NCBI GenBank assembly: GCA_036522515.1
Contig: DATDFQ010000043.1
Coordinates: 248,001-312,000, forward strand
Direction of reading: 5' to 3'
Source: Bacteroidota bacterium
GTDB lineage: Bacteria; Bacteroidota; Ignavibacteria; UBA10030; SZUA-254
Length of the DNA: 64,000 bases
Part shown: positions 1 to 64,000 of the stretch, in pieces
How the letters are laid out: each line of letters begins with the position of its first letter
Position numbering within the stretch: the first letter of the stretch is position 1
Notes under the pieces: generated by a model
The model's database searches: none
Told to the model about the DNA's origin: nothing
The model's input: only the letters and a program-made list of their open reading frames with translations
Translations under genes and position numbers: made by a program

Positions 1-280
1 CGCGTTTGCAGTCCCAATGGGGATGCGCGTTCCCGTCCGTCGGCTCGCCATGCGTCGCCCAGCGGGTGTGCCCGATACCGAGATTCGACCGGTAGCCGTT
101 CCCGCCGATCAGATTCACCAACTCCGCGACCTTTCCGGCTTTTTTGAAGACGGTCAGTTCCTTGCCGTTCACGAGGGCGACTCCGGCGGAGTCGTAACCG
201 CGGTACTCAAGCCTCTGGAGCCCCTCAAGAATAATCGGGAGACAATTCTTCGGTCCGATATAGCCGACTATGCCGCACAT
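1..280 (-). CDS. glmS: Glutamine--fructose-6-phosphate aminotransferase (isomerizing), N-terminal part
   Basis: The gene is cut by the window edge; only about 93 N-terminal residues are visible. They begin [13 protein letters not shown], so Cys2 becomes the N-terminal nucleophile of the glutaminase domain once Met is removed. They continue with [16 protein letters not shown] and [19 protein letters not shown], the conserved class II glutamine amidotransferase motifs of GlmS. The enzyme makes glucosamine-6-phosphate from fructose-6-phosphate and glutamine in the cytoplasm, the first step towards UDP-GlcNAc for peptidoglycan and lipopolysaccharide. It is the last visible gene of the minus-strand run that includes the PgeF gene, 79 bases upstream. 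I saw no glmS ribozyme in that gap. The isomerase domains lie outside the window. Confidence 0.95.
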
Positions 281-359
281 GATCGTATCCTATCTCGAAA
301 AAACGTCATATTCATACAAAAAATGTAGGGATTTCCCCGTCCAATTACAATGATTCCGG

Positions 360-1178
360 TCATCGGATGCCGATCACGCCGGTCATCCTTCCGGAGTGTT
401 TGCCATCTCTCCGGAATGAGTGAAGGAGTTCCGGACTGCAGATCGTGCAATACGGGGATACCTCGATGTTCTCGTCGCGTGCTCCCCATGCCAACAGTTG
501 AGAACGGTTGGCTTCCTTCAGGTTAAGATGAGGCGATCTCCCTTGCACCCGCTCGACGTGCGCCGTGTCGAACTGCGCGGCGACCTCCTCCCCTACTTCG
601 TAGCAACAAACTCCTGCACCGGGACCGATCCAGGCGACCAGGTCCTCGGGCCTCGCCGACTCCCGGGCAAGCAGTTCCAACGCATGGGATAAAATTCCCA
701 GGCGCGTCCCCTTCCAGCCTGCGTGCACAAGCCCCATAATCCCGGCCACCGGATCGAAGAGAAAAATGGGAAGACAATCAGCAATTGAAACGCTGAGATA
801 AAGCCCGGGGTTCCGGGTGAGAAGACCGTCACATGCCTCATAACGGCCGGGCTCCGAGACGAGGCGCACTACGGCGCCATGTATTTGCGCTGGAACCGAC
901 AACTGGCCCTCGACGAGCCCCAGTGCCGCGAGGAACCGCTCGCGGTTGGTCCGGACGCACGCCGGATCGTCGCCAACTTTGAAGCTTGTATTCATGCCGA
1001 ACGGCTCGGGGCTCACTCCCCCTTTGCGTGTGCCTAATCCGGAGACCAGTTGCGGAAAGCGGGAAAGCAGGTGAGATCGAAGGACGACCACCTCTCCGGG
1101 AGGCCCCCCCTTCGACGGGTTCGGGGGAATTCCGGGGCCGGACCGGTCAGAGTTCTGCATTTCAGGGTTGGCGGTCAT
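360..1178 (-). CDS. pgeF: PgeF/YfiH/LACC1-family purine nucleoside phosphorylase (polyphenol oxidase family)
   Basis: The 272-residue protein matches the YfiH (DUF152, formerly multi-copper polyphenol oxidase) family. It shows the metal-site motifs QIHGAVV, SIADCLPI, VHAGWKGT and the Cys-containing GAGVCCYEVG, and a late SPYCTICSPELLHSFRRDGK segment. Family members are cytoplasmic zinc enzymes that cleave purine nucleosides and can edit UDP-MurNAc-L-Ser in peptidoglycan precursor synthesis (known of the family). The ATG lies inside the last codons of the upstream kinase gene, a 17-base overlap that suggests translational coupling. The first 28 residues look disordered, so a later start is possible. 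Its position between a membrane kinase and glmS fits a cell-wall role, which is inference. Confidence 0.88.
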   Translation of the reverse strand: MTANPEMQNSDRSGPGIPPNPSKGGPPGEVVVLRSHLLSRFPQLVSGLGTRKGGVSPEPFGMNTSFKVGDDPACVRTNRERFLAALGLVEGQLSVPAQIHGAVVRLVSEPGRYEACDGLLTRNPGLYLSVSIADCLPIFLFDPVAGIMGLVHAGWKGTRLGILSHALELLARESARPEDLVAWIGPGAGVCCYEVGEEVAAQFDTAHVERVQGRSPHLNLKEANRSQLLAWGARDENIEVSPYCTICSPELLHSFRRDGKHSGRMTGVIGIR

Positions 1179-4100
1179 TAGCGGTTTCCACGGACTCCGT
1201 TCCTCCTACCAGGGGCAGCAGGATGATCGCCGCGGTTCCGTTTCCCACGCTACTCTCCAGGGTGATCGATCCACCCAGGTCATCGATGATTTTCTTGACG
1301 ATCGCCAATCCCAAACCCATTCCGTCGGTCTTGGTGGAGAAGTTCGGCTCAAATAACCGGGCGCGCACCTCCGCCGGGATTCCCGGTCCGTCATCCTTGA
1401 TGCGGATGAGAATGCTTTCTCCGCTCCGGCGCGTGCTCATGGCGACGGTACCGCCGTGCTCCATCGCCTGAACGGCATTCCGGAGAATGTTGATGAAGAC
1501 ACGGCGCAACTCTTCGCGGTCGGCGTTCACCCTGGGATGGCCGGGCCCAAAGTCCGTGACGAACTTGATTTTTCCGTCCTGTTCGTAGAGGTCTCTGGCC
1601 TCGCCGAGGATTTCGTGGATATCGCAAACCTCGAGCTTTCGCTCCGGCATGCGTGCAAAGGTGGAAAATTCGGTGGCGATCCTGCTCAACGTCTCGATCT
1701 GGACCAGCAGCGTGTCGGAGATCGATTCCAGAAGCCTGGAAAAGTCTTTCGCACCGTCCCTGTAGGCCTGCCGGAGGTGCTGGATGGAAAGCTTCATCGG
1801 CGTTAGCGGGTTCTTGATTTCATGGGCGATTTGCTTCGCCATCTCTCTCCAGGCAAGCTCGCGCTGCGCTTTGATCATCTGTGCCTGCGCCAGTTTGAGA
1901 TCCCGCACCATTTCGCCGAATGCCTGTTCGAGATCTCCCATCTCATCCCGCCCCTCGCCTTCCAGATCCACATCGAGGGTCCCCCGGGCGACCTGCTGCG
2001 TCGCCCGCTTCAACCGGCGGATCGGCGCGGAGATCTGGCCGGCGAACGCGGTACCGGCCACAAGCGCGAAGGCCAACGCGACGGCGTAGGCCCCATAGAG
2101 ATAGACATCCCGCCTGGAGAGCTCGGCATTCACCTCCGCCTGCCGGTAGAGCGTTGGGACGGCGACGACTCCGATGATGGAACCGTTCTCGGCGACAATA
2201 GGCCTGTATCCGACGACGTAGGGAAGTTTTCCGATGATCTGGTCCTCCGCGTAGAAGCTTCTCTTTTTCAGGACGCTGTTCAAATAGGCCTTTGCGCTCA
2301 GATGCCGATCGAGAAGTTCGGCGGCAAACATCTCCGGCTTGCTGCTTGCCTGAAGAGCGGCCCCGCGATAGACGACAAAATCAGCATTCAGATCTCCGGC
2401 GATGTCCGAACACCGCTCGTCCGTGAGCTGTGAGAGTACGACGGGGATGCTCATTCCGAGCTGTCGCTGGAGCTCGGCCAGAAAGATGGAACTTTGATTG
2501 TTCACCCATTTGATCGCGTTTTCCCTCATCCGCTCCGATGTGTACTCACGATTGTAATACGCAAGAATGATGACCGGAATCAGCGAGACGACCGCAAATG
2601 CCGCAAGCAGTTTGGATCTGAAGGTGAAGGTAAACCGCCATCCGGCCGCCAGCCGCGCGGTCAAAAGCAGCAGGAGCGAGCCGGCGACAAGGAGGCCGAC
2701 GAACAACACATATCTGAGAAAACTATACAGGTGCCAGCGAAGCCCGAGCCGCTCGAGGCTTAGTGCGATCCAGGCATCGGCAGATCCGGCCTGTTGTTCG
2801 CGCAGGAAATAGGTCTCGTACTTCGTGCCTTCGATCTCCTCGTCAAGCCAGATACCTGTCCCCTCCGAGCCGCCGGACCGCACAACTTCCGGAAGAGTGC
2901 GATCCAATGGGATCGTCTCCCCGGAGGCTGATACAAGCTTGCCCTGAATATACTCGGACAGGACGAGAGTGCGGAACTGACGTTCGAGGTTCGTTCTCGA
3001 TTGACTCCGGAGAAACTCCGGGGCCTCCCCCCGGAGAATCGCCTGCTTCGCGCCCGAAAGTTCGACCCTCACCCCTCCGAGCAACTCGCCGCTATCCGAC
3101 TTCACGGGAGTGAATGCCATATACCACCGCACGACGGCCCCGTCCGCACTCTTTTCTTCGACATGGATCGACCGGCCTGACCAAGCCGCTCCCGCTCTCC
3201 GGGCACGAATCGGATGCGGCGGCGTACCGATGTGAAATTCGCTCAAAACGGAACCCTTTTGATCAAAGTAGGTGACCGTACAGTTGTACCCCTCCCTGCT
3301 CAGAATGCTCTTCGCCCACTTGGTGAAACCGAGTTTCTCGATGTCGTCCGAATCAGCGGAAGCAAGCACTCCCGCGGCTTCCCGGTCCGAAAGTTCGTCG
3401 AGCGCCTGATTCGCCACAAGGGTGAGCCAATTGTCGACAGGGCGGGAGATCTCGCTCGCAAGCAGCTCGACGTGGTTTCTGTCCAATTCGTGCGCACCAC
3501 GGTCGAGGCGTGGCAGCAAGACCAGACCCGCTGCGGCAGCCGTCAAAGCCAGGAACTGCACATTCTGGGTGAGCGTTTTGCCATCAACTCTCCGTGAACT
3601 CAGCACCGCAAACCCTGTCAGGCCGAGAAGATAGACCATTCTCTCAAACTGGCCCATCAATGAGTTTTGCAGATACATGCCGAAGAGTACTCCCACAGTC
3701 AGGAGGCTTATGCCGGCCGCCAGCCACCCTGCCAGCTTCGGTCGCCGCCACCCCGCCGATCCTTCCACAAAACGGGCTGAAAGAGAAATCACGCCCGCTC
3801 CGGCGAGGACGAAGGCTGCTCCCGCCAGCAGCAGCCCCACCAGCATGCAGGAGAGTTCAATCGAGGGGAGGAGGAAAGCCGGATCGTTATACTCAAGATT
3901 CGAATCGAACATGGCGCTCTGGACCAGGGCTGCGAACCCTCTCAGGAACAAACAGACGACAAGACCCAGAAGAGGCACTGCGATGATGCGGAGGAGTCGC
4001 ATTCCCAGGTTCGCCGGATTGGTTGCCTTTTCCATGCGGGAGCGGCTCCGTACAAGCCAAGAATCGAACAGATAGACGCTCCAGAGAAGGCAGACGGATG

Positions 4101-5115
4101 TGAGGCAAAGGTCGCCTATCGATTTGGCAAGGCCCCCTCCGAATGGCGATGCAAAATAGATCGGATCGAAGATGCTCCACTTGAACAAGCCGGATGGAAA
4201 ATTGATCCAAATGAGGACGTAACGCACGATCCATGGTATTGCAAGCTTCGCGACGAGGCTTCCCCGCGCTCCAGTCCCCCTCCATCGATAGACGGCGCCG
4301 CCCAGGAGGAGCACTGCCGCAAGAAGCTCAAGCTCGAGAATGTGGTGCGCCAGGTCGTGAGATTCTTCCAGCCTCGAAGCGAGCCCCGGCCTGGGAAGGT
4401 ACGCCACTCCTATCGTCGATCCGCTAATGCCCTGGAGGCTGATTGCGAGCAAGCCGCTGTCGGCCTTCTGTGGGGAGCCGGAAAAATCGAATTTCGGAAC
4501 AATTTGAAAACGGGAGGAAAAGGTGGAGGTGAACGCTTCGTTGTTGATAAACCTGTTATTGATCGGATACGTCACGTCAATCAGGCGCTTGCCGATCACA
4601 AAACCATCGATCGAATTCCGTCCGGCGAGAGGGAACGAGACGATCAGATACGAGTAGAGCGGTCCATCCTGAACAAACGAGGAATCCCGCCCCGCAATTT
4701 GATCAGGGGTGAGATCGAGCCCCCGGGGTCCGGCCCAGGCCAGCAACCGCTTCTCCCCATCGAAAATCTGAATCGAGACGTCTTGCCCGGACGGCTCCAG
4801 CAAAAGCGCGAAGAGGGCCGCCTGTGAAAGAGAGTCCCGCTTCAACAACTGGGCGCGCACTTCAGGCAGGGAGGCGACGCGCCTCGTGGCGTCCGCAGAC
4901 TCCTGCTGGTATTTCCTGAAGAGGGATTGGACCTCGGCGGTCAGGCTCTGCTGCTCGCCGCCGGAGATCGATTGCCAATTATTACTCAGGTATGCGGGGT
5001 AAAACCGGTCGTACGCAAGCGTGATGCAAAGGACGGCCGCAAGAAGGACGATAACGACAATCGTGGGCGTTGAAGCGCGGAATGGTGCGATGAACGGCTT
5101 CCTGTCAAACAGCAT
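1162..5115 (-). CDS. NtrY-like membrane sensor histidine kinase (1317 aa)
   Basis: This is a very large sensor kinase. The N-terminal approximately 850 residues contain many hydrophobic segments (first at about 15-35, a cluster at about 260-480, another near 780-830) and two long extracytoplasmic-looking stretches. A HAMP-like linker (SAPIRRLKRATQQVARG) follows. The DHp helix carries the H-box IAHEIKNPLTPMKLS with the phospho-acceptor His near residue 1095. The ATPase domain shows the N-box NILRNAVQAM, G1 DDGPGIP, F-box FEPNFSTK and G2 GMGLGLAIVKK. The layout matches NtrY-type kinases, but the sensor part is much longer. No response regulator is adjacent. Six bases separate it from the DUF4783 gene upstream, and it overlaps pgeF downstream. 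The signal it senses is unknown. Confidence 0.88.
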   Translation of the reverse strand: MLFDRKPFIAPFRASTPTIVVIVLLAAVLCITLAYDRFYPAYLSNNWQSISGGEQQSLTAEVQSLFRKYQQESADATRRVASLPEVRAQLLKRDSLSQAALFALLLEPSGQDVSIQIFDGEKRLLAWAGPRGLDLTPDQIAGRDSSFVQDGPLYSYLIVSFPLAGRNSIDGFVIGKRLIDVTYPINNRFINNEAFTSTFSSRFQIVPKFDFSGSPQKADSGLLAISLQGISGSTIGVAYLPRPGLASRLEESHDLAHHILELELLAAVLLLGGAVYRWRGTGARGSLVAKLAIPWIVRYVLIWINFPSGLFKWSIFDPIYFASPFGGGLAKSIGDLCLTSVCLLWSVYLFDSWLVRSRSRMEKATNPANLGMRLLRIIAVPLLGLVVCLFLRGFAALVQSAMFDSNLEYNDPAFLLPSIELSCMLVGLLLAGAAFVLAGAGVISLSARFVEGSAGWRRPKLAGWLAAGISLLTVGVLFGMYLQNSLMGQFERMVYLLGLTGFAVLSSRRVDGKTLTQNVQFLALTAAAAGLVLLPRLDRGAHELDRNHVELLASEISRPVDNWLTLVANQALDELSDREAAGVLASADSDDIEKLGFTKWAKSILSREGYNCTVTYFDQKGSVLSEFHIGTPPHPIRARRAGAAWSGRSIHVEEKSADGAVVRWYMAFTPVKSDSGELLGGVRVELSGAKQAILRGEAPEFLRSQSRTNLERQFRTLVLSEYIQGKLVSASGETIPLDRTLPEVVRSGGSEGTGIWLDEEIEGTKYETYFLREQQAGSADAWIALSLERLGLRWHLYSFLRYVLFVGLLVAGSLLLLLTARLAAGWRFTFTFRSKLLAAFAVVSLIPVIILAYYNREYTSERMRENAIKWVNNQSSIFLAELQRQLGMSIPVVLSQLTDERCSDIAGDLNADFVVYRGAALQASSKPEMFAAELLDRHLSAKAYLNSVLKKRSFYAEDQIIGKLPYVVGYRPIVAENGSIIGVVAVPTLYRQAEVNAELSRRDVYLYGAYAVALAFALVAGTAFAGQISAPIRRLKRATQQVARGTLDVDLEGEGRDEMGDLEQAFGEMVRDLKLAQAQMIKAQRELAWREMAKQIAHEIKNPLTPMKLSIQHLRQAYRDGAKDFSRLLESISDTLLVQIETLSRIATEFSTFARMPERKLEVCDIHEILGEARDLYEQDGKIKFVTDFGPGHPRVNADREELRRVFINILRNAVQAMEHGGTVAMSTRRSGESILIRIKDDGPGIPAEVRARLFEPNFSTKTDGMGLGLAIVKKIIDDLGGSITLESSVGNGTAAIILLPLVGGTESVETANDRQP

Positions 5116-5121
5116 TCAACA

Positions 5122-5574
5122 TCAAAACACGCTGAATTGGGAGATGACCCATCCGTCTCCGGATTTTTTCAATGCGACATACACCTGCAGAATCTCGGGG
5201 TTCCCGCGCCGCAGATATGTCCCGCCGCCCGTGGCAAACGGCGTGCCCTCCACCTGGCTGATCGTGGTGAATTTGAAGCTGAGGATCCGGTGCGTCTTGA
5301 AATAGTCCTTCAGGATATACAGGGCCTGATTCTGGCTGAAAAAACCGCTCTCCCGGTCGGACAGGTTGAGATAGACCTGTTTCGCGAGGCGATCCGAGAA
5401 GGCGGCAACGTCTCCGGCAAGAATTCCGCTCTGGAGGTCGGTGAATATCGAGGAGGCAACAGGGTTCTTCCGTTCCCGTTCAGGGACGGCATAGAGTTCC
5501 TGGGCCGACGCGCATGACGACCCGGCCACCGGAAGGATGGCAAGAATCAGGATCGTTGAGATTCTCAATGTCAT
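5122..5574 (-). CDS. DUF4783-family exported protein
   Basis: The protein is about 150 residues from the ATG chosen here; a TTG five codons earlier has no better support. It begins with a signal peptide (MTLRISTILILAILPVAG) ending near GSSCAS, which could be a lipobox. The body reads as a small mixed alpha/beta domain: IFTDLQSGILAGDVAAFSD, then a segment with a tyrosine-rich ILKDYFKTH, and a C-terminal DGWVISQFSVF. This resembles the DUF4783 family common in Bacteroidota and relatives, which has an NTF2-like look. The function is not known. It sits six bases upstream of the sensor kinase gene, so the two are almost certainly co-transcribed and might act together (inference). Confidence 0.72.
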   Translation of the reverse strand: MTLRISTILILAILPVAGSSCASAQELYAVPERERKNPVASSIFTDLQSGILAGDVAAFSDRLAKQVYLNLSDRESGFFSQNQALYILKDYFKTHRILSFKFTTISQVEGTPFATGGGTYLRRGNPEILQVYVALKKSGDGWVISQFSVF

Positions 5575-5637
5575 TCGGTACCAGGACAAAAATAGTTCAT
5601 CGGTCCCTCAAAGTCAAAACCATCCGCGCACCCGGCT

Positions 5638-6462
5638 TCACTGCGATCCGCCCCTTCGACTGAGGAGCCCGGGGCCCGCGGAGAGCGGTGGCCGGTTGGG
5701 CGCAGCCTGTTTGAGGCGGGGGTTTCCCTGCTGAAGCTGGTAGGCCCAGTCGAACCTGACTCCCGACGAAGAGACGTCCGTCACGCGGACCTTCGCGAAA
5801 TGATTGTCCCGGGTACGAATGCAGTATGTGTGCCCCGGAATCACCACCGCATCCTTCGTCGTGGCCCAGCCGCCCGTCGGTGCGTAGGTGATATCGTAGA
5901 GGGACGCCGTGTAGCCCATATCCCTGATATCCGTATCGTCCCACACGTCGAGATAAAAGGTATGGTTGACGTCGTAATACTCGAAAAAGACATCCGTATA
6001 CTGGTCGTCATACGGACCGATCGAGTAACTCGAGAACTCGTAGCCGGCCGACGCGGGGGATGTCCGGTAATTTGCGAGCGTCACATTATAACCCTCGGGG
6101 CGTGGCGTGTCGTAGGCGATATCTGTGCTGAGGGAGCTTTCATTCCCGTCGAGATCATACGCGCTCACCGCATAGAAGTACGTCACACCGTTCAGAATCC
6201 CGGAATCGATGAAGTGGGGCTGGCGCGTCGATCCGATGTAGTTAAACGGGCCGTTCACGGCAAGACTCGAGTAGACTTTATAACCTGCCAGGTCGGGTTC
6301 GAGATTCGCGAGCCAAAATATTTCCAGGAGCCTGTCTCCCGTCTCGGTGGATAATCCCCTGGGGCGCGAAGGAGGAGTAAGATCCGGAACGACGACCACC
6401 GCCTGGCATCCCCAAACCGACAACAGAACCACCAGGATAACCGGTACTATGTATTTATTCAT
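5638..6462 (-). CDS. Fibronectin type III domain lipoprotein
   Basis: The 274-residue protein starts with a lipoprotein signal (MNKYIVPVILVVLLSVWGC, Cys19). Residues about 28-120 form an Fn3 domain, seen in TPPSRPRGLS, EIFWLANLEPDLAGYKVY and GVTYFYAVSAYDLDGNES, typical of interactive-style Fn3 repeats in secreted FCB proteins. The second half is a tyrosine- and aspartate-rich beta domain of unknown type with one Cys. The last 35 residues are Pro/Arg rich and probably disordered. It is the first gene of the run that continues with the DUF4783 gene and the sensor kinase. The protein is likely anchored in the outer or inner membrane. I cannot assign a specific function. Confidence 0.75.
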   Translation of the reverse strand: MNKYIVPVILVVLLSVWGCQAVVVVPDLTPPSRPRGLSTETGDRLLEIFWLANLEPDLAGYKVYSSLAVNGPFNYIGSTRQPHFIDSGILNGVTYFYAVSAYDLDGNESSLSTDIAYDTPRPEGYNVTLANYRTSPASAGYEFSSYSIGPYDDQYTDVFFEYYDVNHTFYLDVWDDTDIRDMGYTASLYDITYAPTGGWATTKDAVVIPGHTYCIRTRDNHFAKVRVTDVSSSGVRFDWAYQLQQGNPRLKQAAPNRPPLSAGPGLLSRRGGSQ

Positions 6463-6629
6463 TTTTTTCTAAGCTCCAGCTGTCACCTACCCTTAAGTCA
6501 ATTACCATGCCAGGTATGGAGGATTCGGCCGCTTCTCAACGGGTCGATTTGAGAGACAAACGCCTCGTGTATGGGTGAGAATTTGCTCGAAATCGGCATA
6601 ATGTGTTTCATATTTAGGACAAACAGGTA

Positions 6630-7916
6630 TCATGGTGCCAACCAGAACGCATGATCGTTATTGATGACGCCGATCGCCCTGCCCTGCAACTTCCATCCGT
6701 CGAAGGGCGAATTTTTCGATTTGGATTTAAACTCCCGCACGGAGACGGTCCACCTGGCCTCGGGATCGATCAGCGTCAGATTTGCCGCCTCACCCTCGGC
6801 GAGCCGAACCTCGGGGAGATGGAGAATCCTTCGAGGGTTCGTCGAAAATTTTTCGATCAGAGAGACGAGATTCAGGATTTTCGGTACAAGAAGCATCGTG
6901 AACGCCAGCCCGACAGCCGTTTCAAGGCCGACAATCCCGAACGGCGCCTGAAGGAACTCCACTTCTTTGTCGTCGTAGGAATGGGGCGCATGATCAGATG
7001 CAATCGCGTCGATTGTCCCGTCGCGCAACCCTTCAATCATCGACTCCACATCTTCGCGGGACCGAAGGGGAGGGTTCATTTTCGTGTTGGTGCTGAATGA
7101 CCGGACAACCTCATCCGTGAGCGTGAAGTGATGAGGCGACACCTCGCACGTCACACTGAGACCCCTCTTCTTCCCAGCCGCGATTTTGGCCACCGCAGCC
7201 CCGGTGCTCACGTGCGCCAGGTGGTACTGGCCCCCGGTGTACGAGAGGAGTTGGAGGTCCCGGGAGACCATGATATCTTCCGCGACGGCGGGCATCGCCG
7301 GCATGCCGAGAGACGTTGAAACGGCTCCTTCATTCATCGCTCCTCCCCTGGTGAGCGTCGATTCCTCCGCGTGCTGGATCACCGGTTTCCCGGCCATCGC
7401 CGCATACTCGAGGGCCCGACGCATCACTTCCGAGTCCCGGACCGGGTCGCCGTCGTCTGAAAACCCCACCGCCCCCGACTCCGCGAGCTCCATCATGGGG
7501 GTGAGTTGCTTTCCCTGCCGCCCGATGGTCACTGCGGCGACCGGATGGACATCGACGATTCCACCGTTCGATCCGGCTGCGCGCTCTTTGATGAGGCGCA
7601 CCACGGATGCGTCGTCAATTGCCGGGTTCGTATTCGGCATGCAGCAGACGCCTGTGAAGCCTCCCGCCGCGGCTGCACGGGTGCCTGACTCGATTGTTTC
7701 CTTGTATTCGTATCCGGGTTCGCGGAGGTGAACATGCATGTCGATGAAACCGGGAAGGATCAGCGCTCCGCCCAGATTTCTTTCCTCGACACCCTTCGAG
7801 CCGTTGAGTCGAGCCCCGATTTTTTCGATAAGTCCCTTCTGGATGAGAAGGTCGACGGTCTCATCCCTCCCCGTCAACGGATCGACGAGCCTGCCATTTT
7901 TGAGTAGTAAGTTCAT
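6630..7916 (-). CDS. pyrC: Dihydroorotase
   Basis: The 428-residue amidohydrolase matches type I (class I) dihydroorotases. It has the metal motif DMHVHLREPG near residue 59, the substrate motif MPNTNPAIDD, the ASDHAPHSYDDKE motif near residue 305 with the catalytic Asp, and a C-terminal composite beta domain. It closes N-carbamoyl-L-aspartate to dihydroorotate, step three of pyrimidine synthesis, in the cytoplasm. The length fits the family. The gene is the third of the pyrR-pyrB-pyrC operon, 28 bases after pyrB, and so should be under the PyrR attenuator near 9431-9521. No U-tract terminator was evident right after the stop codon. Confidence 0.95.
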   Translation of the reverse strand: MNLLLKNGRLVDPLTGRDETVDLLIQKGLIEKIGARLNGSKGVEERNLGGALILPGFIDMHVHLREPGYEYKETIESGTRAAAAGGFTGVCCMPNTNPAIDDASVVRLIKERAAGSNGGIVDVHPVAAVTIGRQGKQLTPMMELAESGAVGFSDDGDPVRDSEVMRRALEYAAMAGKPVIQHAEESTLTRGGAMNEGAVSTSLGMPAMPAVAEDIMVSRDLQLLSYTGGQYHLAHVSTGAAVAKIAAGKKRGLSVTCEVSPHHFTLTDEVVRSFSTNTKMNPPLRSREDVESMIEGLRDGTIDAIASDHAPHSYDDKEVEFLQAPFGIVGLETAVGLAFTMLLVPKILNLVSLIEKFSTNPRRILHLPEVRLAEGEAANLTLIDPEARWTVSVREFKSKSKNSPFDGWKLQGRAIGVINNDHAFWLAP

Positions 7917-7944
7917 TCGGACCCTTTCTTCCGGCCGGCTGCGG

Positions 7945-8864
7945 TCATGGGCTCGTGCCGAGAAGATAGAGCACCGCCATCCGAATTGCCACCCCGTTCA
8001 GAACCTGTGTGAGTATCAGGGAATGCTCCCCGTCGGCCACGTCGGCGGAGATCTCGACATCCCGATTGATCGGGCCCGGATGGAGTATCGATATCTTTCT
8101 ACCCGAGCTCTCCAGGCGCCTGCGCGTGATTCCGAAGTATTGATGATATTCGCGGAGGCTGGGGAGAAGAATCGCTTCCTGGCGTTCCAGCTGGAGACGC
8201 AGCACGTTGAGAACGTCGGCATCGTGGATTGCGTCGTCGATCCGATGGTACACACGGACTCCGAGCGACTCAACCGACCTGGGAATCAGCGTGCGCGGCC
8301 CGCATACCGACACATGCGCCCCCATCGCCTGAAAACCATATATGCTCGAAAGCGCGACCCTGCTGTGGGAGATATCCCCGACCACGCACACATGCAACCC
8401 TTCCAGACTCCCGTGCTTCTCCCGAACGGTATACATGTCGAGAAGCCCCTGCGTCGGGTGTTCGTGGGCGCCGTCCCCCGCGTTGACGACGTTTGCGCGG
8501 ACCACCTTGCTCAAAAAATCGGCAGCTCCCGGGGACCCATGCCGGATGACGACCATATCGACCTTCATTACCTCGATATTGCGCGCGGTGTCTTTGAGGG
8601 ACTCCCCTTTCCGGACGCTGCTGCCCTCCGCTGAAAAATTCACCACATCGGCCGAGAGCCGCCTTTCGGCGAGCTCGAACGAGATTCTCGTCCGCGTGGA
8701 ATTCTCGAAAAAGAGATTGACGATCGTCCTCCCCTGGAGAGAGGGGACTTTCTTAATCGGCCGTTCGAGCACTTCCCGGAAAGAGGATGCGGTATCCAGA
8801 ATGAGTCCGATGTCGCCTTTCGACATCCCCTGCAAACCGAGCAGATGACGCGCGGCAAGCGCCA

Positions 8865-8865
<1 letters not shown>
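7945..8865 (-). CDS. pyrB: Aspartate carbamoyltransferase catalytic subunit
   Basis: The 306-residue protein has the full ATCase signature. ENSTRTRISFELAERRL is the carbamoyl-phosphate loop, EGSSVRKGESLKDT contains the 80s-loop residues, and HPTQGLLDMYTVRE, GDISHSRVALS and a C-terminal HPGPINRDVEI follow. It condenses carbamoyl phosphate with aspartate, step two of pyrimidine synthesis. The ATG overlaps the pyrR stop codon by one base (TGATG), so translation is probably coupled. No pyrI regulatory subunit gene is next to it; in PyrR-controlled organisms the enzyme is usually unregulated allosterically. Size and motifs agree with the family and the call is firm. Confidence 0.96.
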
Positions 8866-9465
<600 letters not shown>

Positions 9466-9503
9466 CATAGAATCCATTGGATCGATACATCTGCAACTCC
9501 TTT

Positions 9504-9521
9504 CCGACCTCGCGGGATCGG
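9504..9521 (-). promoter_or_regulatory. PyrR-binding RNA hairpin (anti-antiterminator)
   Basis: The minus-strand transcript contains CCGAUCCCGCGAGGUCGG. Its core GAUCCCGCGAGGUC fits the PyrR recognition consensus ARUCCNGNGAGGYU. The first and last bases are G and C instead of A and U, so pairing is preserved. It lies about 40 bases upstream of the terminator stem and about 88 bases before pyrR. The match to a known site together with an adjacent pyrR gene makes this a confident call. Confidence 0.85.
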
Positions 9522-9560
9522 GATTAAAGGGTTGAACCGGCTCGACTCGACTTCGTGTGA

Positions 9561-9589
9561 AATATACCGCTTTTCTATTTCAGATACAA
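9561..9589 (-). promoter_or_regulatory. Promoter of the pyr operon
   Basis: On the minus strand TTGTAT and TATATT are separated by 17 bases. Transcription from here would begin near 9553 and run through the PyrR site and attenuator, giving a leader of about 140 bases. It lies between the tRNA gene and the leader, so the operon need not depend on tRNA read-through. It is predicted from sequence only. Confidence 0.6.
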
Positions 9590-9629
9590 TTCAACCCCAC
9601 GTCGTGGGCGGGGCCTCCCCGTGGAACTG

Positions 9630-9704
9630 TGGGCGCTACTGGGATCGAACCAGTGACCTTACGCGTGTGAGGCGTACGCTCTGAACCAGCTGAGCTAAGC
9701 GCCC
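9630..9704 (-). tRNA. tRNA-Val (anticodon CAC)
   Basis: The minus strand folds into a complete cloverleaf. The acceptor stem is GGGCGCT/AGCGCCC, the D arm contains AGCTCAGCTGGTTCAGAGC, and the anticodon stem TACGC/GCGTA encloses the loop CTCACAC, giving anticodon CAC. The T arm is ACTGG-TTCGATC-CCAGT. The discriminator base is A and CCA is not encoded. It decodes GTG valine codons, which are frequent in this GC-rich genome. It sits about 100 bases upstream of the PyrR leader on the same strand. Confidence 0.98.
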
Positions 9705-9748
9705 TTGATGATCAATTGAGACTCGATTCAGACGGGAATCGCGGCCTT

Positions 9749-9777
9749 AATATACGGAAGTTAGAGTCGCTTATCAA
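9749..9777 (-). promoter_or_regulatory. Promoter of tRNA-Val
   Basis: TTGATA and TATATT are separated by 17 bases on the minus strand. The -10 box ends 44 bases before the tRNA 5' end, leaving room for a short leader removed by RNase P. The -10 sequence is identical to that of the pyr promoter, the btuB promoter and the promoter at 27572-27600. Confidence 0.65.
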
Positions 9778-9819
9778 GCGGCGGAGGGGGGTTGCCGATT
9801 TCTCCGCCCAACGGATAAA

Positions 9820-9981
9820 CCGCAGGCTAAAGCCTGCGGCTACCGAACCCGAAACATCAGAAGCCGCGGACAAGACCAAGGCATCGGTAGGCGCGACCTT
9901 CAGGTCGCGTGGAGTTTAACGCAGGCTAAAGCCTGCGCCTACCAAACCCGAGGCATCGGTGGCCGCAACCCTCAGGTCGCG
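9820..9981. repeat. REP-like palindrome array, copy 1
   Basis: Three clear palindromes occur: CGCAGGCTAAAGCCTGCG at 9821-9838, CGCGACCTTCAGGTCGCG at 9892-9909 and CGCAGGCTAAAGCCTGCG again at 9920-9937. A degenerate fourth (GCAACCCTCAGGTCGC) lies near 9964. The spacers share CTACC, AAACCCGAGGCATC and GGTAGGC with copies at 43079 and 50407. The units lie between genes and could fold as RNA or DNA hairpins. Confidence 0.85.
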
Positions 9982-10205
9982 AAACGAGGGGCAACGAAAC
10001 TGAGCAGGCACGTATGACAGTCGGACGATGAAATGATCAGCACATTAATATTTTTTCATGAACGGATTCCACTGTTGACTGCCGCCGGTGTGAAATCATG
10101 GAAAGGCTCGCGATAAATCCGATTCGGTGTGAAGATTTTTCACAATCGTGTGATAATTTCGGATGAAATAGGGTATTCATCCTCCCCCGCTAGGTGTATT
10201 CCTTA

Positions 10206-10234
10206 TTGTCTGACCCTCATTCTGAACCTATCTT
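10206..10234 (+). promoter_or_regulatory. Promoter of the lipoprotein gene at 10358
   Basis: TTGTCT and TATCTT are 17 bases apart, giving a predicted start near 10241. The 28-bp palindrome then occupies about positions +8 to +36 of the transcript. It is predicted from sequence only. Confidence 0.5.
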
Positions 10235-10248
10235 ATTGCAGGATGTAT

Positions 10249-10276
10249 CATGTCAGTGATGCGCATCACTGACATG
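10249..10276. promoter_or_regulatory. Perfect 28-bp palindrome (candidate operator or 5' mRNA hairpin)
   Basis: The left half CATGTCAGTGATGC is followed directly by its exact reverse complement, with no mismatch. It lies just downstream of the predicted start of transcription and about 80 bases before the lipoprotein start codon. As DNA it could be an operator for a dimeric repressor. As RNA it would form a hairpin of about 12 base pairs at the 5' end. No second copy was noticed in the window. Confidence 0.7.
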
Positions 10277-10357
10277 TGGAACAGCACAAAGGGACTAGGT
10301 AATTTATACACAGCTTTACGGCAAATCCAATCCGCAATTCATCAAAAGGAGAGATCT

Positions 10358-11053
10358 ATGGTGAACAAACTCAAAACACAACCCCGCGTCATCATCGCTA
10401 TGGTGCTGGTATTCGGGGCGATTGCCTGGCTTCTTTCAGGCTGTTCGAAGACCCAGGATGGTCCGGTCTCCAGCTCCAGCGTGTCCGAACCCGTGAGACT
10501 CGTTGCCGGAGCGGGAAATGGCGCACCGAGCGGGGCGCATTACAACCTGAATATCATCGGTGTTCCGAAGGGAAAGACGGCCGATATGACCAACTCCGAC
10601 GGCCACACCATCTTTGTAGCGCTCGACGGAAACACAAAGATCATGCTGAGTCCCGGCGATTTCCAGGTGCTTGACCGCAACGGAACCGACGGTTCCGCTT
10701 CGTTCCAGTTGCCGAATCCGGACTCGGGTAACACCGGCACAACGACCTACTCGGTGTTCGCAAGAGCGCTCGGAAAGCCGGGTGGAAGCGCCTTCAGTAC
10801 CACCTGCGGGACGGATTCTCTGGGAACGACGTATTGCTCGACCGATACCGCCGTATTCGTCCGAAACAAGGGAAAGGGCTCCTTTACGAACGTAAGCAAG
10901 GAGCTGCTCTACATCTACGCATTGATTAACGGGACGCTTACCCGGATCCCCCTCTTCGATTCGAGTTTGCAGGATTATTACTGGGGTTATACGAACAACG
11001 GTTTGAGGCTGCTCCAGTTGCGGTTCTACCAGGTCCCCACGACTGTTCCCTAA
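10358..11053 (+). CDS. Lipoprotein of unknown function
   Basis: The 231-residue protein starts at an ATG preceded by AAAGGAGAGATCT, a strong ribosome binding site; frames open further upstream cross the palindrome and are not used. A lipoprotein signal ends in WLLSGC (Cys29), followed by a Ser-rich linker. The rest is rich in Gly, Asn and Thr and looks like a beta-sandwich: HYNLNIIGVPKGKTADM, GHTIFVALDGNTKIML, TYSVFARALGKPGG and a C-terminal aromatic strand. Two Cys (in TTCG and TYCS) may form a disulphide. I do not recognise a named family. It is a single-gene unit with its own promoter and terminator, facing away from the tRNA/pyr genes. Confidence 0.8.
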   Translation: MVNKLKTQPRVIIAMVLVFGAIAWLLSGCSKTQDGPVSSSSVSEPVRLVAGAGNGAPSGAHYNLNIIGVPKGKTADMTNSDGHTIFVALDGNTKIMLSPGDFQVLDRNGTDGSASFQLPNPDSGNTGTTTYSVFARALGKPGGSAFSTTCGTDSLGTTYCSTDTAVFVRNKGKGSFTNVSKELLYIYALINGTLTRIPLFDSSLQDYYWGYTNNGLRLLQLRFYQVPTTVP

Positions 11054-11081
11054 TACAAGAGGGCAAGCTGCATCGTTTGCA

Positions 11082-11120
11082 CGGCGCGGGGTGAGTCTCC
11101 GCTCACCCCGTTGCTTTTGT
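11082..11120 (+). terminator. Rho-independent terminator after the lipoprotein gene
   Basis: The plus strand reads GGCGCGGGGTGAG, a six-base loop TCTCCG, CTCACCCCGTTGC and then TTTTGT, a GC-rich stem with a short T run about 30 bases after the stop codon. The convergent uvrC gene ends ten bases further on and may use the same hairpin. Confidence 0.75.
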
Positions 11121-11129
11121 AGGCTCCCG

Positions 11130-13016
11130 TCAGGACGGAAGGACTTCATCCTCCGCAAAGTACTCCTTGATCTTCGACCCAACCTTTTCGCCAACGACTT
11201 CGGCTAACTGCTCCTCGGTCGCGAACTTGACCCCCTGAACCGAACCAAACGCTTCAAGTAATTCTTTCGCCCTCTTCTTCCCGATTCCCTCAATCAGGTC
11301 GAGCTCGGTCCGAAGCGTCCGCTTTTCGCGGAGCGAGCGATGATAGGTAATTGCGAATCGGTGCGCCTCGTTCCGGATGCGCTGGAGGAGTTTGAGCCCC
11401 GATGAGCTTTTCGGGATCGACTGGGGTTCGGGGGATCCCGGCACGAACACCTCCTCCAACCTCTTTGCAAGGCCGATAACGGGGGTCGTTTTAACGCCGA
11501 GGCGCTCGAGGACTTCGACCGCGCTTGACAGCTGCCCCTTTCCGCCATCCACCATGATCAGGTCGGGGAGTTCCCCCTGCTCGGAAAGCAGCCGGGCGTA
11601 TCTCCGCTCGATCACTTCGCGCATGCTCGCAAAATCGTCGGGTCCGTCAACCGACCGGACTTTGAACTTGCGATACTCGGACTTTCTCGGCCTGCCGTCC
11701 TGGAAGACCACCATAGACGCCACGCTGTCGGATCCCTGTGTGTTCGAAATGTCGAAGCATTCGATCTTGCGCGGCGCGTTCGCCAGGCCCAGATCCTTCT
11801 GGAGGGCCTTGACGGGGTGGGGAGCCTGCTCCTTCAGCTTGTCTTTCTGCAGTCGCAGCGTCTCGAGCATGAACTGGGCGTTTCTCTTGCACATCGCCAT
11901 CAGTTTCGCCTTGTCGCCGATCTTGGGGACGGTGATCCGCACCCTGTCGTTTCGACGCCCCCCGAGCCAGCTCTCGACAGCTGCGGAATCCTCCAGTTCA
12001 ACCGGAAGAAATATCTCGGAAGGGATGTCTTCCGCATGGAGGTAGTACCGCTGAAGAAATTGCCCGATGATCTCTGCCTCCGTGCTTCCCTCCACACCGT
12101 TCATGTAGGCGTGCTGGCGCCCGATGATCTTGCCGTCCCGGACCCTGAAGACGATCCCGCACGCGTCGTTCCCCTCCGCGGCGGCGGCAAAGAGATCGCG
12201 GTCGATCATCTCGGAATCGACCACCTTCTGCCGCTCGTCGTAGACGGTGAGCTGGCGTATCTTGTCCCGCAACACGGCTGCCTCTTCATATCGCATTTCA
12301 CCTGATGCGCGTTCCATTTGATCCGCAAGCGATTTCACCAGCGTCGAGGTCTTTCCCCTTAGGATTTGGATCACCTCGCCGATCATTCCGTTGTAGTTCT
12401 CTCGCGACACCAGGCCTTCGCAGGGCCCGTCGCATTTCTTGATGTGGTAATCGAGGCAAATCTTGATTTTCTTCTTGAGAATCGATTCCTCATCGATGAA
12501 GTAATTGCAGCTCCGGACTTTGTAGATCTCCCTGATCATCTTGAGAGAGCTGTGCATGTTCTTCACATCCGTGTAGGGGCCGAAATACTTTGAGCCGTCC
12601 CGGATCACCCGCCGCGTGGCGAAGACGCGGGGATAGGGTTCATGCGTCACCACGATGTAGGGGTAACTCTTATCGTCCTTCAGATCGATATTGTACCGGG
12701 GTTTCAATTGCTGGATCATCGAGGTCTCGAGGATGAGAGCTTCTACCTCGGAATCCGTGACGATCAGTTCGACATCGCGGATCCGGGACGCCAGCGCCCT
12801 GAGGCGGGGTTCCCTGCCGTGGGATTTCTGAAAATACTGCCTCACCCGGTTCCGGAGGTTGACCGCCTTCCCCACGTAGAGTACCTCCCCTGTGGAACTC
12901 TTAAACTGATACACTCCGGGCTTCTGGGGAAGATTTTGAAGTTTTTCGGCGAGAGCCGGCTCAGTCCCGGCTGAGATGGGGGCTTTTGGTGCCTGACCTT
13001 CCTGATCTTCGATCAT
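11130..13016 (-). CDS. uvrC: Excinuclease ABC subunit C
   Basis: The 628-residue protein follows the UvrC layout. The GIY-YIG nuclease is at the N-terminus (KPGVYQFKSSTGEVLYVGKA), a Cys-containing segment with CLDYHIKKCDGPC follows, then a UVR motif near residue 205, an RNase H-like endonuclease (ECFDISNTQGSDSVASMVVF) and C-terminal helix-hairpin-helix repeats (LIEGIGKKRAKELLEAFGS). It makes both incisions around bulky DNA lesions with UvrA and UvrB. I chose the ATG at 13016 because it overlaps the stop of the preceding gene as ATGA; an upstream in-frame codon would lengthen it by 12 residues inside that gene. Confidence 0.96.
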   Translation of the reverse strand: MIEDQEGQAPKAPISAGTEPALAEKLQNLPQKPGVYQFKSSTGEVLYVGKAVNLRNRVRQYFQKSHGREPRLRALASRIRDVELIVTDSEVEALILETSMIQQLKPRYNIDLKDDKSYPYIVVTHEPYPRVFATRRVIRDGSKYFGPYTDVKNMHSSLKMIREIYKVRSCNYFIDEESILKKKIKICLDYHIKKCDGPCEGLVSRENYNGMIGEVIQILRGKTSTLVKSLADQMERASGEMRYEEAAVLRDKIRQLTVYDERQKVVDSEMIDRDLFAAAAEGNDACGIVFRVRDGKIIGRQHAYMNGVEGSTEAEIIGQFLQRYYLHAEDIPSEIFLPVELEDSAAVESWLGGRRNDRVRITVPKIGDKAKLMAMCKRNAQFMLETLRLQKDKLKEQAPHPVKALQKDLGLANAPRKIECFDISNTQGSDSVASMVVFQDGRPRKSEYRKFKVRSVDGPDDFASMREVIERRYARLLSEQGELPDLIMVDGGKGQLSSAVEVLERLGVKTTPVIGLAKRLEEVFVPGSPEPQSIPKSSSGLKLLQRIRNEAHRFAITYHRSLREKRTLRTELDLIEGIGKKRAKELLEAFGSVQGVKFATEEQLAEVVGEKVGSKIKEYFAEDEVLPS

Positions 13017-13435
13017 GTGTTCGGGGTATCCCCGGGGGTCCTCCTCTGGCAAATCTCCACGAGCACCCCGTTTGTGGATTTCGGATGGAGGAACGCGATA
13101 AGGTGCCCCCCTGCGCCGGCTCGCGGCTTCTCGTCGATGAGATCGAACCCTTCTTTGCGCAACCGCGCAAGTTCCGCCACGATATCGTCGACCTCAAATG
13201 AGAGGTGATGAACGCCTTCTCCGCGCTTCTCGATGAATTTCGCAATCGGTGATTCCGGATCGGTCGCTTCGGTCAACTCGATCGAGGTTTCTCCCACGTG
13301 CAGAAATGCCAGCTTCACCCTCTGGGATGCCACGGCTTCTTCCCCCGCCTTCCCGACCTGGAGCAAGCGTGAAAACAGATCGACGGAGCTCTCGAGACTC
13401 TTGACGGCGATTCCAACATGGGTAAGTCTTTTCAC
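13013..13435 (-). CDS. mce: Methylmalonyl-CoA epimerase
   Basis: The 140-residue protein of the vicinal oxygen chelate fold begins (M)KRLTHVGIAVKSLE with the metal-binding His6. It continues with KLAFLHVGETSIELTEAT, GVHHLSFEVDDIVAEL and a C-terminal GVLVEICQ. These are the metal ligands and signature of methylmalonyl-CoA epimerase. It interconverts the (2R) and (2S) forms of methylmalonyl-CoA for propionate or odd-chain fatty acid metabolism. The start codon is GTG. The gene overlaps uvrC by four bases. No B12-dependent mutase is in the window, but the cobalamin uptake genes at 53267-56322 fit its presence. Confidence 0.92.
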   Translation of the reverse strand: MKRLTHVGIAVKSLESSVDLFSRLLQVGKAGEEAVASQRVKLAFLHVGETSIELTEATDPESPIAKFIEKRGEGVHHLSFEVDDIVAELARLRKEGFDLIDEKPRAGAGGHLIAFLHPKSTNGVLVEICQRRTPGDTPNT

Positions 13436-13495
13436 GGGAGCGACCTCGCTATTGGATGATATTCGGCGGAAGAAATTTCCATCCGGGGGTCAACT

Positions 13496-14764
13496 TCAGT
13501 CGAACGAGTAGATGACAAGGCCGGAGAGAAGTTTTGGATAAAAGTAGGTCGACTTCTGGGGCATCGTATAGCCTCCCTCGGCAATCGCCCGCACAAGTTC
13601 CACGCGAGCGGGGTTCAGAAGGAACGCGGCCTGCGCATTTCCCTCCCGCACGGTCTTGACGGCCTTTTCGGCGCTCTGTTCGTATTCGAGATGAAGTTTC
13701 CGCGCCTGATCTTCGTCGGAGAGGTTCAGGAGCCCTTTGAGGATAACGGTATGAAGAACCGTCACATCGAGGCGTGCCAGGATTCCCGGAATCTCTCCCA
13801 TACCCGGGACAGCCCGCTTCCGGTAAGAGAGAAGCAAATACCCGGGATCCCCTCCGAGGATCAAACCGAATGAACCCTCGCCTCGTTCCGTCAATGACGC
13901 GAGGAGGCTTTCTCCCGACGCCTCCTCCCGCACCTCAAAGGAATTCCTCAACTCTCCGAGGAGCCGGTCCCGGCGGAACCCGGACAGGCCATGAATCACA
14001 CGGTGCGTGGGCAGGATCACAAGTCCCGGATCGTTCAGGTTCGTGAAGTAGATCGGAACAAAATTGTACGGTTCGGTCCCCGTATGGCGGGGATTTTTGA
14101 ACCGGCGCGCGTTCGAATACCCGACCGCGGTCTCGTACCGGTGATGCCCGTCGGCGATCAGCACCCGCTGCCCTTTAAGAAAACTCTCAAGAGCGAGAAC
14201 CGTGGCGCGGTCGCCGATCCGCCAGACTCTATTGCGGACGCCGTCAAATTCCACGTCGACATCGGGCGTCCGGCCCGATTGAGCGTCCAACTGCCGGTCC
14301 AGGGCGTGTTTCGGATCGGAATAGAGCGCAAAAATCTGGCTGAACATCGCGTTGGTGGCTTCGAGCAACCGGAGCCTGTCGGCCTTCGGACCCGGATGGG
14401 TCAGTTCATGCGGGTAGATCGAACCTCGGCCGAATTCCTCGAGGCGGCAGGCCGCGATGAAACCCCGCCGGTCGACCTCGCGGCCATCCGGGCCTGAAAA
14501 GCGCTGCGAGAGGAGATAGATTGCCGGTTCGGCTTCCCGATCGAGGATCCCTCCGTTCGTCCATTCTTCGAACAAACGGGCAGCCGAGGCATACGGGTTT
14601 TCTTCCCGCCCGAGGATCAGCCGAACGATGTTGTACGGTCCCTGATTGTAGAGCTCCTCCCGCTGCTCCGGTGAAATGACATCGTACGGCGGCGCGACCA
14701 CCTCCCCGATCTCCACGCGCGCAGGGTTGTACATGATTGCTCGGAACGGCTTGATCTCGGGCAT
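13496..14764 (-). CDS. DUF1015-family protein
   Basis: The 422-residue cytoplasmic protein matches the DUF1015 family by its N-terminal PEIKPFRAIMYNPARV, VVAPPYDVISPEQREEL, PYNIVRLILG and the internal LIADGHHRYETAVGYSN. The biochemical role is unsettled, and some members carry old labels linking them to chromosome partitioning. The ADGHHRYE motif suggests metal or phosphate chemistry, but that is a guess. It lies four bases after era on the same strand and upstream of mce, so it is probably part of an amidase-era-DUF1015 run. Confidence 0.85.
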   Translation of the reverse strand: MPEIKPFRAIMYNPARVEIGEVVAPPYDVISPEQREELYNQGPYNIVRLILGREENPYASAARLFEEWTNGGILDREAEPAIYLLSQRFSGPDGREVDRRGFIAACRLEEFGRGSIYPHELTHPGPKADRLRLLEATNAMFSQIFALYSDPKHALDRQLDAQSGRTPDVDVEFDGVRNRVWRIGDRATVLALESFLKGQRVLIADGHHRYETAVGYSNARRFKNPRHTGTEPYNFVPIYFTNLNDPGLVILPTHRVIHGLSGFRRDRLLGELRNSFEVREEASGESLLASLTERGEGSFGLILGGDPGYLLLSYRKRAVPGMGEIPGILARLDVTVLHTVILKGLLNLSDEDQARKLHLEYEQSAEKAVKTVREGNAQAAFLLNPARVELVRAIAEGGYTMPQKSTYFYPKLLSGLVIYSFD

Positions 14765-14767
14765 GGT

Positions 14768-15712
14768 CTACCTGTATCCGAACCTTTTTAACCACTCGTC
14801 CTTTTTCCTCCACTGTTCCTTCACCTTGACGTAGAGCTCAAGATAGACCGGACGCTGGAGGAACGCCTCGATCTCCTTCCGGGCAAGCTCCCCGACTTCC
14901 TTGAGGGCGGTTCCGTCCTTCCCGATCATGATCCCTTTTTGCGAGTCCCGCTCGACGATGATCTCCGCCTGAATCAGGTCCTTCCTTCCCTCGATCTCCT
15001 TGAAATCTGCGATCTGAACCGCCGTCGAATAGGGAATCTCGTCCCGGAACTTCTCGAAAATCTTTTCCCGGATCAGTTCCGCCACGAAAAACCGCTCGGA
15101 GTGTTCGCTGACGATCTCCGCCGGATAATAGGGAGGATGGACAGGGAGCTCTGCCGAGAGTCCGTTCAACAGGTCTTCGGTTCCGATCTGTTTGAGGGCG
15201 GACACCGGATAAATCTCCTTGAACATCTGTTTCTCCGCGTACGATGCGATGACCGGCAAGATTCGTTCCGGTTTCACAAGGTCCATCTTGTTAATCACCA
15301 GGTAGACCGGAGCGCGGCATCCCCGCAGGAGCGCATAGGCGGGTTCCATGTCTATCTCCTCCCCGCTTCCGGGCGACATTGCATCGATCATCAGGACAGC
15401 GACGTCCGCATCGGAGATGGCGGATCGGGCAGCCTCCATCATGGCGTCATGGAGGGGATACTCCGGTTTCATCAATCCCGGCGTGTCGAGGAAGATGATC
15501 TGGTCGAGCTCCCTCGTTCGTATTCCGAGAATTCTGTGACGGGTGGTCTGCGGCTTCGGGGTCACGATGGAAATCTTCTGACCGATCAGGGCGTTCATGA
15601 GCGTCGATTTCCCCACGTTCGGCTTTCCGATGATGGCAACGTAGCCGCAGCGGAACGTGGCGGGTGAGCGCGCTTCCTGCTCGGATCCTGGCAGAGGCAC
15701 CGGACCGGTCAA
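14768..15712 (-). CDS. era: GTPase Era
   Basis: The 314-residue protein has the P-loop GKPNVGKSTLMNAL (G1), a switch region with TTRHRI, DTPG (G3), NKMD (G4) and SALK (G5). A C-terminal KH domain with GIMIGKDGTALKEVGELA follows. Era binds the 3' end of 16S rRNA and assists 30S assembly. The only start codon before the P-loop that fits is TTG, which overlaps the stop of the amidase gene as TTGA, implying translational coupling. The C-terminus KKDEWLKRFGYR is typical. Confidence 0.96.
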   Translation of the reverse strand: MTGPVPLPGSEQEARSPATFRCGYVAIIGKPNVGKSTLMNALIGQKISIVTPKPQTTRHRILGIRTRELDQIIFLDTPGLMKPEYPLHDAMMEAARSAISDADVAVLMIDAMSPGSGEEIDMEPAYALLRGCRAPVYLVINKMDLVKPERILPVIASYAEKQMFKEIYPVSALKQIGTEDLLNGLSAELPVHPPYYPAEIVSEHSERFFVAELIREKIFEKFRDEIPYSTAVQIADFKEIEGRKDLIQAEIIVERDSQKGIMIGKDGTALKEVGELARKEIEAFLQRPVYLELYVKVKEQWRKKDEWLKRFGYR

Positions 15713-17376
15713 CCCGGTAGTTTCGGATGTCTGAGGTGATAACCGGTCGCGTCCTGATATCGTTTCGCAAACGCGAGCAACGTTTCCTCGTCAAAGAGCC
15801 TGCCGATGATCGTGATGCTCGTCGGAGTCCCTTTGGCCGAGAACCCGTTCGGAAGCACCACACAGGGGTGTCCGGTAAGGTTGGTCAGCAGGAGGTTGTC
15901 TCCCTGGAACGAAGGAGCCACGTAGAGATCGACCTGGCCCATGATCTTTTCCATTTCCTGTATGATCAGATACCGGACCCTGTTCGCCTGGATATATTCC
16001 ACCGCGGGTATGAACCGGGAGGCCCGGAAGACATTCGGCCAGGCGTCTTTGATCTGCCGCACCAGAAGATCCTCTTTCCCGCTCCGGGTGAGCTCGTCGA
16101 AGGCGGCTCCCGCCTCGGCACTCAGGATGATGGAGCAATCGTTCACCGGGTACTCCGGCAGGCGTACCGGGATGAGTTTGGCTCCCAGAGACCCCATGAT
16201 TGCAAGGGCCGAGTCGTTGTTCGCCTTGTTCTCCTTCACGCTGTCGAAGTCGCTTTTCAAATAGCCGACGCGAAGATTCCTGAGATCGATCCCCGGACCG
16301 TAGTTAAACGGCGCGTCGTAGAGCGTCTGGTCGCGGTCGTCGGGCCCGTAGATGGCGTTAAAAACGAGCGCGCAATCCTCTACAGTCCTGCAGATTGGTC
16401 CGATCTTGTCCATCGACCAGCTCAGGGCCATCGCGCCGGTCCTGCTCACTCGCCCGTACGTCGGCCGCAGTCCGGTGACTCCGCAGCGCGTCGAGGGGGA
16501 GACAATCGACCCCCAGGTTTCGGTTCCGATCGAAAACCCCACCAGGCCTGCCGATGTCGCCGAGGCCGAACCTGCGGAGGAACCGCTCGATCCCTGGGAG
16601 GTATCCCAGGGATTCTTCGTGGTCCCGCCGAACCAGACATCGCCCCAGGCGAGCTCACCCATGCTCAGTTTGGCAACAAGAACTGCGCCCGCCTCCCTGA
16701 GGCGCCGGATGACGGTGGCGTCTTCATCGAACACCTGATCCTTGTACGGCACCGAACCCCATGTGGTCCGGATCCCCCTGACCGCCAGCAAATCTTTCGC
16801 ACCGAAGGGGATGCCGTGAAGCGGTCCCCGGTAATGCCCTGCCGCGATCTCTTCATCGGCTTTCTTCGCATCCGCGAGAGCCTCGTCTTCCGTCAGCGTC
16901 ACCACACACCGGAGCACCGGCCCGTACCTTTTCAGGCGGCCCAGATACATCCGGGTAAGCGCTTCCGAGGTGACCTTGCGGGTCTTGATCAGTTCAGCGA
17001 GCTGGCCCACGGAATAGAATGCGGCGTCCTCGAGCCGGGCGGGCATCGGGACAACCCCGGGGGGAGTTGCCTCAAAGGGCTTGCGGACGGTCGCGAGCTT
17101 CATCCCGACGGGAATGGGGTTGAAGAGAACTGCAGGGGGGACACTGTTGGCGAGCGCGACTTTCCGGAGGTTTTTGTAATTCTCGAGTTGGTCCTTCAGG
17201 CCGTCGCGCATCGAATCACGTTTGGCGTCCGCAAAGCTCAGTCCGATAAGCTGACCGGCCGAGGAGACGATTTCACCCGTGATCGGATTCGGGGTATCGG
17301 GGAGGAGTAACGCGCCCAGCAGAAAAGAGGCGGCAAATCCGAACAGAAGGAACCGGGGGCCTGCGGTACGGGACAT
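15709..17376 (-). CDS. Exported amidase-signature family hydrolase
   Basis: The 555-residue protein starts at an ATG preceded by AAAGGAGAGAGTA. An N-terminal hydrophobic segment (about 9-26, FLLFGFAASFLLGALLL) looks like a signal peptide or anchor. The amidase signature domain shows the catalytic Lys in GIPFGAKDLLAVRG and the glycine-serine stretch QGSSGSSAGSASATSAG with the cis-Ser and nucleophilic Ser, followed by SIGTETWGSIVSPS. These enzymes hydrolyse amide bonds; export argues against a role as GatA in tRNA amidation. The substrate is unknown. A region of about 100 residues precedes the catalytic core. The gene overlaps era by four bases. Confidence 0.85.
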   Translation of the reverse strand: MSRTAGPRFLLFGFAASFLLGALLLPDTPNPITGEIVSSAGQLIGLSFADAKRDSMRDGLKDQLENYKNLRKVALANSVPPAVLFNPIPVGMKLATVRKPFEATPPGVVPMPARLEDAAFYSVGQLAELIKTRKVTSEALTRMYLGRLKRYGPVLRCVVTLTEDEALADAKKADEEIAAGHYRGPLHGIPFGAKDLLAVRGIRTTWGSVPYKDQVFDEDATVIRRLREAGAVLVAKLSMGELAWGDVWFGGTTKNPWDTSQGSSGSSAGSASATSAGLVGFSIGTETWGSIVSPSTRCGVTGLRPTYGRVSRTGAMALSWSMDKIGPICRTVEDCALVFNAIYGPDDRDQTLYDAPFNYGPGIDLRNLRVGYLKSDFDSVKENKANNDSALAIMGSLGAKLIPVRLPEYPVNDCSIILSAEAGAAFDELTRSGKEDLLVRQIKDAWPNVFRASRFIPAVEYIQANRVRYLIIQEMEKIMGQVDLYVAPSFQGDNLLLTNLTGHPCVVLPNGFSAKGTPTSITIIGRLFDEETLLAFAKRYQDATGYHLRHPKLPG

Positions 17377-17486
17377 TACTCTCTCCTTTCGGGTGGTGAG
17401 CCTGTTGGCGGAAGCGCGGGATCGTCCCTGTTACTTCGGAACATCTTAGGCGGGAGCGCACCCGGCGTCGCGAGCGGGCCGGCCAG

Positions 17487-20400
17487 TCACTTCCCGTGAC
17501 ACTGCTTGTACTTTTTGCCGCTCCCGCAGGGACACGGGTCGTTTCTTCCGACCTTCTCGCCGACATGAATCGGCTGGGGCTTGGCCGCAGGCGCCGCCCG
17601 CTGTTGCTGCTGTTGCTGGGCGGCCTCTCCGCCGGTCACAGGGGCGCGGTTCGCCTCGAATCCCATCCCCGTCGAAGATTCGTGCGTCAGGGTGACATTC
17701 CGGGGGGGCGCGATTTGTGGAAGCCTGCGGACGGGCAGCTGCTGCTCGGTCTGCGGGAAGAGTTTGAATACGAGATTCAGGGTCTCGACGTTGATCATGT
17801 CGATCAACTCGACAAACATGTTGAACGCCTCGGACTTGTATTCAAGAATCGGATCCTTCTGGCCATACGCCCGCAGATGGATTCCTTCCTTCAGATCGTC
17901 CATCTCGCGCAGGTGATCCTTCCACTTTTCGTCGATGACCTGCAAGGCGACCATCTTTTCCAGCAGGGCCATGCTCTCCGCGCCAATCCGTTCCTCCTTG
18001 CGCTTGTAGAATTCCCTCGCCGCCTTGATGACTTCCCCCTTCACTCCGTCCTTCCCGATCTTTTGCCATTGTTCGGGAGGAATGTGAAAATCGATGAGGA
18101 AGCTGGTCCTCAGCGATTCCCGGAGGAGCTCTATTTCGCCCTGCTCGTAATGCTTCTCGACGAGCTTTTCGGCAAAATCATCCAGCATCTCGAAAATGTC
18201 CTCGCGCAACCTCTCCCCCAGGAGCGCATGCCTCCGCCGCGAGTAGATGACCTCCCGCTGCTGGTTCATGACGTTGTCGTACTCGAGCAGCCGCTTGCGA
18301 ATCGCAAAATTATTTTCTTCCACTTTTTTCTGGGCCCGCTGAACCGAGCGCGTGATCATCGGGTGCTGGATCACGTCTCCCTCTTTCAATCCGAGCCGGT
18401 CCATGATCCCCGCGATCCGGTCGCTCCCGAACAGACGCATGAGATCGTCTTCGAGGGAAAGGTAAAATTTCGACGAGCCGGGGTCGCCCTGGCGGCCCGC
18501 TCTTCCGCGCAGCTGCCGGTCGATGCGCCGGGCCTCGTGCCTTTCCGTCCCGACGATGTGGAGACCGCCGGCCTCGGGGACTCCGGGACCGAGCTTGATG
18601 TCGGTGCCGCGTCCCGCCATGTTCGTCGCGATCGTGATCGCTCCGGGAAGTCCGGCATGAGCCACGATTTCCGCCTCCCGCTGGTGCTGCTTGGCGTTGA
18701 GGACATTATGCGGAATCCCCTGCCGCTTGAGCATGCGGCTCAGGGTCTCGGAAACCTCGACGGAAGTCGTACCCACCAGGACCGGGCGATTCTCCTTCCG
18801 GAGCCCCTCGATTTCCTGAATGAGTGAATTATACTTCTCCCTCTTCGTCCGGTAAATGACGTCGTCCATGTCCTCCCTGATCATCGGCTGGTTGGTCGGA
18901 ACCACCACGACGTCGAGTTTATAGATTTCGAAAAACTCGGCTGCCTCCGTCTCCGCGGTTCCGGTCATCCCCGCGAGCTTCTTGTACAAACGGAAGTAGT
19001 TCTGCAGGGTGATCGTCGCGAGCGTCTGCATGTCCCGCTCGACTTTCACTCCCTCCTTCGCCTCGATCGCCTGGTGGAGGCCGTCGGAATACCGCCGGCC
19101 CGGCAGCAGACGTCCGGTGAATTCGTCGACGATCATGACTTTACCGTCATCCGAAACGACATATTCGTCGTCCAGCTCATAGAGGGAGTACGCGCGCAGG
19201 AGCTGTGTCACGGTATGGATGCGGTCGCTCCTCTCCGCATAGAGGAGATTCAATTCGTCCTTCTTGACCTGCTTCTGCTCGGGGGTCAATGATGCGTCGT
19301 TCTCGATGTGGGCGACTTCCGAGCCGACATCAGGGATGATGAAAAAGTCCTTGTCCTGCGATCCACCGGCGAGCAATTCCCTACCCTTCTCGCTCGGATT
19401 GATCGAATGATCTTTCTCGTCGATCGCATAGTAGAGTTCGTCGTCGATTTCGTGCAGGCGGCTTCCTGAATCGCGCAGATACTCCATTTCAGTTTTTTGC
19501 ATCAGCTTCTTGTTGCCCTGCTCCGCGAGGAGCTTCATCAGCCGCTTATGCTTCGGCAATCCGCGGAATGCCCTTAGAAGCTGGACGCCGGCCTCTTCCT
19601 CCTTCCCCTGCGCAAGGAATTGCTCGGCTTCGGCAACGATCTTGGTGACAAGATTGCGCTGGGCATTGACCAGCCGCTCGACCCGGGGCTTCATCTCCGC
19701 GAATTTGTGATCTTCTGTTTTCACCGGGCCGCTGATGATCAAAGGAGTTCTGGCCTCGTCGATCAGCACGGAATCGACCTCGTCGACGATCGCATACTGG
19801 TACCCCCGGTGCACCAGCTCGTCGGGCGATATGACCATGTTATCTCTCAGGTAATCGAATCCGAACTCGTTGTTGGTCCCATAGGTAATGTCGGCGGCAT
19901 ATTCCTTGCGCCGCTGGAGGGGATCCATCTGCGACTGGATGCAGCCCACAGTCAGGCCCAGAAACTCGAAGACCCTGCCCATCCATTGGCTGTCGCGAAG
20001 CGCAAGGTAGTCGTTCACCGTGACGAGGTGAACCCCGCGGCCGGGAAGCGCGTTCAGGTAGAGCGGCATCGTCGCCACAAGGGTTTTTCCCTCTCCTGTG
20101 GCCATTTCGGCGATTTTCCCCTCGTGGAGGACTACGGCCCCGATCAACTGCACATCGAACGGGACCATGTCCCATTCAACCTTCCTGCCCGTGACGTCCC
20201 ACGATGTGCCGACGAGCCTCCTGCACGCCTCCTTCACCACTGCATAGGCCTCCGGGAGAGTCTCCGCCAAAACCTCTTTCGTACGGGCGTCGATCTCCTT
20301 CTGTTTCTCTTCAATCTCAAGATAGATCGCTTCCCGCTCCTCGAGGGACAGGCTATCGGGGTCCTTGAGCTGCTCGCGGAGCTCAGTTATCTGCTCTTCG

Positions 20401-20579
20401 ACCTCCTGAATTGCATCCTTGATTCGCTGCCGGAACTCAACTGTTTTTCCCTTGAGCTCTTCATCAGAGAGGTGTTCGAACTCCGCGCAAGAGGCGTTGA
20501 TCTGTTCCACGATCGGAATGATCCGCCTGATGTCTTTTTCAGACTTGCTCGGAAATATTTTCGAGATTAACTTCAGCAT
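17487..20579 (-). CDS. secA: Preprotein translocase ATPase SecA
   Basis: The 1030-residue motor protein has Walker [14 protein letters not shown] (MATGEGKT), the DEAD-type [17 protein letters not shown], helicase motif [15 protein letters not shown], and [18 protein letters not shown] (ending of NBD2). It closes with a Gln-rich linker and the zinc-binding SEC-C tail [14 protein letters not shown]. It drives protein export through SecYEG. It is longer than E. coli SecA (901), in line with insertions seen in FCB-group SecA. It has its own promoter at 20619-20647. Nothing convincing lies in the 110-base gap that separates it from the amidase gene downstream. Confidence 0.97.
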
Positions 20580-20618
20580 TCTGCGTGTTTTGGAGGAAAA
20601 TTGAAATTCAGTACGTCA

Positions 20619-20647
20619 AATCTAACCAATTTTGGAACCTTAGTCAA
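20619..20647 (-). promoter_or_regulatory. Promoter of secA
   Basis: TTGACT and TAGATT are 17 bases apart on the minus strand. The start of transcription would be near 20612, leaving a leader of about 32 bases before the secA ATG. It adjoins the palindromic repeats that begin at 20655. Confidence 0.6.
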
Positions 20648-20654
20648 ACCATTA

Positions 20655-20779
20655 CGCAACCTGAAGGTTGCGGCTACCGGCGCGTCCGGCCGCAGAGCGG
20701 CACGCAACCTGAAGGTTGCGCCTACCGACTCGGCTACCAGTTCACTCGCGTGGTCGGTAGGCGCGGGCTTCAGCCCGCG
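20655..20779. repeat. REP-like palindromes, copy 2 (variant stems)
   Basis: Palindromes CGCAACCTGAAGGTTGCG occur at 20655-20672 and 20703-20720, and CGCGGGCTTCAGCCCGCG at 20762-20779, with the shared GGCTACC/CCTACC and GGTAGGCG flanks. Compared with copy 1 both arms of each stem have changed together, so pairing is kept. The region separates the divergent secA and dacB genes. Confidence 0.82.
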
Positions 20780-20856
20780 TTCAGTTGCTTTTGGATTTTA
20801 ATTCGCTAATATACTCCTCGTTCACGAAGTTGGATATTATCCATTATTCGAATCCA

Positions 20857-22329
20857 ATGCCGTTGAGAAACCTTGTCGCCGCGGTGCTGAGCGGCCTGAT
20901 CCTCTCTTCCTGCTCCTCTGTTCCCCCGGCCCGGGAGGAGCCTCCGGTCCCGGTGAAGCTGCCTCCGGCGCGTACCCTCCAGAGCCAACTTGACGCTCTT
21001 CTGGGCGATACCCTTCTAGCACCCTGTCTGATCGGGGTCGAAATACGTTCCCTCGAGAACGGAAAAACCCTCTACCGGCATAACACGGGTAACCTGTTTC
21101 ATCCGGCCTCGAATATGAAGCTCCTCACGACAGCCGTTGCGCTCAGATTGCTCGGCCCGGGGTACAAATTTCGAACATCGGTGCTGTCGCCTTCTCCCAT
21201 CCACAACGGGATCCTCGCGGGAGACCTCGTCATCCGCGGCTCGGGCGACCCGCTCCTGAGGAGTTCAGACCTCGACTCGCTCGCAAGCCTTGTCCGGGAA
21301 TGCGGGATCGACTCTATCACCGGAAACCTTGTCGGCGACGTCTCGTACTTCGACACGCTCTCCTGGGGAGCGGGATGGATGTGGGATGATGAACCGGATG
21401 CGGACGAAGCGTTTTTCACACCTCTCACGGTCAATTCCAACGCGATCGAGGTTCTCGTCCGACCGGGGAGGCGATCCGGCGAACCGGCCGGGTTCACACT
21501 CGAACCGCCGACGGCGACCCTCCGGGTAAGGAATTCCAGCATCACATCTCCCGACACGCTCATCCCTCCGCTTCAGGTCACGAGGCGAAGGGGAGATAAC
21601 ACGATCCTCGTGGAGGGAAGGATCGAGCCCCATTCCGCGGAGGCGCATTTTGATCTCAGCGTCTGGAAGCCTGAATTCCATTTTCTCGAATTGTTCAGGG
21701 AAAAGCTCTCCGAACACGGGGTGAGCCTCAGGGGACCGGTGCGGATCGACATCGGCGCCGGAGGCGTCCAACTGGCCGAGTTCTCCCACCCGATCGACTC
21801 CGTCCTTCATCAGATCAACAAGCTCAGCGACAATCTTGGCGCGGAGAACCTCCTCAAGACGATGGCCGCCGAGGAGAGCCATGAGGCCGGGTCGTCCGCG
21901 CACGGTCTTTCCATCATGAAGTCTGCTCTGGCGACGATGGGGATTGACACCGCAAAGATGATTCTGGCCGACGGATCCGGAGTTTCGTGGTACAACGCGA
22001 TCTCCCCCGCGGCAATCGTCCAGCTCCTGAAAAGCGTCTACGAGGACCGGGACCGCTTCGAACGATACTACGAAAGCCTGCCCGTCGGAGGGGTCGATGG
22101 GACGCTCAAGAACAGGATGAAAGGGACACCGGCATCGGGCAATGTGCATGCAAAAACGGGGAGTCTCACCGGAGCAAGCTCGCTCTCCGGGTATGTGACG
22201 TCGGCGGACGGGAAGCTCCTGGCGTTCAGCATTCTTTGCAATCATTTCCCCGGGCGGATCTCGATACTGCGGGAAGTCCAGGACAAAATCGTCGAACTCC
22301 TGGCGGGGTCGCGGGCAGGGGCAGAATAA
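20857..22329 (+). CDS. dacB: D-alanyl-D-alanine carboxypeptidase/endopeptidase (PBP4, family S13), lipoprotein
   Basis: The 490-residue protein begins with a lipoprotein signal ending LILSSC (Cys19). The penicillin-binding motifs are all present: S85-N-M-K88 in HPASNMKLLT, S324-D-N in NKLSDNLGAENLLK and K433-T-G in HAKTGSLTGASSLSGY. The long insertion between the first two motifs is typical of S13 enzymes. It trims or cleaves D-Ala-D-Ala and cross-bridges of peptidoglycan in the periplasm. Lipid anchoring is less usual than a plain signal peptide. It stands alone on the plus strand. I chose the ATG at 20857 because it places the signal peptide at the N-terminus. Confidence 0.92.
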   Translation: MPLRNLVAAVLSGLILSSCSSVPPAREEPPVPVKLPPARTLQSQLDALLGDTLLAPCLIGVEIRSLENGKTLYRHNTGNLFHPASNMKLLTTAVALRLLGPGYKFRTSVLSPSPIHNGILAGDLVIRGSGDPLLRSSDLDSLASLVRECGIDSITGNLVGDVSYFDTLSWGAGWMWDDEPDADEAFFTPLTVNSNAIEVLVRPGRRSGEPAGFTLEPPTATLRVRNSSITSPDTLIPPLQVTRRRGDNTILVEGRIEPHSAEAHFDLSVWKPEFHFLELFREKLSEHGVSLRGPVRIDIGAGGVQLAEFSHPIDSVLHQINKLSDNLGAENLLKTMAAEESHEAGSSAHGLSIMKSALATMGIDTAKMILADGSGVSWYNAISPAAIVQLLKSVYEDRDRFERYYESLPVGGVDGTLKNRMKGTPASGNVHAKTGSLTGASSLSGYVTSADGKLLAFSILCNHFPGRISILREVQDKIVELLAGSRAGAE

Positions 22330-22358
22330 AAAAGCCCGCCCCACACACAGGACGAGCT
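22328..22358 (-). terminator. Rho-independent terminator of the DUF4097 gene
   Basis: The minus strand reads AGCTCGTCCT, loop GTGTGT, GGGGCGGGCT and TTTTTT. The ten-pair stem includes three G-U pairs. It lies about 50 bases after the DUF4097 stop codon and overlaps the end of the convergent dacB gene. Confidence 0.7.
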
Positions 22359-22408
22359 CTTCTGAGGAGTGTGCCTATCACCCCAGTCCCCTATTTCAAA
22401 ACGCGAGT

Positions 22409-23374
22409 CTACCCTCCGACCGAATTAATGATGATATCCCCTCCCGAGGTCTCAAGTTTTATGAAATTGCCGCCTCCGTTGATCTTGCCCCTGAGGCTCC
22501 CTTCCCTCAATTTGCCCGAAAACTGAAAATCGCAATTCACGTCACCGCCGGTCGTCTCCGCGCTGATTTCGGCTGAGATCGACTTCGGCAACTGGACGAC
22601 CAGGTTTCCGCCGGAGGTCTCCAGATCGATCCCCTTATTGTCCTTGAGCGCGGCGTGCACGTCCCCCCCGGAGGTAGAGGCGCGGAGTTTTCCGTCGCTG
22701 TCCCGGACTTCGATATTACCGCCGGATGACTCAAAATCCATCGCCCCGACGATCGATTCCACGCGCATGTTTCCCCCCGAAGTGCTGATGGTGAAATCTC
22801 CTTTCGAATCCTTCACGGCAACGTTTCCTCCGGACGTCCCGAGCCGGACGAGGCCGTCGAGGTTCGAGAGATCCAGATCGCCCCCGGAGGTCTCACCTCC
22901 GATTGTCCCTTTGACATTCAGGATCGTGATATCCCCTCCGGCTGTGTTCAGTTGGAGATCGAAATTCTGGGGCACTTCCACTTCGAATTCGACCTCGATG
23001 TTGTCGTCTCCAAACCAGTTCATAAACCTGCGCTTGTACTCTGAAATCGCCCTGACGACATTCCCGGATTGTTCGACCGAAATATCAAGCTTATTGAGCC
23101 GCGATTCCGCTCCGCGGGCGCGGACGTGGACTGTCACTTCGTTCCGCGGGGTCCCGGTCACGGAGATACTTCCTTCGTCCGCCTTGATCACGAGCTTGCC
23201 GCCCGACCCGACCTGGAAGGTCTTGTCGACCCTCTTCTCATTCGCCGAAATGTAGGAATCGGATTCCCGGTGGGAAGGTTCGCGGAGGGCAAGCGCCACC
23301 ATCGTCGCCCCGAAAATTAATGCCAGTGCCAGGAACACCGCGATTTTTGAACCGAGCGACAACGATTTGCTCAC
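22409..23374 (-). CDS. DUF4097-family beta-repeat envelope protein
   Basis: The 321-residue protein starts at GTG after AGGAGGGTGCT. One transmembrane or signal segment spans about residues 10-29. The rest is a beta-helix-like repeat: the tag S/T-G-G-D/N recurs about ten times at 17-22 residue spacing (TAGGDI, TSGGDL, TSGGNV, TSGGNM, SSGGNI, TSGGDV, TSGGNL, TTGGDV, NGGGNF, TSGGDI). This is the hallmark of DUF4097 (putative adhesin) proteins, usually anchored in the cytoplasmic membrane and often linked to envelope stress systems. Function is unknown. It is divergent from the M28 peptidase gene and has its own terminator. Confidence 0.85.
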   Translation of the reverse strand: MSKSLSLGSKIAVFLALALIFGATMVALALREPSHRESDSYISANEKRVDKTFQVGSGGKLVIKADEGSISVTGTPRNEVTVHVRARGAESRLNKLDISVEQSGNVVRAISEYKRRFMNWFGDDNIEVEFEVEVPQNFDLQLNTAGGDITILNVKGTIGGETSGGDLDLSNLDGLVRLGTSGGNVAVKDSKGDFTISTSGGNMRVESIVGAMDFESSGGNIEVRDSDGKLRASTSGGDVHAALKDNKGIDLETSGGNLVVQLPKSISAEISAETTGGDVNCDFQFSGKLREGSLRGKINGGGNFIKLETSGGDIIINSVGG

Positions 23375-23450
23375 AGCACCCTCCTCGATAAAGTTCGGGA
23401 CAAACGGGATCTACAAGTTAGACGTAGTTTCCCTGAAAAGGTTACAATCG

Positions 23451-23479
23451 TTGCAGATGAAACCCTTTTTTGGTAGATT
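23451..23479 (+). promoter_or_regulatory. Promoter of the M28 peptidase-prmA-ppx run
   Basis: TTGCAG and TAGATT are separated by 17 bases. The start of transcription would be near 23486, only three bases before the first ATG (23489), which supports the second ATG at 23510 as the translation start. Confidence 0.55.
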
Positions 23480-23509
23480 GGATCAATAATGCGATGCCAC
23501 CCCCGACAC

Positions 23510-24472
23510 ATGTTCCGGACCCCCCTTTTTTTACTTCTGGCCCTCTTTTTCTTCAAGTGCTCGAGCGAATCGCCGAGGAAGGAAGACCCGGCGGTGAAAC
23601 CGGTTAAGACAACGCAGGCGGTTCCCTCGTTTGACGGCAAGAATGCCTTCGGCTACCTCCTGGCGCAGACCGCTTTCGGCCCGCGGAACGCCGGCTCGGC
23701 GGGCCATCAGGCCTGCTTGGAGTACCTCAGAAATCAGATGGCGCAATATGCCGACAGGGTGCTTCTCCAGGCGTTCACCATGAAGGGGTACGACGGAGCG
23801 GACCTGCATTTCACCAACATCGTCTCTTCCTTCAACCTGAAGGCATCAACCCGTATCCTCCTGCTAGCCCATTGGGACACCCGGCCCCGGGCGGATCAGG
23901 ACCGGGACCCGGCAAAGAAGAATAATCCCATTTTAGGCGCGAATGACGCCGCGAGCGGAGTCGCGGTATTGATGGAGATTGCCCGCCACCTGAAGGAACA
24001 GCCTCCGCAGGTCGGCGTTGATATCCTCTTCGATGACGGCGAAGATTACGGGAAGGAAGGAGATACGCAGAACTATCTCCTGGGTACGCGGCATTTTGCG
24101 AAGAACCTCCCGCCCGGTATCCGCCCCTCCTTCGGCATCTTGCTTGATATGGTGGGCGACAAGGAGCTCGAGCTCCAGAGAGAGCCCTACTCGGTGCGGT
24201 ACGCGCCCGACATCGTGGACCTTGTCTGGTCCGCCGCGAAAGACCTCGGAGTCTACCAGTTTACCGATGAAATGCAGCGAGCCGTTCTTGACGACCATCT
24301 TCCACTGAACGAGGCCGGGATCAAGACGATCGATCTGATCGATTTCAACTATCCCGACGCCACAAACCGGTTCTGGCATACGACGGAAGATACGCCGGAC
24401 AAATGCAGTCAGGAAAGTCTGGAGGCTGTCGGAAAGGTCCTCCTCTCCGTGATCTACCGCCAACCCGCCTGA
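23510..24472 (+). CDS. M28-family zinc peptidase / glutaminyl cyclotransferase-like protein
   Basis: The protein is about 320 residues with an N-terminal hydrophobic signal (MFRTPLFLLLALFFFKC). The Cys after it could be lipidated, although Lys at -1 is not a standard lipobox. The M28 metal ligands are visible: AHWDTRP (His/Asp), GANDAASGVAVLME (Asp), FDDGEDYG (Glu), LLDMVGD (Asp) and NRFWHTTEDTPDK (His). The D-TRP and W-H-T-DT pattern is the one shared by bacterial glutaminyl cyclotransferases and their M28 relatives, which act outside the cytoplasm. Peptidase and cyclase cannot be told apart from sequence alone. It is the first gene of a plus-strand run with prmA and ppx. Confidence 0.85.
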   Translation: MFRTPLFLLLALFFFKCSSESPRKEDPAVKPVKTTQAVPSFDGKNAFGYLLAQTAFGPRNAGSAGHQACLEYLRNQMAQYADRVLLQAFTMKGYDGADLHFTNIVSSFNLKASTRILLLAHWDTRPRADQDRDPAKKNNPILGANDAASGVAVLMEIARHLKEQPPQVGVDILFDDGEDYGKEGDTQNYLLGTRHFAKNLPPGIRPSFGILLDMVGDKELELQREPYSVRYAPDIVDLVWSAAKDLGVYQFTDEMQRAVLDDHLPLNEAGIKTIDLIDFNYPDATNRFWHTTEDTPDKCSQESLEAVGKVLLSVIYRQPA

Positions 24473-24507
24473 GACGAACCTGCCTCGCCGGGGGTTAGAG
24501 TCCCGAA

Positions 24508-25377
24508 GTGACCAGAACATACTTGGAAATCTCAATCCCCGCCGCTCATGCCATGCAGGAATTGCTCATCCCCTTTCTGCTCGAACTCGGATGTTCCGGG
24601 TTTCAGGAAACAGATCCTTCCCTCCTCGCCTACCTCGATAAGGGGGCGCTGACGCCCGCCCAAATCGAGGCCCTTCGGAATCGCCTCACCGCCATTCTTC
24701 GCTCCCTGGATGCCGGCGAAGCGTTCGACGTGCGGGAGATAGCCGAGGAAAACTGGAATCTGAATTGGGAGAGGAGCATTACTCCCGTCGGGATCGGAAA
24801 CCGAATCGTTATCACTCCTTCCTGGCACGCCATGCCTGAGCAGGCCGGAAAAATCATCATCGAGATCGATCCCAAAATGTCGTTCGGCACCGGGCATCAC
24901 GAGACGACCCGGCTCTGCCTCGGACTACTTGAGCGATATCTGAAACCGGGAGACCGCGTGCTCGATGTGGGCACCGGCACCGGCCTGCTCGCCATCGCTG
25001 CCATCAAATTGGGAGCCGGATCGGCTGTCGGCATCGACATCGATGACTGGTCGATCGAGAATGCTCTCGAAAATGTGAAGGCGAACCGGGTTGGGGAAGC
25101 AGTCCGCATCGTGCGGATTGCCATCGAGGATTTTTCCGCCGGGGATTCACAGGTGCGCCGTTTTGATTGTATTCTCGCGAATCTCACGCTCAAGATGATT
25201 ACCGGCTCCCTCGAGCGGCTCCGCGATTTACTGGAACCCGATGGGATTGTGATCCTTTCCGGGTTCCTCGAACCGGACCTTCCCGCGCTCCGTGAGAGTC
25301 TCGCTGCGCTCAGTATGCCGGAGCGCGGCGGGCTGAACGAACACGGTTGGTCGGCGCTGGCAGCGGGAAAAGCCTGA
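24508..25377 (+). CDS. prmA: Ribosomal protein L11 methyltransferase
   Basis: The 289-residue protein starts at GTG. The N-terminal substrate-recognition domain is followed by the linker NWNLNWERSITPVGIG and DPKMSFGTGHHETTRLCLGLLE, a PrmA signature. The SAM-binding motif is RVLDVGTGTGLLAIAAIKLGA with GIDIDDWSIENA, and motif IV is CILANLTLKMI (FDCILANL). PrmA trimethylates several amines of ribosomal protein L11 in the cytoplasm. The stop codon directly abuts the next ATG (TGAATG), so it is co-translated with the Ppx/GppA gene. Confidence 0.93.
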   Translation: MTRTYLEISIPAAHAMQELLIPFLLELGCSGFQETDPSLLAYLDKGALTPAQIEALRNRLTAILRSLDAGEAFDVREIAEENWNLNWERSITPVGIGNRIVITPSWHAMPEQAGKIIIEIDPKMSFGTGHHETTRLCLGLLERYLKPGDRVLDVGTGTGLLAIAAIKLGAGSAVGIDIDDWSIENALENVKANRVGEAVRIVRIAIEDFSAGDSQVRRFDCILANLTLKMITGSLERLRDLLEPDGIVILSGFLEPDLPALRESLAALSMPERGGLNEHGWSALAAGKA

Positions 25378-26325
25378 ATGAGAATAGCGGCGATCGATAT
25401 CGGGACGAATACCGTCCTCCTTCTCATCGCCGATATCGACCCCAACGGGTCGATTCAGCCTGTCCATAACGAACTCCGGTTTCCCCGCCTCGGCCGCGAC
25501 GTTGACAAGATGCGGATGATCCGCCCTCCTGCCTTTGACCGGATCGCCTGGGTCCTGAACGAATACAAGAATCTCTCGATCCAGTTCAAGTCGGACCTGA
25601 TCACCGCCTGCGCGACAAGCGCGCTCCGGGATGCTGCAAACCGCGATGAGTTCCTCGCCTACCTCCGGAGCACGGCGGGGGTGGAAGTTGAAATTCTGAG
25701 CGGCGAGGAGGAGGCACGGCTGGCCTACGATGGGGCCTTGAGCGGTTTCGATTCGACCTCCCGGCCGGCTGCGGTTATCGACATCGGGGGAGGAAGCACC
25801 GAGGTCTCGTATCCGGTAAAAGACCGGATTCCGTCCATCGGAAATTCCTTAAGTTATCTTAGCTTTCAGCTTGGGGCAGTTAGACTTACAGAGCGGTACC
25901 TGAACCACAATCCTCCCACGAGCGAGGAACTCTCCAAGGCCCGCCGGATTGTCCAGGAGGGATGGGAGTCGATCCAAGATTTGTCAGGCGGAGACTATTC
26001 GCTTATCGGCGTGGCCGGAACCGTCACCACGCTCGCATGCCTTGACCAGGGATTAACCGAGTTTGACGCGAACCTCGTGGGGGGTTATACGTTACCCCGG
26101 GAGCACGTTGAAAGATGGTTCAGGAGGCTCTCTGAAATGAGGTCTGCGGAAATCGAGGCCCTTACCGAGGCTGCCCAGGGGCGGGCCGACATACTGGTGG
26201 CCGGGTCCCTCATACTCCTTGAATTCATGATCCGCTTCCGGTTCGAGGAAGTTATCGCCAGCGACCGGGGACTGCGGTACGGTCTGGCGATCAGGGAATG
26301 GAAGAAGCGAAATACGCTAAGATGA
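25378..26325 (+). CDS. Ppx/GppA-family phosphatase (exopolyphosphatase-like)
   Basis: The 315-residue protein is the short form of the Ppx/GppA family in the ASKHA fold. It has AAIDIGTNTVLLLIAD (phosphate-1 loop), ACATSALRDAANRDEFL, EILSGEEEARLAYDGAL with the catalytic Glu region, VIDIGGGSTEVS (phosphate-2) and GVAGTVTTLACL. Such proteins cleave polyphosphate or pppGpp. The short version lacks the C-terminal HD-like domain of E. coli Ppx. The start abuts the prmA stop. The stop codon lies at the very edge of a TCATCCTGAGG-type repeat. Confidence 0.9.
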   Translation: MRIAAIDIGTNTVLLLIADIDPNGSIQPVHNELRFPRLGRDVDKMRMIRPPAFDRIAWVLNEYKNLSIQFKSDLITACATSALRDAANRDEFLAYLRSTAGVEVEILSGEEEARLAYDGALSGFDSTSRPAAVIDIGGGSTEVSYPVKDRIPSIGNSLSYLSFQLGAVRLTERYLNHNPPTSEELSKARRIVQEGWESIQDLSGGDYSLIGVAGTVTTLACLDQGLTEFDANLVGGYTLPREHVERWFRRLSEMRSAEIEALTEAAQGRADILVAGSLILLEFMIRFRFEEVIASDRGLRYGLAIREWKKRNTLR

Positions 26326-26391
26326 GATCCTTCGGTCGCTTTGCTCCCTCAGGATGACAGCATCCGGCCGCTTCGCTCCCTCAGGATGACA
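26324..26391. repeat. TCATCCTGAGG-type repeat, two tandem units
   Basis: Two units in the same orientation read GATCCTTCGGTCGC...CTCCCTCAGGATGACA (26325-26359) and CATCCGGCCGCTTCGCTCCCTCAGGATGACA (26360-26391). Each resembles an element pairing CAGGATGACA with a GATCCTTCG stretch. It fills the entire space between the convergent ppx and cysteine desulfurase genes. The last three codons of the desulfurase (TCA TCC TGA) lie inside the second unit. Confidence 0.75.
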
Positions 26392-27565
26392 CTTTCTGCC
26401 CGATCCGCTCCACGATATCGGTCAGAACTCCTGCCGTGTAGTCGATATCCTCCTCTGTCGTCGAACGTCCCATCGAGAAGCGGATGGCGGCCTTTGCGGT
26501 AGCCGGGTCTCTCCCCATGGCGAGAAGGACGTGCGAGGGTTCCATGCTCCCCGAAGTGCATGCCGAGCCGCTTGTGACCGCGATTCCGGCAAGGTCGAGA
26601 TTGAAGAGGAGAGCTTCCCCGTCGATCCGGATCCTTTCGCTGTCGAACGAAACGCTGAGTATGTGAGAAAGTGCTCCGGAGGGTGTCTGGTCTCCGTTGA
26701 ACAGGAGCCACGGATGACGCTCGCGGAGCGATGAGCGGAGCCGGTCCTTCAACTCGACGAGCCGCTGCCGCTCGGCTTCCATTTGGCGCTGCATCGCGGC
26801 TGCGGCTTCCGCAAAACCTACCGCGCCAGGAACATTTTCGGTTCCCGCCCGCCTGCCCCGTTCCTGACCTCCCCCGTGGAGATAACGCTCGATTTCAATC
26901 CCCTTCCGGACATAGAGGGCCCCGATTCCCTTGGGACCGTAGATCTTATGAGCCGAGAGTGAAAGGAGATCGACGCCGAGCAGGTCGACATTGACCGGTA
27001 TCTTGCCGAAGCTTTGCACGGCGTCTGAATGAACGAGAATGCCCTGAGCTTTCGCGATGCGGGCCACGCCGGCAACAGGATTGATTGTGCCCACCTCGTT
27101 ATTTGCGTGCATCACAGAGATAAGGCCCGTTTGAGGCCGGATCGCAGCGCGGAGATCTTCCAGCTTTACACGGCCCGATCCATCGACATCCAGATAGGTC
27201 ACTTCGAACCCGGTCTGTTCAAGCCCCGCGCAGGGCTCGAGGACCGCATGATGCTCGGATTTGTCCGTGATGATGTGGTTCCTGCCCCGTGCCATCAGGG
27301 CCCGGCCCGCGCCCTTGAGCGCGAAATTATTCGCCTCTGTTCCGCCGCTGACAAAGAAGACCTCGCCCGATTGCGCCCCGATCAGGCGAGCGAGCGTATC
27401 GCGGCTCTCGTCGAGCGCCGCCCGCGCTTCCCTCCCGAAATGATGAATCGACGAGGCGTTTCCGAAACGGCCGCTAAAAAACGGTTTCATTGCCTCGAAG
27501 ACTCCGGGATCGAGCGGAGTGGTGGCGGTATGATCGAGATAGACTCTCCGGACAGTCGTTTGCAT
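26381..27565 (-). CDS. Cysteine desulfurase (NifS/IscS family)
   Basis: The 394-residue PLP enzyme begins MQTTVRRVYLDHTATTPLDP. Lys is in SLSAHKIYGPKGIG (Schiff base), the His stack is in NEVGTINPV/SEHHAVLEP, and the catalytic Cys is in TSGSACTSGSMEPSHVL. It moves sulfur from cysteine to Fe-S scaffolds or tRNA thiolation enzymes. No iscU follows in the window. I chose the ATG at 27565; longer frames run through repeat DNA. A promoter places the transcription start at or next to this ATG, so the message looks leaderless. The C-terminal codons are shared with a dispersed repeat. Confidence 0.94.
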   Translation of the reverse strand: MQTTVRRVYLDHTATTPLDPGVFEAMKPFFSGRFGNASSIHHFGREARAALDESRDTLARLIGAQSGEVFFVSGGTEANNFALKGAGRALMARGRNHIITDKSEHHAVLEPCAGLEQTGFEVTYLDVDGSGRVKLEDLRAAIRPQTGLISVMHANNEVGTINPVAGVARIAKAQGILVHSDAVQSFGKIPVNVDLLGVDLLSLSAHKIYGPKGIGALYVRKGIEIERYLHGGGQERGRRAGTENVPGAVGFAEAAAAMQRQMEAERQRLVELKDRLRSSLRERHPWLLFNGDQTPSGALSHILSVSFDSERIRIDGEALLFNLDLAGIAVTSGSACTSGSMEPSHVLLAMGRDPATAKAAIRFSMGRSTTEEDIDYTAGVLTDIVERIGQKVSS

Positions 27566-27571
27566 GCTTGA

Positions 27572-27600
27572 AATATACGACGGTTTCCGCAGTTCCACAA
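27572..27600 (-). promoter_or_regulatory. Promoter of the cysteine desulfurase gene (leaderless arrangement)
   Basis: TTGTGG and TATATT are separated by 17 bases on the minus strand. Only six bases separate the -10 box from the ATG, so the transcript would start at or within a base or two of the start codon. Confidence 0.6.
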
Positions 27601-27606
27601 CTCTGG

Positions 27607-27656
27607 CAGCCGCGGGCTTGAGGCTGCGTGGACCAGCACGCGACCTGAAGGTCGCG
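27607..27656. repeat. REP-like palindromes, copy 3
   Basis: CGCGACCTGAAGGTCGCG lies at 27639-27656, followed by CCTACC. A decayed partner (GCAGCCGCGGGCTTGAGGCTGCG) spans about 27607-27628. It lies between a terminator and a promoter, in non-coding DNA. Confidence 0.78.
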
Positions 27657-27691
27657 CCTACCGAAGCCGAACCCGGCCTGGGGTGAGGTGC

Positions 27692-27727
27692 AAAAAAAAG
27701 CCCTTGCAGATCGCTCCGCAAGGGCTT
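27692..27727 (-). terminator. Rho-independent terminator after the sigma/anti-sigma/CpxP-like operon
   Basis: The minus strand reads AAGCCCTTGC, loop GGAGCGATCT, GCAAGGGCTT followed by a run of T, with a perfect ten-pair stem. It lies about 30 bases after the stop of the CpxP-like gene. Confidence 0.88.
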
Positions 27728-27755
27728 CTCCCCCGAACACAATCAGGGTGGAACC

Positions 27756-28280
27756 TCAGTCCTCGTTTTTCTCCCCGTCGTCGTCCCTCTCCCGGTCTGC
27801 ACCGCCGCGCTCGCGGTGCATCTCCTCCATGGCGCTTCTCACCCGCCTGCCGAAGTTTCTCTCGTACACCAGAAATCTGCCGAACTGTTCGGGCGTAAGA
27901 AATTTTCTCATCTCGGCCTGGTAGCGGACCCGCTCGGCGAAGATCTGCTGGTCCGTATCGAGAATCTTGTCGGTGGGCGCCTGGAAATCCCGGCCCTCCT
28001 TCTTCTCGCGGGACATCTTCTCGACCTCATCCAACTGGGAGTTGCGCAGCTTCACGAGATCGCGCACCTTCTCCTCATGGGCGCTGCTCTTCGCGTAAAA
28101 GCGGACCGCGTCCTCCTCGCTCAGCTTGAGCATGTCGATCAGCCTCATGGTCTTGAACTTCTCCAGCCGTCCCTGGTCGCGCATCCCGGGTGCCGGCGGC
28201 ATACCGCGCCGTTGTGCGATGCCCGCGGCCGAACCGATGAGCATGCATGCAGCCACTAACAGAATACTTCGGTAGATCAT
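27756..28280 (-). CDS. Spy/CpxP-like periplasmic protein
   Basis: The 174-residue protein has a signal peptide (MIYRSILLVAACMLIGSAAGIA). It is then almost wholly helical and charged, with MLKLSEEDAVRFYAKSSAHEEKVRDLVK and later FLTPEQFGRFLVYERNF. The LTPEQ element and the size suggest the Spy/CpxP group of periplasmic stress chaperones or sensors, though similarity is by pattern only. The acidic tail (DREDDDGEKNED) is low complexity. It is the third gene after an ECF sigma factor and its anti-sigma factor, so it may be a target or a sensor of that system (inference). Confidence 0.7.
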   Translation of the reverse strand: MIYRSILLVAACMLIGSAAGIAQRRGMPPAPGMRDQGRLEKFKTMRLIDMLKLSEEDAVRFYAKSSAHEEKVRDLVKLRNSQLDEVEKMSREKKEGRDFQAPTDKILDTDQQIFAERVRYQAEMRKFLTPEQFGRFLVYERNFGRRVRSAMEEMHRERGGADRERDDDGEKNED

Positions 28281-28313
28281 GGAATACCTCGTGCTGGTTG
28301 TGAATAGTAAATT

Positions 28314-28928
28314 CTAATTGAGTGAATCGGGTTGCGGAGAGGCGGCAGCCGGCGAGTCGGCTTCGCGCGCGCCCGTATCGTCCATCCCGGTGGCGACTCC
28401 TGCGTCCACATCCGCGGTCCCGCTCCCTTCCTCCTGGAGGATGGCTTTCACGCTTGCGACTTCCTCGTCCGCCGAGACCTGCTGATCCACGGCGGCAAGA
28501 TCGGGGTGGATCATTTCGGCAACAGCCTGCTGATCGGCCACCTCCTCCAACTCGTCCGAAGAGAGTTGATTGAGGATGGCGGCAAAATTCTCGGGGAGTT
28601 CCTCGCCGGGCCTCGGGGCGATCTTGAAAAATCCCACTGCCAGGATGAGCGCTGCAGCGAGCGGCAGAGCGAATCTCGTGGTCCATTGAGGGAACCGGGT
28701 TTGTTCCTCCAGCCGGTCGTGCACGCGCGGCAGGATCGAGGACCAGTAATGCGGGGAAGGGGCCCACGGCTTCGACTCGATCACCCCGAATACGTTCTCC
28801 AGCCCCCGCGCCTCCTCGCTGCAGGCACGGCAGCCAGCCAGATGTTCCGCGATTCTGGCCGCCCCGGCGGAATCCAATTCCCCCCGGACAAACCCGGGCA
28901 GGTCATGCCGGATCTCGCGACACCTCAC
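28314..28928 (-). CDS. Zinc-finger anti-sigma factor, membrane protein
   Basis: The 204-residue protein starts at GTG overlapping the sigma gene stop (GTGA). The N-terminal ZAS zinc site is Cys3, His29, Cys33 and Cys36 (HLAGCRAC). One transmembrane segment follows at about residues 84-101 (FALPLAAALILAVGFFKI). The C-terminal part is acidic and Pro/Ala/Asp rich, with no recognised fold. ZAS proteins hold their ECF sigma factor inactive until a signal releases it. The overlap with the sigma gene shows they are a pair. Confidence 0.88.
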   Translation of the reverse strand: MRCREIRHDLPGFVRGELDSAGAARIAEHLAGCRACSEEARGLENVFGVIESKPWAPSPHYWSSILPRVHDRLEEQTRFPQWTTRFALPLAAALILAVGFFKIAPRPGEELPENFAAILNQLSSDELEEVADQQAVAEMIHPDLAAVDQQVSADEEVASVKAILQEEGSGTADVDAGVATGMDDTGAREADSPAAASPQPDSLN

Positions 28929-29479
28929 GAAGTCATCTCCTTCCTGACATATTCCTGTATCTTTTTCAGCGCGTGAAAATAGTTCGCCTTCAACCCGCCC
29001 ACGGACTTCCTCAAGACCTTTGCAATCTCCTCGTACGGCATTTCATCATAGTAGCGCATGATAAAGACCATTTTCTGCTTTGCGGGCAGCCGCTGGATCG
29101 CCCGCTCCAGGATTGTCCTGTATTCATCGCGCAAGACGGCTGCATCCGGGAGCTCCACCTCCTCCGATCCGGTTTCCGTTGTCTCGTCGTACCGGAGAAA
29201 ATCCTTGATCCGCCTTGAGCGGACTGCGTTCAACGAAACATTCATCGTGATGCGGTAGAGCCAGGTATAAAACCCGGATTCCCCTCGAAACCCGCCCAGG
29301 GCCTTGAACATCCGGACGAAGACATCCTGAACGACATCGTCGGCGTCCTCGTGGCTCCCGACCACCCTCCGCGCAATCCAGTAGACTTTCTCCTGGTACC
29401 GCCCCACCAGCTCGTTGAACCCTGAAATATCGCCGTTTCGAAACGATTCGACAAGGTCCAGGTCGGTTTTCGGAGCCAT
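28925..29479 (-). CDS. ECF-type RNA polymerase sigma factor
   Basis: The protein is about 184 residues, with region 2 visible as DADDVVQDVFVRMFKALGGFRGESGFYTWLYRI (DADDVVQDVFVRMF then FYTWLYRI). Region 4 contains LPAKQKMVFIMRYYDEMPYEEIAKVL with the recognition helix near VGGLKANYFHALKKI. It lacks regions 1 and 3, as expected of group 4 sigma factors. A GTG three bases upstream is an alternative start. It is the first gene of a three-gene unit with the anti-sigma factor and a CpxP-like protein, pointing to an envelope stress regulon. Confidence 0.93.
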   Translation of the reverse strand: MAPKTDLDLVESFRNGDISGFNELVGRYQEKVYWIARRVVGSHEDADDVVQDVFVRMFKALGGFRGESGFYTWLYRITMNVSLNAVRSRRIKDFLRYDETTETGSEEVELPDAAVLRDEYRTILERAIQRLPAKQKMVFIMRYYDEMPYEEIAKVLRKSVGGLKANYFHALKKIQEYVRKEMTS

Positions 29480-29560
29480 CACGACCCGTTCACCTGTTAG
29501 ATGAAGTGAAATTCAAAAAGTTTAATGAATTCAAGCGGGAATCACGGGGTGTGACCGCGG

Positions 29561-30061
29561 TTACGCCGATCGGCTGAGGGCCTTTCGGAGTTTCAGAAGC
29601 GTGTCGTTCATATCCTCTGAAATCATCTTCGTATCGGCGAGAACGGGCATGAAATTCGTGTCTCCGTTCCAGCGCGGGACGATGTGGAAGTGAATATGCT
29701 TGTCGATTCCGGCGCCGGCAGTCCGCCCGATATTCGAGCCGATGTTGAACCCGTCCGGCCGGGATACCGATTTGAGGGCGACGGTCATGCGCTTGAGGAG
29801 AGACATGGTCTCCGCCGACTCCTCCGCGTTCAGATCGGAGAGCTCGGCGATATGGCGGTAGGGGACGACGAGAGCGTGGCCGCTGTTATAGGGGAAGAGA
29901 TTCATGATGACGTAGCAGTGATCCCCCCTGGTGACGATCGAATGGTCGTCGTCCTTCTGATCCTGATGTGCCTTGCAGAGAATACACTCCCCGCCGGCCT
30001 CCACGGGTTGCGAGAAGCTCTCGATATATTTGGAACGCCAGGGTGAGAAGAGCCGTTGCAT
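29561..30061 (-). CDS. HIT-family nucleotide hydrolase/phosphorylase
   Basis: The 166-residue protein has the histidine triad H122-I-H124-F-H126 in DKHIHFHIVPRW and an N-terminal CILC pair (Cys27, Cys30) that with His residues makes the zinc site seen in Ap4A phosphorylase-type HIT proteins. PYNSGHALVVPYRHIAEL and NIGSNIGRTAGAGI complete the signature. Such enzymes split dinucleoside polyphosphates or nucleoside phosphoramidates. It follows the EF-G paralogue by 22 bases and is probably co-transcribed with it. Confidence 0.92.
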   Translation of the reverse strand: MQRLFSPWRSKYIESFSQPVEAGGECILCKAHQDQKDDDHSIVTRGDHCYVIMNLFPYNSGHALVVPYRHIAELSDLNAEESAETMSLLKRMTVALKSVSRPDGFNIGSNIGRTAGAGIDKHIHFHIVPRWNGDTNFMPVLADTKMISEDMNDTLLKLRKALSRSA

Positions 30062-30083
30062 GATCGACGGACGGCAGGGCCGC

Positions 30084-32192
30084 TCAGGCCTCCTCCTCCA
30101 CCTTCACCTTCGCGTGCTCGATGACGATCTTTTCAGCGATCTCCCTGGGCATCTCTTCATAGTGATCGAACTTCTGGCGGTGGATACCCCTCCCCTGCGT
30201 CATCGATCGGAGATTGGTGGAATACCGGAAGAGCTCCTTCAGGGGAACGAGCCCCCTGATGATTTGATGAGATCCGTCCGAATCCATCCCGAGGATTTTA
30301 CCCCGCCGGCTGGAGATGTCCCCCATGACGTCTCCCATGAACTCGTCGGGCACAATCACCTCAATTTCATAAATCGGCTCCAGGAGAATCGGCCTCGCCT
30401 CCTTGAACCCCTTCTTGAACGCCATCCTTCCCGCCACTTTGAACGAATGGTCGTCGGAGTCGACGTCGTGATAGGATCCGTCGAACAGCGTGACTTTCAC
30501 ATCCACGACTTTGTATCCCGCGACCACTCCGCTGACCAGCGCTTCGATGATCCCCTTCTCCACGGCGGGGACGAAGCGGGTGGGGACGACACCGCCCACG
30601 ACCGCGTCCTCAAATTCAAAGCCCTTCCCGCGGGGCAACGGCTCCACTTTGATCCAGACATGCCCGAACTGGCCGCGGCCTCCAGTCTGTTTCTTGTGTT
30701 TGTATTCGACCTCGTTCGCGCGCCCCTTGATGGTCTCCCGGTAGGGAATCTTGGGTTCCACCATATCGACCTCGACGCCGTATTTTGCTTTCAGCCGGCG
30801 GACGATCACCCCGAGGTGAAGCTCGCCCTGGCCGCTGATCACCGTCTGGTGCAGCTCCGAATCGACCGCTATCACAAACGTCGGATCTTCTTCATGCAGC
30901 GAGTGGAGGCCGGTGGCGATCTTGTCTTCATCCCCCTTCGACTTCGCGTGAATTGCCATGCTGATCACCGGTTCGGGGAACTTGATCGGGGGCAGGATGA
31001 CGGGGAACGACTTCCCGGTGAGCGTGTTGTTGGTGTGCGTGTCCTTCAGCTTGACGACGGTCCCGATGTCTCCCGCCGCTATCTTGCCCGCCTCCTTCCT
31101 CTCCTTCCCGTTCATGACGAACAATTGCGCAAGGCGCTCGACCTTGTTGTTCGTTTCGTTCACGAGGTCCATTCCCGGAGAAAGGGTTCCGGAGTAGACA
31201 CGGAAGAATGAGAGTTCCCCCACATGGGGCTCGGACACCGTCTTGAAGACGAACATCGCCGCCTGTCCGTGCGGGTTGGGGGCGACAGCAACGGCTTTGG
31301 CGCCGTCGTGGTTGGATCCCGCCGCGACTCCCTCCACCGCGCCCATTTCGGCCGGGTTCGGGCAATACTCCACCACAAAATCCATGATCGAAGCGACGCC
31401 CATGTTGTGCGAAGCCGCGGAGCAAAGGAGGGGAAAGATCTTCCGGGAGGCGATTCCGGTTTTCAGCGCCTGCTTGAGCTGCGGGTCCGAGAGAGTTCCG
31501 TTTTCAATGAACAGGTTGAGCACGGTTTCGTCGCTTTCCGCAACCTGCTCGATGAGCTGCTCCCGCCGCTCCTCGGCCTTCGACTTGTATTCGGCCGGGA
31601 TTTCGGCCTCGGTGTATTTCCCCTTGCCGTCCCTTCCGAACTGCAGCATCTTCATGCGAAGCACGTCGATGACCGCTTCAAATTGCAACCCCTGGTGGAC
31701 GGGAAACTGGATCGGGAGGACGTCGTGGGAAAACCGGCTCGTCGCCTCCCCGACGACCTTCTCATAATCGGCATTCTCGTTATCGAGTTTGTTTACGATG
31801 AACACCGCGGCGTTCTTGAATTCCTTCGTATGCTGCCAGACGATTTCCGTGCCCACTTCCGCGCCCTCAACGGCCTTGAGCAGGACCAGGGCGGTGTCGG
31901 CGACCCGGAGGCAGCACTTCACCTCGCCCGTAAAATCGGTGTATCCTGGCGTGTCCAGGATGTTCAGCTTGGCCCCCTTCCACTCGCAATGCATGAGGGA
32001 TGCGTTGATGGATATCTGCCGTTCCACCTCGTCCGCGTGGTAGTCGGAGACCGTGTTCCCCTCTTCGACTCTGCCGAGACGGGTGGTTGCGCCGGCGGAG
32101 AACAGGCATGCCTCGGCAAAGGTCGTCTTGCCCGACCCTCCGTGGCCTACGAGGGCCAGATTCCGGATCGATTCAACGGGGTATTCTTTCAT
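30084..32192 (-). CDS. Elongation factor G-like protein (EF-G2 subfamily)
   Basis: The 702-residue five-domain translational GTPase has G1 VGHGGSGKTTFAEACLFSAG, G3 LNILDTPGYTDF and G4 VNKLDNENADYE. Domain IV has GGRGQFGHVWIKVEPLPRG, and the C-terminal domain has PDEFMGDVMGDISSRRGKI. The G1 loop has GHGGSGKTT instead of the AHIDAGKTT of canonical EF-G, which places it in the EF-G2-like branch. Some such paralogues act in ribosome recycling or have no proven role. The canonical fusA of a str operon is not in the window. The gene has a good ribosome binding site (GAGGAGAG) and precedes the HIT gene. Confidence 0.9.
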   Translation of the reverse strand: MKEYPVESIRNLALVGHGGSGKTTFAEACLFSAGATTRLGRVEEGNTVSDYHADEVERQISINASLMHCEWKGAKLNILDTPGYTDFTGEVKCCLRVADTALVLLKAVEGAEVGTEIVWQHTKEFKNAAVFIVNKLDNENADYEKVVGEATSRFSHDVLPIQFPVHQGLQFEAVIDVLRMKMLQFGRDGKGKYTEAEIPAEYKSKAEERREQLIEQVAESDETVLNLFIENGTLSDPQLKQALKTGIASRKIFPLLCSAASHNMGVASIMDFVVEYCPNPAEMGAVEGVAAGSNHDGAKAVAVAPNPHGQAAMFVFKTVSEPHVGELSFFRVYSGTLSPGMDLVNETNNKVERLAQLFVMNGKERKEAGKIAAGDIGTVVKLKDTHTNNTLTGKSFPVILPPIKFPEPVISMAIHAKSKGDEDKIATGLHSLHEEDPTFVIAVDSELHQTVISGQGELHLGVIVRRLKAKYGVEVDMVEPKIPYRETIKGRANEVEYKHKKQTGGRGQFGHVWIKVEPLPRGKGFEFEDAVVGGVVPTRFVPAVEKGIIEALVSGVVAGYKVVDVKVTLFDGSYHDVDSDDHSFKVAGRMAFKKGFKEARPILLEPIYEIEVIVPDEFMGDVMGDISSRRGKILGMDSDGSHQIIRGLVPLKELFRYSTNLRSMTQGRGIHRQKFDHYEEMPREIAEKIVIEHAKVKVEEEA

Positions 32193-32362
32193 CGTAAGAT
32201 ACTCTCCTCGGGTTGATCGTTATTGCGCGGACGGATGATCGCCGCCGGGCGTTGTTCAGTGTCGAAGCGCGTTGATCCTTCTCCGGGCGGAGAGGAAACC
32301 CCGGCGCTCCTGGAGCTTCGATCGGACGACACCGCCCCGCGGGCCGAAGCCCCCTCCGGGGG

Positions 32363-32755
32363 TTATGCGCGCATGCGCGTTACGAACGCCCGCACACCCT
32401 TGAACACCGCGGCGATGGTGCCGATCGTTTCCAGCACGGGCTCTTCGAGCCGCTCCTGGACCCGGCGTTCGAAATCCACGACATTGTCGGCCACTTCCCT
32501 GATGGAATTGATCGAGTGCCGGACCACCTCCACCTGCTCATCGATGCTTTCCGTGATGTTCTTGACCTTGTCGGTGATGACCTCCAGATTTTCAAACACG
32601 GGAAGAGCCTTGGAGGTGAGTTCGCGGACATCCTGTTCCACCACCGTCAGGATATTCCGGATCCTGACGATGACCGTGATCAGGTAGACGCAGAGCACCG
32701 AAAGCGCCGCGAGGGCGATGATCTCAAAGAGCACAAGCATGAGTTGCCAGTCCAT
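32363..32755 (-). CDS. DUF948-family membrane protein
   Basis: The 130-residue protein has one N-terminal transmembrane helix (about 8-31, LVLFEIIALAALSVLCVYLITVI) followed by a long amphipathic helical stretch (VEQDVRELTSKALPVFENL, KVKNITESIDEQVEVVRH) likely to form a coiled coil. This is the DUF948 pattern. It is translated after a strong ribosome binding site (CGGAGGAG). It follows the YtxH-domain gene by 25 bases, a pairing common in many bacteria; both are thought to be general-stress or envelope proteins but the function is unproven. Confidence 0.82.
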   Translation of the reverse strand: MDWQLMLVLFEIIALAALSVLCVYLITVIVRIRNILTVVEQDVRELTSKALPVFENLEVITDKVKNITESIDEQVEVVRHSINSIREVADNVVDFERRVQERLEEPVLETIGTIAAVFKGVRAFVTRMRA

Positions 32756-32780
32756 GGACGACTCCTCCGTGGGTGTTCAG

Positions 32781-33185
32781 TCACGCGCCTGAGCCGCGCG
32801 TCCGGTCTTTCTCGTTTTTGTACGCATCGACTCCGGAGCGAAACGCGGATTTCACGCGCCCGGTTTCCTCCCCCGCCCGTTCGCGGATCCCGGTAAGCAC
32901 CTTTTCGGCGTTGCCGAGAATGTGCTCGGCCTTCTCCTTCGCGTCCGAAACGAGCTGATCGGACCGATGCTTTCCCTCGTTGATCACGTCGATCGTCTTC
33001 GCGCGGGCGGACTTGACGTATTCCGACGCGTCCTCGGCGAGGTCGCCTGCCTTTCGCTTGATATCGGAGCGGAGCTCCTTTCCACTCTTGGGTGCGTACA
33101 GCAGCGCAGTGATCGCCCCGACTACTCCACCGGCGATAAAGCCGATGAAGAGACCTTTCGCAAGACCGCTTTTCTCTTCAGCCAT
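32781..33185 (-). CDS. YtxH-domain membrane protein
   Basis: The 134-residue protein starts at the ATG preceded by GGTGGAGATTCCC. The YtxH region is an N-terminal Gly/Ala-rich transmembrane helix GLFIGFIAGGVVGAITALLY followed by APKSGKELRSDIKRKAG. The remainder is a charged helix with repeated Lys/Glu heptad-like spacing, perhaps a coiled coil. YtxH proteins are small general-stress proteins of uncertain role. It is the first gene of a two-gene unit with DUF948 and has a promoter at 33239-33267. Confidence 0.85.
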   Translation of the reverse strand: MAEEKSGLAKGLFIGFIAGGVVGAITALLYAPKSGKELRSDIKRKAGDLAEDASEYVKSARAKTIDVINEGKHRSDQLVSDAKEKAEHILGNAEKVLTGIRERAGEETGRVKSAFRSGVDAYKNEKDRTRGSGA

Positions 33186-33238
33186 GGGAATCTCCACCAT
33201 CGTGATTGGTCTGTTGCACTACTCGTGGGTTTGATAAT

Positions 33239-33267
33239 AAAGTAGCGATTGCATGCCAAAAAATCAA
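33239..33267 (-). promoter_or_regulatory. Promoter of ytxH-DUF948
   Basis: TTGATT and TACTTT are 17 bases apart on the minus strand. A second overlapping pair (TTGGCA...TATCAA) is also possible. The leader would be about 47 bases. Confidence 0.45.
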
Positions 33268-33284
33268 GTGAGTTTGGGCTGAGC

Positions 33285-33373
33285 TTGTCATCCTGAGGTC
33301 GCGGAGCGACCGAAGGATCTGGCTTTTCTGCCTCGAAAAGGATGGAGATCCTTCGCTTCGCTCAGGATGACAA
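33285..33373. repeat. TCATCCTGAGG-type repeat, inverted pair
   Basis: TTGTCATCCTGAG (33285-33297) is matched exactly by CTCAGGATGACAA (33361-33373). Inner parts GACCGAAGGATCT and GAGATCCTTCGCTTCG also pair, so the 89-base element can fold into one long hairpin. It lies between the P-loop protein gene and ytxH. It shares units with 26324-26391. Confidence 0.8.
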
Positions 33374-33391
33374 TGAGGCGAGGTTGAGAGC

Positions 33392-34114
33392 CTATCCGCC
33401 CGAGCTTTTCAAACTCCAGAGACGGGATGTCGCCCGCTCCAGTTCCTGTCCCAGCGTTTCGGGATTATCAGTTTTCTCGGGCTGATTTTCGAATACTGCG
33501 TACGGCACCTTAAAGCCCTTGATCGTGATGAACCCGGGGTCCTGCGCCGTCAGCTGAGCCCAATCGTTCGACTTGTAATAGAATTCCATTTTGTTGTCGG
33601 GGAGAGAGTGGTACAGGATGGAGTCCTCCATTCCGGGGCGCGCGCGCCGCCGGTTTTTTCTCACCGATTCCTCGTACGCGACGTTGATATAGATGATGCC
33701 GGCCCGCTTGAGAATTTCCTCGTGCAAAAATGAGAAGGCCTCGCCGAAGCCCTTTTCTCCCCCCCGCGCGAACTCGATAATCGCGGTGGACCCGGCGTGA
33801 TAGTCCGGGTGCGCGGCGAGCTTCTTCCGGTAGGCGAGGTTGATCCGTTCGATATAGAGGTTCCAGATAAACTCATCCTTAAACCAATAGTTCTCATCCG
33901 TCCAGAGGCGCGGCTTTGAGTGGCGCGCAAGAATGTCGTCGACCTCGAAGGTCTCCCAGACGTAGACAAAGTCGTCGAACTCCTCGAACTCCGAGACGTG
34001 GAAACGCCGGAGCCGTTCCTGAAGCGCAGTTTTCTTGAGAAAATCGATCACTTCGGATTTTCCCGCGGCGGGCCTGCCGATGAGGATGATGACATCAAGA
34101 TGGTGTTGGTTCAT
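33392..34114 (-). CDS. P-loop NTPase of unknown function
   Basis: The 240-residue soluble protein has a Walker A motif near its N-terminus (IILIGRPAAGKSEVIDFL), looking like a nucleoside or small-molecule kinase fold. Conserved-looking features include RLWTDENYWFKDEFIWNLY, a basic VRKNRRRARPGMEDS that could be the lid, and IIEFARGGEKGFGEAF. I do not recognise a named family. The ATG used follows GGGAGG at good spacing; a GTG two codons earlier is possible. It lies 14 bases after the 5'-nucleotidase gene, so a nucleotide-related role is conceivable but unproven. Confidence 0.72.
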   Translation of the reverse strand: MNQHHLDVIILIGRPAAGKSEVIDFLKKTALQERLRRFHVSEFEEFDDFVYVWETFEVDDILARHSKPRLWTDENYWFKDEFIWNLYIERINLAYRKKLAAHPDYHAGSTAIIEFARGGEKGFGEAFSFLHEEILKRAGIIYINVAYEESVRKNRRRARPGMEDSILYHSLPDNKMEFYYKSNDWAQLTAQDPGFITIKGFKVPYAVFENQPEKTDNPETLGQELERATSRLWSLKSSGG

Positions 34115-34128
34115 TGGCACGCCTCCCG

Positions 34129-35688
34129 TTAGTGGGTTTCTGAAAAACGATTCTCGACCTGGGAATTAACGACCTTCTCCTTTTCGACTTTCGCCACGAG
34201 CGCCTGGAAGACGGTCTGCTGGAGGTAGGTTACTTTCGCCGGCGTCAAGCCCAGATACTTATCGGCCTGGTTGATGACAAAATCGCTCGTCGCACAGAGG
34301 TATTCTTTTCCGTCGGCGACCTCCTCCCCGCCGATTTTCAGCTGCTGGATGACCGGTTTCCCGTCGACGCTTTTCCAGGAGCAGGCGAGGCCCGATAATT
34401 GAATACCCGACTTGAGGTCGACAAGCGACTGGAGATAGCGTTGAGCGAACGCGCGCAGTTCCGACCCCGAGATCTTGAAGGTGCAGAGGGTGTTGCGGAA
34501 CGGCAGGATTTCAAAGATGCCGAGCTTCGTGATCGGGCCGGCCCGGAGATCGCTCCGGATCCCGCTGCTGTTGGTCACCCCCACCTGGGCCCCGGCCGAT
34601 TCTTTCATCGCGTCGGCGATGAAATCGCCGATATTGCTTTCGCTGCTCCCGCTTCTCTTCCAGTCGGTCGCGAGCGTCCCGATCTGCTGGGCGTAGTCCT
34701 TGTCGATCTTCGTTTTGGATTCGTCGATGAGCGAGGCCATTGCGTTCTCCGCCTTCGGATGCCTCGCCCAGAGGGGTATTAGTTTCCCGTCGTAGGAAGT
34801 CACCGCGTGGTGTTCGACCGTGAGGGTGAGCTCGCCCAGATTCTCACAGCTCGAACCCGTCTGGCAGATCAGGACGCCGTTGATTTGCTTGGGGGTCTTC
34901 AAGCGGGTATGGCTGTGGCCCCCGATGATGACATTGAGGCCGTGCGTCGAAACCGCCAGGATCGAATCCTCGTCGACCCCTTCGTGGGAGAGCGCCACGA
35001 TCAGGTCGGTTTGACCGGTGATCTTGTCGATGATCCGCTGCGTCACCTCGGCGGGCGGAAGGACCTTCAATCCCTTCAGGTTGTTGGTGTTCGTCAGTTG
35101 AAAAAGGTCATGCGCCATCAGGCCGATAATCCCCACCCGCAGGCCGCTCTTCTCCACGATGACATACTCCTTGTTTCCGAACGGGAACGCCCCCAGGGTA
35201 TCGGTGAGGTTGGCGCTGACGGTCGGGAACTTCTGGATCCCGATCAGCTGCCGGAGGTTCTCCTGCGAAATATCGAGGTCATGGTTGCCGATCGTCCACG
35301 CATCATATCCCGTCAGGTTCATCATTTCAAACAGCGCGCCGCCGGTCACCCCTTTGTAGTCGAGCTCCGAAATGGGCGTCCCGGTCATGATGTCGCCCCC
35401 GTCGAGGAGAAGCAGGGGTCCCTTCGCGCGCCGGATGCTGTCGACGGTCCACCAGAGCTCGTAGAATCCCCCCACCATCGGCTTGACGTCCGACCGGATC
35501 CAGAACGCCTCGTGCGGGAGGTACGCCGCGTGGATGTCGTTGGTGTGCAGAATGGTGAGCGACTTCGGCTGCGTGTGGACGCACGCCTGGAAGAGGAGCG
35601 CGAGGCAAAACAGGAGGCGAGGGACGCCCGCGCTCCGGGCGAGCCCGGAACGCCGGGAGGAAATCGAACGGAAATTCTTGCGGTTCAT
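34129..35688 (-). CDS. 5'-nucleotidase / UshA-family metallophosphatase, lipoprotein
   Basis: The protein is about 519 residues from the ATG chosen. A lipoprotein-like signal ends in LLFQAC (Cys36). The metallophosphatase domain has LTILHTNDIHAAYLP, LLDGGDIMTGTP, TIGNHDLDIS, ALSHEGVDEDS and IIGGHSHTRL. The C-terminal 5'-nucleotidase domain has the substrate-pocket motifs NSSGIRSDLRAG and FRNTLCTF. It hydrolyses extracellular or periplasmic nucleotides for salvage. Upstream in-frame codons would add a non-conserved tail. It lies between a tiny basic-protein gene and the P-loop gene on the same strand. Confidence 0.9.
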   Translation of the reverse strand: MNRKNFRSISSRRSGLARSAGVPRLLFCLALLFQACVHTQPKSLTILHTNDIHAAYLPHEAFWIRSDVKPMVGGFYELWWTVDSIRRAKGPLLLLDGGDIMTGTPISELDYKGVTGGALFEMMNLTGYDAWTIGNHDLDISQENLRQLIGIQKFPTVSANLTDTLGAFPFGNKEYVIVEKSGLRVGIIGLMAHDLFQLTNTNNLKGLKVLPPAEVTQRIIDKITGQTDLIVALSHEGVDEDSILAVSTHGLNVIIGGHSHTRLKTPKQINGVLICQTGSSCENLGELTLTVEHHAVTSYDGKLIPLWARHPKAENAMASLIDESKTKIDKDYAQQIGTLATDWKRSGSSESNIGDFIADAMKESAGAQVGVTNSSGIRSDLRAGPITKLGIFEILPFRNTLCTFKISGSELRAFAQRYLQSLVDLKSGIQLSGLACSWKSVDGKPVIQQLKIGGEEVADGKEYLCATSDFVINQADKYLGLTPAKVTYLQQTVFQALVAKVEKEKVVNSQVENRFSETH

Positions 35689-35778
35689 AAAGAGAATCGA
35701 GGTTGGTTGGAAATAATGACTCTCCCCCCCGCCCGCTGAGGGCGCCGGGGGGCACACCGGACGCAACGCTTGACCGCC

Positions 35779-35812
35779 CCTCCCGGCCGGAGCGAGAGCC
35801 TCGGCCGGGAGG
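35779..35812 (-). terminator. GC-rich hairpin between the COX24-type gene and the 5'-nucleotidase gene
   Basis: CCTCCCGGCC and GGCCGGGAGG form a perfect ten-pair stem around a 14-base loop, about 18 bases after the small gene. There is no T run, so it may be a weak or Rho-assisted terminator or a messenger-stabilising structure. Confidence 0.4.
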
Positions 35813-35829
35813 ATAACGGCGCTCTGTAC

Positions 35830-35925
35830 CTATCGGTTTTTCTTCTTGTGACGCATCTTACGCAATCGCTTTTTTCGCTTGTGGGTCGCCATTTTCCGGC
35901 GCAAACGTTTTTTGCCGCTTGGCAT
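35830..35925 (-). CDS. AURKAIP1/COX24-domain small basic protein (31 aa)
   Basis: This tiny gene encodes MPSGKKRLRRKMATHKR followed by KKRLRKMRHKKKNR and a TAG stop. The ATG is preceded by GGAGCGACCA, a fair ribosome binding site. The sequence matches the very short AURKAIP1/COX24-domain proteins found across Bacteroidota and relatives, which resemble the C-terminus of a mitochondrial small-subunit ribosomal protein. Ribosome association is likely but inferred. It lies nine bases after the zinc-ribbon/TPR gene on the same strand. Confidence 0.88.
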   Translation of the reverse strand: MPSGKKRLRRKMATHKRKKRLRKMRHKKKNR

Positions 35926-35934
35926 TGGTCGCTC

Positions 35935-36807
35935 CTATGATGATGATTCGATGGAAGAATGTTGCGTGACGAATTGTTTGGCCTTGCGGCCCACGTCCGA
36001 TGTCGAGTCGACCGCCACGCATTTCCTGAAAGACTCGAGGGCTTGTTCAAAGTCGCCTGTGTGGAAACGGATGATGCCGAGGTTAAACAGCGCCATCTGG
36101 TGCCGCGGCGCGACCGTGAGAGCCTTTTCCATGGCATCGCGGGCCGCGCCCAGGTATTCGCTCTTCCGTGTCGTATCCTCGAACGACAATTCAAAATACG
36201 ATGTCCCGAGGTCTACTCTTGCATCCGGGTTGGAAGGGTCAAGTTCGAGGTACCGTTCGTACATGGTAATCGCCTTCGGAAAGAGGCGGACGTCGTGGTA
36301 GAGGTTCGCAAGCCGGAGAGTCGATGCAGCGTCGCCGGGATTCGCGTCGACTGTCTGCTGGAGCGACCGGATTTCCTGCGCGGCGGCCGAGGCATGCGGG
36401 GAGGCGCCTTCCTGGGAGAGGCTGGAACTGTTCCGGGAGGACTTCACAATCACGAGAGTGGCGATGAGCGCGATGGCCAGGCCGAGGGTCAGCTTCCAGC
36501 TCTGAAGAGCCTTGAGCGGAGGGAGCCTGGAAGCCGGCGAGCCCTTCTCGGAGGACCGATGCCGCCCGGGAGCTGCGCCCGGCCGGAGCGCGGCTCCGCA
36601 CGATTCGCAATAGGCGGCTTCCGTTTCGTTTTTCTGACCGCAGAGTGGACAATTGAGGGGAGCGGCGTTCCCGGGCATCGACTCTCCGGCCCGGGGGGGT
36701 GCGGGCGGCAACCCCGCGGATTCAACCGGGGTCCCGCATGAGCCGCAATACTTGTCCGAGCCTGCGATTTCGTTACCGCAGTTCCCGCAAACGATCTTCG
36801 GAATCAT
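35935..36807 (-). CDS. Double zinc-ribbon membrane protein with TPR repeats
   Basis: The 290-residue protein begins with two zinc ribbons: Cys7/Cys10/Cys21/Cys24 (CGNCGNEIAG...YCGSCG) and Cys53/Cys56/Cys67/Cys70 (CPLCGQKN...YCESCG). A basic Pro-rich linker and one transmembrane helix follow (about 104-122, LTLGLAIALIATLVIVK). Tetratricopeptide-like repeats occupy about 150-285 (AASTLRLANLYHDVRLFPKAI, PDARVDLGTSYFEL, QMALFNLGIIRFHTGDFEQA). This topology puts the ribbons in the cytoplasm and the TPRs outside. The partners are unknown. It is followed by the COX24-type gene and preceded by the HU gene. Confidence 0.82.
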   Translation of the reverse strand: MIPKIVCGNCGNEIAGSDKYCGSCGTPVESAGLPPAPPRAGESMPGNAAPLNCPLCGQKNETEAAYCESCGAALRPGAAPGRHRSSEKGSPASRLPPLKALQSWKLTLGLAIALIATLVIVKSSRNSSSLSQEGASPHASAAAQEIRSLQQTVDANPGDAASTLRLANLYHDVRLFPKAITMYERYLELDPSNPDARVDLGTSYFELSFEDTTRKSEYLGAARDAMEKALTVAPRHQMALFNLGIIRFHTGDFEQALESFRKCVAVDSTSDVGRKAKQFVTQHSSIESSS

Positions 36808-36826
36808 TGTGCTATCCGGCGCGGGC

Positions 36827-37132
36827 TCACATCGGGGAGGGTTGAATTTTCTTCAAGTTTTCGTTGACGGATGTCCTGAGCTCCTTCGAGACCTTGAAAA
36901 AAGGGACGAAGTGTTCGTCAACCTGAACCTGGGCGCCGGTCCGGGGATTGCGGGCCATGCGTCCCTTGCGTTTCTTCGTCTTGAAGCTGCCGAAGCCGCG
37001 GATCTCGATGTTTTTCCCTTCCTTCAGCGCCTCGATCACGGTCTGGATGAACCCGTCGACCACGGCCTCGGTCTCGACTTTCGTCAGACCGGTCCCCGAT
37101 GCGATATGATCGACAATATCTGCTTTCGTCAA
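36827..37132 (-). CDS. HU/IHF-family DNA-binding protein
   Basis: The 101-residue histone-like protein starts at TTG after a strong ribosome binding site (AAAGGAGACTTGCT). MTKADIVDHIASGTGLTK, EALKEGKNIEIRGFGSFKTKKR and the DNA-clamp arm GRMARNPRTGAQVQV are diagnostic. The C-terminal tail is slightly extended over E. coli HU (90). It bends and compacts DNA as a dimer. It lies between sppA and the zinc-ribbon/TPR gene. Confidence 0.94.
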   Translation of the reverse strand: MTKADIVDHIASGTGLTKVETEAVVDGFIQTVIEALKEGKNIEIRGFGSFKTKKRKGRMARNPRTGAQVQVDEHFVPFFKVSKELRTSVNENLKKIQPSPM

Positions 37133-37188
37133 AGCAAGTCTCCTTTGTGAAATTGGACATTGCCCGCGCCGTCGTGGCGGGGGCGTGG

Positions 37189-38100
37189 CTAGAACCCGTG
37201 CGACATCCGGTATTGCAAAATCGGTTTGTTGAGCAACTCGTCCTTCAGGCCGAGAAAGTCCGGGATTTTTGTTTCGCCGAACACGCGCTCGAAGAGGGAT
37301 AACCCCCGCCGCCGTTCTTTGACGACCGTCGGTTCTCCCCGTATTCCCGCGAGCTTCGCCGCGATCGCGATGGCGTCCTCGTACGTCCCGAGCGTATCGA
37401 CCAGTCCCATCGAAACGGCCTCCTCGCCGGTAAAAACCCTCCCGTCGGCAAACCCGACGACGGAGTCGTGGTCCAGACCACGCTCGTCTTCGACAACCGC
37501 GATAAACTGTCGATGGACCTCATTCATGAGGGCTTGAAAATAGGATTTATCCTCGCGTGTCATTTTTCGGAACGGGCTTCCGGAATCCTTGTATCTTCCG
37601 CTCTTGATCGTGTTCTCTTCGATGCCGATTTTGGTCAACAGCGGATCGAATCTCATGAACTGGGAAATGACTCCGATGCTCCCGGTGAGGGTTCCCGGGT
37701 TCGCGACGATTCTATTCGCCGCGCAGGAAACATAGTAGCCCCCGCTCGCGGCCAGGGCGCCCATCGAGACCACGACCGGCTTGCCGTGATCCCTCGTTTT
37801 TCTTACTTCCTCATAGATCTCCTGGCTTGCGACGACCCCGCCGCCCGGTGAGTCGACGCGAAACAGGATCGCCTTGATCGAACTGTCGTCCCTGTACTTT
37901 TTGAACAGCTTTACCGGTTCCTCGGAGCTGAATATCTCGCCTTGCAATTCAACGATTGCAATCTTCTCGCCGTTTCCACGAATCTCCTCGGTCTCAGAGC
38001 TCCCCATCTTGAGGAGAAGCAGGAACAAGAGGGTCATTCCCATTCCGACCGCGACGAGACCGCCAAGGATCACGAGAAACCATTTCGTCGAATTCTTCAT
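37189..38100 (-). CDS. sppA: Signal peptide peptidase SppA, short (36K) type
   Basis: The 303-residue membrane-anchored serine protease has one transmembrane segment at about 8-31. The catalytic Ser119 lies in MGALAASGGYYVSCAANRI, and the general-base Lys171 in SGRYKDSGSPFRKM, at the spacing known for Bacillus SppA. RVDSPGGGVVASQE and GSIGVISQF complete the signature. It degrades leftover signal peptides in the membrane. The gene has a near-consensus promoter at 38166-38194 and leads into the HU gene. Confidence 0.94.
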   Translation of the reverse strand: MKNSTKWFLVILGGLVAVGMGMTLLFLLLLKMGSSETEEIRGNGEKIAIVELQGEIFSSEEPVKLFKKYRDDSSIKAILFRVDSPGGGVVASQEIYEEVRKTRDHGKPVVVSMGALAASGGYYVSCAANRIVANPGTLTGSIGVISQFMRFDPLLTKIGIEENTIKSGRYKDSGSPFRKMTREDKSYFQALMNEVHRQFIAVVEDERGLDHDSVVGFADGRVFTGEEAVSMGLVDTLGTYEDAIAIAAKLAGIRGEPTVVKERRRGLSLFERVFGETKIPDFLGLKDELLNKPILQYRMSHGF

Positions 38101-38165
38101 CTCTCCGACGATTCCCTCATGTTATTATGCAAAAAAACAACCATAACTCATTGATTTTTCAGCAT

Positions 38166-38194
38166 ATTATACGAAACCAGAGAATAAAAGTCAA
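38166..38194 (-). promoter_or_regulatory. Promoter of sppA
   Basis: TTGACT and a perfect TATAAT are 17 bases apart on the minus strand. The predicted start is near 38159, giving a leader of about 58 bases before the sppA ATG. Confidence 0.75.
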
Positions 38195-38211
38195 CACCCC
38201 CCCATTAATGC

Positions 38212-38255
38212 AAAACGGATAACCTCCCGGGCTCGCCCGGGCGCAGGTTATCCGT
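38212..38255 (-). terminator. Second, large hairpin terminator after hsp20
   Basis: ACGGATAACCT pairs with AGGTTATCCGT, with an inner CCCGGG/CCCGGG stem, and the minus strand then reads TTTTG. It lies about 60 bases beyond the hsp20 stop and just before the sppA promoter, so it insulates sppA from hsp20. Confidence 0.8.
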
Positions 38256-38271
38256 CTTGACAGCTGTCATC

Positions 38272-38293
38272 GAAAAAGCCCTGAGAGCGGGCT
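38272..38293 (-). terminator. First terminator after hsp20
   Basis: The minus strand reads AGCCCGCTCTCAGGGCTTTTT: a five-pair stem AGCCC/GGGCT, seven-base loop and five T, about 24 bases after the hsp20 stop codon. It works in tandem with the larger hairpin at 38212-38255. Confidence 0.7.
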
Positions 38294-38316
38294 CATTCGG
38301 GGTCTAAGGCCGTTCG

Positions 38317-38796
38317 TTACTTGACCTTAACCTCGATCTCCTTCGGCTTCGTTTCCTCGATCTTCGGGAGCGTGATCGTGAGGATTCCGTTATCGTAGGA
38401 CGCTTCGATCTTGTCGCTTATGACTGAGGAAGGAAGCGTAAAGGATCGCTGGAACGTCCCGTAGGAACGCTCGATGCGATGGAAGTTATCCTCCTTCTTC
38501 TCAAGCTCCATTTTCTTCTCACCCCTGACCGTAAGCACGTCGTTTTTTGCCGTGATCTTAACGTCGTCCTTGCTCACTCCGGGAAGTTCCACCTTCACGA
38601 AGTAATCTTTCTCCCGCTCGATAATATCCACCGCGGGAATCCAGAATGAGGACCGGTCGTCGCTGCTGGCTCCGGTCCGGACACGATCGAATATCCGGTC
38701 TATCTCGCGCTGCATGTTCGTGAACTCGAGTCCCAGGTCATCCATGGGATGCCAGGGGGCAATTTGATTCAAGGGCGCCCATCTGATTAGTGTCAT
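38317..38796 (-). CDS. Hsp20/alpha-crystallin small heat-shock protein
   Basis: The 159-residue protein has the alpha-crystallin domain (about 50-145): FWIPAVDIIEREKDYFVKVE, LPGVSKDDVKITAKNDVLTV, the ERSYGTFQRSFTLPSSV segment and a C-terminal ILTITLPK (I-x-I/L interaction motif). It is an ATP-independent chaperone that holds unfolding proteins. The ATG follows AAAGGAGATAACTACA, a strong ribosome binding site. Upstream, TTGAAA lies 17 bases from AGATAT, a weak promoter candidate. Nothing else was found in the 230-base gap to trxB. Two terminators follow. Confidence 0.95.
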   Translation of the reverse strand: MTLIRWAPLNQIAPWHPMDDLGLEFTNMQREIDRIFDRVRTGASSDDRSSFWIPAVDIIEREKDYFVKVELPGVSKDDVKITAKNDVLTVRGEKKMELEKKEDNFHRIERSYGTFQRSFTLPSSVISDKIEASYDNGILTITLPKIEETKPKEIEVKVK

Positions 38797-39029
38797 TGTA
38801 GTTATCTCCTTTCGAATGAATTTATTGGTACATATCTCATTTCAGAGAAAAGAGTTTCAACTACTGTGCCAACGGATTCCCCGAAAAATCCTTGGGAAGG
38901 GGCGCATTTTAAACGGAGGGTGGGAGGAGGGAGTCCTTGCGCGGACATTTTGACAGCCCGGAGGAGGGCGGAACGTCAGGGGTGAGACAATTTGTCAAGC
39001 AAGCCGGACACAGGGCGGGGCATGCCCCC

Positions 39030-39977
39030 TTACTGATGATGCAGGCTCTCCAGATACTTTTCTGCATCCATGGCTGCCATGCAGCCTGTCCCTGCCGCCG
39101 TTACCGCCTGGCGGTATTTGGAGTCTGCGACATCTCCCGCAGCGAAGACTCCCGGAACGCTCGTCTGTGTGGAACCGTTCTCGACAAGGAGATATCCGCC
39201 CGGCGTCATGGGGAGCTGACCCTTGAAGATTTCCGTATTCGGAACGTGGCCGATTCCCATGAACAGGCCGTGTGTCGGGAGGTCGGAAACCTCGCCCGTC
39301 TTGAGATTTCGGACTCTGACCGCCGTGACCTTCTTTCGCCCTTCCTCCTGCCGGCCGAGCACCTCCTCGATCTGGGCGTTCCAGAGGAAAGAGATCTTCG
39401 GGTTCCTCTGTGCCCTCTCCTGCATGATCTTTGAGGCGCGCAGCGTATCCCGCCGGTGCACGATCGTCACCTTCGAGGCGAATTTTGTGAGAAAATTCGA
39501 CTCTTCCATCGCCGTGTCGCCCCCCCCGACGACCACCACCTCGAGTCCGCGGAAAAAGAAGGCGTCACAGGTGGCGCACGCCGAGACGCCATAGCCCATG
39601 TATTCTTTTTCCGACGGAAGGCCCAGCCACTTTGCCGATGCCCCCGTCGCTATGATCACGGAGTCCGCGGTGTACTCCCTCTGGCTGCAATGGATCCGGA
39701 ACGGTCTCCCCGAAAAATCCACTTTCGTCACATCCTGAAAGAGGGTCGTGACATCGAACCGCTGCGCCTGTTTGCGGAAAAGCTCCATCAGCTCGGGGCC
39801 GAGTATTCCCTGGGGAAAGCCGGGATAGTTCTCCACCTCGGTCGTGATCGTGAGCTGGCCCCCGGGCTGGATCCCCTCGAACACAAGCGGTTTAAGATTT
39901 GCGCGCCCGGCGTAAAGGGCTGCGGTCAGGCCCGCCGGGCCTGACCCGATGATAATAAGCTTATGATGATTTTCCAT
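39030..39977 (-). CDS. trxB: Thioredoxin reductase
   Basis: The 315-residue flavoprotein has the FAD motif IIIGSGPAGLTAALYAGR, the redox-active Cys134-A-T-Cys137, the NADPH motif VVVVGGGDTAMEESNFLTKF followed by HRRDTLRAS, and the late FAD motif GVFAAGDVADSKYRQ. It reduces thioredoxin with NADPH. I chose the ATG after AGGACGGGCG; an ATG eight codons upstream is possible. The gene overlaps queG by 17 bases and ends the six-gene redox run starting with DUF309. Confidence 0.95.
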   Translation of the reverse strand: MENHHKLIIIGSGPAGLTAALYAGRANLKPLVFEGIQPGGQLTITTEVENYPGFPQGILGPELMELFRKQAQRFDVTTLFQDVTKVDFSGRPFRIHCSQREYTADSVIIATGASAKWLGLPSEKEYMGYGVSACATCDAFFFRGLEVVVVGGGDTAMEESNFLTKFASKVTIVHRRDTLRASKIMQERAQRNPKISFLWNAQIEEVLGRQEEGRKKVTAVRVRNLKTGEVSDLPTHGLFMGIGHVPNTEIFKGQLPMTPGGYLLVENGSTQTSVPGVFAAGDVADSKYRQAVTAAGTGCMAAMDAEKYLESLHHQ

Positions 39978-40935
39978 CGCCCGTCCTGTCGTGCTGTTCA
40001 TCGCCGGCGAGAGCCTCCATCACGATTCTCGCATTTCTGACGAGCCCGTCCCGTTTCGTCCTCTTCATGGGGCTTTTCCTGAACCGGGCGCTGAATTCCT
40101 CCTGTGTGAGGGCTGAGATCTCCTTCAGATCCGGGGCGAGGTTCGACTCCCTCGGGTAAAACTCCTTCAGGCCGGCGGGCTTTGAAAACTTCGTATTCCA
40201 GGGACAGACATCCTGGCATATGTCGCAGCCGTAGATCCAACCCTCAAATTTGTTCCCGAGATCGGAGGGAATGGGGCCGCGGTGTTCGATCGTAAGATAA
40301 GAAATGCAGAGATTTGAATCGACCACATAGGGCTCCACGATCGCCTGTGTCGGGCAGGCCTCGATGCAGAGCGTGCAGCTGCCGCAACGGTCGACCGCCG
40401 GCAGATCGTACTCGAGCTCGAGGTCGAGGATGATCTCGCCCAGGAAGACCCATGACCCGTAATCTTCCGTAATGATATTCGTGTGCTTTCCGAGCCACCC
40501 GACGCCGGCGCGCTGCGCCCAGGCCTTCTCCATCACCGGCCCCGTATCGACATAGACCCTCGCCGCCACATCGGGCCTCCTGCTCTTGATGAAGTCAAGA
40601 AGGCCGTTCAGCCGGGATTCAACAAGCGCGTGATAGTCGTCGCCCCATGCGTAGCGGGAGACCTTGCCGGCCGACGGTTGAGCCGGGTGTTCGGCGGGGC
40701 TGAAGTAATTTATGGCGACGGAGATCAACGACCTCGCGCCGGGCACAATCTCCCGCGGGTCGGTTCGCCTCTCCCTCGCGGCCGCCATCCACGCCATGGT
40801 TCCCTGGTATCCCCGCGAGAGCCACTCGTCAAGCCCCCTCGATTCTTCCTCAAGCCGTCCCGCTCTGGCGATGCCGATTTTGTGAAAGCCGAGCTCCAGT
40901 GCCCTCTCCTTAATCTCCGCGGTCAGTCCCTTCAT
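39961..40935 (-). CDS. queG: Epoxyqueuosine reductase
   Basis: The 324-residue iron-sulfur/cobalamin enzyme shows GFHKIGIARAGRLEEES, a corrinoid-domain core with RYAWGDDYHALVESRLN, and two [4Fe-4S] sites, CGSCTLCIEACPTQAI and CDICQDVCPWN. It makes queuosine in tRNA from epoxyqueuosine, the last step of Q synthesis, using cobalamin. No other queuosine gene is adjacent. It overlaps the Rieske gene upstream by four bases (ATGA) and trxB downstream, so all three are likely co-translated. Need for cobalamin links it with the B12 import genes at 53267-56322. Confidence 0.95.
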   Translation of the reverse strand: MKGLTAEIKERALELGFHKIGIARAGRLEEESRGLDEWLSRGYQGTMAWMAAARERRTDPREIVPGARSLISVAINYFSPAEHPAQPSAGKVSRYAWGDDYHALVESRLNGLLDFIKSRRPDVAARVYVDTGPVMEKAWAQRAGVGWLGKHTNIITEDYGSWVFLGEIILDLELEYDLPAVDRCGSCTLCIEACPTQAIVEPYVVDSNLCISYLTIEHRGPIPSDLGNKFEGWIYGCDICQDVCPWNTKFSKPAGLKEFYPRESNLAPDLKEISALTQEEFSARFRKSPMKRTKRDGLVRNARIVMEALAGDEQHDRTGDGKSS

Positions 40936-41252
40936 GCGGATTCAGCCGGTAGTTCGACCAGCAGGTCCCCGCCTTCCTCACGCACGGCATACCTGGCGAC
41001 CCGACCCTCCCCTGTCATCGCTTTTCCGGTGCGGAGGTCGTACACCCACCCATGCATAGGACAGGTCACCGTGCAATCCTCGACCAGGCCTTTATGGAGC
41101 ATGGAGAAATGCTGGTGTGAACAGACATTATTCAGGGCGATGACTTCACCCTCGCAGCGAAATATAGCGATGTCAAGCCCCCGGACATGCACCATCTTTC
41201 CGCCGGCGCCCTTCAGCTCTGCAAGGGAGGCAATCTTCACAAATTCCATCAT
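40932..41252 (-). CDS. Rieske [2Fe-2S] domain protein (NirD/assimilatory ferredoxin-like)
   Basis: The protein is about 106 residues, starting MMEFVKIASLAELK. The Rieske cluster ligands are in VCSHQHF and TCPMHGWVYDL, separated by 16 residues. It has no membrane segment, so it is a soluble NirD- or dioxygenase-ferredoxin-type electron carrier. The start could be eight residues earlier. It overlaps queG by four bases and follows the MBL hydrolase gene by about 40 bases. Its placement suggests that it delivers electrons to a neighbour, possibly QueG, but this is inference. Confidence 0.9.
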   Translation of the reverse strand: MMEFVKIASLAELKGAGGKMVHVRGLDIAIFRCEGEVIALNNVCSHQHFSMLHKGLVEDCTVTCPMHGWVYDLRTGKAMTGEGRVARYAVREEGGDLLVELPAESA

Positions 41253-41291
41253 GGGATTCCCCGCCTTATACAACATTGGAAGGTTCCCCGA

Positions 41292-42137
41292 TCACTCCCA
41301 CCCTGCGGACGAATCAAGCTGAAAACCCTTTTCCGTCCGTTTGACGCGACCTGCGATCACCCTGGGGTCATGCTCAAAAAACAGCAGCCAGCCCTCTTCC
41401 GACGCGCGGGGGAGGATCTTCTTCTTTTCTTCGAGGGTCACGAGCGGCCTCAGATCGTAGGCCATGATGTACGGGAGCGGAATATGGGAAGTGGTGGGGA
41501 ACAAGTCACAGCAAAAGAGCAACGACGCCGACCCGTCCGAAATGAACGGCAACTGGAGCGAGGTGGTATGGCCGTTGATCACCACCAGCGAAATGCCGGG
41601 GAAGAGTTCGCATTCCCCGTCGACGAAATCGAGCACGCCGTGATCCTTGAGCGGCATGAAATCGTCCGGCATGAAGCTCCCCCGGTCTTTTTCCGAGGGG
41701 GCCAGCGCATGGTTCCAGTGGGCCCTCTGGACGTAGTAGCGCGCCTTCGGAAAGGCCGGCCTGAGAGCGCCATTCTCGCGAAGGGTCGATCCCCCCGCGT
41801 GATCGAAATGAAGGTGCGTCAGGATCACGTCCGTGATATCGGAGGGGTCGAGGCCGTGAGCGCGGAGCGAGCGGGTGAGCTCCGTGCCGCTCGTATCGAG
41901 CCGGTAGATATCGGTCTGCCTTTCCGTGAACTTCGAACCGTTGCCGTTATCGACCAGGATTGTTCTTCCCCGGCCCGAGATCAGCAAAGCCCGCGCCGCA
42001 AGCTCGATCCGGTTTCGCTCGTCGGGCGGATTTGTTCCGGACCAGAGGGCTTTCGGGACGACTCCGAACATCGCTCCTCCGTCGAGGCGGAACCTTCCGG
42101 TTTCGATGGGATGCACCTCATAACCGGCGAGGGTCAT
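41292..42137 (-). CDS. MBL-fold metallo-hydrolase
   Basis: The protein is about 281 residues from the ATG chosen; an earlier in-frame start would add a Gly/Ser-rich tail. The metallo-beta-lactamase motif HLHFDHAGG is followed by metal His in INGHTTSLQLPF, Asp in FCCDLFPTTSHI and the last His in FFEHDPRVIAG. The type resembles AHL-lactonase-like or general MBL hydrolases with a long N-terminal strand (ETGRFRLDGGAMFG). The substrate is not predictable. It lies within the redox operon, preceded by the ferredoxin gene 123 bases upstream. Confidence 0.88.
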   Translation of the reverse strand: MTLAGYEVHPIETGRFRLDGGAMFGVVPKALWSGTNPPDERNRIELAARALLISGRGRTILVDNGNGSKFTERQTDIYRLDTSGTELTRSLRAHGLDPSDITDVILTHLHFDHAGGSTLRENGALRPAFPKARYYVQRAHWNHALAPSEKDRGSFMPDDFMPLKDHGVLDFVDGECELFPGISLVVINGHTTSLQLPFISDGSASLLFCCDLFPTTSHIPLPYIMAYDLRPLVTLEEKKKILPRASEEGWLLFFEHDPRVIAGRVKRTEKGFQLDSSAGWE

Positions 42138-42260
42138 GGACGCGTCATGCCGGGACTCTCCCGACCGGGTTCCTCCCGAGGGAGGCCCGATCCGGATCCC
42201 GGCCCAGGACATGCCGGGATGGCGAGGAAGGAAAGGACTGCGACACCGCCCGTCCGCGCG

Positions 42261-42987
<727 letters not shown>

Positions 42988-42994
42988 ATGCGTG

Positions 42995-43024
42995 AGTATA
43001 CGAAAAAAATCGGTGGATTTCCAA
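42995..43024 (-). promoter_or_regulatory. Promoter of the DUF309-ferredoxin-QueG operon (leaderless arrangement)
   Basis: TTGGAA and TATACT are 18 bases apart on the minus strand. The -10 box ends seven bases before the DUF309 ATG, so transcription would start at the start codon itself. Confidence 0.55.
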
Positions 43025-43078
43025 CGGAGACGGGTCAGATTGGGTGGTGGGTGAATTTCGACAGCCGAACCGAACAAA

Positions 43079-43140
43079 CGCAGGCTGAAGCCTGCGCCTA
43101 CCAAACCCGAGGCATCGGTAGGCGCGACCTTCAGGTCGCG
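43079..43140. repeat. REP-like composite element, copy 4 (most complete)
   Basis: The element reads CGCAGGCTGAAGCCTGCG, CCTACC, AAACCCGAGGCATC, GGTAGG, CGCGACCTTCAGGTCGCG. The two end palindromes flank a central CGCCTACC/GGTAGGCG inverted repeat, giving three stackable hairpins. It lies between the redox operon promoter and the metH stop codon. Copies at 9820 and 50407 share the central spacer. Confidence 0.88.
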
Positions 43141-43174
43141 TACCGAATAGCCAGCGAAACTCAGTCAGTACCGC

Positions 43175-46100
43175 TCAGATATTAAAATACCGCGCCTCGG
43201 GGTGGTGGACGATCAGGGCGGAAGTGGATTGCTCGGGGACGAGCTGGTACTGCTCCGTCAGTTCCACGCCGATCCGTTCGGGACGGAGGAGTTCGAAGAG
43301 TTTTGTTTGATCCTCCAGGCTCGGGCAGGCCGGGTAGCCGAAGCTGTAGCGGGAGCCCCTGTAGTGCTGGCTGAACAGCTTCCTAATCTCGGGACTGTCT
43401 GCCCCGTCGATTCCGAGTTCGGCCCGTATCTCTTTGTGCCATAACTCCGCGAGCGCTTCGGCGGACTCGACGCCGAGCCCGTGGAAATAAAGGTATTCCT
43501 TGAACTTCCCTTCCTCGAAGAGACGGCGGCTCTGGTCCGACGCCACGGCTCCCATCGTCACGAGGTGAAATGCGGCCACATCCGTCTTTCCGGAATCGAC
43601 CGAAGCGAAGAAATCCGAAATGCAAAAAAACCGGCCTTTGCTCTGACGCGGGAATGTGAATCGCATCCATTCGACGAGGTCCGGCGTCCTCGGCGCGCCC
43701 GCCGGGGGAACCGACTCCGGCAACCAGAGCGAGACCGGATCGTCCAGGCCCGCGGGCCGGTAGAGTATCAGGTCGTCGCCTTGCGAGGCGCAGGGGAAAT
43801 ACCCGTAGACCACTTTCGGCTCGAGGAGCCGCTCATCCCGGACTTTCCGCTTCAGCGCCTCGAACTCAGGATAGATCGTTTCTTCGAGCAGGGTCCGGTA
43901 CTCGGCATCGGTCGTGTTCTTCTTCCGGATCTGCCACTGGCCTCGGATCAACGCTGTCTCGTTGATATAGGGAAACAGATCGTTGAGGGCGATCTTCTCA
44001 ACGACCTTCGATCCCCAGAACGGCGCCCGCGGGATGTCGGCCGGCGCGACGCTCCGCTCGACCAGGTGCGTCCCGGGGGAAGCGAGCGCGATCTTCGCTT
44101 CGAGGCCCGAAAGATCCTCGCCGTTCGCCGGCTCGACCGCCGGGGCGGGAGAAGACCGTGCCATTCCGGCTGCCGGATCGCCCCCCGATGCGATTCGCTC
44201 CATGTAATGCAATCCATCGAAGGCGTCGTTCGCGTACAGGACCGGACCCGAATACACCTGCCGGAGATCCTGTTCGACGTAGCGTCTCGTGAGGGCGGCC
44301 CCGCCCAGGACGACAGGAACCCTCAGGCCGCGTTCGTGCATGACCTCGAGATTCTGCTTCATGATGAGGGTCGATTTGACCAGGAGCCCCGACATGCCGA
44401 TCGCATCCGCCTTGTGCTCCTCGGCCGCACTGAGCATCCGTTCGAGAGGACATTGGATCCCGAGGTTGAAGACCCGGTACCCGTTGTTCGTCAGGATGAT
44501 ATCGACGAGGTTCTTTCCGATGTCGTGGACATCCCCCTTCACGGTGGCGATCACCATCGTCCCTTTCGAAACCGAGTCGGCCTTGTCCATGAATTGTTCA
44601 AGATATCCGACCGCGCTCTTCATCGCGGTCGCGGATTGGAGGACGAACGGAAGCTGCATCTGCCCGCTTCCGAACAGGTCCCCCACGACCTTCATGCCGT
44701 CGAGGAGGATGGTGTTGATGATTTCGAGGGCGGGATGGGTGCGGAGCGCTTCGTCCAGATCGTCGTTCAACCCCACCAGATCCCCGTCGATGATCCGTTG
44801 TTTCAACCGCTCCTCGACGGCCCGGGGCCTCTCGGCTTTCTTCCGGGTTTCCCCTTTCCTGCCGGCGTAAAAGGCGAGCAGATCTTTGAGGGGATCGTTC
44901 CCCCCGGCGCGTTCGTCGAAAATCAGCCTCCGGCAGAATTCCCTCTCCTGTTCGGAGATCGTATAGAGCGGGACGATTTTCGAAGCGTGCACGATCGCCA
45001 TGTCGAGCCCGTACTCGATTGCGTAATGGAGAAATACGCTGTTGAGGACATGCCTCGCATGGGGCGAGAGGCCGAACGACACGTTGCTCAACCCGAGGCT
45101 CGTATGGACATGCGGGAACTCCTTCTTGATCGCCCGGACGGCCTCCAGCGTCTCGACCCCCGACTTCCGGAATTCCTCGTCTCCCGACCCGAGCGTGAAG
45201 GTGAGAGCATCGAAAATAAGGTCCTGATCCCTCATCCCGTACCCGCGGGTCGCACGGTCATGGATGCGCCGCGCGATCTCGAGTTTGCGGGAGACGGTCT
45301 TGGCCATTCCCTGTTCGTCGATCGTCAGGGCCACCACCGCGGCCCCGTATTTTCTGCACAGCGGCAGGACGGCCGCCAGCCGCTCCTCGCCGTCTTCCAG
45401 ATTGACCGAGTTTACGATCGCTCTCCCGGCGATACGCTGGAGCGCCTCTTCGATCACCGGCGCCTCCGTGGAGTCGATCATGAGAGGCGCCGTCATTTGC
45501 GTGTTGAACCGGGTGATCAATTCGCGCATGTCGGACGCCTCGTCGCGCCCGACGTAGGCGACGCACACGTCGAGGATATGAGCTCCCTCTTTGGTTTGAG
45601 TCTTGCCCATCGCGACCATCCCCTCCAGGTCCTGTTTGACCAGGAGCTCGCGAAACTGTTTGCTGCCGTTGGCGTTCGTCCGCTCGCCGATGAGGACGGG
45701 GGGAGGATCGATATGCAGGGGCGCGGTCTGGTAGAGGCTCGAGCAGCCGGGCGTAAATCTGGCGTCGCGTTTCTTCGGGGAGAGGGAACCGACGGAGGCG
45801 ACGAGCTGCCTCAGATGTTCCGGGGTCGTCCCGCAACAACCGCCGACGACGCTGACGCCCAGGTCCGTCACGAAGTGTGAAAGGTAGCGGACAAATTCTT
45901 CCGGCGTGAGTTTATAGTGGGCCAGGCCCCCGACATTCTCAGGCAGTCCCGCATTCGGCATGACGAACACCGGCTTCGGGCTGTTCTCGCAGAGGTAGCG
46001 CACGCTTTCGGACATTTCCTTCGGTCCGGTGGCGCAATTCATCCCGATCAAATCGACGTCGAAGGGTTCGAGCGCCATCAGGGCGGCCGCAATCTCGGTC

Positions 46101-46708
46101 CCGAGGAGCATCGTGCCCATCGTCTCGACCGTGACCGATGCGATCACGGGTATCCGCGACCGCCGTTCCTGGAAGTAGCCAAAGATTCCTCCCAGCGCGG
46201 CCTTCGCCTGCAGCAGGTCCTGGCATGTTTCGACGATCAGGAGGTCGGCCCCTCCGTCGACCAGCCCCTTCGCCTGGGTATAGTACCCCTTCTCCATCTC
46301 CTTGAAGCTGATGTGGCCCAGGGACGGCAGCTTCGTGGTCGGACCCATCGACCCCGCGACAAATCGGGGCCTCCCCGCCGAGGAGTAGTCGCGCGCGACC
46401 TTCTTCGCGAGTTTGGCGGCTTCGAGATTCAGGATATAGGCCCGGTCGGCAAGCTCGTATTCGGCCAGCACCACCGGGTGGCCGCCGAAGGTATCCGTTT
46501 CGATCACGTCGCACCCTGCTTCGAGGAACCCCGCATGGACCGCTTCGACCGCCGGCGGCTTCGTGACGACGAGATTCTCGTTGCATCCATGATACCGTTC
46601 CCCCCCGAAATCCTCGGGATTGAGATTCTGATCCTGGATGGATGTCCCCATCGCCCCGTCGAGAACGACGACCTTCTCCTTCACGATGTCGAGGAATGAT
46701 TCTGCCAT
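43175..46708 (-). CDS. metH: Cobalamin-dependent methionine synthase
   Basis: The 1177-residue protein contains all MetH modules. The homocysteine domain (1-320) has zinc ligands Cys225, Cys291 and Cys292 (GMNCATGP, GGCCGTTPEH). The methyl-tetrahydrofolate domain (about 335-620) has IGERTNANGSKQF. The B12 cap and B12-binding domains (about 625-880) have the lower-ligand His728 in GDVHDIGKN. The SAM-dependent reactivation domain (about 900-1177) has GSRYSFGYPACPSLEDQ. It methylates homocysteine to methionine using methylcobalamin. I saw no cobalamin riboswitch upstream; the nearest structure is a terminator belonging to the preceding gene. Confidence 0.97.
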   Translation of the reverse strand: MAESFLDIVKEKVVVLDGAMGTSIQDQNLNPEDFGGERYHGCNENLVVTKPPAVEAVHAGFLEAGCDVIETDTFGGHPVVLAEYELADRAYILNLEAAKLAKKVARDYSSAGRPRFVAGSMGPTTKLPSLGHISFKEMEKGYYTQAKGLVDGGADLLIVETCQDLLQAKAALGGIFGYFQERRSRIPVIASVTVETMGTMLLGTEIAAALMALEPFDVDLIGMNCATGPKEMSESVRYLCENSPKPVFVMPNAGLPENVGGLAHYKLTPEEFVRYLSHFVTDLGVSVVGGCCGTTPEHLRQLVASVGSLSPKKRDARFTPGCSSLYQTAPLHIDPPPVLIGERTNANGSKQFRELLVKQDLEGMVAMGKTQTKEGAHILDVCVAYVGRDEASDMRELITRFNTQMTAPLMIDSTEAPVIEEALQRIAGRAIVNSVNLEDGEERLAAVLPLCRKYGAAVVALTIDEQGMAKTVSRKLEIARRIHDRATRGYGMRDQDLIFDALTFTLGSGDEEFRKSGVETLEAVRAIKKEFPHVHTSLGLSNVSFGLSPHARHVLNSVFLHYAIEYGLDMAIVHASKIVPLYTISEQEREFCRRLIFDERAGGNDPLKDLLAFYAGRKGETRKKAERPRAVEERLKQRIIDGDLVGLNDDLDEALRTHPALEIINTILLDGMKVVGDLFGSGQMQLPFVLQSATAMKSAVGYLEQFMDKADSVSKGTMVIATVKGDVHDIGKNLVDIILTNNGYRVFNLGIQCPLERMLSAAEEHKADAIGMSGLLVKSTLIMKQNLEVMHERGLRVPVVLGGAALTRRYVEQDLRQVYSGPVLYANDAFDGLHYMERIASGGDPAAGMARSSPAPAVEPANGEDLSGLEAKIALASPGTHLVERSVAPADIPRAPFWGSKVVEKIALNDLFPYINETALIRGQWQIRKKNTTDAEYRTLLEETIYPEFEALKRKVRDERLLEPKVVYGYFPCASQGDDLILYRPAGLDDPVSLWLPESVPPAGAPRTPDLVEWMRFTFPRQSKGRFFCISDFFASVDSGKTDVAAFHLVTMGAVASDQSRRLFEEGKFKEYLYFHGLGVESAEALAELWHKEIRAELGIDGADSPEIRKLFSQHYRGSRYSFGYPACPSLEDQTKLFELLRPERIGVELTEQYQLVPEQSTSALIVHHPEARYFNI

Positions 46709-46752
46709 CAGTTCACCGGTCTACGCATGGAATACAGCCGTTCGACAAATAA

Positions 46753-46808
46753 CAAAACGGCGGTTTGCATCCGCTTCCACCCTGGGATGGAGGGGATTGA
46801 ACCGCCGT
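46753..46808 (-). terminator. Hairpin terminator between the DipZ-like gene and metH
   Basis: The minus strand reads ACGGCGGTT, a long interior segment with its own CCTCCA/TGGAAG hairpin, AACCGCCGT and then TTTGTTATTT. It lies 24 bases after the DipZ-like stop and 45 bases before the metH start. It could also be a conditional structure in a metH leader, but no known riboswitch motif was found. Confidence 0.6.
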
Positions 46809-46832
46809 ACAAGACGCCGAATCGATAGTCGC

Positions 46833-47852
46833 TTAATTGTTTGGAATCATCTCCTGGACTGCAGAGGAAACGAATGAAACGGAATAGAGGGCAAACCCGT
46901 TCGACCGTGTGACCAGTTTCAGCTTGTGGCCGCCGTACTCCGCGTTCCGGACCAGATTATACATCCTCGCCTGGTCGACGAGGATATAGCTTCTTCCCTC
47001 CTCGTCGATCCTCACGTCGGATCCCCTGTTGGAGGGAACGAGATACTCGTCGTCCTGCCTGACGAAAACCTGGAAATTCGTTTCACCCTCGGGCTTGACG
47101 ACAGCGTTGACCTCTCTCGCCTGATAGACGATGACGACGTGCGCCTCTTCCCCGTCCGTCCCGTCGAGCTTCACCGATGTCCGGTCGTTCAACCAGGCGC
47201 CGTGCAGATAGAGACGGCCGTCGAGATAGTATCCGGGATCTTCATAGCGGAGCGTCGACTCCGGTGCATAGCCCTCGACGTTGCCGATGGTGCCCCGTTG
47301 CCAGCCGGTCAGCACCTCGCGGGTGGCCCGGTAACAGACCGTGCCTGCCCGGTCGCTCTCCCGGATCGGTTCCATCACCAGCGGTAGGTCGTCGTGGTAT
47401 CCGGCCTCGGTGATCAGGGATTGGATCGAGTGCTCGAAATTCTCGTACGATCCTTCCCCTTCCTGCACCACGCGAATGAAACCGTTCCTGTCGACCAGGT
47501 AGCGGGTGGGCCACACGGTGTTCCGGAACCCGTTCCAGATGAGAAAATCGTTATCCATGACCACAGGGTGCCTGATGTTCAGCTTCTCGAGCGCGCTGCG
47601 GACGTTGAGGGGGTCGTTTCCGAACGGAAACTGCGGGGTGTGGACACCGATGACGACAAGGCCCTTGTCGGCGTAACGCCGGTGCCACTCCTGCACATAG
47701 GGGAGGGATCGCAGGCAATTCTGGCACGCATAGTCCCAGAAATCGACGAGAATTGCAAAGCCCCTGAGCGCGCCGAGAGGGATCGGATCGGAATTGAACC
47801 AGAACGCCCCGTAGATTTCCGGTACCCGAAATTCCTGCCGAATGACGTCCAT
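46833..47852 (-). CDS. DipZ/TlpA-like thioredoxin-fold protein with C-terminal beta domain
   Basis: The 339-residue protein has a thioredoxin domain with Cys43-Q-N-Cys46 in VDFWDYACQNCLRSLPYV, followed by GLVVIGVHTPQFPF and WPTRYLVDRNG. The C-terminal half (about 170-339) is a beta domain with LYLHGAWLNDRTSVKL and VVIVYQAREVNAV, similar to the end of mycobacterial DipZ. The N-terminal CcdA-like membrane part of DipZ is missing and I see no signal peptide, so it may be cytoplasmic. It probably acts as a thiol oxidoreductase. A GGAGCAGG ribosome binding site precedes the ATG. Confidence 0.85.
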   Translation of the reverse strand: MDVIRQEFRVPEIYGAFWFNSDPIPLGALRGFAILVDFWDYACQNCLRSLPYVQEWHRRYADKGLVVIGVHTPQFPFGNDPLNVRSALEKLNIRHPVVMDNDFLIWNGFRNTVWPTRYLVDRNGFIRVVQEGEGSYENFEHSIQSLITEAGYHDDLPLVMEPIRESDRAGTVCYRATREVLTGWQRGTIGNVEGYAPESTLRYEDPGYYLDGRLYLHGAWLNDRTSVKLDGTDGEEAHVVIVYQAREVNAVVKPEGETNFQVFVRQDDEYLVPSNRGSDVRIDEEGRSYILVDQARMYNLVRNAEYGGHKLKLVTRSNGFALYSVSFVSSAVQEMIPNN

Positions 47853-47920
47853 CCTGCTCCTTTTGGTTGGTTGCGCGGTCCCGCTCCAGAAAAGATACCG
47901 AAAATGGAGGGGAGAAGCAA

Positions 47921-48616
47921 CTATTTCCGCCTGGAGCCGGCCCCCTCCACAACGATCACAAACTCGCCCTTCATCTTTTTCTTCTCGAAGAGGCGGTAGA
48001 GGTCGAGCGCGTTCCCCCGGAAGACCTCTTCGTCGGGCATTGTCAGATTGAACGCCACGCAGAGCCGCCGCCCGGCGCCGAACATTTCCGAGAGGTCTTT
48101 GAGGAGGGGGACGAGGCGGTAAGGAGTGTCCATGAAGACCATCGTGCGCTGCTCGCCTTGCAACTGGCGCAGTTCCGACACTCTTCTGTTGCTTTTCGCC
48201 GAGAGGAACCCGTAGAAGAGAAACTGGTCGATCGGAAACCCGCAGACCGTGAGGGCCGGCAGTAGGGATGATGCCCCCGGGATCGGCACGATCCGTATGC
48301 CGTTCTCGATCGCCTTGCGCACCAGGAGCTGGCCGGGATCGGAAAAGACGGGCGTCCCGGCATCCGAAATGAGCGCGACGGACTTCCCCGCCTTCAGATG
48401 CTCCAGGATGTGAAACGACGCCGCGGCTTCCGTATGCTCATTGAGGCTCTCGATGAGTTTCTCGGGGATCCCGTAGTGGGACAGGAGGCGTTGGCCCTCC
48501 CTCCGCTCCTCGTACACCACCACGTCGGCGGCCTTGAGGACATTCAGGGCGCGGAACGTGATATCATCGTAGTTTCCGATGGGAGTCGCGACAAGATAGA
48601 GAATCCCGCCGGTCAT
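47921..48616 (-). CDS. rsmI: 16S rRNA (cytidine1402-2'-O)-methyltransferase
   Basis: The 231-residue SAM enzyme of the tetrapyrrole methylase fold has GILYLVATPIGNYDDITFRAL, VALISDAGTPVFSDPG, PIPGASSLLPALTVCGFP and FMDTPYRLVPLLKDL. It 2'-O-methylates C1402 of 16S rRNA. The ATG overlaps the stop of the AI-2E transporter gene by one base (TGATG). A longer open frame extends upstream inside that gene but is not coding. RsmI is shorter than the E. coli protein (286), lacking a C-terminal segment. Confidence 0.93.
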   Translation of the reverse strand: MTGGILYLVATPIGNYDDITFRALNVLKAADVVVYEERREGQRLLSHYGIPEKLIESLNEHTEAAASFHILEHLKAGKSVALISDAGTPVFSDPGQLLVRKAIENGIRIVPIPGASSLLPALTVCGFPIDQFLFYGFLSAKSNRRVSELRQLQGEQRTMVFMDTPYRLVPLLKDLSEMFGAGRRLCVAFNLTMPDEEVFRGNALDLYRLFEKKKMKGEFVIVVEGAGSRRK

Positions 48617-49857
48617 CAGGCGGGGAGGGCGGTTGGTTCCTGTGGATGCTTCTCTCTCCACATCCGGACCGACAGAACCAGCAAGGCGGTGGCGGGGATG
48701 GCGACGATCAGCCCGACGAACCCGAGGAAGTATCCGAAGACGACGAACGAGAGAATCATCACGACCGGGTGAAGGCCGATTTTGGATCCCACGATCTTCG
48801 GAGACCAGACCGTCGTCTCGATAAAATTCACCGCGACGTAGAGAAGCACGACACTCAAGACCCTCAGGACCACCGGCTCGCCGGTCAAAAACGCCGCGAT
48901 GATCGCGAACACAAGGCTGGTGTAAAACCCGACATAGGGAATCAGGTTCAGGATTCCGGTGAGCATTCCCAGGACGACCGCATATTGAATGCCCAGCAGG
49001 AGCAATCCGGCGGTGGTCAGCACGCCCTGGATCGCGGCGACGATGAGCGTCCCCCTCAGATAGGACCCGAGGACGTCGTCCACGCGGGCGATGTACTCCC
49101 GGATCCACCCGGAAGATTCTTCCGGAATAAGCGAGGAGCAGTTCTTCCAGATCAGGGGAAGATCCTTGAGAAGATAAAAGGTAATGAACGGGACCAGGAC
49201 GAAATTGAACACCTGCGAGATCATCGTCGAGGCGTTGGAAAGAAATCCGAAGGCGGCAACGAGCACCGACTTCAACAGCTCCCCGAGGTGGGAGGGAACA
49301 TCCTTCGAGAGGTAGCTCTGGATCTGCTCGGCCGGCAGCCCGAGGCGGGCGAGGAAATCGGCCGCCTGGTTGTCGTTCAGAAACGTCAGGATTCCCCGCA
49401 TGAATATGGACACCTCGGCGACGATGCTCCCGGATTGATTCAGAATCGCGGGGATCGCCAGGATGAAGAACGCCGCCATCGACCCGAGAACGATGACGAT
49501 AAGCAGAAGCGAGGTGATCCATCGCCGCATCCCCCTTTTCTCCAGGAACGTGACCAGGGGGTTAAAGACGTAGGCCAGAAGAAAGGCGATGATAAAGGGG
49601 GAAAGAGTCCCGAGAAGGTTGGCAAAGAGCCAGAGAAGGAAGAGCAGAAGCGACAACCAGAGGATTCTCCGGACAACCGGAATCCGACGGAGAGGGAAGA
49701 GCAAGAAAGCGATCGAGGCAAGGAGAACAACGGGCGACAAGATCGCGAGCAGGCTGTAGGCGAGGAACAGAAACAGGGAAATTCCCGTGATGAGAAGGAG
49801 AGCTTCCGGTAATTTCACCGCTCCCCCGGCCTCTGCGACATCCGTCTTCCCGCTCAC
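48616..49857 (-). CDS. AI-2E-family (PerM-type) membrane transporter
   Basis: The 413-residue protein starts at GTG after GGGGAGG. It has about eight membrane segments, with the typical order: three or four N-terminal helices (LLLITGISLFLFLAYSLLAI, LWLSLLLFLLWLFANLLG), a soluble middle region (GLPAEQIQSYLSKDVPSHLG) and a C-terminal block with TAGLLLLGIQYAVVLGMLTG and LIPYVGFYTSLV. The family includes proteins proposed to export autoinducer-2 or ions; the substrate cannot be told here. It lies between dut and rsmI with six- and one-base junctions. Confidence 0.9.
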   Translation of the reverse strand: MSGKTDVAEAGGAVKLPEALLLITGISLFLFLAYSLLAILSPVVLLASIAFLLFPLRRIPVVRRILWLSLLLFLLWLFANLLGTLSPFIIAFLLAYVFNPLVTFLEKRGMRRWITSLLLIVIVLGSMAAFFILAIPAILNQSGSIVAEVSIFMRGILTFLNDNQAADFLARLGLPAEQIQSYLSKDVPSHLGELLKSVLVAAFGFLSNASTMISQVFNFVLVPFITFYLLKDLPLIWKNCSSLIPEESSGWIREYIARVDDVLGSYLRGTLIVAAIQGVLTTAGLLLLGIQYAVVLGMLTGILNLIPYVGFYTSLVFAIIAAFLTGEPVVLRVLSVVLLYVAVNFIETTVWSPKIVGSKIGLHPVVMILSFVVFGYFLGFVGLIVAIPATALLVLSVRMWREKHPQEPTALPA

Positions 49858-49863
49858 GGCGCC

Positions 49864-50328
49864 TTACCTCCCCGTATGCCCGAATCCGCCGGAGCCCCTC
49901 GGGGTCCGGTCGATGCTTGAAACCTCCTCCCACGAGGCCCGGATGACCGGCATGATCACGAGCTGGGCGATCCGGTCGCCTCTGTGGATGAGGAATTCCT
50001 GCTTTCCGAAATTGCTGAGGATGACCTTCACCTCTCCCCTGTAATCCGAATCGATCGTGCCCGGCGAATTGAGAATGCCGATCCCGTGCTTTGCGGCCAG
50101 TCCGCTCCGGGGGCGAACCTGGGCTTCGTACCCCGGCGGAATTTCGATGGAGAATCCGGTGGGTACGAGCGCTGCTTCCCCCGGCTTCACAGAGAGAAGG
50201 CCGGAGATGCCGGCATGAATGTCCATTCCCGATGAGCCTGGAGTCGCATATGACGGAAGAGGGATATCATTCTCACCGGGGTTCACCCTCGTGATCCTGA
50301 TTTTGAGCTGCCGGAGGGCGCGGGCCAA
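49864..50328 (-). CDS. dut: dUTP diphosphatase
   Basis: The trimeric dUTPase motifs are all present: PSYATPGSSGMDIHA (I), RPRSGLAAKHGIGI (II), GTIDSDYRGEVKVIL (III), GDRIAQLVIMP (IV) and RGSGGFGHTGR (V). It hydrolyses dUTP to dUMP, keeping uracil out of DNA and feeding dTMP synthesis. No ATG or GTG suits the N-terminus, and the best candidate is the TTG at 50328, giving 154 residues. The open frame continues upstream through repeat DNA. It is followed by the AI-2E gene. Confidence 0.93.
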   Translation of the reverse strand: MARALRQLKIRITRVNPGENDIPLPSYATPGSSGMDIHAGISGLLSVKPGEAALVPTGFSIEIPPGYEAQVRPRSGLAAKHGIGILNSPGTIDSDYRGEVKVILSNFGKQEFLIHRGDRIAQLVIMPVIRASWEEVSSIDRTPRGSGGFGHTGR

Positions 50329-50375
50329 GGTCTCTGCCGATGCGTGAAAGGATGAAGAACGGGTAATGATGCACC

Positions 50376-50403
50376 AAGATAAGCATTTCTGAATATAAAT
50401 CAA
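50376..50403 (-). promoter_or_regulatory. Promoter of dut
   Basis: TTGATT and TATCTT are 16 bases apart on the minus strand. The start of transcription would be near 50369, about 40 bases before the TTG start used for dut. It adjoins a REP-like palindrome. Confidence 0.45.
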
Positions 50404-50406
50404 GCC

Positions 50407-50439
50407 CGAGGCATCGGTAGGCGCGACCTTTAGGTCGCG
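50407..50439. repeat. REP-like element, copy 5 (half element)
   Basis: CCGAGGCATCGGTAGG precedes the palindrome CGCGACCTTTAGGTCGCG at 50422-50439. Only the right half of the composite unit seen at 43079 is present. It lies between the divergent dut gene and the recombinase remnant. Confidence 0.82.
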
Positions 50440-50488
50440 TGAATCGAGGAGGGGCCAAGCCTCAGACGCTACCATCTCCGGAAAATGC

Positions 50489-50517
50489 TTGACAAGCCGC
50501 CTGTTTTTTAGTATGTT
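50489..50517 (+). promoter_or_regulatory. Promoter of the recombinase remnant
   Basis: A perfect TTGACA is 17 bases from TATGTT. The predicted start is near 50524, which rules out start codons before that point and leaves a leader of about 43 bases to the ATG at 50567. Confidence 0.7.
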
Positions 50518-50566
50518 AAAACTCAGAGTTGATCCCCGTAGCACACCGGAAGCGAACCCTTTTTCC

Positions 50567-51262
50567 ATGAGCGAACCATTTTCTGCTCTCCTCAAACGGG
50601 AGCTTCGGCGGCAAAAATATGATTCCGTCAAGGTGAGCGCGTACCTTCACGTGCTGGAGTCGTTTGCCACCTATTTTCACCCCTGCCACCCCCGGCAGCT
50701 GACCGAGACCGATATCCGCGGCTACCTCCTTTACCTCCAGCGGTCCAAGCCCCTGACGCCGGACCAGGGGGCTACGGTCCTCGGCGCGCTCCGATTTCTC
50801 TATGCGGAGGTCTATGGCATCCCCTTCCGCATTACCGTAATTCCGCATTCAAGGCCCGGCCGGACACCTTCCGTGCTCCGGGACAAAAGCGACCTGATGG
50901 CGCTCATAAGCTCGATTGAAAATGTAAAGCATCGGGCCCTCCTGACGCTCATTTACTCGGCGGGCCTCCGTCTCGGAGAAGCAGTGGCGCTGAAACCGGG
51001 GGACATCGATGCGAACAGGCACCTGATTCATATCCGGAGCACGAACGGAAAACAGGAGCACGTTGCCCCCCTTCCGAACCAGGCGCTGGAGGAACTTCAG
51101 TTCTACTTCAAAGAATTCAAGCCGACGAAATGGCTCTTTGAGGGTCACAACGGGGCTAGCCACCTCTCTCAGGCGTATGCCGGGAAGATCTTCAAGCGGG
51201 CCGCTGCCAGGGCAGGAATCAGCATGCCGCCCAAGTCTCTCTCCCGGGGAACGAGTCGCTAG
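50567..51262 (+). pseudogene. Truncated XerC/D- or integron-type tyrosine recombinase
   Basis: The visible 231 residues contain an N-terminal SAM-like core-binding domain (MSEPFSALLKRELRRQKYD, AYLHVLESFATYF, TVLGALRFLYAEVYG). The first half of the catalytic domain includes the first active Arg in LIYSAGLRLGEAVAL and a HIRSTNGKQEHVAPLP segment with the conserved Lys. The frame then ends at IFKRAAARAGIS, just where the HxLRHSFATH block should start. The H-x-x-R, His/Trp and nucleophilic Tyr are absent in all frames downstream as far as I can see. A decayed trace (TTCGCCCACCAC) follows the stop. It therefore looks inactive. A consensus promoter remains. Confidence 0.75.
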
Positions 51263-51319
51263 TTCGCCCACCACGCCTCTCCAGTAGCAACTCTCCTGTT
51301 ATTCAACTCCAGATCAACC

Positions 51320-51350
51320 GTGTAAGTGCCTTTCCTTCAATAACTTACAC
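51320..51350. repeat. Short inverted repeat after the recombinase remnant
   Basis: GTGTAAGT and ACTTACAC form an eight-base inverted repeat around a 15-base spacer, 58 bases after the recombinase stop. It could be a terminator-like hairpin (no T run) or part of a recombination site. No attC core consensus was seen. The rest of 51263-51461 shows nothing else. Confidence 0.4.
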
Positions 51351-51461
51351 CCAGATACTTAATGAGATCAAGCAGGTAGGGAAATTGGGAGGTTCTTTCT
51401 TAGGGTAGGGAAACCAAATCGAAGTCTTCGAACCTGAAAGGGATGAAGCGGGGAATCAGGC

Positions 51462-52607
51462 CTAGACAGCCACCCCCGACGATTCCTTCATCGCTTCGAA
51501 GAAGCGGTAGAAGAGATAATCGCTGTCATGCGGTCCCGGAGAGGCCTCTGGATGATACTGAACGGAAAAGATGGGGAGTTTGCGGTGACGGAATCCCTCA
51601 TTGGTGCCGTCGTTCAGATTGGTGTGAGTGATTTCGACGGATGTCTTATCGAGCGATCCCGGATCCACCGCGAAGCCATGGTTTTGCGATGTAATCTCGA
51701 TCTTGTTCGTCAGGAGGTTCTTGACGGGGTGGTTTGCCCCCCGGTGGCCGAATTTCATCTTGAACGTCTTCCCCCCCAGTGCGATCGCAAGGAGCTGGTG
51801 GCCGAGGCAGATGCCGAAGATGGGCGTTTTCTCGATGAGCCGTTTCAGGTTCTCCACGGCATACCCGACCGCAGCCGGGTCTCCCGGTCCGTTGGAGAGA
51901 AAGACTCCGTCGGGGTTCAGCGCCAGGACTTCTTCGGCGGAGTAATGGGAAGGCACGACAGTAACCCTCGAGCCATAGACTGCCAGACGGCGGAGAATGT
52001 TCCGTTTGACCCCGTAATCGTATACCACGACATGAAACTGCTGGCCGGCCCCGGCTTCGAATTCGAAACCCGGCGGGAGCGGGAACGAAGGCGGATGAGG
52101 TTCCTCCCACCGGTAGACGCTCTTCGTCGAGACCTTGCTCGCCAGATCCAATCCGTTCATCGGGGGCAAGGATCTTGCCCGGTCAATTAAAGTCGGGGCA
52201 TCGCAGTCCGACGTCGAGATTACTGCCCGCATCGCACCCTCCTCCCGGATGATCCTGGTCAGCATGCGGGTATCGATCCCCTGGATGGCCACCACGCTGT
52301 GCTTCCGAAGCCAGGAAGCGAGGCTCTCCGCGGCGCGATAGTTGCTGAAATGCTCGGAGTATTCTTTTACCACCAGTCCGCGTACCTGCGGCGCTCCCGA
52401 TTCCATGTCCTCCGTGTTGACCCCATAGTTCCCGATCATCGGAGAGGTCATCGTAACGATCTGTCCGCAATACGAGGGGTCCGTAAGAATCTCCTGGTAG
52501 CCGCTCAGGCTCGTGTTAAATACCATCTCACCCCCGGCTTCACCCTCGAAACCGAACGACTCCCCCTCGAAGAGGATCCCGTTTTCCAGTACGAGTTTCG
52601 CTCTCAT
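51462..52607 (-). CDS. carA: Carbamoyl-phosphate synthase small (glutaminase) subunit
   Basis: The 381-residue protein has the N-terminal CarA domain (AKLVLENGILFEGESFGFEG, FNTSLSGYQEILTDPSY, GIDTRMLTRIIREEGAM). The class I glutaminase has the nucleophilic Cys in IFGICLGHQLLAIALGG and the His-Glu pair in SVQYHPEASPGPHD. It supplies ammonia to CarB for pyrimidines and arginine. No carB is adjacent: the next DNA downstream holds the recombinase remnant. It lies 15 bases after the DUF6580 gene and so probably shares its promoter at 53226-53254. Confidence 0.96.
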   Translation of the reverse strand: MRAKLVLENGILFEGESFGFEGEAGGEMVFNTSLSGYQEILTDPSYCGQIVTMTSPMIGNYGVNTEDMESGAPQVRGLVVKEYSEHFSNYRAAESLASWLRKHSVVAIQGIDTRMLTRIIREEGAMRAVISTSDCDAPTLIDRARSLPPMNGLDLASKVSTKSVYRWEEPHPPSFPLPPGFEFEAGAGQQFHVVVYDYGVKRNILRRLAVYGSRVTVVPSHYSAEEVLALNPDGVFLSNGPGDPAAVGYAVENLKRLIEKTPIFGICLGHQLLAIALGGKTFKMKFGHRGANHPVKNLLTNKIEITSQNHGFAVDPGSLDKTSVEITHTNLNDGTNEGFRHRKLPIFSVQYHPEASPGPHDSDYLFYRFFEAMKESSGVAV

Positions 52608-52622
52608 CGCCCGGCGCGCGGA

Positions 52623-53147
52623 TCAGATCCTGTTCGCGTCCGGAGTGCCGCCGAGTGCCGGGACGTACCTCCGCACCAGCTCGAAGAGGCCGAACATCGA
52701 GCCGACATACGCGAGGTCGCCGATAAGCGTGTTCCGGAAGAACGGAATTGCCGCCGTGTAACAGGCCCCCAGTCCCTCCAGGGTATGCGGGTACATCCCG
52801 GGGATTAAGGTCCAGACGCCAAAGTTCGTCACCACAAAGAAGAGCAGGGAGCCGGCGAGCGTTGCGCCCACCGTCTGGAGCGCGCCGCGATGGCCCCTTA
52901 ACCACAATCCAATCAAGCCGGTCGCGAGAAAGCTTCCGTAGACCCATTCGATTCCCGGGTAGAAGCCGAGAAGGAAGTCGCTGATCAGCAGGGCTCCGAT
53001 CGGGATCAGAAACGCGTACTTTTTGTCGAGGTAGACACCGCCGAACAACGCCAGCGCGGTGATCGGAGAGACGTTCGGCATATGGGGAACAAGCCGGGAA
53101 AGCGCTGCGAGCAGGATCAGCGAAACTACAACAATGCGGCGAATCAT
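52623..53147 (-). CDS. DUF6580-family membrane protein
   Basis: The 174-residue protein begins MIRRIVVVSLILLAALSRLV after GGAGATGGT. It has about five membrane helices. The typical start RLVPHMPNVSPITALALFGG and LISDFLLGFYPG match DUF6580, a family I recall as similar in layout to ECF-type substrate-binding (S) components and often near cobalamin genes in Bacteroidota. The last helical part (FFRNTLIGDLAYVGSMFGLFE) is also typical. Role in B12 uptake is inference from position behind btuG. Confidence 0.78.
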   Translation of the reverse strand: MIRRIVVVSLILLAALSRLVPHMPNVSPITALALFGGVYLDKKYAFLIPIGALLISDFLLGFYPGIEWVYGSFLATGLIGLWLRGHRGALQTVGATLAGSLLFFVVTNFGVWTLIPGMYPHTLEGLGACYTAAIPFFRNTLIGDLAYVGSMFGLFELVRRYVPALGGTPDANRI

Positions 53148-53225
53148 ACCATCTCCTTCCGTGAAGGGTACATACAGGTTTTGGTAAAGACGTTTTCTCA
53201 AATGAAGTGCCAGGCGGACACTCAG

Positions 53226-53254
53226 ATTATACACATTTCCCCCGTTCCAGTCAA
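53226..53254 (-). promoter_or_regulatory. Promoter of DUF6580-carA
   Basis: TTGACT and a perfect TATAAT are 17 bases apart on the minus strand. The -35 box overlaps the last codons of the btuG-like gene. The leader would be about 72 bases. It means carA and DUF6580 can be made independently of the riboswitch. Confidence 0.7.
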
Positions 53255-53266
53255 GCCTGATCCGGG

Positions 53267-54301
53267 TCATTTGAACGCCATCGCCCCCGGAAATATCCCC
53301 ACCTGCTGATGCGTCCGCTTCAGGAGGCCCCGGTAGGTGTAGATCTCCAGCCGTCCCGACCCTCCCGAGCTCACCACGTTTGTCACGTAGATATCTCCGC
53401 TTGCGGCGTCGGCGGCGAGGGCGTAATAAAAGATCCCGCCGGCGCGCGTAATGAACGGGCTTGCGACCGTGCGCAACGGTTGTACGTCGAATTTCCCGAC
53501 TCCGTTGGCCTCCAAGACGAAGAGCGAATGCCCGTCGGTCGCAATATCCGAAACCGCCCCGGTGATCAGGAGGGAATCCTCGGCGAGATGTGTGACCGGG
53601 TCAACCTGGTAAAGGCGCGGTTGAACGCTCTGGGTGCCGGCGCAGACGACGAATAATTTTCCGTTCAGCACTGTCATCGATCCCGGAGCGTCGCTCAATC
53701 TGACCGAATCCGTCACCTGCAGGGTCGCTGGGTTCACGACCTTGAGCTCATGACCCGGGACGAACTGGTTGTTGACGTATGTTCCGTAGTCCGATACGAA
53801 CGCCCTTCCGTTGAGAACCGCTATTCCTCCCGGAAAGGCGACTACGGGGCCGCTTGTTCCCCTGAGGGAGTCGTCTGCGGTCGTGATCAGCGAGAGCGTA
53901 CCGTCATAATTCGCGACCACGAGTTCCGAACCAGCGCCGGCAAGGTATCCCGGCCCGCTGAATTGCGGCGTATGAATCGACTTTCCGATGTGATTCGTGC
54001 CCAGGTCGATCACATCGACCCGGTCCGACCCGTTGACGGCGAGATACCCCTTGCCGGCGACGACTTTCAGATCGTTCGGGAATATCCAATCAGACGCGAT
54101 CACGTCGTTAAACATCGTATCGCGCTGGGCGTCATAATACGACAACGACCCCCCTGCTGTAAAAGTCCCCTCATTCACCACATACGCCCCTGCAGCCGAT
54201 GCCGGGGGAGGGTTTACCGACACGGTACTCGCCTCCCGGCAGGAAGCGAATGTCAGCGCCAGTGCGATGAGTGCCGGCCAACGGGCTTTCTTCATGGTCA
54301 T
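53267..54301 (-). CDS. BtuG-like beta-propeller surface lipoprotein
   Basis: The 344-residue protein has a lipoprotein signal ending TFASC (Cys21). Then comes a seven-bladed YncE/DUF5074-type propeller with repeating short strands such as GAYVVNEGTFTAGGSLSYYD, GKGYLAVNGSDRVDVIDL, GSELVVANYDGTLSLI and GKLFVVCAGTQSVQPRLYQV. Bacteroides BtuG proteins of this architecture bind B12 with very high affinity on the outer membrane and sit on BtuB. The gene starts five bases after btuB under the same cobalamin riboswitch, which makes BtuG the best hypothesis. Binding itself cannot be read from sequence. Confidence 0.82.
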   Translation of the reverse strand: MTMKKARWPALIALALTFASCREASTVSVNPPPASAAGAYVVNEGTFTAGGSLSYYDAQRDTMFNDVIASDWIFPNDLKVVAGKGYLAVNGSDRVDVIDLGTNHIGKSIHTPQFSGPGYLAGAGSELVVANYDGTLSLITTADDSLRGTSGPVVAFPGGIAVLNGRAFVSDYGTYVNNQFVPGHELKVVNPATLQVTDSVRLSDAPGSMTVLNGKLFVVCAGTQSVQPRLYQVDPVTHLAEDSLLITGAVSDIATDGHSLFVLEANGVGKFDVQPLRTVASPFITRAGGIFYYALAADAASGDIYVTNVVSSGGSGRLEIYTYRGLLKRTHQQVGIFPGAMAFK

Positions 54302-54306
54302 GTTCC

Positions 54307-56322
54307 TTATTCTGTTCTTGTGAGGGAAATGGAAATGTTGTGATTCCGCAAGGGCATCGGATAGGCCGGAAGCGCCTGGTACGAAACGTTGCCGGCATTA
54401 TTCAGTTCATACTTCACCCGGAGGAGCAGGTCGCTGCGCAGCTCAAGCTCGACGCCGGCATTCCCGCTGAGAAGGAAATAACCCGGGAGAGCGATCGAAT
54501 TATCTTCCACCGTGTACCGGTCGCCGACATATTCTCCCGCGAGTCGCAGGGTCAATCCCCTGACCGCCGCACCCCGGACCGGAATCCTGACCAGCGCTCC
54601 GAGTCCGCCGGTCTCGAGGGGGACGTAGATAAGCTGTTTATCGTAGGTCGGATCGCCCGGTCCCGAACTGAATTTTTTCCGGGCGTTCAGCCATGAATAA
54701 TTTCCCGTCAGCTCCACCGAGCGGCCGGGAAGAACCCACCGGTAGTCGAACTCAAAGCCGGTCGATTGCGTCCGGCCGATATTCACGGGGCTCCAGACGA
54801 ATTGCGACCCCGCGGGGAGCCAGAAAATGCGGTTCTCGGTGGTGATCGAATAATACGTCGCGTCAAGCTCCTGATCGCCCGCCAGCGGGGCATCGAGCGT
54901 CAGCCCGGCGTCGAAGCTGAGCGAACGTTCGGGCAGGAGCGCGGGGTTTCCGCGCCCCCCCGCTCCGGCATAGTAAAGCTCATTGAAGGTCGGAGGCCGA
55001 AAATCCCGGCCGGCCGTGGAGTGGAGTGTCAGAGACGCCCCCGCGCCGCTTGAAGCGGATGTCCGCACATTGAGTCCGAGCCTCGGACTCCAGGAGCCCT
55101 CGACGCCGGACGAATGGTCAAAGCGGAGGGAGGGAAACACCGAAAGTGCGGGACCGTGGCCGGCAGAATCGGTGCGATATTCAGAGGAAAGCAACATTGC
55201 CGAGTGGGCCTGCGACTTCTCCTCCGCGAGGGCATTCCCGTCTGCGACCGCGCGCCCCAGTTCCAATTCGAGCAGAAGGGCGCCGGAGGGGTTTAGTTCG
55301 TACCGGAATTGCGGGCGAAGACCGTAGCTGACATTCCGGTAGTAGTTATCCGCGGGGAAGAGCGAGAGGAATTCCGCGTAATGTTCGTAGGCGCTCTGGA
55401 AATCCCCCGAGACCAGAAGCTGGATCCGGTCGCCGAGGCCCGCGGAGACGGAGCCGATCGCCTGCAATTGATCGTCCGCCTGACGCGCCGACCCCTGCGA
55501 TCCCGCGGGGACAAAAGGTCCGGGCGTTCCGCGATCGAGAGACGCGTAGCTCAGGAGGAATTTCGTCCGCGGGCCTGCATGCGGGTACCAATCGGATTTC
55601 AGGAAAAGATCGTATCCGCGGTGGTCGGAATTGGTCCGAACCTCCTCTTTCTGGATCGGCCCCTGACGGAGAAGAAACGGGAAGTTGCCCGAGCCCGTTT
55701 CAGTCGCCCCGCCGGCGGTCAGGCTCCACTCGTCGCCGGGTAAGATCGATGAGCGGAATGAGAACCTGCTCGTGCCGAATGAGCCCGCCGAACCCTCGAG
55801 TGAACTGCTTGAACCGTGAAACGACCGGTCGGTGAGAATGTTGATGACGCCCCCCAACGCATTCGCGCCGTAAAGGGCGGAGCCCCCGCCGCGGGCGAGC
55901 TCGATGCGCTCGATCTCGTCCGTGGGAATCATACGAAGGTCGGCCAGTCCGAGCTGGAGGTTATTCACCGGCACGCCGTCGATCAGGACGAGCGTCTGCT
56001 CACCCGCCATTCCCCTGAAGGATGCGGTTTGAAGAGCTCCTCCCACGCCGTATTCCCTGAGAAAGACGCCGGGCGTGTTCCGGATCAGCGCCCCCAGGCT
56101 TGTGCCGTTCGCCTGTTCTATCGATTCGCGCGAAAGGAGCGAGATCCTCGAGGGAGAGCGGGAGCTCGAGAGCGGGCTCCGCGTCGCGGTTACCACCACT
56201 TCCGCCATCGGATAGGTCCGGGCCGTATCCTGCCCATCGCGCGCTTCGGCCCCGGCCGGCGCCCCGCACATGAGCAGCATGCAGAGGATTCCCGGACCGA
56301 TGATTTTACTGCAGACGTTCAT
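54307..56322 (-). CDS. btuB: TonB-dependent cobalamin receptor BtuB
   Basis: The 671-residue protein begins with a signal peptide (MNVCSKIIGPGILCMLLMCG...GAEA). A TonB-box-like YPMAEVVVTATR is followed by the plug domain with TSLGALIRNTPGVFLREYGV, SFRGMAGEQTLVLIDGVPVN and IERIELARGGGSALYGANAL. The beta-barrel then runs to the C-terminus (HNISISLTRTE). It takes cobalamins across the outer membrane. The assignment as BtuB rests on the cobalamin riboswitch directly upstream and the BtuG-like gene downstream. The ATG lies only four bases after the attenuator U tract and lacks a Shine-Dalgarno sequence; an upstream open frame is riboswitch RNA, not protein. Confidence 0.92.
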   Translation of the reverse strand: MNVCSKIIGPGILCMLLMCGAPAGAEARDGQDTARTYPMAEVVVTATRSPLSSSRSPSRISLLSRESIEQANGTSLGALIRNTPGVFLREYGVGGALQTASFRGMAGEQTLVLIDGVPVNNLQLGLADLRMIPTDEIERIELARGGGSALYGANALGGVINILTDRSFHGSSSSLEGSAGSFGTSRFSFRSSILPGDEWSLTAGGATETGSGNFPFLLRQGPIQKEEVRTNSDHRGYDLFLKSDWYPHAGPRTKFLLSYASLDRGTPGPFVPAGSQGSARQADDQLQAIGSVSAGLGDRIQLLVSGDFQSAYEHYAEFLSLFPADNYYRNVSYGLRPQFRYELNPSGALLLELELGRAVADGNALAEEKSQAHSAMLLSSEYRTDSAGHGPALSVFPSLRFDHSSGVEGSWSPRLGLNVRTSASSGAGASLTLHSTAGRDFRPPTFNELYYAGAGGRGNPALLPERSLSFDAGLTLDAPLAGDQELDATYYSITTENRIFWLPAGSQFVWSPVNIGRTQSTGFEFDYRWVLPGRSVELTGNYSWLNARKKFSSGPGDPTYDKQLIYVPLETGGLGALVRIPVRGAAVRGLTLRLAGEYVGDRYTVEDNSIALPGYFLLSGNAGVELELRSDLLLRVKYELNNAGNVSYQALPAYPMPLRNHNISISLTRTE

Positions 56323-56326
56323 ATAT

Positions 56327-56362
56327 AAAAAAACCCCAACCGGCGGAAAGAAGTGTTGGGGT
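56327..56362 (-). terminator. Riboswitch-controlled terminator before btuB
   Basis: The minus strand reads ACCCCAAC, loop ACTTCTTTCCGCCG, GTTGGGGT and then TTTTTT. The eight-pair stem and U run end four bases before the btuB ATG. As the expression platform of the cobalamin riboswitch, it would stop transcription when cobalamin is bound. Confidence 0.85.
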
Positions 56363-56412
56363 ACAAGAACGTTGCACCAACCCACCTTCCCGCGAAGGTA
56401 TTCTGGGTGATC

Positions 56413-56630
56413 ATGCCGGTCGGTCTCCTGGCTTTTCCCGACCCCGGGCGGTCTTCCCATCCGGATCCGATCTGAACCGGAACCGAACAGTGACTTACGA
56501 GCCCGAAGCTCAATTCCGCCGGAATGACCGGACGGAATCGGGATTACAGTTGCGGGGCAGCTTCCGAATTCTCCATGGTCCCACGCTGAGCGCGGACCGG
56601 GAGGCACGGAATTCCCTTCACCGGCACGAA
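56413..56630 (-). promoter_or_regulatory. Cobalamin (adenosylcobalamin) riboswitch
   Basis: The minus strand contains the conserved blocks in order: GGTGAAGGGAATTCCGTG, GCTGCCCCGCAACTGTAA, AAGTCACTG and the B12 box AGCCAGGAGACC (56422-56433). Lengths and order match the cobalamin riboswitch family. The RNA starts just after the promoter at 56658-56686 and is followed by a terminator stem before btuB. Confidence 0.95.
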
Positions 56631-56657
56631 GTATGGAAAAGAACTTGATTCAACGGC

Positions 56658-56686
56658 AATATACGACGCCCGGAATAAGAAGTCAA
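56658..56686 (-). promoter_or_regulatory. Promoter of the btuB riboswitch leader
   Basis: TTGACT and TATATT are 17 bases apart on the minus strand. The predicted start is near 56651, giving a leader of about 330 bases to btuB. It lies 16 bases beyond the ggt stop codon. Confidence 0.7.
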
Positions 56687-56702
56687 GTGCGAATCGACTT
56701 CC

Positions 56703-58397
56703 TCAATAACCGAGCGCAACTCCGCCTTCCCTTGAATCCGGGACCCCATAGATCCACCCGCCGGCGGCATCCAGCCAGAGCGCTTCGAGTTCACCGAGGG
56801 GGGAATCTGTTTCCCTCAGATGGTACCCCCTCTCCTCCAGCTTTTGCACCACATCCCGCGCCAGGGCAAACCGCTCGTAGACCAGGGAGTCCGGCCGCCA
56901 CTGGTGGTGAAACCGGGGGGCCTCCACGGCCTCTTCCAGATTCATTCCGAAGTCGGCGATGTTGCTGATGACTTGCGCGACCGCGGTGATGATTTTTGAT
57001 CCCCCCCTCGCTCCGAGTACCAGGCAGGGTTTCCCGTCCTTGAGCAGGATGGTGGGAACCATCGAGCTCAGGGGGCGTTTGGACGGAGCGATCTCATTCG
57101 CCCTTCCCCCGATAAGCCCGTACGCATTCGGCACCCCGGGCTTGGCGCTGAAATCGTCCATTTCGTCGTTGAGAAAGAACCCCGCCCCGGCGACAACGAC
57201 CTTGCATCCGAAGAGGTCGTTCAGCGTGGTGGTGGTCGAAACGATGGTGCCTTGCTCGTCCACGACGCAATAGTGCGTGGTGTGCCGTCCTTCATGGGGA
57301 TTCTCGATGCCGGATCGAACGCGCATGTTCTCTGTGGCGCGGAGCGAATCGATCTCAGCCCGCCTCCCGTTTGCATAGCTCTTTGACGCAAGCACTTCCC
57401 CCGGGATTTCGACAAAAGCCGGATCGCCCATCAGCTCCGCCCGGTCGGCATACACCCGTTTCATCGCTTCTGCGACGAAATGTACAGCGTTCGAAGAATG
57501 AAACCCCATCGAGCCAAGGTCATACCCTTCGGATATGTTCAACATCTCCAGGAGACACAACCCTCCCGAGGAGGGGGGCGGGGTCGTGAGAATCTCGTAC
57601 CCGCGGTACGAACCCCTCAGGGGAGTCCGGAGGACAGGATGATACTCTTCCAGGTCCCGCCGGGTGACAATCCCTCCCCCCCGGCGCATCTCCTCTTCCA
57701 GCAGGCGCGCGGTTTCGCCGCGATAAAACCCGTCGGCGCCGAATTGCTGAATCCTTCCGAGCGTCCGGGCCAGCTCGGGCTGACGCAGGGTATCTCCTTC
57801 CCGAAGGGGAGCACCATGTCTCGAAAACAGGGCCATCGCCGCCGGAAATTCTGATAATTTGCCCCAACTGCTGTCGAGGGAGGCTTCGAGATGCCGATCC
57901 ACAATAAATCCGTTCTCCGCCAGGCCGACGGCGGGCCGGGCTAGGTCACGAATGCTCATCGAGCCATAGAGTCGCAAGGCTTCGAGGAGTCCGGATACGC
58001 TGCCAGGCACCCCTGCAGCAAGCGCGCCGTCGAAGCTTTTGTCGGTGACGTTTCCCGCGCTGTCAAGATACATCGTGCCGCTCGAGGCTCGGGGAGCCTT
58101 CTCGCGAAAATCGATGACTGCGGCGGACCCGTCCCGCTTGCGGACGAGCATGAATCCGCCGCCGCCGATATTTCCCGCCTCCGGATAGACGACCGCGAGC
58201 GCCAACCCGACCGCGACGGCTGCGTCGACCGCATTCCCCCCTCTCCGCAGGATGTCGACACCCACCTGGGACGCCAGCCTGTGCGCTGTGACAACCATCG
58301 CATGCCTTGATCGAACCGGAATGGGGGTTGCGGAGGGGGCAGAACCGGCGACCAGGAGCACAAAGCAGAGCGAGACCCGACAGAGGGGCAGTTTCAT
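56703..58397 (-). CDS. ggt: Gamma-glutamyltransferase (glutathione hydrolase)
   Basis: The 564-residue precursor has a signal peptide (about 1-23). The gamma-glutamyl-binding Arg98 lies in DFREKAP. The autocatalytic cleavage and nucleophile Thr373 lie in HEGRHTTHYCVVD, followed by TIVSTTTTLNDLFG. The GGNAVDAAVA block and substrate loop ARGGSKIITAVAQVI are conserved. The mature enzyme is a periplasmic heterodimer that removes gamma-glutamyl groups from glutathione and similar peptides. It lies alone between ssb and the btuB leader. Confidence 0.95.
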   Translation of the reverse strand: MKLPLCRVSLCFVLLVAGSAPSATPIPVRSRHAMVVTAHRLASQVGVDILRRGGNAVDAAVAVGLALAVVYPEAGNIGGGGFMLVRKRDGSAAVIDFREKAPRASSGTMYLDSAGNVTDKSFDGALAAGVPGSVSGLLEALRLYGSMSIRDLARPAVGLAENGFIVDRHLEASLDSSWGKLSEFPAAMALFSRHGAPLREGDTLRQPELARTLGRIQQFGADGFYRGETARLLEEEMRRGGGIVTRRDLEEYHPVLRTPLRGSYRGYEILTTPPPSSGGLCLLEMLNISEGYDLGSMGFHSSNAVHFVAEAMKRVYADRAELMGDPAFVEIPGEVLASKSYANGRRAEIDSLRATENMRVRSGIENPHEGRHTTHYCVVDEQGTIVSTTTTLNDLFGCKVVVAGAGFFLNDEMDDFSAKPGVPNAYGLIGGRANEIAPSKRPLSSMVPTILLKDGKPCLVLGARGGSKIITAVAQVISNIADFGMNLEEAVEAPRFHHQWRPDSLVYERFALARDVVQKLEERGYHLRETDSPLGELEALWLDAAGGWIYGVPDSREGGVALGY

Positions 58398-58466
58398 ATT
58401 CAGGATCCGATGGCGATTCAGCGGGCCGGGAGGGTCAGCCGTGATGGATGAGTCGGAGCTGCTTCG

Positions 58467-58883
58467 CTAGAATGGGAGATCGTCCTTTTCCGCCGCTCCC
58501 TGTTCCTCCGGGGCGGGCTGAGCATCCGTCGTTCCCCCTGCCTGCCTGCCGTCGAGCATGATCATATCGTCTGCGATGATTTCCGTCGTGTAGCGCTTGA
58601 CGCCTGTATTCTTGTCGTCCCACGATCGCGTCTGGAGCTTCCCTTCGAGGTAAACCTTGCTTCCCTTCTTGAGATACTGGCCGCAGATCTCGGCAAGCTT
58701 CCGCCATGCGACGATGTTGTGCCACTCGGTCCTCTCCTGGGGATTGCCTTCGGCGTCCTTCCACCGCTCGTTTGTCGCCACGGAGAATTTCGCCACCGCC
58801 ACTCCGGACGCCGTGTAACTCACCTCCGGATCCTTGCCCAGATTGCCGATGAGCGTGACTTTATTAAGACTCTTTCCGGCCAT
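58467..58883 (-). CDS. ssb: Single-stranded DNA-binding protein
   Basis: The 138-residue protein has the OB-fold SSB sequence [50 protein letters not shown] and [18 protein letters not shown]. The acidic C-terminal tip ending DDLPF binds partner proteins. It starts at an ATG after GGAGGGTGT, a strong ribosome binding site. It protects single-stranded DNA in replication and repair. No rpsF or rpsR lies next to it, unlike the common bacterial order. Confidence 0.96.
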
Positions 58884-58958
58884 ACACCCTCCTATCGATT
58901 AGTGTGATCCTGCATCCCGCAGACTTTACTTGCCGCATACGGCGCTGCGCCTACCGTA

Positions 58959-59897
58959 CTATTTGTCCGCATCTTCCTGCCGGAGGCGGTCAACATCGAT
59001 CCGTTCGACCGAAACGCGATGCTCCGTCAAAAGGTAGAGCCGGTCGTCCTGCACATCGATGTCGACGGCCTCGCACAGGGCGGGGCCGGCCGACAACACC
59101 ACCGGTACGGGCGGACGAACGCGCCCTCCCTCCCGGTTCAACGCGTACAGAGTACAACTATCAAGGGCGAAAAGGATCTTCCCCTCGACGGTGAAGCTCC
59201 GGAGGTGGTTGAAGTACCCTTTTCCCAAAGTCTCGATGAAATTGCCGAAGATATCGAAGACGACAATCCGGTTGCTGTCCAGAACGAAGACCCGGTCGTC
59301 TCCTCCGATCCGAATCCTCGAGGGGGAAGAGAGCCGCCCTTCCCCCGCGCCAAGATCCCCGAATTCCTGCTCGACGGAGCCCGACGTATTGACTTTCAGG
59401 ATTCGCCGGTTCTCGCCGTCCGCGATGAAGATCGATCCGAATCGTGATTGAGCCACTCCCTGGGGGTAGCCAAACCGCACCGAAGCGTCCGCATCGTCCC
59501 GCGTTGAAAACGACGAGAGGAGGCTCAGATCCCGGTCCAACCGCTGGATTCGGTGGTTGCCGTAGTCGGCGACGTAGACATCCAGTCCATTGGGGGCAGT
59601 CACATCCGCGGGATGATCGAACGCCTGATCGGTCCAGCCGTACCCGCCGGCCGTTTGAAGCACCTCCCATTGTGGCGAAAGCTTTACGATCCTGCTGTTG
59701 CCGCCGTCTATCACATACACGTTGCCGGAAGGATCGACAGAACACGCCCTGGCGTGCTCGAACAGGTCCCCGCTTGCGGAACCCCCCGTCCCTCCGTCAC
59801 CCCCCGCGGCGACCGCGCCAAGAAGTGTCGCACCGGCAACACATGCGGCGGCATTCTGAACAAGCCTCCGGCGCCGTCCGAACCGGAGCTTCCACAC
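58959..59897 (-). CDS. NHL-repeat/6-bladed beta-propeller protein
   Basis: The 312-residue protein starts at GTG with no close ribosome binding site, three bases after the PorV gene. A hydrophobic N-terminal stretch (AAACVAGATLLGAVAAGG) may be a signal peptide. The propeller repeats are ACSVDPSGNVYVIDGGNSRIV, GLDVYVADYGNHRIQRLD, GSIFIADGENRRILKV and DRVFVLDSNRIVVFD, an NHL pattern. Such proteins are usually scaffolds. Placement right after a PorV-family gene suggests export or a role with the secreted protein upstream, but this is inferred. Confidence 0.82.
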   Translation of the reverse strand: MWKLRFGRRRRLVQNAAACVAGATLLGAVAAGGDGGTGGSASGDLFEHARACSVDPSGNVYVIDGGNSRIVKLSPQWEVLQTAGGYGWTDQAFDHPADVTAPNGLDVYVADYGNHRIQRLDRDLSLLSSFSTRDDADASVRFGYPQGVAQSRFGSIFIADGENRRILKVNTSGSVEQEFGDLGAGEGRLSSPSRIRIGGDDRVFVLDSNRIVVFDIFGNFIETLGKGYFNHLRSFTVEGKILFALDSCTLYALNREGGRVRPPVPVVLSAGPALCEAVDIDVQDDRLYLLTEHRVSVERIDVDRLRQEDADK

Positions 59898-59900
59898 CGG

Positions 59901-60965
59901 CTAAAATCCGAGCTTGAGCGTGATAGCGTGGTTGCCGGTTAGAAACTTGACGGCCCGGTACGCATAATCAACCGTGAGATCGAGATCACCCACCTGGGAA
60001 TGGATGCCTGCGCCCGCGGTCCCTCCAAACAGATAGGTCGCCTTATCCACCCCGGAGAGAGCTGTCAGGCTCTCATTGGTCTGATCCCCCGCCAGGTCCC
60101 AGCCGGCCCGGATGAAGAAATTGTCGCGGAACGCATACTCCGCCCCGACCTTGTATTCATCGGCGGAAAAATTGTTGTTCTCGAAGAGCGAAACAAACGT
60201 GAGCGCGTTATCCTCGGAGAGCCGTGTCGTATAGGAAGCGCCTATTTCGATCGTCGAAGGGAGTTCAAACGAGCCCGCGTTCACGCTGTAGAATCCCTGT
60301 CTTCCGTCGCCCACCTCACCGGGCAGAACCAATGCCGTCCCGTCGAACTTCATCTGCGGCCCGATGTTTTTCACCGCGACCCCGATGTTCAGGCCCGGTA
60401 TGTTTCCCAGGCCGGAGTACTGCACGCCGGCGTTGAAACCGAATCCGGAGGCGCTCACGCGATCGATCCGTTCACTGATCAGGTTGGCGGTGACGCCGAT
60501 TCCGATGTTGTCGGCGAGCTGCCTGGAGTAGGTGAGCCCGATCGTAACATAGGTCGGTGAAATAATCTCGCCTGTTCCGTCCGGATAGTCCTCGTTCGTC
60601 ACCGGGATGTCTCCGATCCCGAGAGATTTCAGGCTGAAACCCAGCGTGCCGAAACCCGCAAAGGATGCTCCGAGGGCGACATAATTCACCGGGATGTCGG
60701 CAATGTAGGTCATATGCGAAAACATCGCCGTCGTTCCGAAGGTGGATCTGGCAAGGCCCGCCGGATTCCAATAAATCGCATCGATTCCGGAAGTCGTCGC
60801 GATTGAAGCGCCCCCCATCGCGATATCGCGGGCGCCCACGGGAATCAGGAGTTCCGGCGCGGCGTTGGTCCCGGCCCGGTTCGTTCCGCCTGCGTACCCG
60901 AGCGATGCGACGACAAGAATCAGTACGAAGAGTCCGAGGGCTCTTTGCACGGTTGAGCTATTCAT
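59901..60965 (-). CDS. PorV/PorQ-family outer-membrane protein
   Basis: The 354-residue protein has a signal peptide (about 1-25) and a transmembrane beta-barrel pattern. It has the PorV/UPF0164 signature AAPELLIPVGARDIAMGGASIATTSGIDAIYWNPAGLARS, which I see as APELLIPVGARDIAMGG and DAIYWNPAGLARS. Members related to FadL act in type IX secretion as shuttles from the translocon to the attachment complex. The gene has a strong ribosome binding site (AAAGGAGATTATC). It directly follows the large putative type IX substrate. Confidence 0.88.
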   Translation of the reverse strand: MNSSTVQRALGLFVLILVVASLGYAGGTNRAGTNAAPELLIPVGARDIAMGGASIATTSGIDAIYWNPAGLARSTFGTTAMFSHMTYIADIPVNYVALGASFAGFGTLGFSLKSLGIGDIPVTNEDYPDGTGEIISPTYVTIGLTYSRQLADNIGIGVTANLISERIDRVSASGFGFNAGVQYSGLGNIPGLNIGVAVKNIGPQMKFDGTALVLPGEVGDGRQGFYSVNAGSFELPSTIEIGASYTTRLSEDNALTFVSLFENNNFSADEYKVGAEYAFRDNFFIRAGWDLAGDQTNESLTALSGVDKATYLFGGTAGAGIHSQVGDLDLTVDYAYRAVKFLTGNHAITLKLGF

Positions 60966-61015
60966 GATAATCTCCTTTCAATCCGCATTGGTGCAATCAT
61001 GACACCCGTCCGATA

Positions 61016-64000
61016 TCAATAAAAATCAAGGACTTGCTGTTCCTGTATAATCACGAGCTTCAACGTTTTCGTCACCCCGAGTTTCGGCAGTTCGATGTAT
61101 GCGATGTAGATTCCGCTCGCCACGGGCAGGCCGTTTTGATTGTTGAGATCCCACGTCGCGAATTGATCGACGGAGTTCTCGCCGGTGGAAGTGGGGTCGA
61201 AATACCTCACCAGCACGCCCGCGAGACTGATGATTCGAATTCTCCAATCGCCCGGAGGCAGGTGATCGAACGTGACGAACCGTGCAAACCTGCTCGTCTC
61301 GGCGCGGTTGAACCCGTAATACGGGTTCGGGAAGACGTTGATCTTCGTGACGTCGTTCTTGGCGACCGCGTCACCTTTGAACGTCGCACCCTCCGGAGTC
61401 TTGAATGTAAAGACGTCGTTCGCGGAGTTTACATAATTCGGCGACACATGGATGACGCTCGTCTTGATGTCGGACTGCACTCCGTTGTCGCTGATCCACT
61501 CGGCGACAAACATGACATCCGCATTGACGAGATTATTGGCGTCGGAGCCGACCGTGGTACCGTAGGTGCTGGGCGAAGCGCCGTCGTACGTCGATTTGGC
61601 GACGAAGATGACTTCGACTCCGCCGTTCGGATCCCATGCCCCGTTGGCGTTCTGGTCCCTCCACCCGCAATTCAACTGGCGCGGATTATTGGGATCCGCA
61701 ACGTCCCAGACCTGGAACGGCACGGGGACATAGTCCTGGTACTTATAGGTTCCGCTCCGTCTGTACCGGTAGGCATTTTGGGTCAACGTGCCCCCGTCCG
61801 CAAAGCGAAACTCGATGTCGTCGTACTGGGAAGGATCGAGCGTCGTGCTCACGGCGCCGAGATAATTCGACATATCGGCGGCTGTCGAAGCCATATAATT
61901 CAATACGGCCGCGCCCGGACCACCGACGACAAACCTCGCGGCGGCAAATCCCCCCGTCCACCACTCCGTCCCTGTGTGTCCCGACCGGTCGGCATTGAGA
62001 AGCGGAGGCGGACCTTTTACGGTGATATAGAAGCCGTCAACCGTCGGATAGGTGAAATCATCGCCAAACTTCGGAGGAGGCGAAGGGTCGAGATTTCCGT
62101 CGCCCGGATCGATGACGACCGCCGTCCCCTGGTTGACTCCATTATAGAGGGTGTCGTTGCCGGAGATAAGGTACCAGTGCAGGATCGGCACGACCACCGT
62201 GTCGCGCGTGTCGGTCGCATCGGGCCCGTAGGCGAACGCGGTCTGAACATTCTTGAAATGCACCTGATACGTTTTTCCCGTCAAGACAGGCGGGTTCACC
62301 ACCGTGATCACGGCCTTTCCGTCGCTCTTTCCGGAATCATGGACGACCGTGACAGCATCCCCGAAGTCGGCTCCGATCCGCACGCCCGGGTTCGTCGTTT
62401 GCGGGATGACCGTGATGATCTGCAGCGTCGTCTCGGAGGCGTGGGAAAGAGCGGTCGAGGTATCCGAATATCCGTACGCGGTAACGGCATAGTAATACCG
62501 CTGCCCGTTCGCGAGGGGGAGTCCACCGCGCAACGTATCGCTGGTCCGTTCGAGGAACCGGACGATCCCGTTGTCGGTGCCGCGCTGCCGGATCGCCTGA
62601 ACGTTCAGCCCAAGCTCGATATCGAAGACCGTATCGACGATCGTTCTGATTCCGTTCTGAAGGTCAAACGTGGCCAGGCGCACCGCCTTCGAAAAATCCG
62701 CCGAGGAGGTGGGTAGCTGATAGACGTTGTATCCCTCAAACCTCACGCCGAGGCGGTTGAACGACTCTGTCGCCGCAACCGCGGCCGAGTCCCATCCCCA
62801 GTCGAGCACGACCTTTTGATTCAGGGCCGCGATCCTGAGCTTCGGGGAAGGGGGCGGTTTCGGGAGATTGAACAGATTGTCATACGCGCTCTGCGCCGCC
62901 TTGTCGTTCGCCTTGAGCACGCCGATGCTCGAGATATTATCCCCGCCGAGCCCCGCGACCAGTGCGACAACCACTTCCTGCGTGTCGCCCAGCACCATCG
63001 TAAACGGTCCCGTGCTCAGCATCTGGCGCCGGTCGCCCGGGTTGTCGATCGTTCCGTCCAGGTACCCCGTGCCGGCCTGGGGATTTCCGCTCAGCCAGAA
63101 TTTTGTTTCAGCTCCGCCCGGGTAGACGAACGGCGCGCCGGTGATCGGAGTCAATCCGCGAAGCAAATTATACCATTGACCGGCGCCGACGTAACTGAAC
63201 GGGGGATCGGAGTAGGTGCCGCCGGCCGCGAAATAAATCCAGGATGTCATGGGGAGGTTTCGATACCCGTATATCCTCTTCAGATCGAATACCGCCGAGT
63301 CACCGGGTGACACCACCTTCGGTCCTGCGAAGAAATCGTACCCGACCGCCGGTGGAGGAACCCCGAAGACCTTATAACTCGCATCCACCGCCGATGAATT
63401 ATAGACATAGCCGAGGCTCAGGGTCGTATCGCACGCCTCGAAATCGTCGCTATAATCGCCGAGGTCGGGATCCGCCCACTGACCGATATACATGTTGTCG
63501 ATGCGGGAATCGGACGCTCCGCTCGCGGTGCCCTTGTAAATGAACCGGAATTTTTTGAAGATCACATTACCGAGAGGATCGGTCCTTGCATACCCCCAGA
63601 GGGTCGACTGGACCTCCAGCCCTATCGGGTCGGAGCCCAGGAACGACTGGCTCTGGGCCGCATTCAGGTCGTTCATCACAAACCAGACCACCTGGTCCGC
63701 ATCCGCGATCCCCGGCTCGTCCGTCGACGGGCCGGCGGTGGCGTTCGGATCGGGGTTGTATCCCGGGACGCCGTCCCGGTCATAATAGGGAGCTCCCTTA
63801 TCCGCCGGCCACTCGACCCAGTCTTTCCGGTATTGTTCGCGAACCTGGTCGATATCCGATTGCGACACGGCGGAGAGCCCCTTCGAGAAGAGCTCGGCCG
63901 CGTCCTGCCTCAGGTCTGCGGTCTGCCAGTCGCGCCGCACACGGTAGATGCGCACGCTCTGGTCTCCCGCAGATTCGGCCACCCCCTTGGAGATGATCTT
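61016..64000 (-). CDS. Large secreted protein with type IX-like C-terminal sorting domain (5' end outside window)
   Basis: At least 995 residues are visible and the frame stays open to the window edge, so the N-terminus is missing. The middle is beta-rich with Fn3-like segments (DWGWDSAAVAATESFNRLGV, YYAVTAYGYSDTST). The C-terminus INVFPNPYYGFNR, FDHLPPGDWRIRIISLAG and GLPVASGIYIAYIELP followed by KTLKLVIIQ resembles the FCB type IX sorting (por secretion tail) domain. Asp/Asn-rich loops suggest calcium binding. It is followed by PorV at about 50 bases. It is probably exported to the surface; the exact function is unknown. Confidence 0.8.
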   Translation of the reverse strand, partial: KIISKGVAESAGDQSVRIYRVRRDWQTADLRQDAAELFSKGLSAVSQSDIDQVREQYRKDWVEWPADKGAPYYDRDGVPGYNPDPNATAGPSTDEPGIADADQVVWFVMNDLNAAQSQSFLGSDPIGLEVQSTLWGYARTDPLGNVIFKKFRFIYKGTASGASDSRIDNMYIGQWADPDLGDYSDDFEACDTTLSLGYVYNSSAVDASYKVFGVPPPAVGYDFFAGPKVVSPGDSAVFDLKRIYGYRNLPMTSWIYFAAGGTYSDPPFSYVGAGQWYNLLRGLTPITGAPFVYPGGAETKFWLSGNPQAGTGYLDGTIDNPGDRRQMLSTGPFTMVLGDTQEVVVALVAGLGGDNISSIGVLKANDKAAQSAYDNLFNLPKPPPSPKLRIAALNQKVVLDWGWDSAAVAATESFNRLGVRFEGYNVYQLPTSSADFSKAVRLATFDLQNGIRTIVDTVFDIELGLNVQAIRQRGTDNGIVRFLERTSDTLRGGLPLANGQRYYYAVTAYGYSDTSTALSHASETTLQIITVIPQTTNPGVRIGADFGDAVTVVHDSGKSDGKAVITVVNPPVLTGKTYQVHFKNVQTAFAYGPDATDTRDTVVVPILHWYLISGNDTLYNGVNQGTAVVIDPGDGNLDPSPPPKFGDDFTYPTVDGFYITVKGPPPLLNADRSGHTGTEWWTGGFAAARFVVGGPGAAVLNYMASTAADMSNYLGAVSTTLDPSQYDDIEFRFADGGTLTQNAYRYRRSGTYKYQDYVPVPFQVWDVADPNNPRQLNCGWRDQNANGAWDPNGGVEVIFVAKSTYDGASPSTYGTTVGSDANNLVNADVMFVAEWISDNGVQSDIKTSVIHVSPNYVNSANDVFTFKTPEGATFKGDAVAKNDVTKINVFPNPYYGFNRAETSRFARFVTFDHLPPGDWRIRIISLAGVLVRYFDPTSTGENSVDQFATWDLNNQNGLPVASGIYIAYIELPKLGVTKTLKLVIIQEQQVLDFY

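Follow-up and report, generated by a model that had tools for sequence, protein, structure and literature searches.

The window that we analyzed, a stretch of 64,000 nucleotides from a Bacteroidota genome, raises a simple question: why does a perfect 28-bp palindrome lie between a predicted promoter and the gene for a lipoprotein? The first-pass annotation had offered two answers, an operator for a dimeric regulator or a hairpin in the mRNA, and on our reading of the sequence both are still the leading candidates. Our tentative preference is for a DNA operator just past the point where transcription of the lipoprotein gene would start, an explanation that we would place somewhat short of an even bet. 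If it is right, the site would offer a way into the regulation of a family of uncharacterized secreted proteins that is highly conserved and has a sporadic distribution, ranging from Patescibacteria to Bacteroidota and archaea. The facts of wider value are that this sporadic lipoprotein family is so highly conserved and that its gene shares a block of promoter sequence with another locus.

The palindrome and its copy number

The palindrome (10249-10276, no strand) reads CATGTCAGTGATGCGCATCACTGACATG, with halves CATGTCAGTGATGC and GCATCACTGACATG; it is ungapped and identical to its own reverse complement. With equal base frequencies, a hand calculation puts the chance of a palindrome of this length at about 64,000 x 4^-14 = 2e-4 per window. 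Among 60 simulated windows of the same length and composition (first-order Markov), the arms of ungapped palindromes never exceeded 11 bases. Similarly, when we surveyed the window and 20 further 20-kb stretches of the genome, 464 kb in all, this palindrome was the longest without a gap, and the runner-up was 22 bp (11-base arms). Because both the simulations and the survey of the genome top out at 11-base arms, we consider the palindrome a real feature that chance would not be expected to produce, as had been claimed from the sequence at first sight. It is a true and unusual sequence feature, and its likely kinds are all already known.

Further copies of the half-site, which the first-pass annotation had suggested looking for, did not turn up: there is none with 0 or 1 mismatch elsewhere in the 3.5-Mb genome, so no regulon is visible. 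If 2 mismatches are allowed, then there are 12 further places, every one of them with 2 mismatches. The 24-bp symmetric form, with its center left open, has no other site in the genome within 3 mismatches and no match in viral contigs, and the 341-bp upstream region has no match in plasmids.

Several other kinds of element can be set aside. A repeat or mobile element is ruled out, as the palindrome is present once in the genome. Like REP and other dispersed palindromic repeats, it is palindromic and intergenic, but its sequence is unlike the CGTTCCCACG, GAAGGATCT, and CCGCAGCC families of the sampled genome. It also differs, as had been noted, from the REP-like repeats that lie upstream of it (9821..9981, no strand). 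An intrinsic terminator or attenuator is ruled out as well: there is no run of T (the next bases are TGGAACAGCA), and the terminator scan did not call it. A scan of the window with Rfam at gathering scores yielded a tRNA and a cobalamin riboswitch and nothing else, and the palindrome matched no structured RNA family. Our searches of the literature for a similar palindrome led to general papers only (among them PMC7509114 and PMC8053128).

Two observations from these searches are worth recording. The cobalamin riboswitch is at 56401-56640 on the minus strand (RF00174, 58.9 bits). Also, a dispersed palindromic repeat, CGTTCCCACG...CGTGGGAACG, is found at many places in the genome (L120, L126, L128, L129, L132, L134, and L136).

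The promoter module and its copies

The promoter that had been predicted upstream of the palindrome gains support from comparison within the genome. When the genome was searched with the 370 bp upstream, there was a match on contig C15 (78% over 72 bp, E = 1e-7; L138, G000:C15:218514-218589, minus strand). Aligned without gaps, 55 of the 78 positions of the window's module (10160..10237, plus strand) are identical, including CTAGGTGT-TTCCTTATTGT and CTATCTTAT. From this alignment, the putative -35 hexamer is TTGTCT (10206..10211, plus strand; TTGTTT in the C15 copy), and the putative -10 hexamer, 17 bp further on, is TATCTT in both copies (10229..10234, plus strand). That is, the two promoters have TTGTnT, 17 bp, and TATCTT at the same positions. 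The likeness stops just past the -10, shortly before the palindrome, which begins 14 bp after it. Transcription would start 6-8 nt past TATCTT, and this fits the placement of the palindrome at about +8 to +36 that the first-pass annotation had proposed. We infer that the 78-bp module is an active promoter. A scan of 9700-11150 for consensus promoters made just one call, on the minus strand; it missed the window's promoter because just 8 of the 12 positions of TTGTCT-17-TATCTT agree with the consensus.

The C15 copy precedes a gene for a receiver-domain protein, which adjoins a gene for a LuxR-type response regulator. Since the block of promoter sequence is common to the lipoprotein gene and this two-component signaling locus, a regulatory link between them is testable. 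A search with a profile of the two copies found a third, weaker copy, also on C15 and 14 kb away (E = 0.02, G000:C15:232537-232601), which precedes a gene for a predicted secreted protein. In 15 relatives, the best match to the profile was partial, with E = 0.03. We did not count four sub-threshold matches in these relatives (E = 0.03-0.5) as copies, and none of them has a strong inverted repeat downstream. Sub-threshold matches across the order (E = 0.07-0.5) were likewise rejected: individually they look like chance, and several seem to be the first part of a gene for a ribosomal protein.

We also noticed that the spacer between the -35 and the -10 contains an inverted repeat, CCTC-N5-GAGG, in two of the three copies examined (10206-10234 on the plus strand, L138, and L174); it is degenerate in the window. 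Upstream of the promoter, at 10128-10155, TGTGAAGATTTTTCACA is followed by ATCGTGTGA. These are repeated TGTGA boxes, and they differ by one base from the spacing of Rex sites.

The C15 promoter has a strong inverted repeat of its own, GGCTATCTTATGGAA with TTCCATAAGAGAGCC (14 of 15 pairs, 11 bases apart), which begins at the -10, where the likeness to the window stops. We scored 4,000 random 84-mers from the sampled stretches of the genome: 0.025% equaled or exceeded the C15 repeat, and not one reached the score of the window's palindrome. Thus two of the three promoter copies carry an inverted repeat. The two repeats share no sequence and their offsets differ, as the C15 repeat overlaps the -10 while the palindrome starts 14 bp past it, and the weaker third copy has no inverted repeat downstream.

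Operator, hairpin, or product of mutation

If the palindrome is an operator, then a dimeric regulator would occupy the two-fold symmetric site just downstream of the start and would block initiation or early elongation of the lipoprotein gene. The inverted repeats at the window's promoter and at the C15 promoter would both be sites for proteins, and each promoter would have its own repressor. The DNA has much of what such a site should have: its two-fold symmetry is perfect over 28 bp, and it adjoins a predicted promoter whose module recurs in the genome. The symmetry extends through the four central bases (GCGC), which form the loop in the predicted fold and which a hairpin would not need to be symmetric. 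The recurrence on C15 of the 78 bp upstream, with hexamer positions and 17-bp spacing kept, also argues for an operator, and so does the overlap of the C15 repeat with the -10. Little of the 5' arm of that repeat would be transcribed, since the repeat spans the -10 hexamer, and if the -10 is right, the arm could work only as DNA. This favors a DNA-level explanation for the C15 site and, by analogy, for the palindrome.

Other evidence weighs against an operator. There are no further sites for the same regulator, and an autoregulated repressor would usually have a second one, although a regulator with a single site is compatible with this. No regulator gene adjoins the palindrome. The core, GTGAT-N4-ATCAC, occurs just twice in 3.5 Mb, which is not above chance. 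The lack of an inverted repeat at the third promoter copy, and the unrelated sequences of the two repeats that do exist, also count against it. Finally, most operators need less than 28 bp of perfect site. QacR, a repressor of the TetR-family type, has a 28-bp site, and operators of this type resemble the palindrome in being long, two-fold symmetric, and near the start of one target gene. The palindrome, a candidate site, differs from them in its perfect symmetry and in lacking both an adjacent or known regulator gene and a second site.

A broader version of this idea is that the promoter block is reused before unrelated genes, each time with another long inverted repeat around the point where transcription begins and hence with a dedicated regulator, and that the lipoprotein gene was acquired from a distant lineage and wired into this scheme. 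We give this little credence.

The next explanation, which is possible but which we think unlikely, is that the palindrome acts in the mRNA, as a 12-bp stem, capped by a 4-nt loop and located close to the 5' end, that shields the transcript from nucleases or structures its leader. The RNA of the palindrome alone is predicted to fold stably (-16.6 kcal/mol, z = -4.9), and the stem persists in the predicted fold of the leader, but z drops to -1.8 for the 154-nt leader. Given the putative start, about 8 nt at most would separate the hairpin from the 5' end. The stem-loop would end 81 nt before the start codon of the lipoprotein gene (10358), which leaves the ribosome site free. The loop bases, GCGC, are also self-complementary, and to our knowledge they are not a stable tetraloop. 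Also, the stem is wholly Watson-Crick and only half G+C. The C15 repeat fits a hairpin poorly, as its 5' arm overlaps the -10 and a transcript from that promoter would miss most of the arm. According to a review (PMC7509114), stem-loops at the 5' end stabilize bacterial mRNAs. The ompA-type stabilizers discussed there resemble our case in having a strong stem near the (here putative) 5' end and a free ribosome site, but the loop of the palindrome is self-complementary, and its hairpin is a predicted one.

It is also conceivable, though we doubt it more, that the palindrome is a functionless product of mutation, in which template switching or inverted duplication perfected an imperfect repeat. 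These processes yield perfect symmetry whatever the selection. A single-copy palindrome that has no sequence relatives, and no conservation that we could see in its own genome or at 53 distant loci, is what they might leave behind. The location speaks against an accident: the palindrome is placed exactly after the promoter module, and the other close copy of the promoter also has a strong repeat, in almost the same position.

Least likely is an activator or repressor site of the CRP/FNR type. The consensus core of such sites is GTGA-N6-TCAC, which the inner 14 bp of the palindrome fit, and there are several TGTGA-like half-sites or boxes upstream (around 10090-10155), but the core is not enriched in the genome, and a position downstream of the promoter is ill-suited to an activator. 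The exact core occurs twice, about what chance would give; apart from the palindrome, it is present only where an open frame begins. There are four other 18-mer sites with 2 mismatches: two inside long open frames, one at the start of a frame, and one (CAGTGATTCAAATCAATA, L070) between open frames. Looser 18-mer matches number 67, versus 19 for a reversed-pattern control; we did not use this excess because we judged the reversed pattern, with its stop-like, rare words, to be a biased control. We rejected a CRP/FNR regulon for this lack of enrichment of the core.

The lipoprotein gene and its relatives

The lipoprotein gene (10358..11053, plus strand) encodes 231 amino acids with the lipobox LSGC, and AGGAGAG lies a few nucleotides before its ATG. 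An in-frame open stretch, 10250..10357 on the plus strand, starts at an ATG inside the palindrome. We place the start at 10358 instead, because the signal peptide begins there, and we judge the open stretch to be a noncoding 5' leader. Our crude survey of inverted repeats upstream of genes, which gave a background of 225 approximate genes, lacks the lipoprotein gene because the crude gene caller starts it inside the palindrome.

The first-pass annotation did not recognize this lipoprotein, and we fared no better: no Pfam family matches it, two matches to NCBIfam are both below the cut-off, and it has no match among the sequences in the PDB. Its structure is modeled as a beta-rich domain (mean pLDDT of 88), which weakly resembles jelly-roll and carbohydrate-binding folds. 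No fold in the PDB matches the model at a Foldseek E-value of 0.001 or less (the best is 0.006) or at a VIA-align Z of 5 or more. An envelope function is a candidate, and its sole basis is the lipoprotein signal.

In a scan covering 84,980 species, with one genome per species, relatives of the lipoprotein were found at 53 loci. Going by their record titles, we place them in Patescibacteria, Chloroflexi, Bacteroidota, Acidobacteria, Gemmatimonadota, Planctomycetota, Firmicutes, archaea, and others; their protein identity is mostly 28-69%. When the lipoprotein (P0001) is aligned with 43 of the 53 relatives, 14 columns are invariant; they lie around GAHYNLNIIG and a C-terminal set of W, N, R, and Y. 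Closer to home, the gene is absent from all 97 other genomes of the order and from all 390 other sampled genomes of the class, so it looks to have been acquired, or else lost almost everywhere. The scattered distribution of these sequences suggests wide horizontal transfer. No match was found on plasmids or phages.

Up to 450 bases upstream of the 53 distant relatives (28-69% identity, across phyla), no perfect ungapped palindrome has arms as long as 9 bases. At such distances, this result has little bearing on function either way. Several of these upstream regions contain stems of unrelated sequence. For example, the stem upstream of L051 has 13-base arms with A/T ends and is terminator-like, and upstream of L045 there is an A+T-rich repeat (10 pairs) that lies 24 nt before the match.

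The neighbors of the palindrome and the lipoprotein gene are a pyrR-type gene, a tRNA gene, and uvrC. Among 14 stretches from the same family, 6 (L101 to L106) share the window's order, with tRNA-Val flanked by the pyrR-type gene and uvrC; the remaining 8 are cut short or are arranged differently. A search of these 14 genomes did not find the lipoprotein gene. In the only genome from the same genus, a matrixin-like gene lies between tRNA-Val and uvrC. The content of this interval (9705-11130, compared with L101) is variable: the lipoprotein gene here and the matrixin-like gene in the genome from the same genus.

Follow-up and report, generated by a model that had tools for sequence, protein, structure and literature searches.

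GTAG-tagged REP units in inverted pairs of unlike stems form a large BIME population in a Bacteroidota genome where no cognate RAYT was found

The element at positions 43079-43140 of the analysed window, a stretch of 64,000 nucleotides from a Bacteroidota bacterium, raises the question of what kind of repeat its two end hairpins belong to, whether this repeat is mobile DNA and which enzyme could have spread it. A sequence-only reading of the window had described a REP-like composite element in which two palindromes surround an inverted core. Hairpins, facing core and spacer are indeed present as described, the order being hairpin CGCAGGCTGAAGCCTGCG, CCTACC, a 14-nt spacer, GGTAGG and hairpin CGCGACCTTCAGGTCGCG. 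The “inverted core”, CGCCTACC/GGTAGGCG, corresponds to the GTAG tags of two opposed repeat units facing each other (a TT pair in the terms of PMC3733652). The repeat unit proper is the 24-mer GGTAG[G/C]CGC-NNNN-TT[C/T]A-NNNN-GCG, whose GTAG tag is followed by a 7-bp hairpin with the stem CGCNNNN and the loop TTYA, one base separating tag and stem. It thus has the make-up of a REP, a short palindrome of 20-40 bp which bears an unpaired GTAG tag on one side. Two occurrences of the facing core CGCCTACC...GGTAGGCG were counted in the window (20719 and 43095) and none in 100 shuffles. The GACC unit at 43117..43140 folds, on its own, as a 7-bp hairpin of -8.4 kcal/mol, and folding yields a z of about -4 for hairpin stability. 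The element is flanked by two minus-strand reading frames, metH (43175-46708, assigned via Pfam) with its 3' end towards the element and a short ORF (42601-42987) with its start towards it.

Altogether the window contains 12 units at five loci (Table 1). Repeats were found at each of the loci named by the sequence-only reading and the stems listed there are real. The assertion that each change in one stem arm is matched in the other applies to the 10 units with perfect 7-bp stems and fails for the remaining two, 9958-9981 and 27605-27628. Similarly, the repeats are genuine while the notion of one composite element has to be given up since no single fixed unit exists: the repeats occur singly, in pairs with the tags either inside or outside, and in longer arrays. 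Four alternating units are present at 9821-9981 and three units at 20655-20779; 27605-27662 is a tag-outside pair devoid of the core, 43079-43140 a clean tag-inside pair and 50416-50439 a single unit which has kept half of the spacer.

Table 1. Repeat units and associated spacer in the 64,000-nucleotide window.
Feature	Position	Strand	Remark
REP unit, stem AGGC	9821..9844	-	
REP unit, stem GACC	9886..9909	+	
REP unit, stem AGGC	9920..9943	-	
Partly decayed REP unit GGTGGCCGCAACCCTCAGGTCGCG, one stem mismatch	9958..9981	+	
REP unit, stem AACC	20655..20678	-	
REP unit, stem AACC	20703..20726	-	
REP unit, stem GGGC	20756..20779	+	
Decayed REP unit GGCAGCCGCGGGCTTGAGGCTGCG, two stem mismatches	27605..27628	+	
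REP unit, stem GACC	27639..27662	-	Tag-outside (HH) pair with 27605-27628, 10-nt gap
REP unit, stem type AGGC, GGTAGGCGCAGGCTTCAGCCTGCG	43079..43102	-	Left half of tag-inside (TT) pair
14-nt spacer AAACCCGAGGCATC	43103..43116	.	Recurs with substitutions in other TT pairs of the genome
REP unit, stem type GACC, GGTAGGCGCGACCTTCAGGTCGCG	43117..43140	+	Right half of TT pair
Single REP unit, stem GACC, loop TTTA	50416..50439	+	TT spacer remnant AAGCCCGAGGCATC to the left

The assembly of the source genome (G000) comprises 3.5 Mb in 64 contigs and is 99.89% complete. A pattern in which each arm may have any base at its four inner stem positions retrieves 367 exact copies from it, while the reversed-pattern control retrieves none. 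Relatives of the same order harbour 0 to 10 copies each and no other genome among the 395 sampled from the phylum exceeds 12. The exact 24-mer, searched in the contigs of other genomes, gave no matches, hence the GACC form is rare outside the source genome. Pair statistics were obtained from 1.43 Mb of the 3.5 Mb and amount to 40 TT, 29 HH and 19 direct pairs, the unit being defined slightly differently from the neighbour comparison below. The alternating orientation along with recurrent spacings (14 nt in TT pairs, 10 nt in HH pairs) is that of BIMEs, and the high copy number, the extragenic location and the complementary stem variants which distinguish REPs are all found here. We therefore regard the repeats as a GTAG-type REP/BIME family which is ordinary in kind. 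Palindromic repeats with spacers might also call to mind CRISPR-like arrays, integron cassettes or mere chance palindromes. Yet the alternating orientation, the GTAG tag, the lack of a regular array, the absence of copies in the reversed-pattern control of G000 and the absence of any matching Rfam family at the repeat sites leave practically no probability for such an origin, which anatomy and copy-number control exclude. In the Rfam comparison of the window merely a cobalamin riboswitch and a tRNA were matched (56401-56640 and 9630-9704, both on the minus strand); the gene for a B12-dependent methionine synthase likewise lies in the window (43175-46708).

Further repeats were observed in this genome. 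A third dispersed repeat, TCATCCTGAG...GCG, forms hairpin-like arrangements at 26325-26401 and 33276-33370 of the window and yields about 115 pattern matches in the 1.43-Mb sample. Two REP pairs in G000 possess spacers, GTAGGGGCGACGCATGCGTCGCCC and GGGCGGGGCATGCCCCGCCCCTAC, which resemble another family of GTAG-tagged palindromes.

As claimed beforehand, the copies lie between genes: all 12 window units are outside the genes called there and, on the 446-kb contig C43, 34 of 36 units are intergenic compared to 7.8% of all 24-mers, as judged by a simple in-house gene caller trained on this very contig. Of these 36 units 20 are placed between co-directional genes, 16 between divergent ones and none between convergent ones, a split which roughly matches the available intergenic space. 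Mobility is indicated by the array at 20655-20779, which is absent from the orthologous intergenic region between secA and the D-Ala-D-Ala carboxypeptidase gene in a sister species (G001, contig C114). This genome, belonging to the same genus, aligns on both sides of the array and thus displays a clean empty site, so that a copy is present in one species and the orthologous site empty in the other, as required of a mobile element. The array represents a precise insertion in a promoter region. The element at 43079 is likewise missing in G001, its flanks being too diverged to define a precise site; the flanks of the 50416 locus are too diverged as well, and comparison of the 43079 locus with G003 gave no alignment of use. 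Being stable and intergenic, the hairpins could in principle be transcription terminators or RNA 3'-end hairpins selected site by site instead of mobile DNA. We consider this very improbable: no unit on C43 resides between convergent genes while 16 reside between divergent starts, T-runs do not follow the window copies, the GTAG tag is found again throughout the genome, as are the 14-nt spacer and the 10-nt gaps, and the 20.66-kb array was precisely inserted into a promoter region. Due to the missing convergent bias a terminator role was rejected.

The sequence-only reading had ascribed the matched stem changes to selection on hairpin structure. In the 1.43-Mb sample 164 of 170 units retrieved without any demand for pairing possess perfect inner stems, while shuffling of the 3' arms yields 38.9 on average and 57 at maximum. 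Formal covariation was calculated for 52 distinct units from the source genome and the RAYT loci described below. Standard pairs account for 95.9% of their pair cells and the covariation score amounts to 0.504, compared to 0.169 with shuffled 3' letters (not one of 500 shuffles reaching the observed value); with slid pairings it does not exceed 0.093. This strong signal bears out the claimed selection, the copies being related, however, with about eight stem types amplified in the genome, so that the independent compensated changes behind it are of that order and do not number hundreds. Over all genomes 16 distinct, perfectly paired stem cores were counted. Starting from exact GACC units with the 14-nt spacer and leaving the partner unselected, we found 22 of 39 partners to form perfect 7-bp stems, the others being decayed, shifted or missing, from which it follows that both constraint and decay occur.

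A conspicuous regularity emerges upon comparison of neighbouring units, defined as units within 150 bp of each other. Among neighbours of opposite orientation identical stems never occur, neither in the source genome (0 of 73 versus 18.3 expected from stem frequencies) nor at the RAYT loci across phyla (0 of 44 versus 14.2 expected), whereas neighbours of the same orientation share their stems in 14 of 18 and 11 of 15 cases, respectively; these pairs descend partly by copying and the cases are not independent. In the sampled data it is hence a strict rule that inverted neighbours are unlike in stem while direct neighbours are mostly alike. Identical inverted REP pairs, as they define REPINs of the Pseudomonas type, are consequently not among the 73 pairs. 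The actual stem pairs vary between phyla, yet all of them obey the rule. At one locus (L112, contig C163 of G063) a RAYT of the clade described below is flanked by units with altered stem bases, GGTAGTCGAATGC.. on one strand and GGTAGKCGAAACA.. on the other; these retain tag and loop, have changed stems and comply with the different-stem rule. Heterodimers are known from other REP families, for which protection from SbcCD has been suggested, and the occurrence of homodimeric versus heterodimeric REP pairs among bacteria has been called a feature without obvious explanation (PMC3733652). A single enzyme clade, a single tag and loop and many stem pairs make the idea of hairpin independence, or avoidance of a long palindrome, directly testable.

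The sequence-only reading had found no RAYT in the window and supposed the mobilising enzyme, if any, to be elsewhere. Both statements stand: the only RAYT detected in the genome is on contig C58, and RAYTs flanked by the GTAG unit exist in relatives and in other phyla. In relatives, a RAYT lineage which differs from the RAYT of the source genome resides inside clusters of the GTAG unit (L032, L033). Searching with this lineage returned 26 loci under named records in about ten phyla, including Nitrospirota, Planctomycetota, Aerophobetes, WOR-3, Omnitrophota, Spirochaetes and Gammaproteobacteria, and across phyla the GTAG unit adjoins many of these RAYT genes. In a tree of 67 RAYTs the unit-associated lineage forms a clade with a support of 100/100. 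A unit is present within 400 bp at 24 of 42 loci of the lineage set compared to 1 of 25 loci of other RAYTs; the 18 loci of the set without a unit within this distance include several inside the 100/100 clade. At the former 24 loci the RAYT is thus accompanied by the same REP in the manner of a REPtron. Homology links the clade to E. coli TnpAREP (PDB 4er8, E=1.8e-9); the HuH motif is present and the catalytic Y115 is aligned to Y127. The cognate enzyme of the unit is very probably a member of this one RAYT clade. Across many phyla this repeat family is thereby newly linked with a transposase lineage of its own.

The situation in the source genome is different. The RAYT on C58, assigned via NCBIfam, is the only Y1 transposase detected in it and falls outside the 100/100 clade. 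No GTAG unit is present in the 3.3 kb around the gene (L031), which sits instead among GTTCCCACGC...GCGTGGGAAC repeats. Flanking of a RAYT by copies, for which the earlier reading had suggested a test, hence holds for relatives and other phyla and not for the C58 enzyme. The GTTCCCACGC...GCGTGGGAAC palindromes cluster at L031:900-2000 and constitute a second REP-like family, with 27 single-strand pattern matches in the 1.43-Mb sample. Since the C58 RAYT carries the HuH and Y...NP motifs and is the sole Y1 transposase detected, it might mobilise the GTAG units in trans. This is improbable, however, as it lies outside the clade flanked by the GTAG unit, has repeats of another kind and no GTAG units at its own flanks, and as the REPtrons described are repeat-specific (PMC3733652).

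A RAYT of the cognate clade was not found in the source genome at any threshold used, nor is any RAYT there flanked by the GTAG unit, a result for which a gap in the assembly may be responsible. The genome thus combines an unusually large REP population with a lack of any detected cognate RAYT. The population may be a true orphan, its cognate RAYT being lost and its about 370 copies persisting by host use (e.g. mRNA end protection or gyrase sites) or owing to incomplete decay. This refines, and is compatible with, the preferred explanation given below, and we concede it slightly less than an even chance. The lack of a cognate RAYT at any threshold in an assembly of 99.89% completeness is in its favour, as are the varying states of the copies, with intact hairpins beside diverged spacers and decayed partners, and the known loss of the REPtron from E. 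coli strains (PMC3733652). On the other hand, those of the 64 contigs which were read all measure at least 2001 bp, and units lie within 400 bp of 6 of 80 contig ends; a small RAYT contig flanked by REPs could therefore be missing. Relatives with units also lack a RAYT of the clade in three cases (G008, G130, G230). One of them, G130, belongs to the same class and harbours 12 units with no clade RAYT at E <= 1e-40, possibly a second, smaller population devoid of its enzyme. In the source genome a large REP population can be studied apart from its cognate RAYT.

Taken together, the repeats are, with high probability, best explained as GTAG-tagged REPs arranged as BIMEs, i.e. short non-autonomous mobile DNA spread by a RAYT of the Y1 (HuH) type. 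What speaks against this explanation is the missing cognate RAYT in the source genome, the placement of the C58 enzyme in another clade and among other repeats, the 18 loci of the RAYT set that have no unit nearby and the lack of the enzyme in several relatives with units. In single-stranded DNA, for instance the lagging-strand template, a unit would expose its GTAG tag beside the 7-bp hairpin with TTYA loop. The RAYT would recognise tag and hairpin, cleave nearby and paste copies elsewhere, of which mainly those between genes would survive; this cleavage chemistry is presumed by analogy with work on TnpAREP of E. coli and Stenotrophomonas. Because the substrate would be the hairpin, pairing would be kept while the stem sequence drifts. 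Units of opposite orientation may be kept only with differing stems since each would then fold alone and no single long palindrome would arise. A cognate RAYT presumably acted in the source genome and was later lost or left unassembled. Beyond that, we tentatively put forward, as a rather doubtful extension, that a single RAYT clade might have accompanied a single REP architecture (GGTAGS-CGC stem, TTYA loop) on its way through about ten phyla, with the unlike-stem rule strictly obeyed and the present population having expanded far beyond that of its relatives and persisting without an enzyme of its own, via a foreign RAYT or host use.

Compensated stems, heterodimers and lost RAYTs have already been described for other REPs. 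The present family resembles the GTAG REP superfamily and its BIMEs (Di Nocera et al. 2013, PMC3733652) in the terminal GTAG, the stem of 6-9 bp and short loop, the TT and HH dimers and larger groups, the intergenic location, the subfamilies with complementary stem changes, the RAYT association and the preference for heterodimers shown by some families. Compared by description, it deviates from this superfamily, whose 2013 set covers Proteobacteria, Cyanobacteria, Chloroflexi and PVC, in its CGCNNNN stem, its TTYA loop, the one base between tag and stem and the complete lack of same-stem inverted pairs. With the REPINs of Pseudomonas (Bertels & Rainey 2011, PMC3116915) it shares a spreading unit built of two inverted REPs and a short spacer, compensatory changes and the link to a RAYT. 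The doublets of SBW25, however, consist of identical REPs and are rarely mixed (PMC3116915), whereas the inverted pairs studied here are always unlike. The family also resembles the y, z1 and z2 BIMEs of E. coli with TnpAREP (RayT, 4ER8), where unlike REPs alternate, the GTAG tag is present, the enzyme is homologous, strains without RAYT are known and the substrate is, as may apply here by analogy, a single-stranded hairpin. In contrast to the E. coli stems with their required bulge the present stems are perfect, as in group 3 REPs (Stenotrophomonas, Marinomonas Mb; PMC8266576). The enzymes of the clade, finally, resemble TnpAREP/RAYT subclasses 2.1-2.8 (PMC6006769) in their HuH (mostly DHxH), WQ and Y...NP motifs and their length of about 160 aa. 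Their common Y motif, Y[I/V]L[D/N/E/Q]NP together with WQK, exactly matches no single tabulated subclass and comes nearest, as a motif, to 2.5 and 2.7, and, as in these subclasses, their patchy distribution suggests horizontal transfer.
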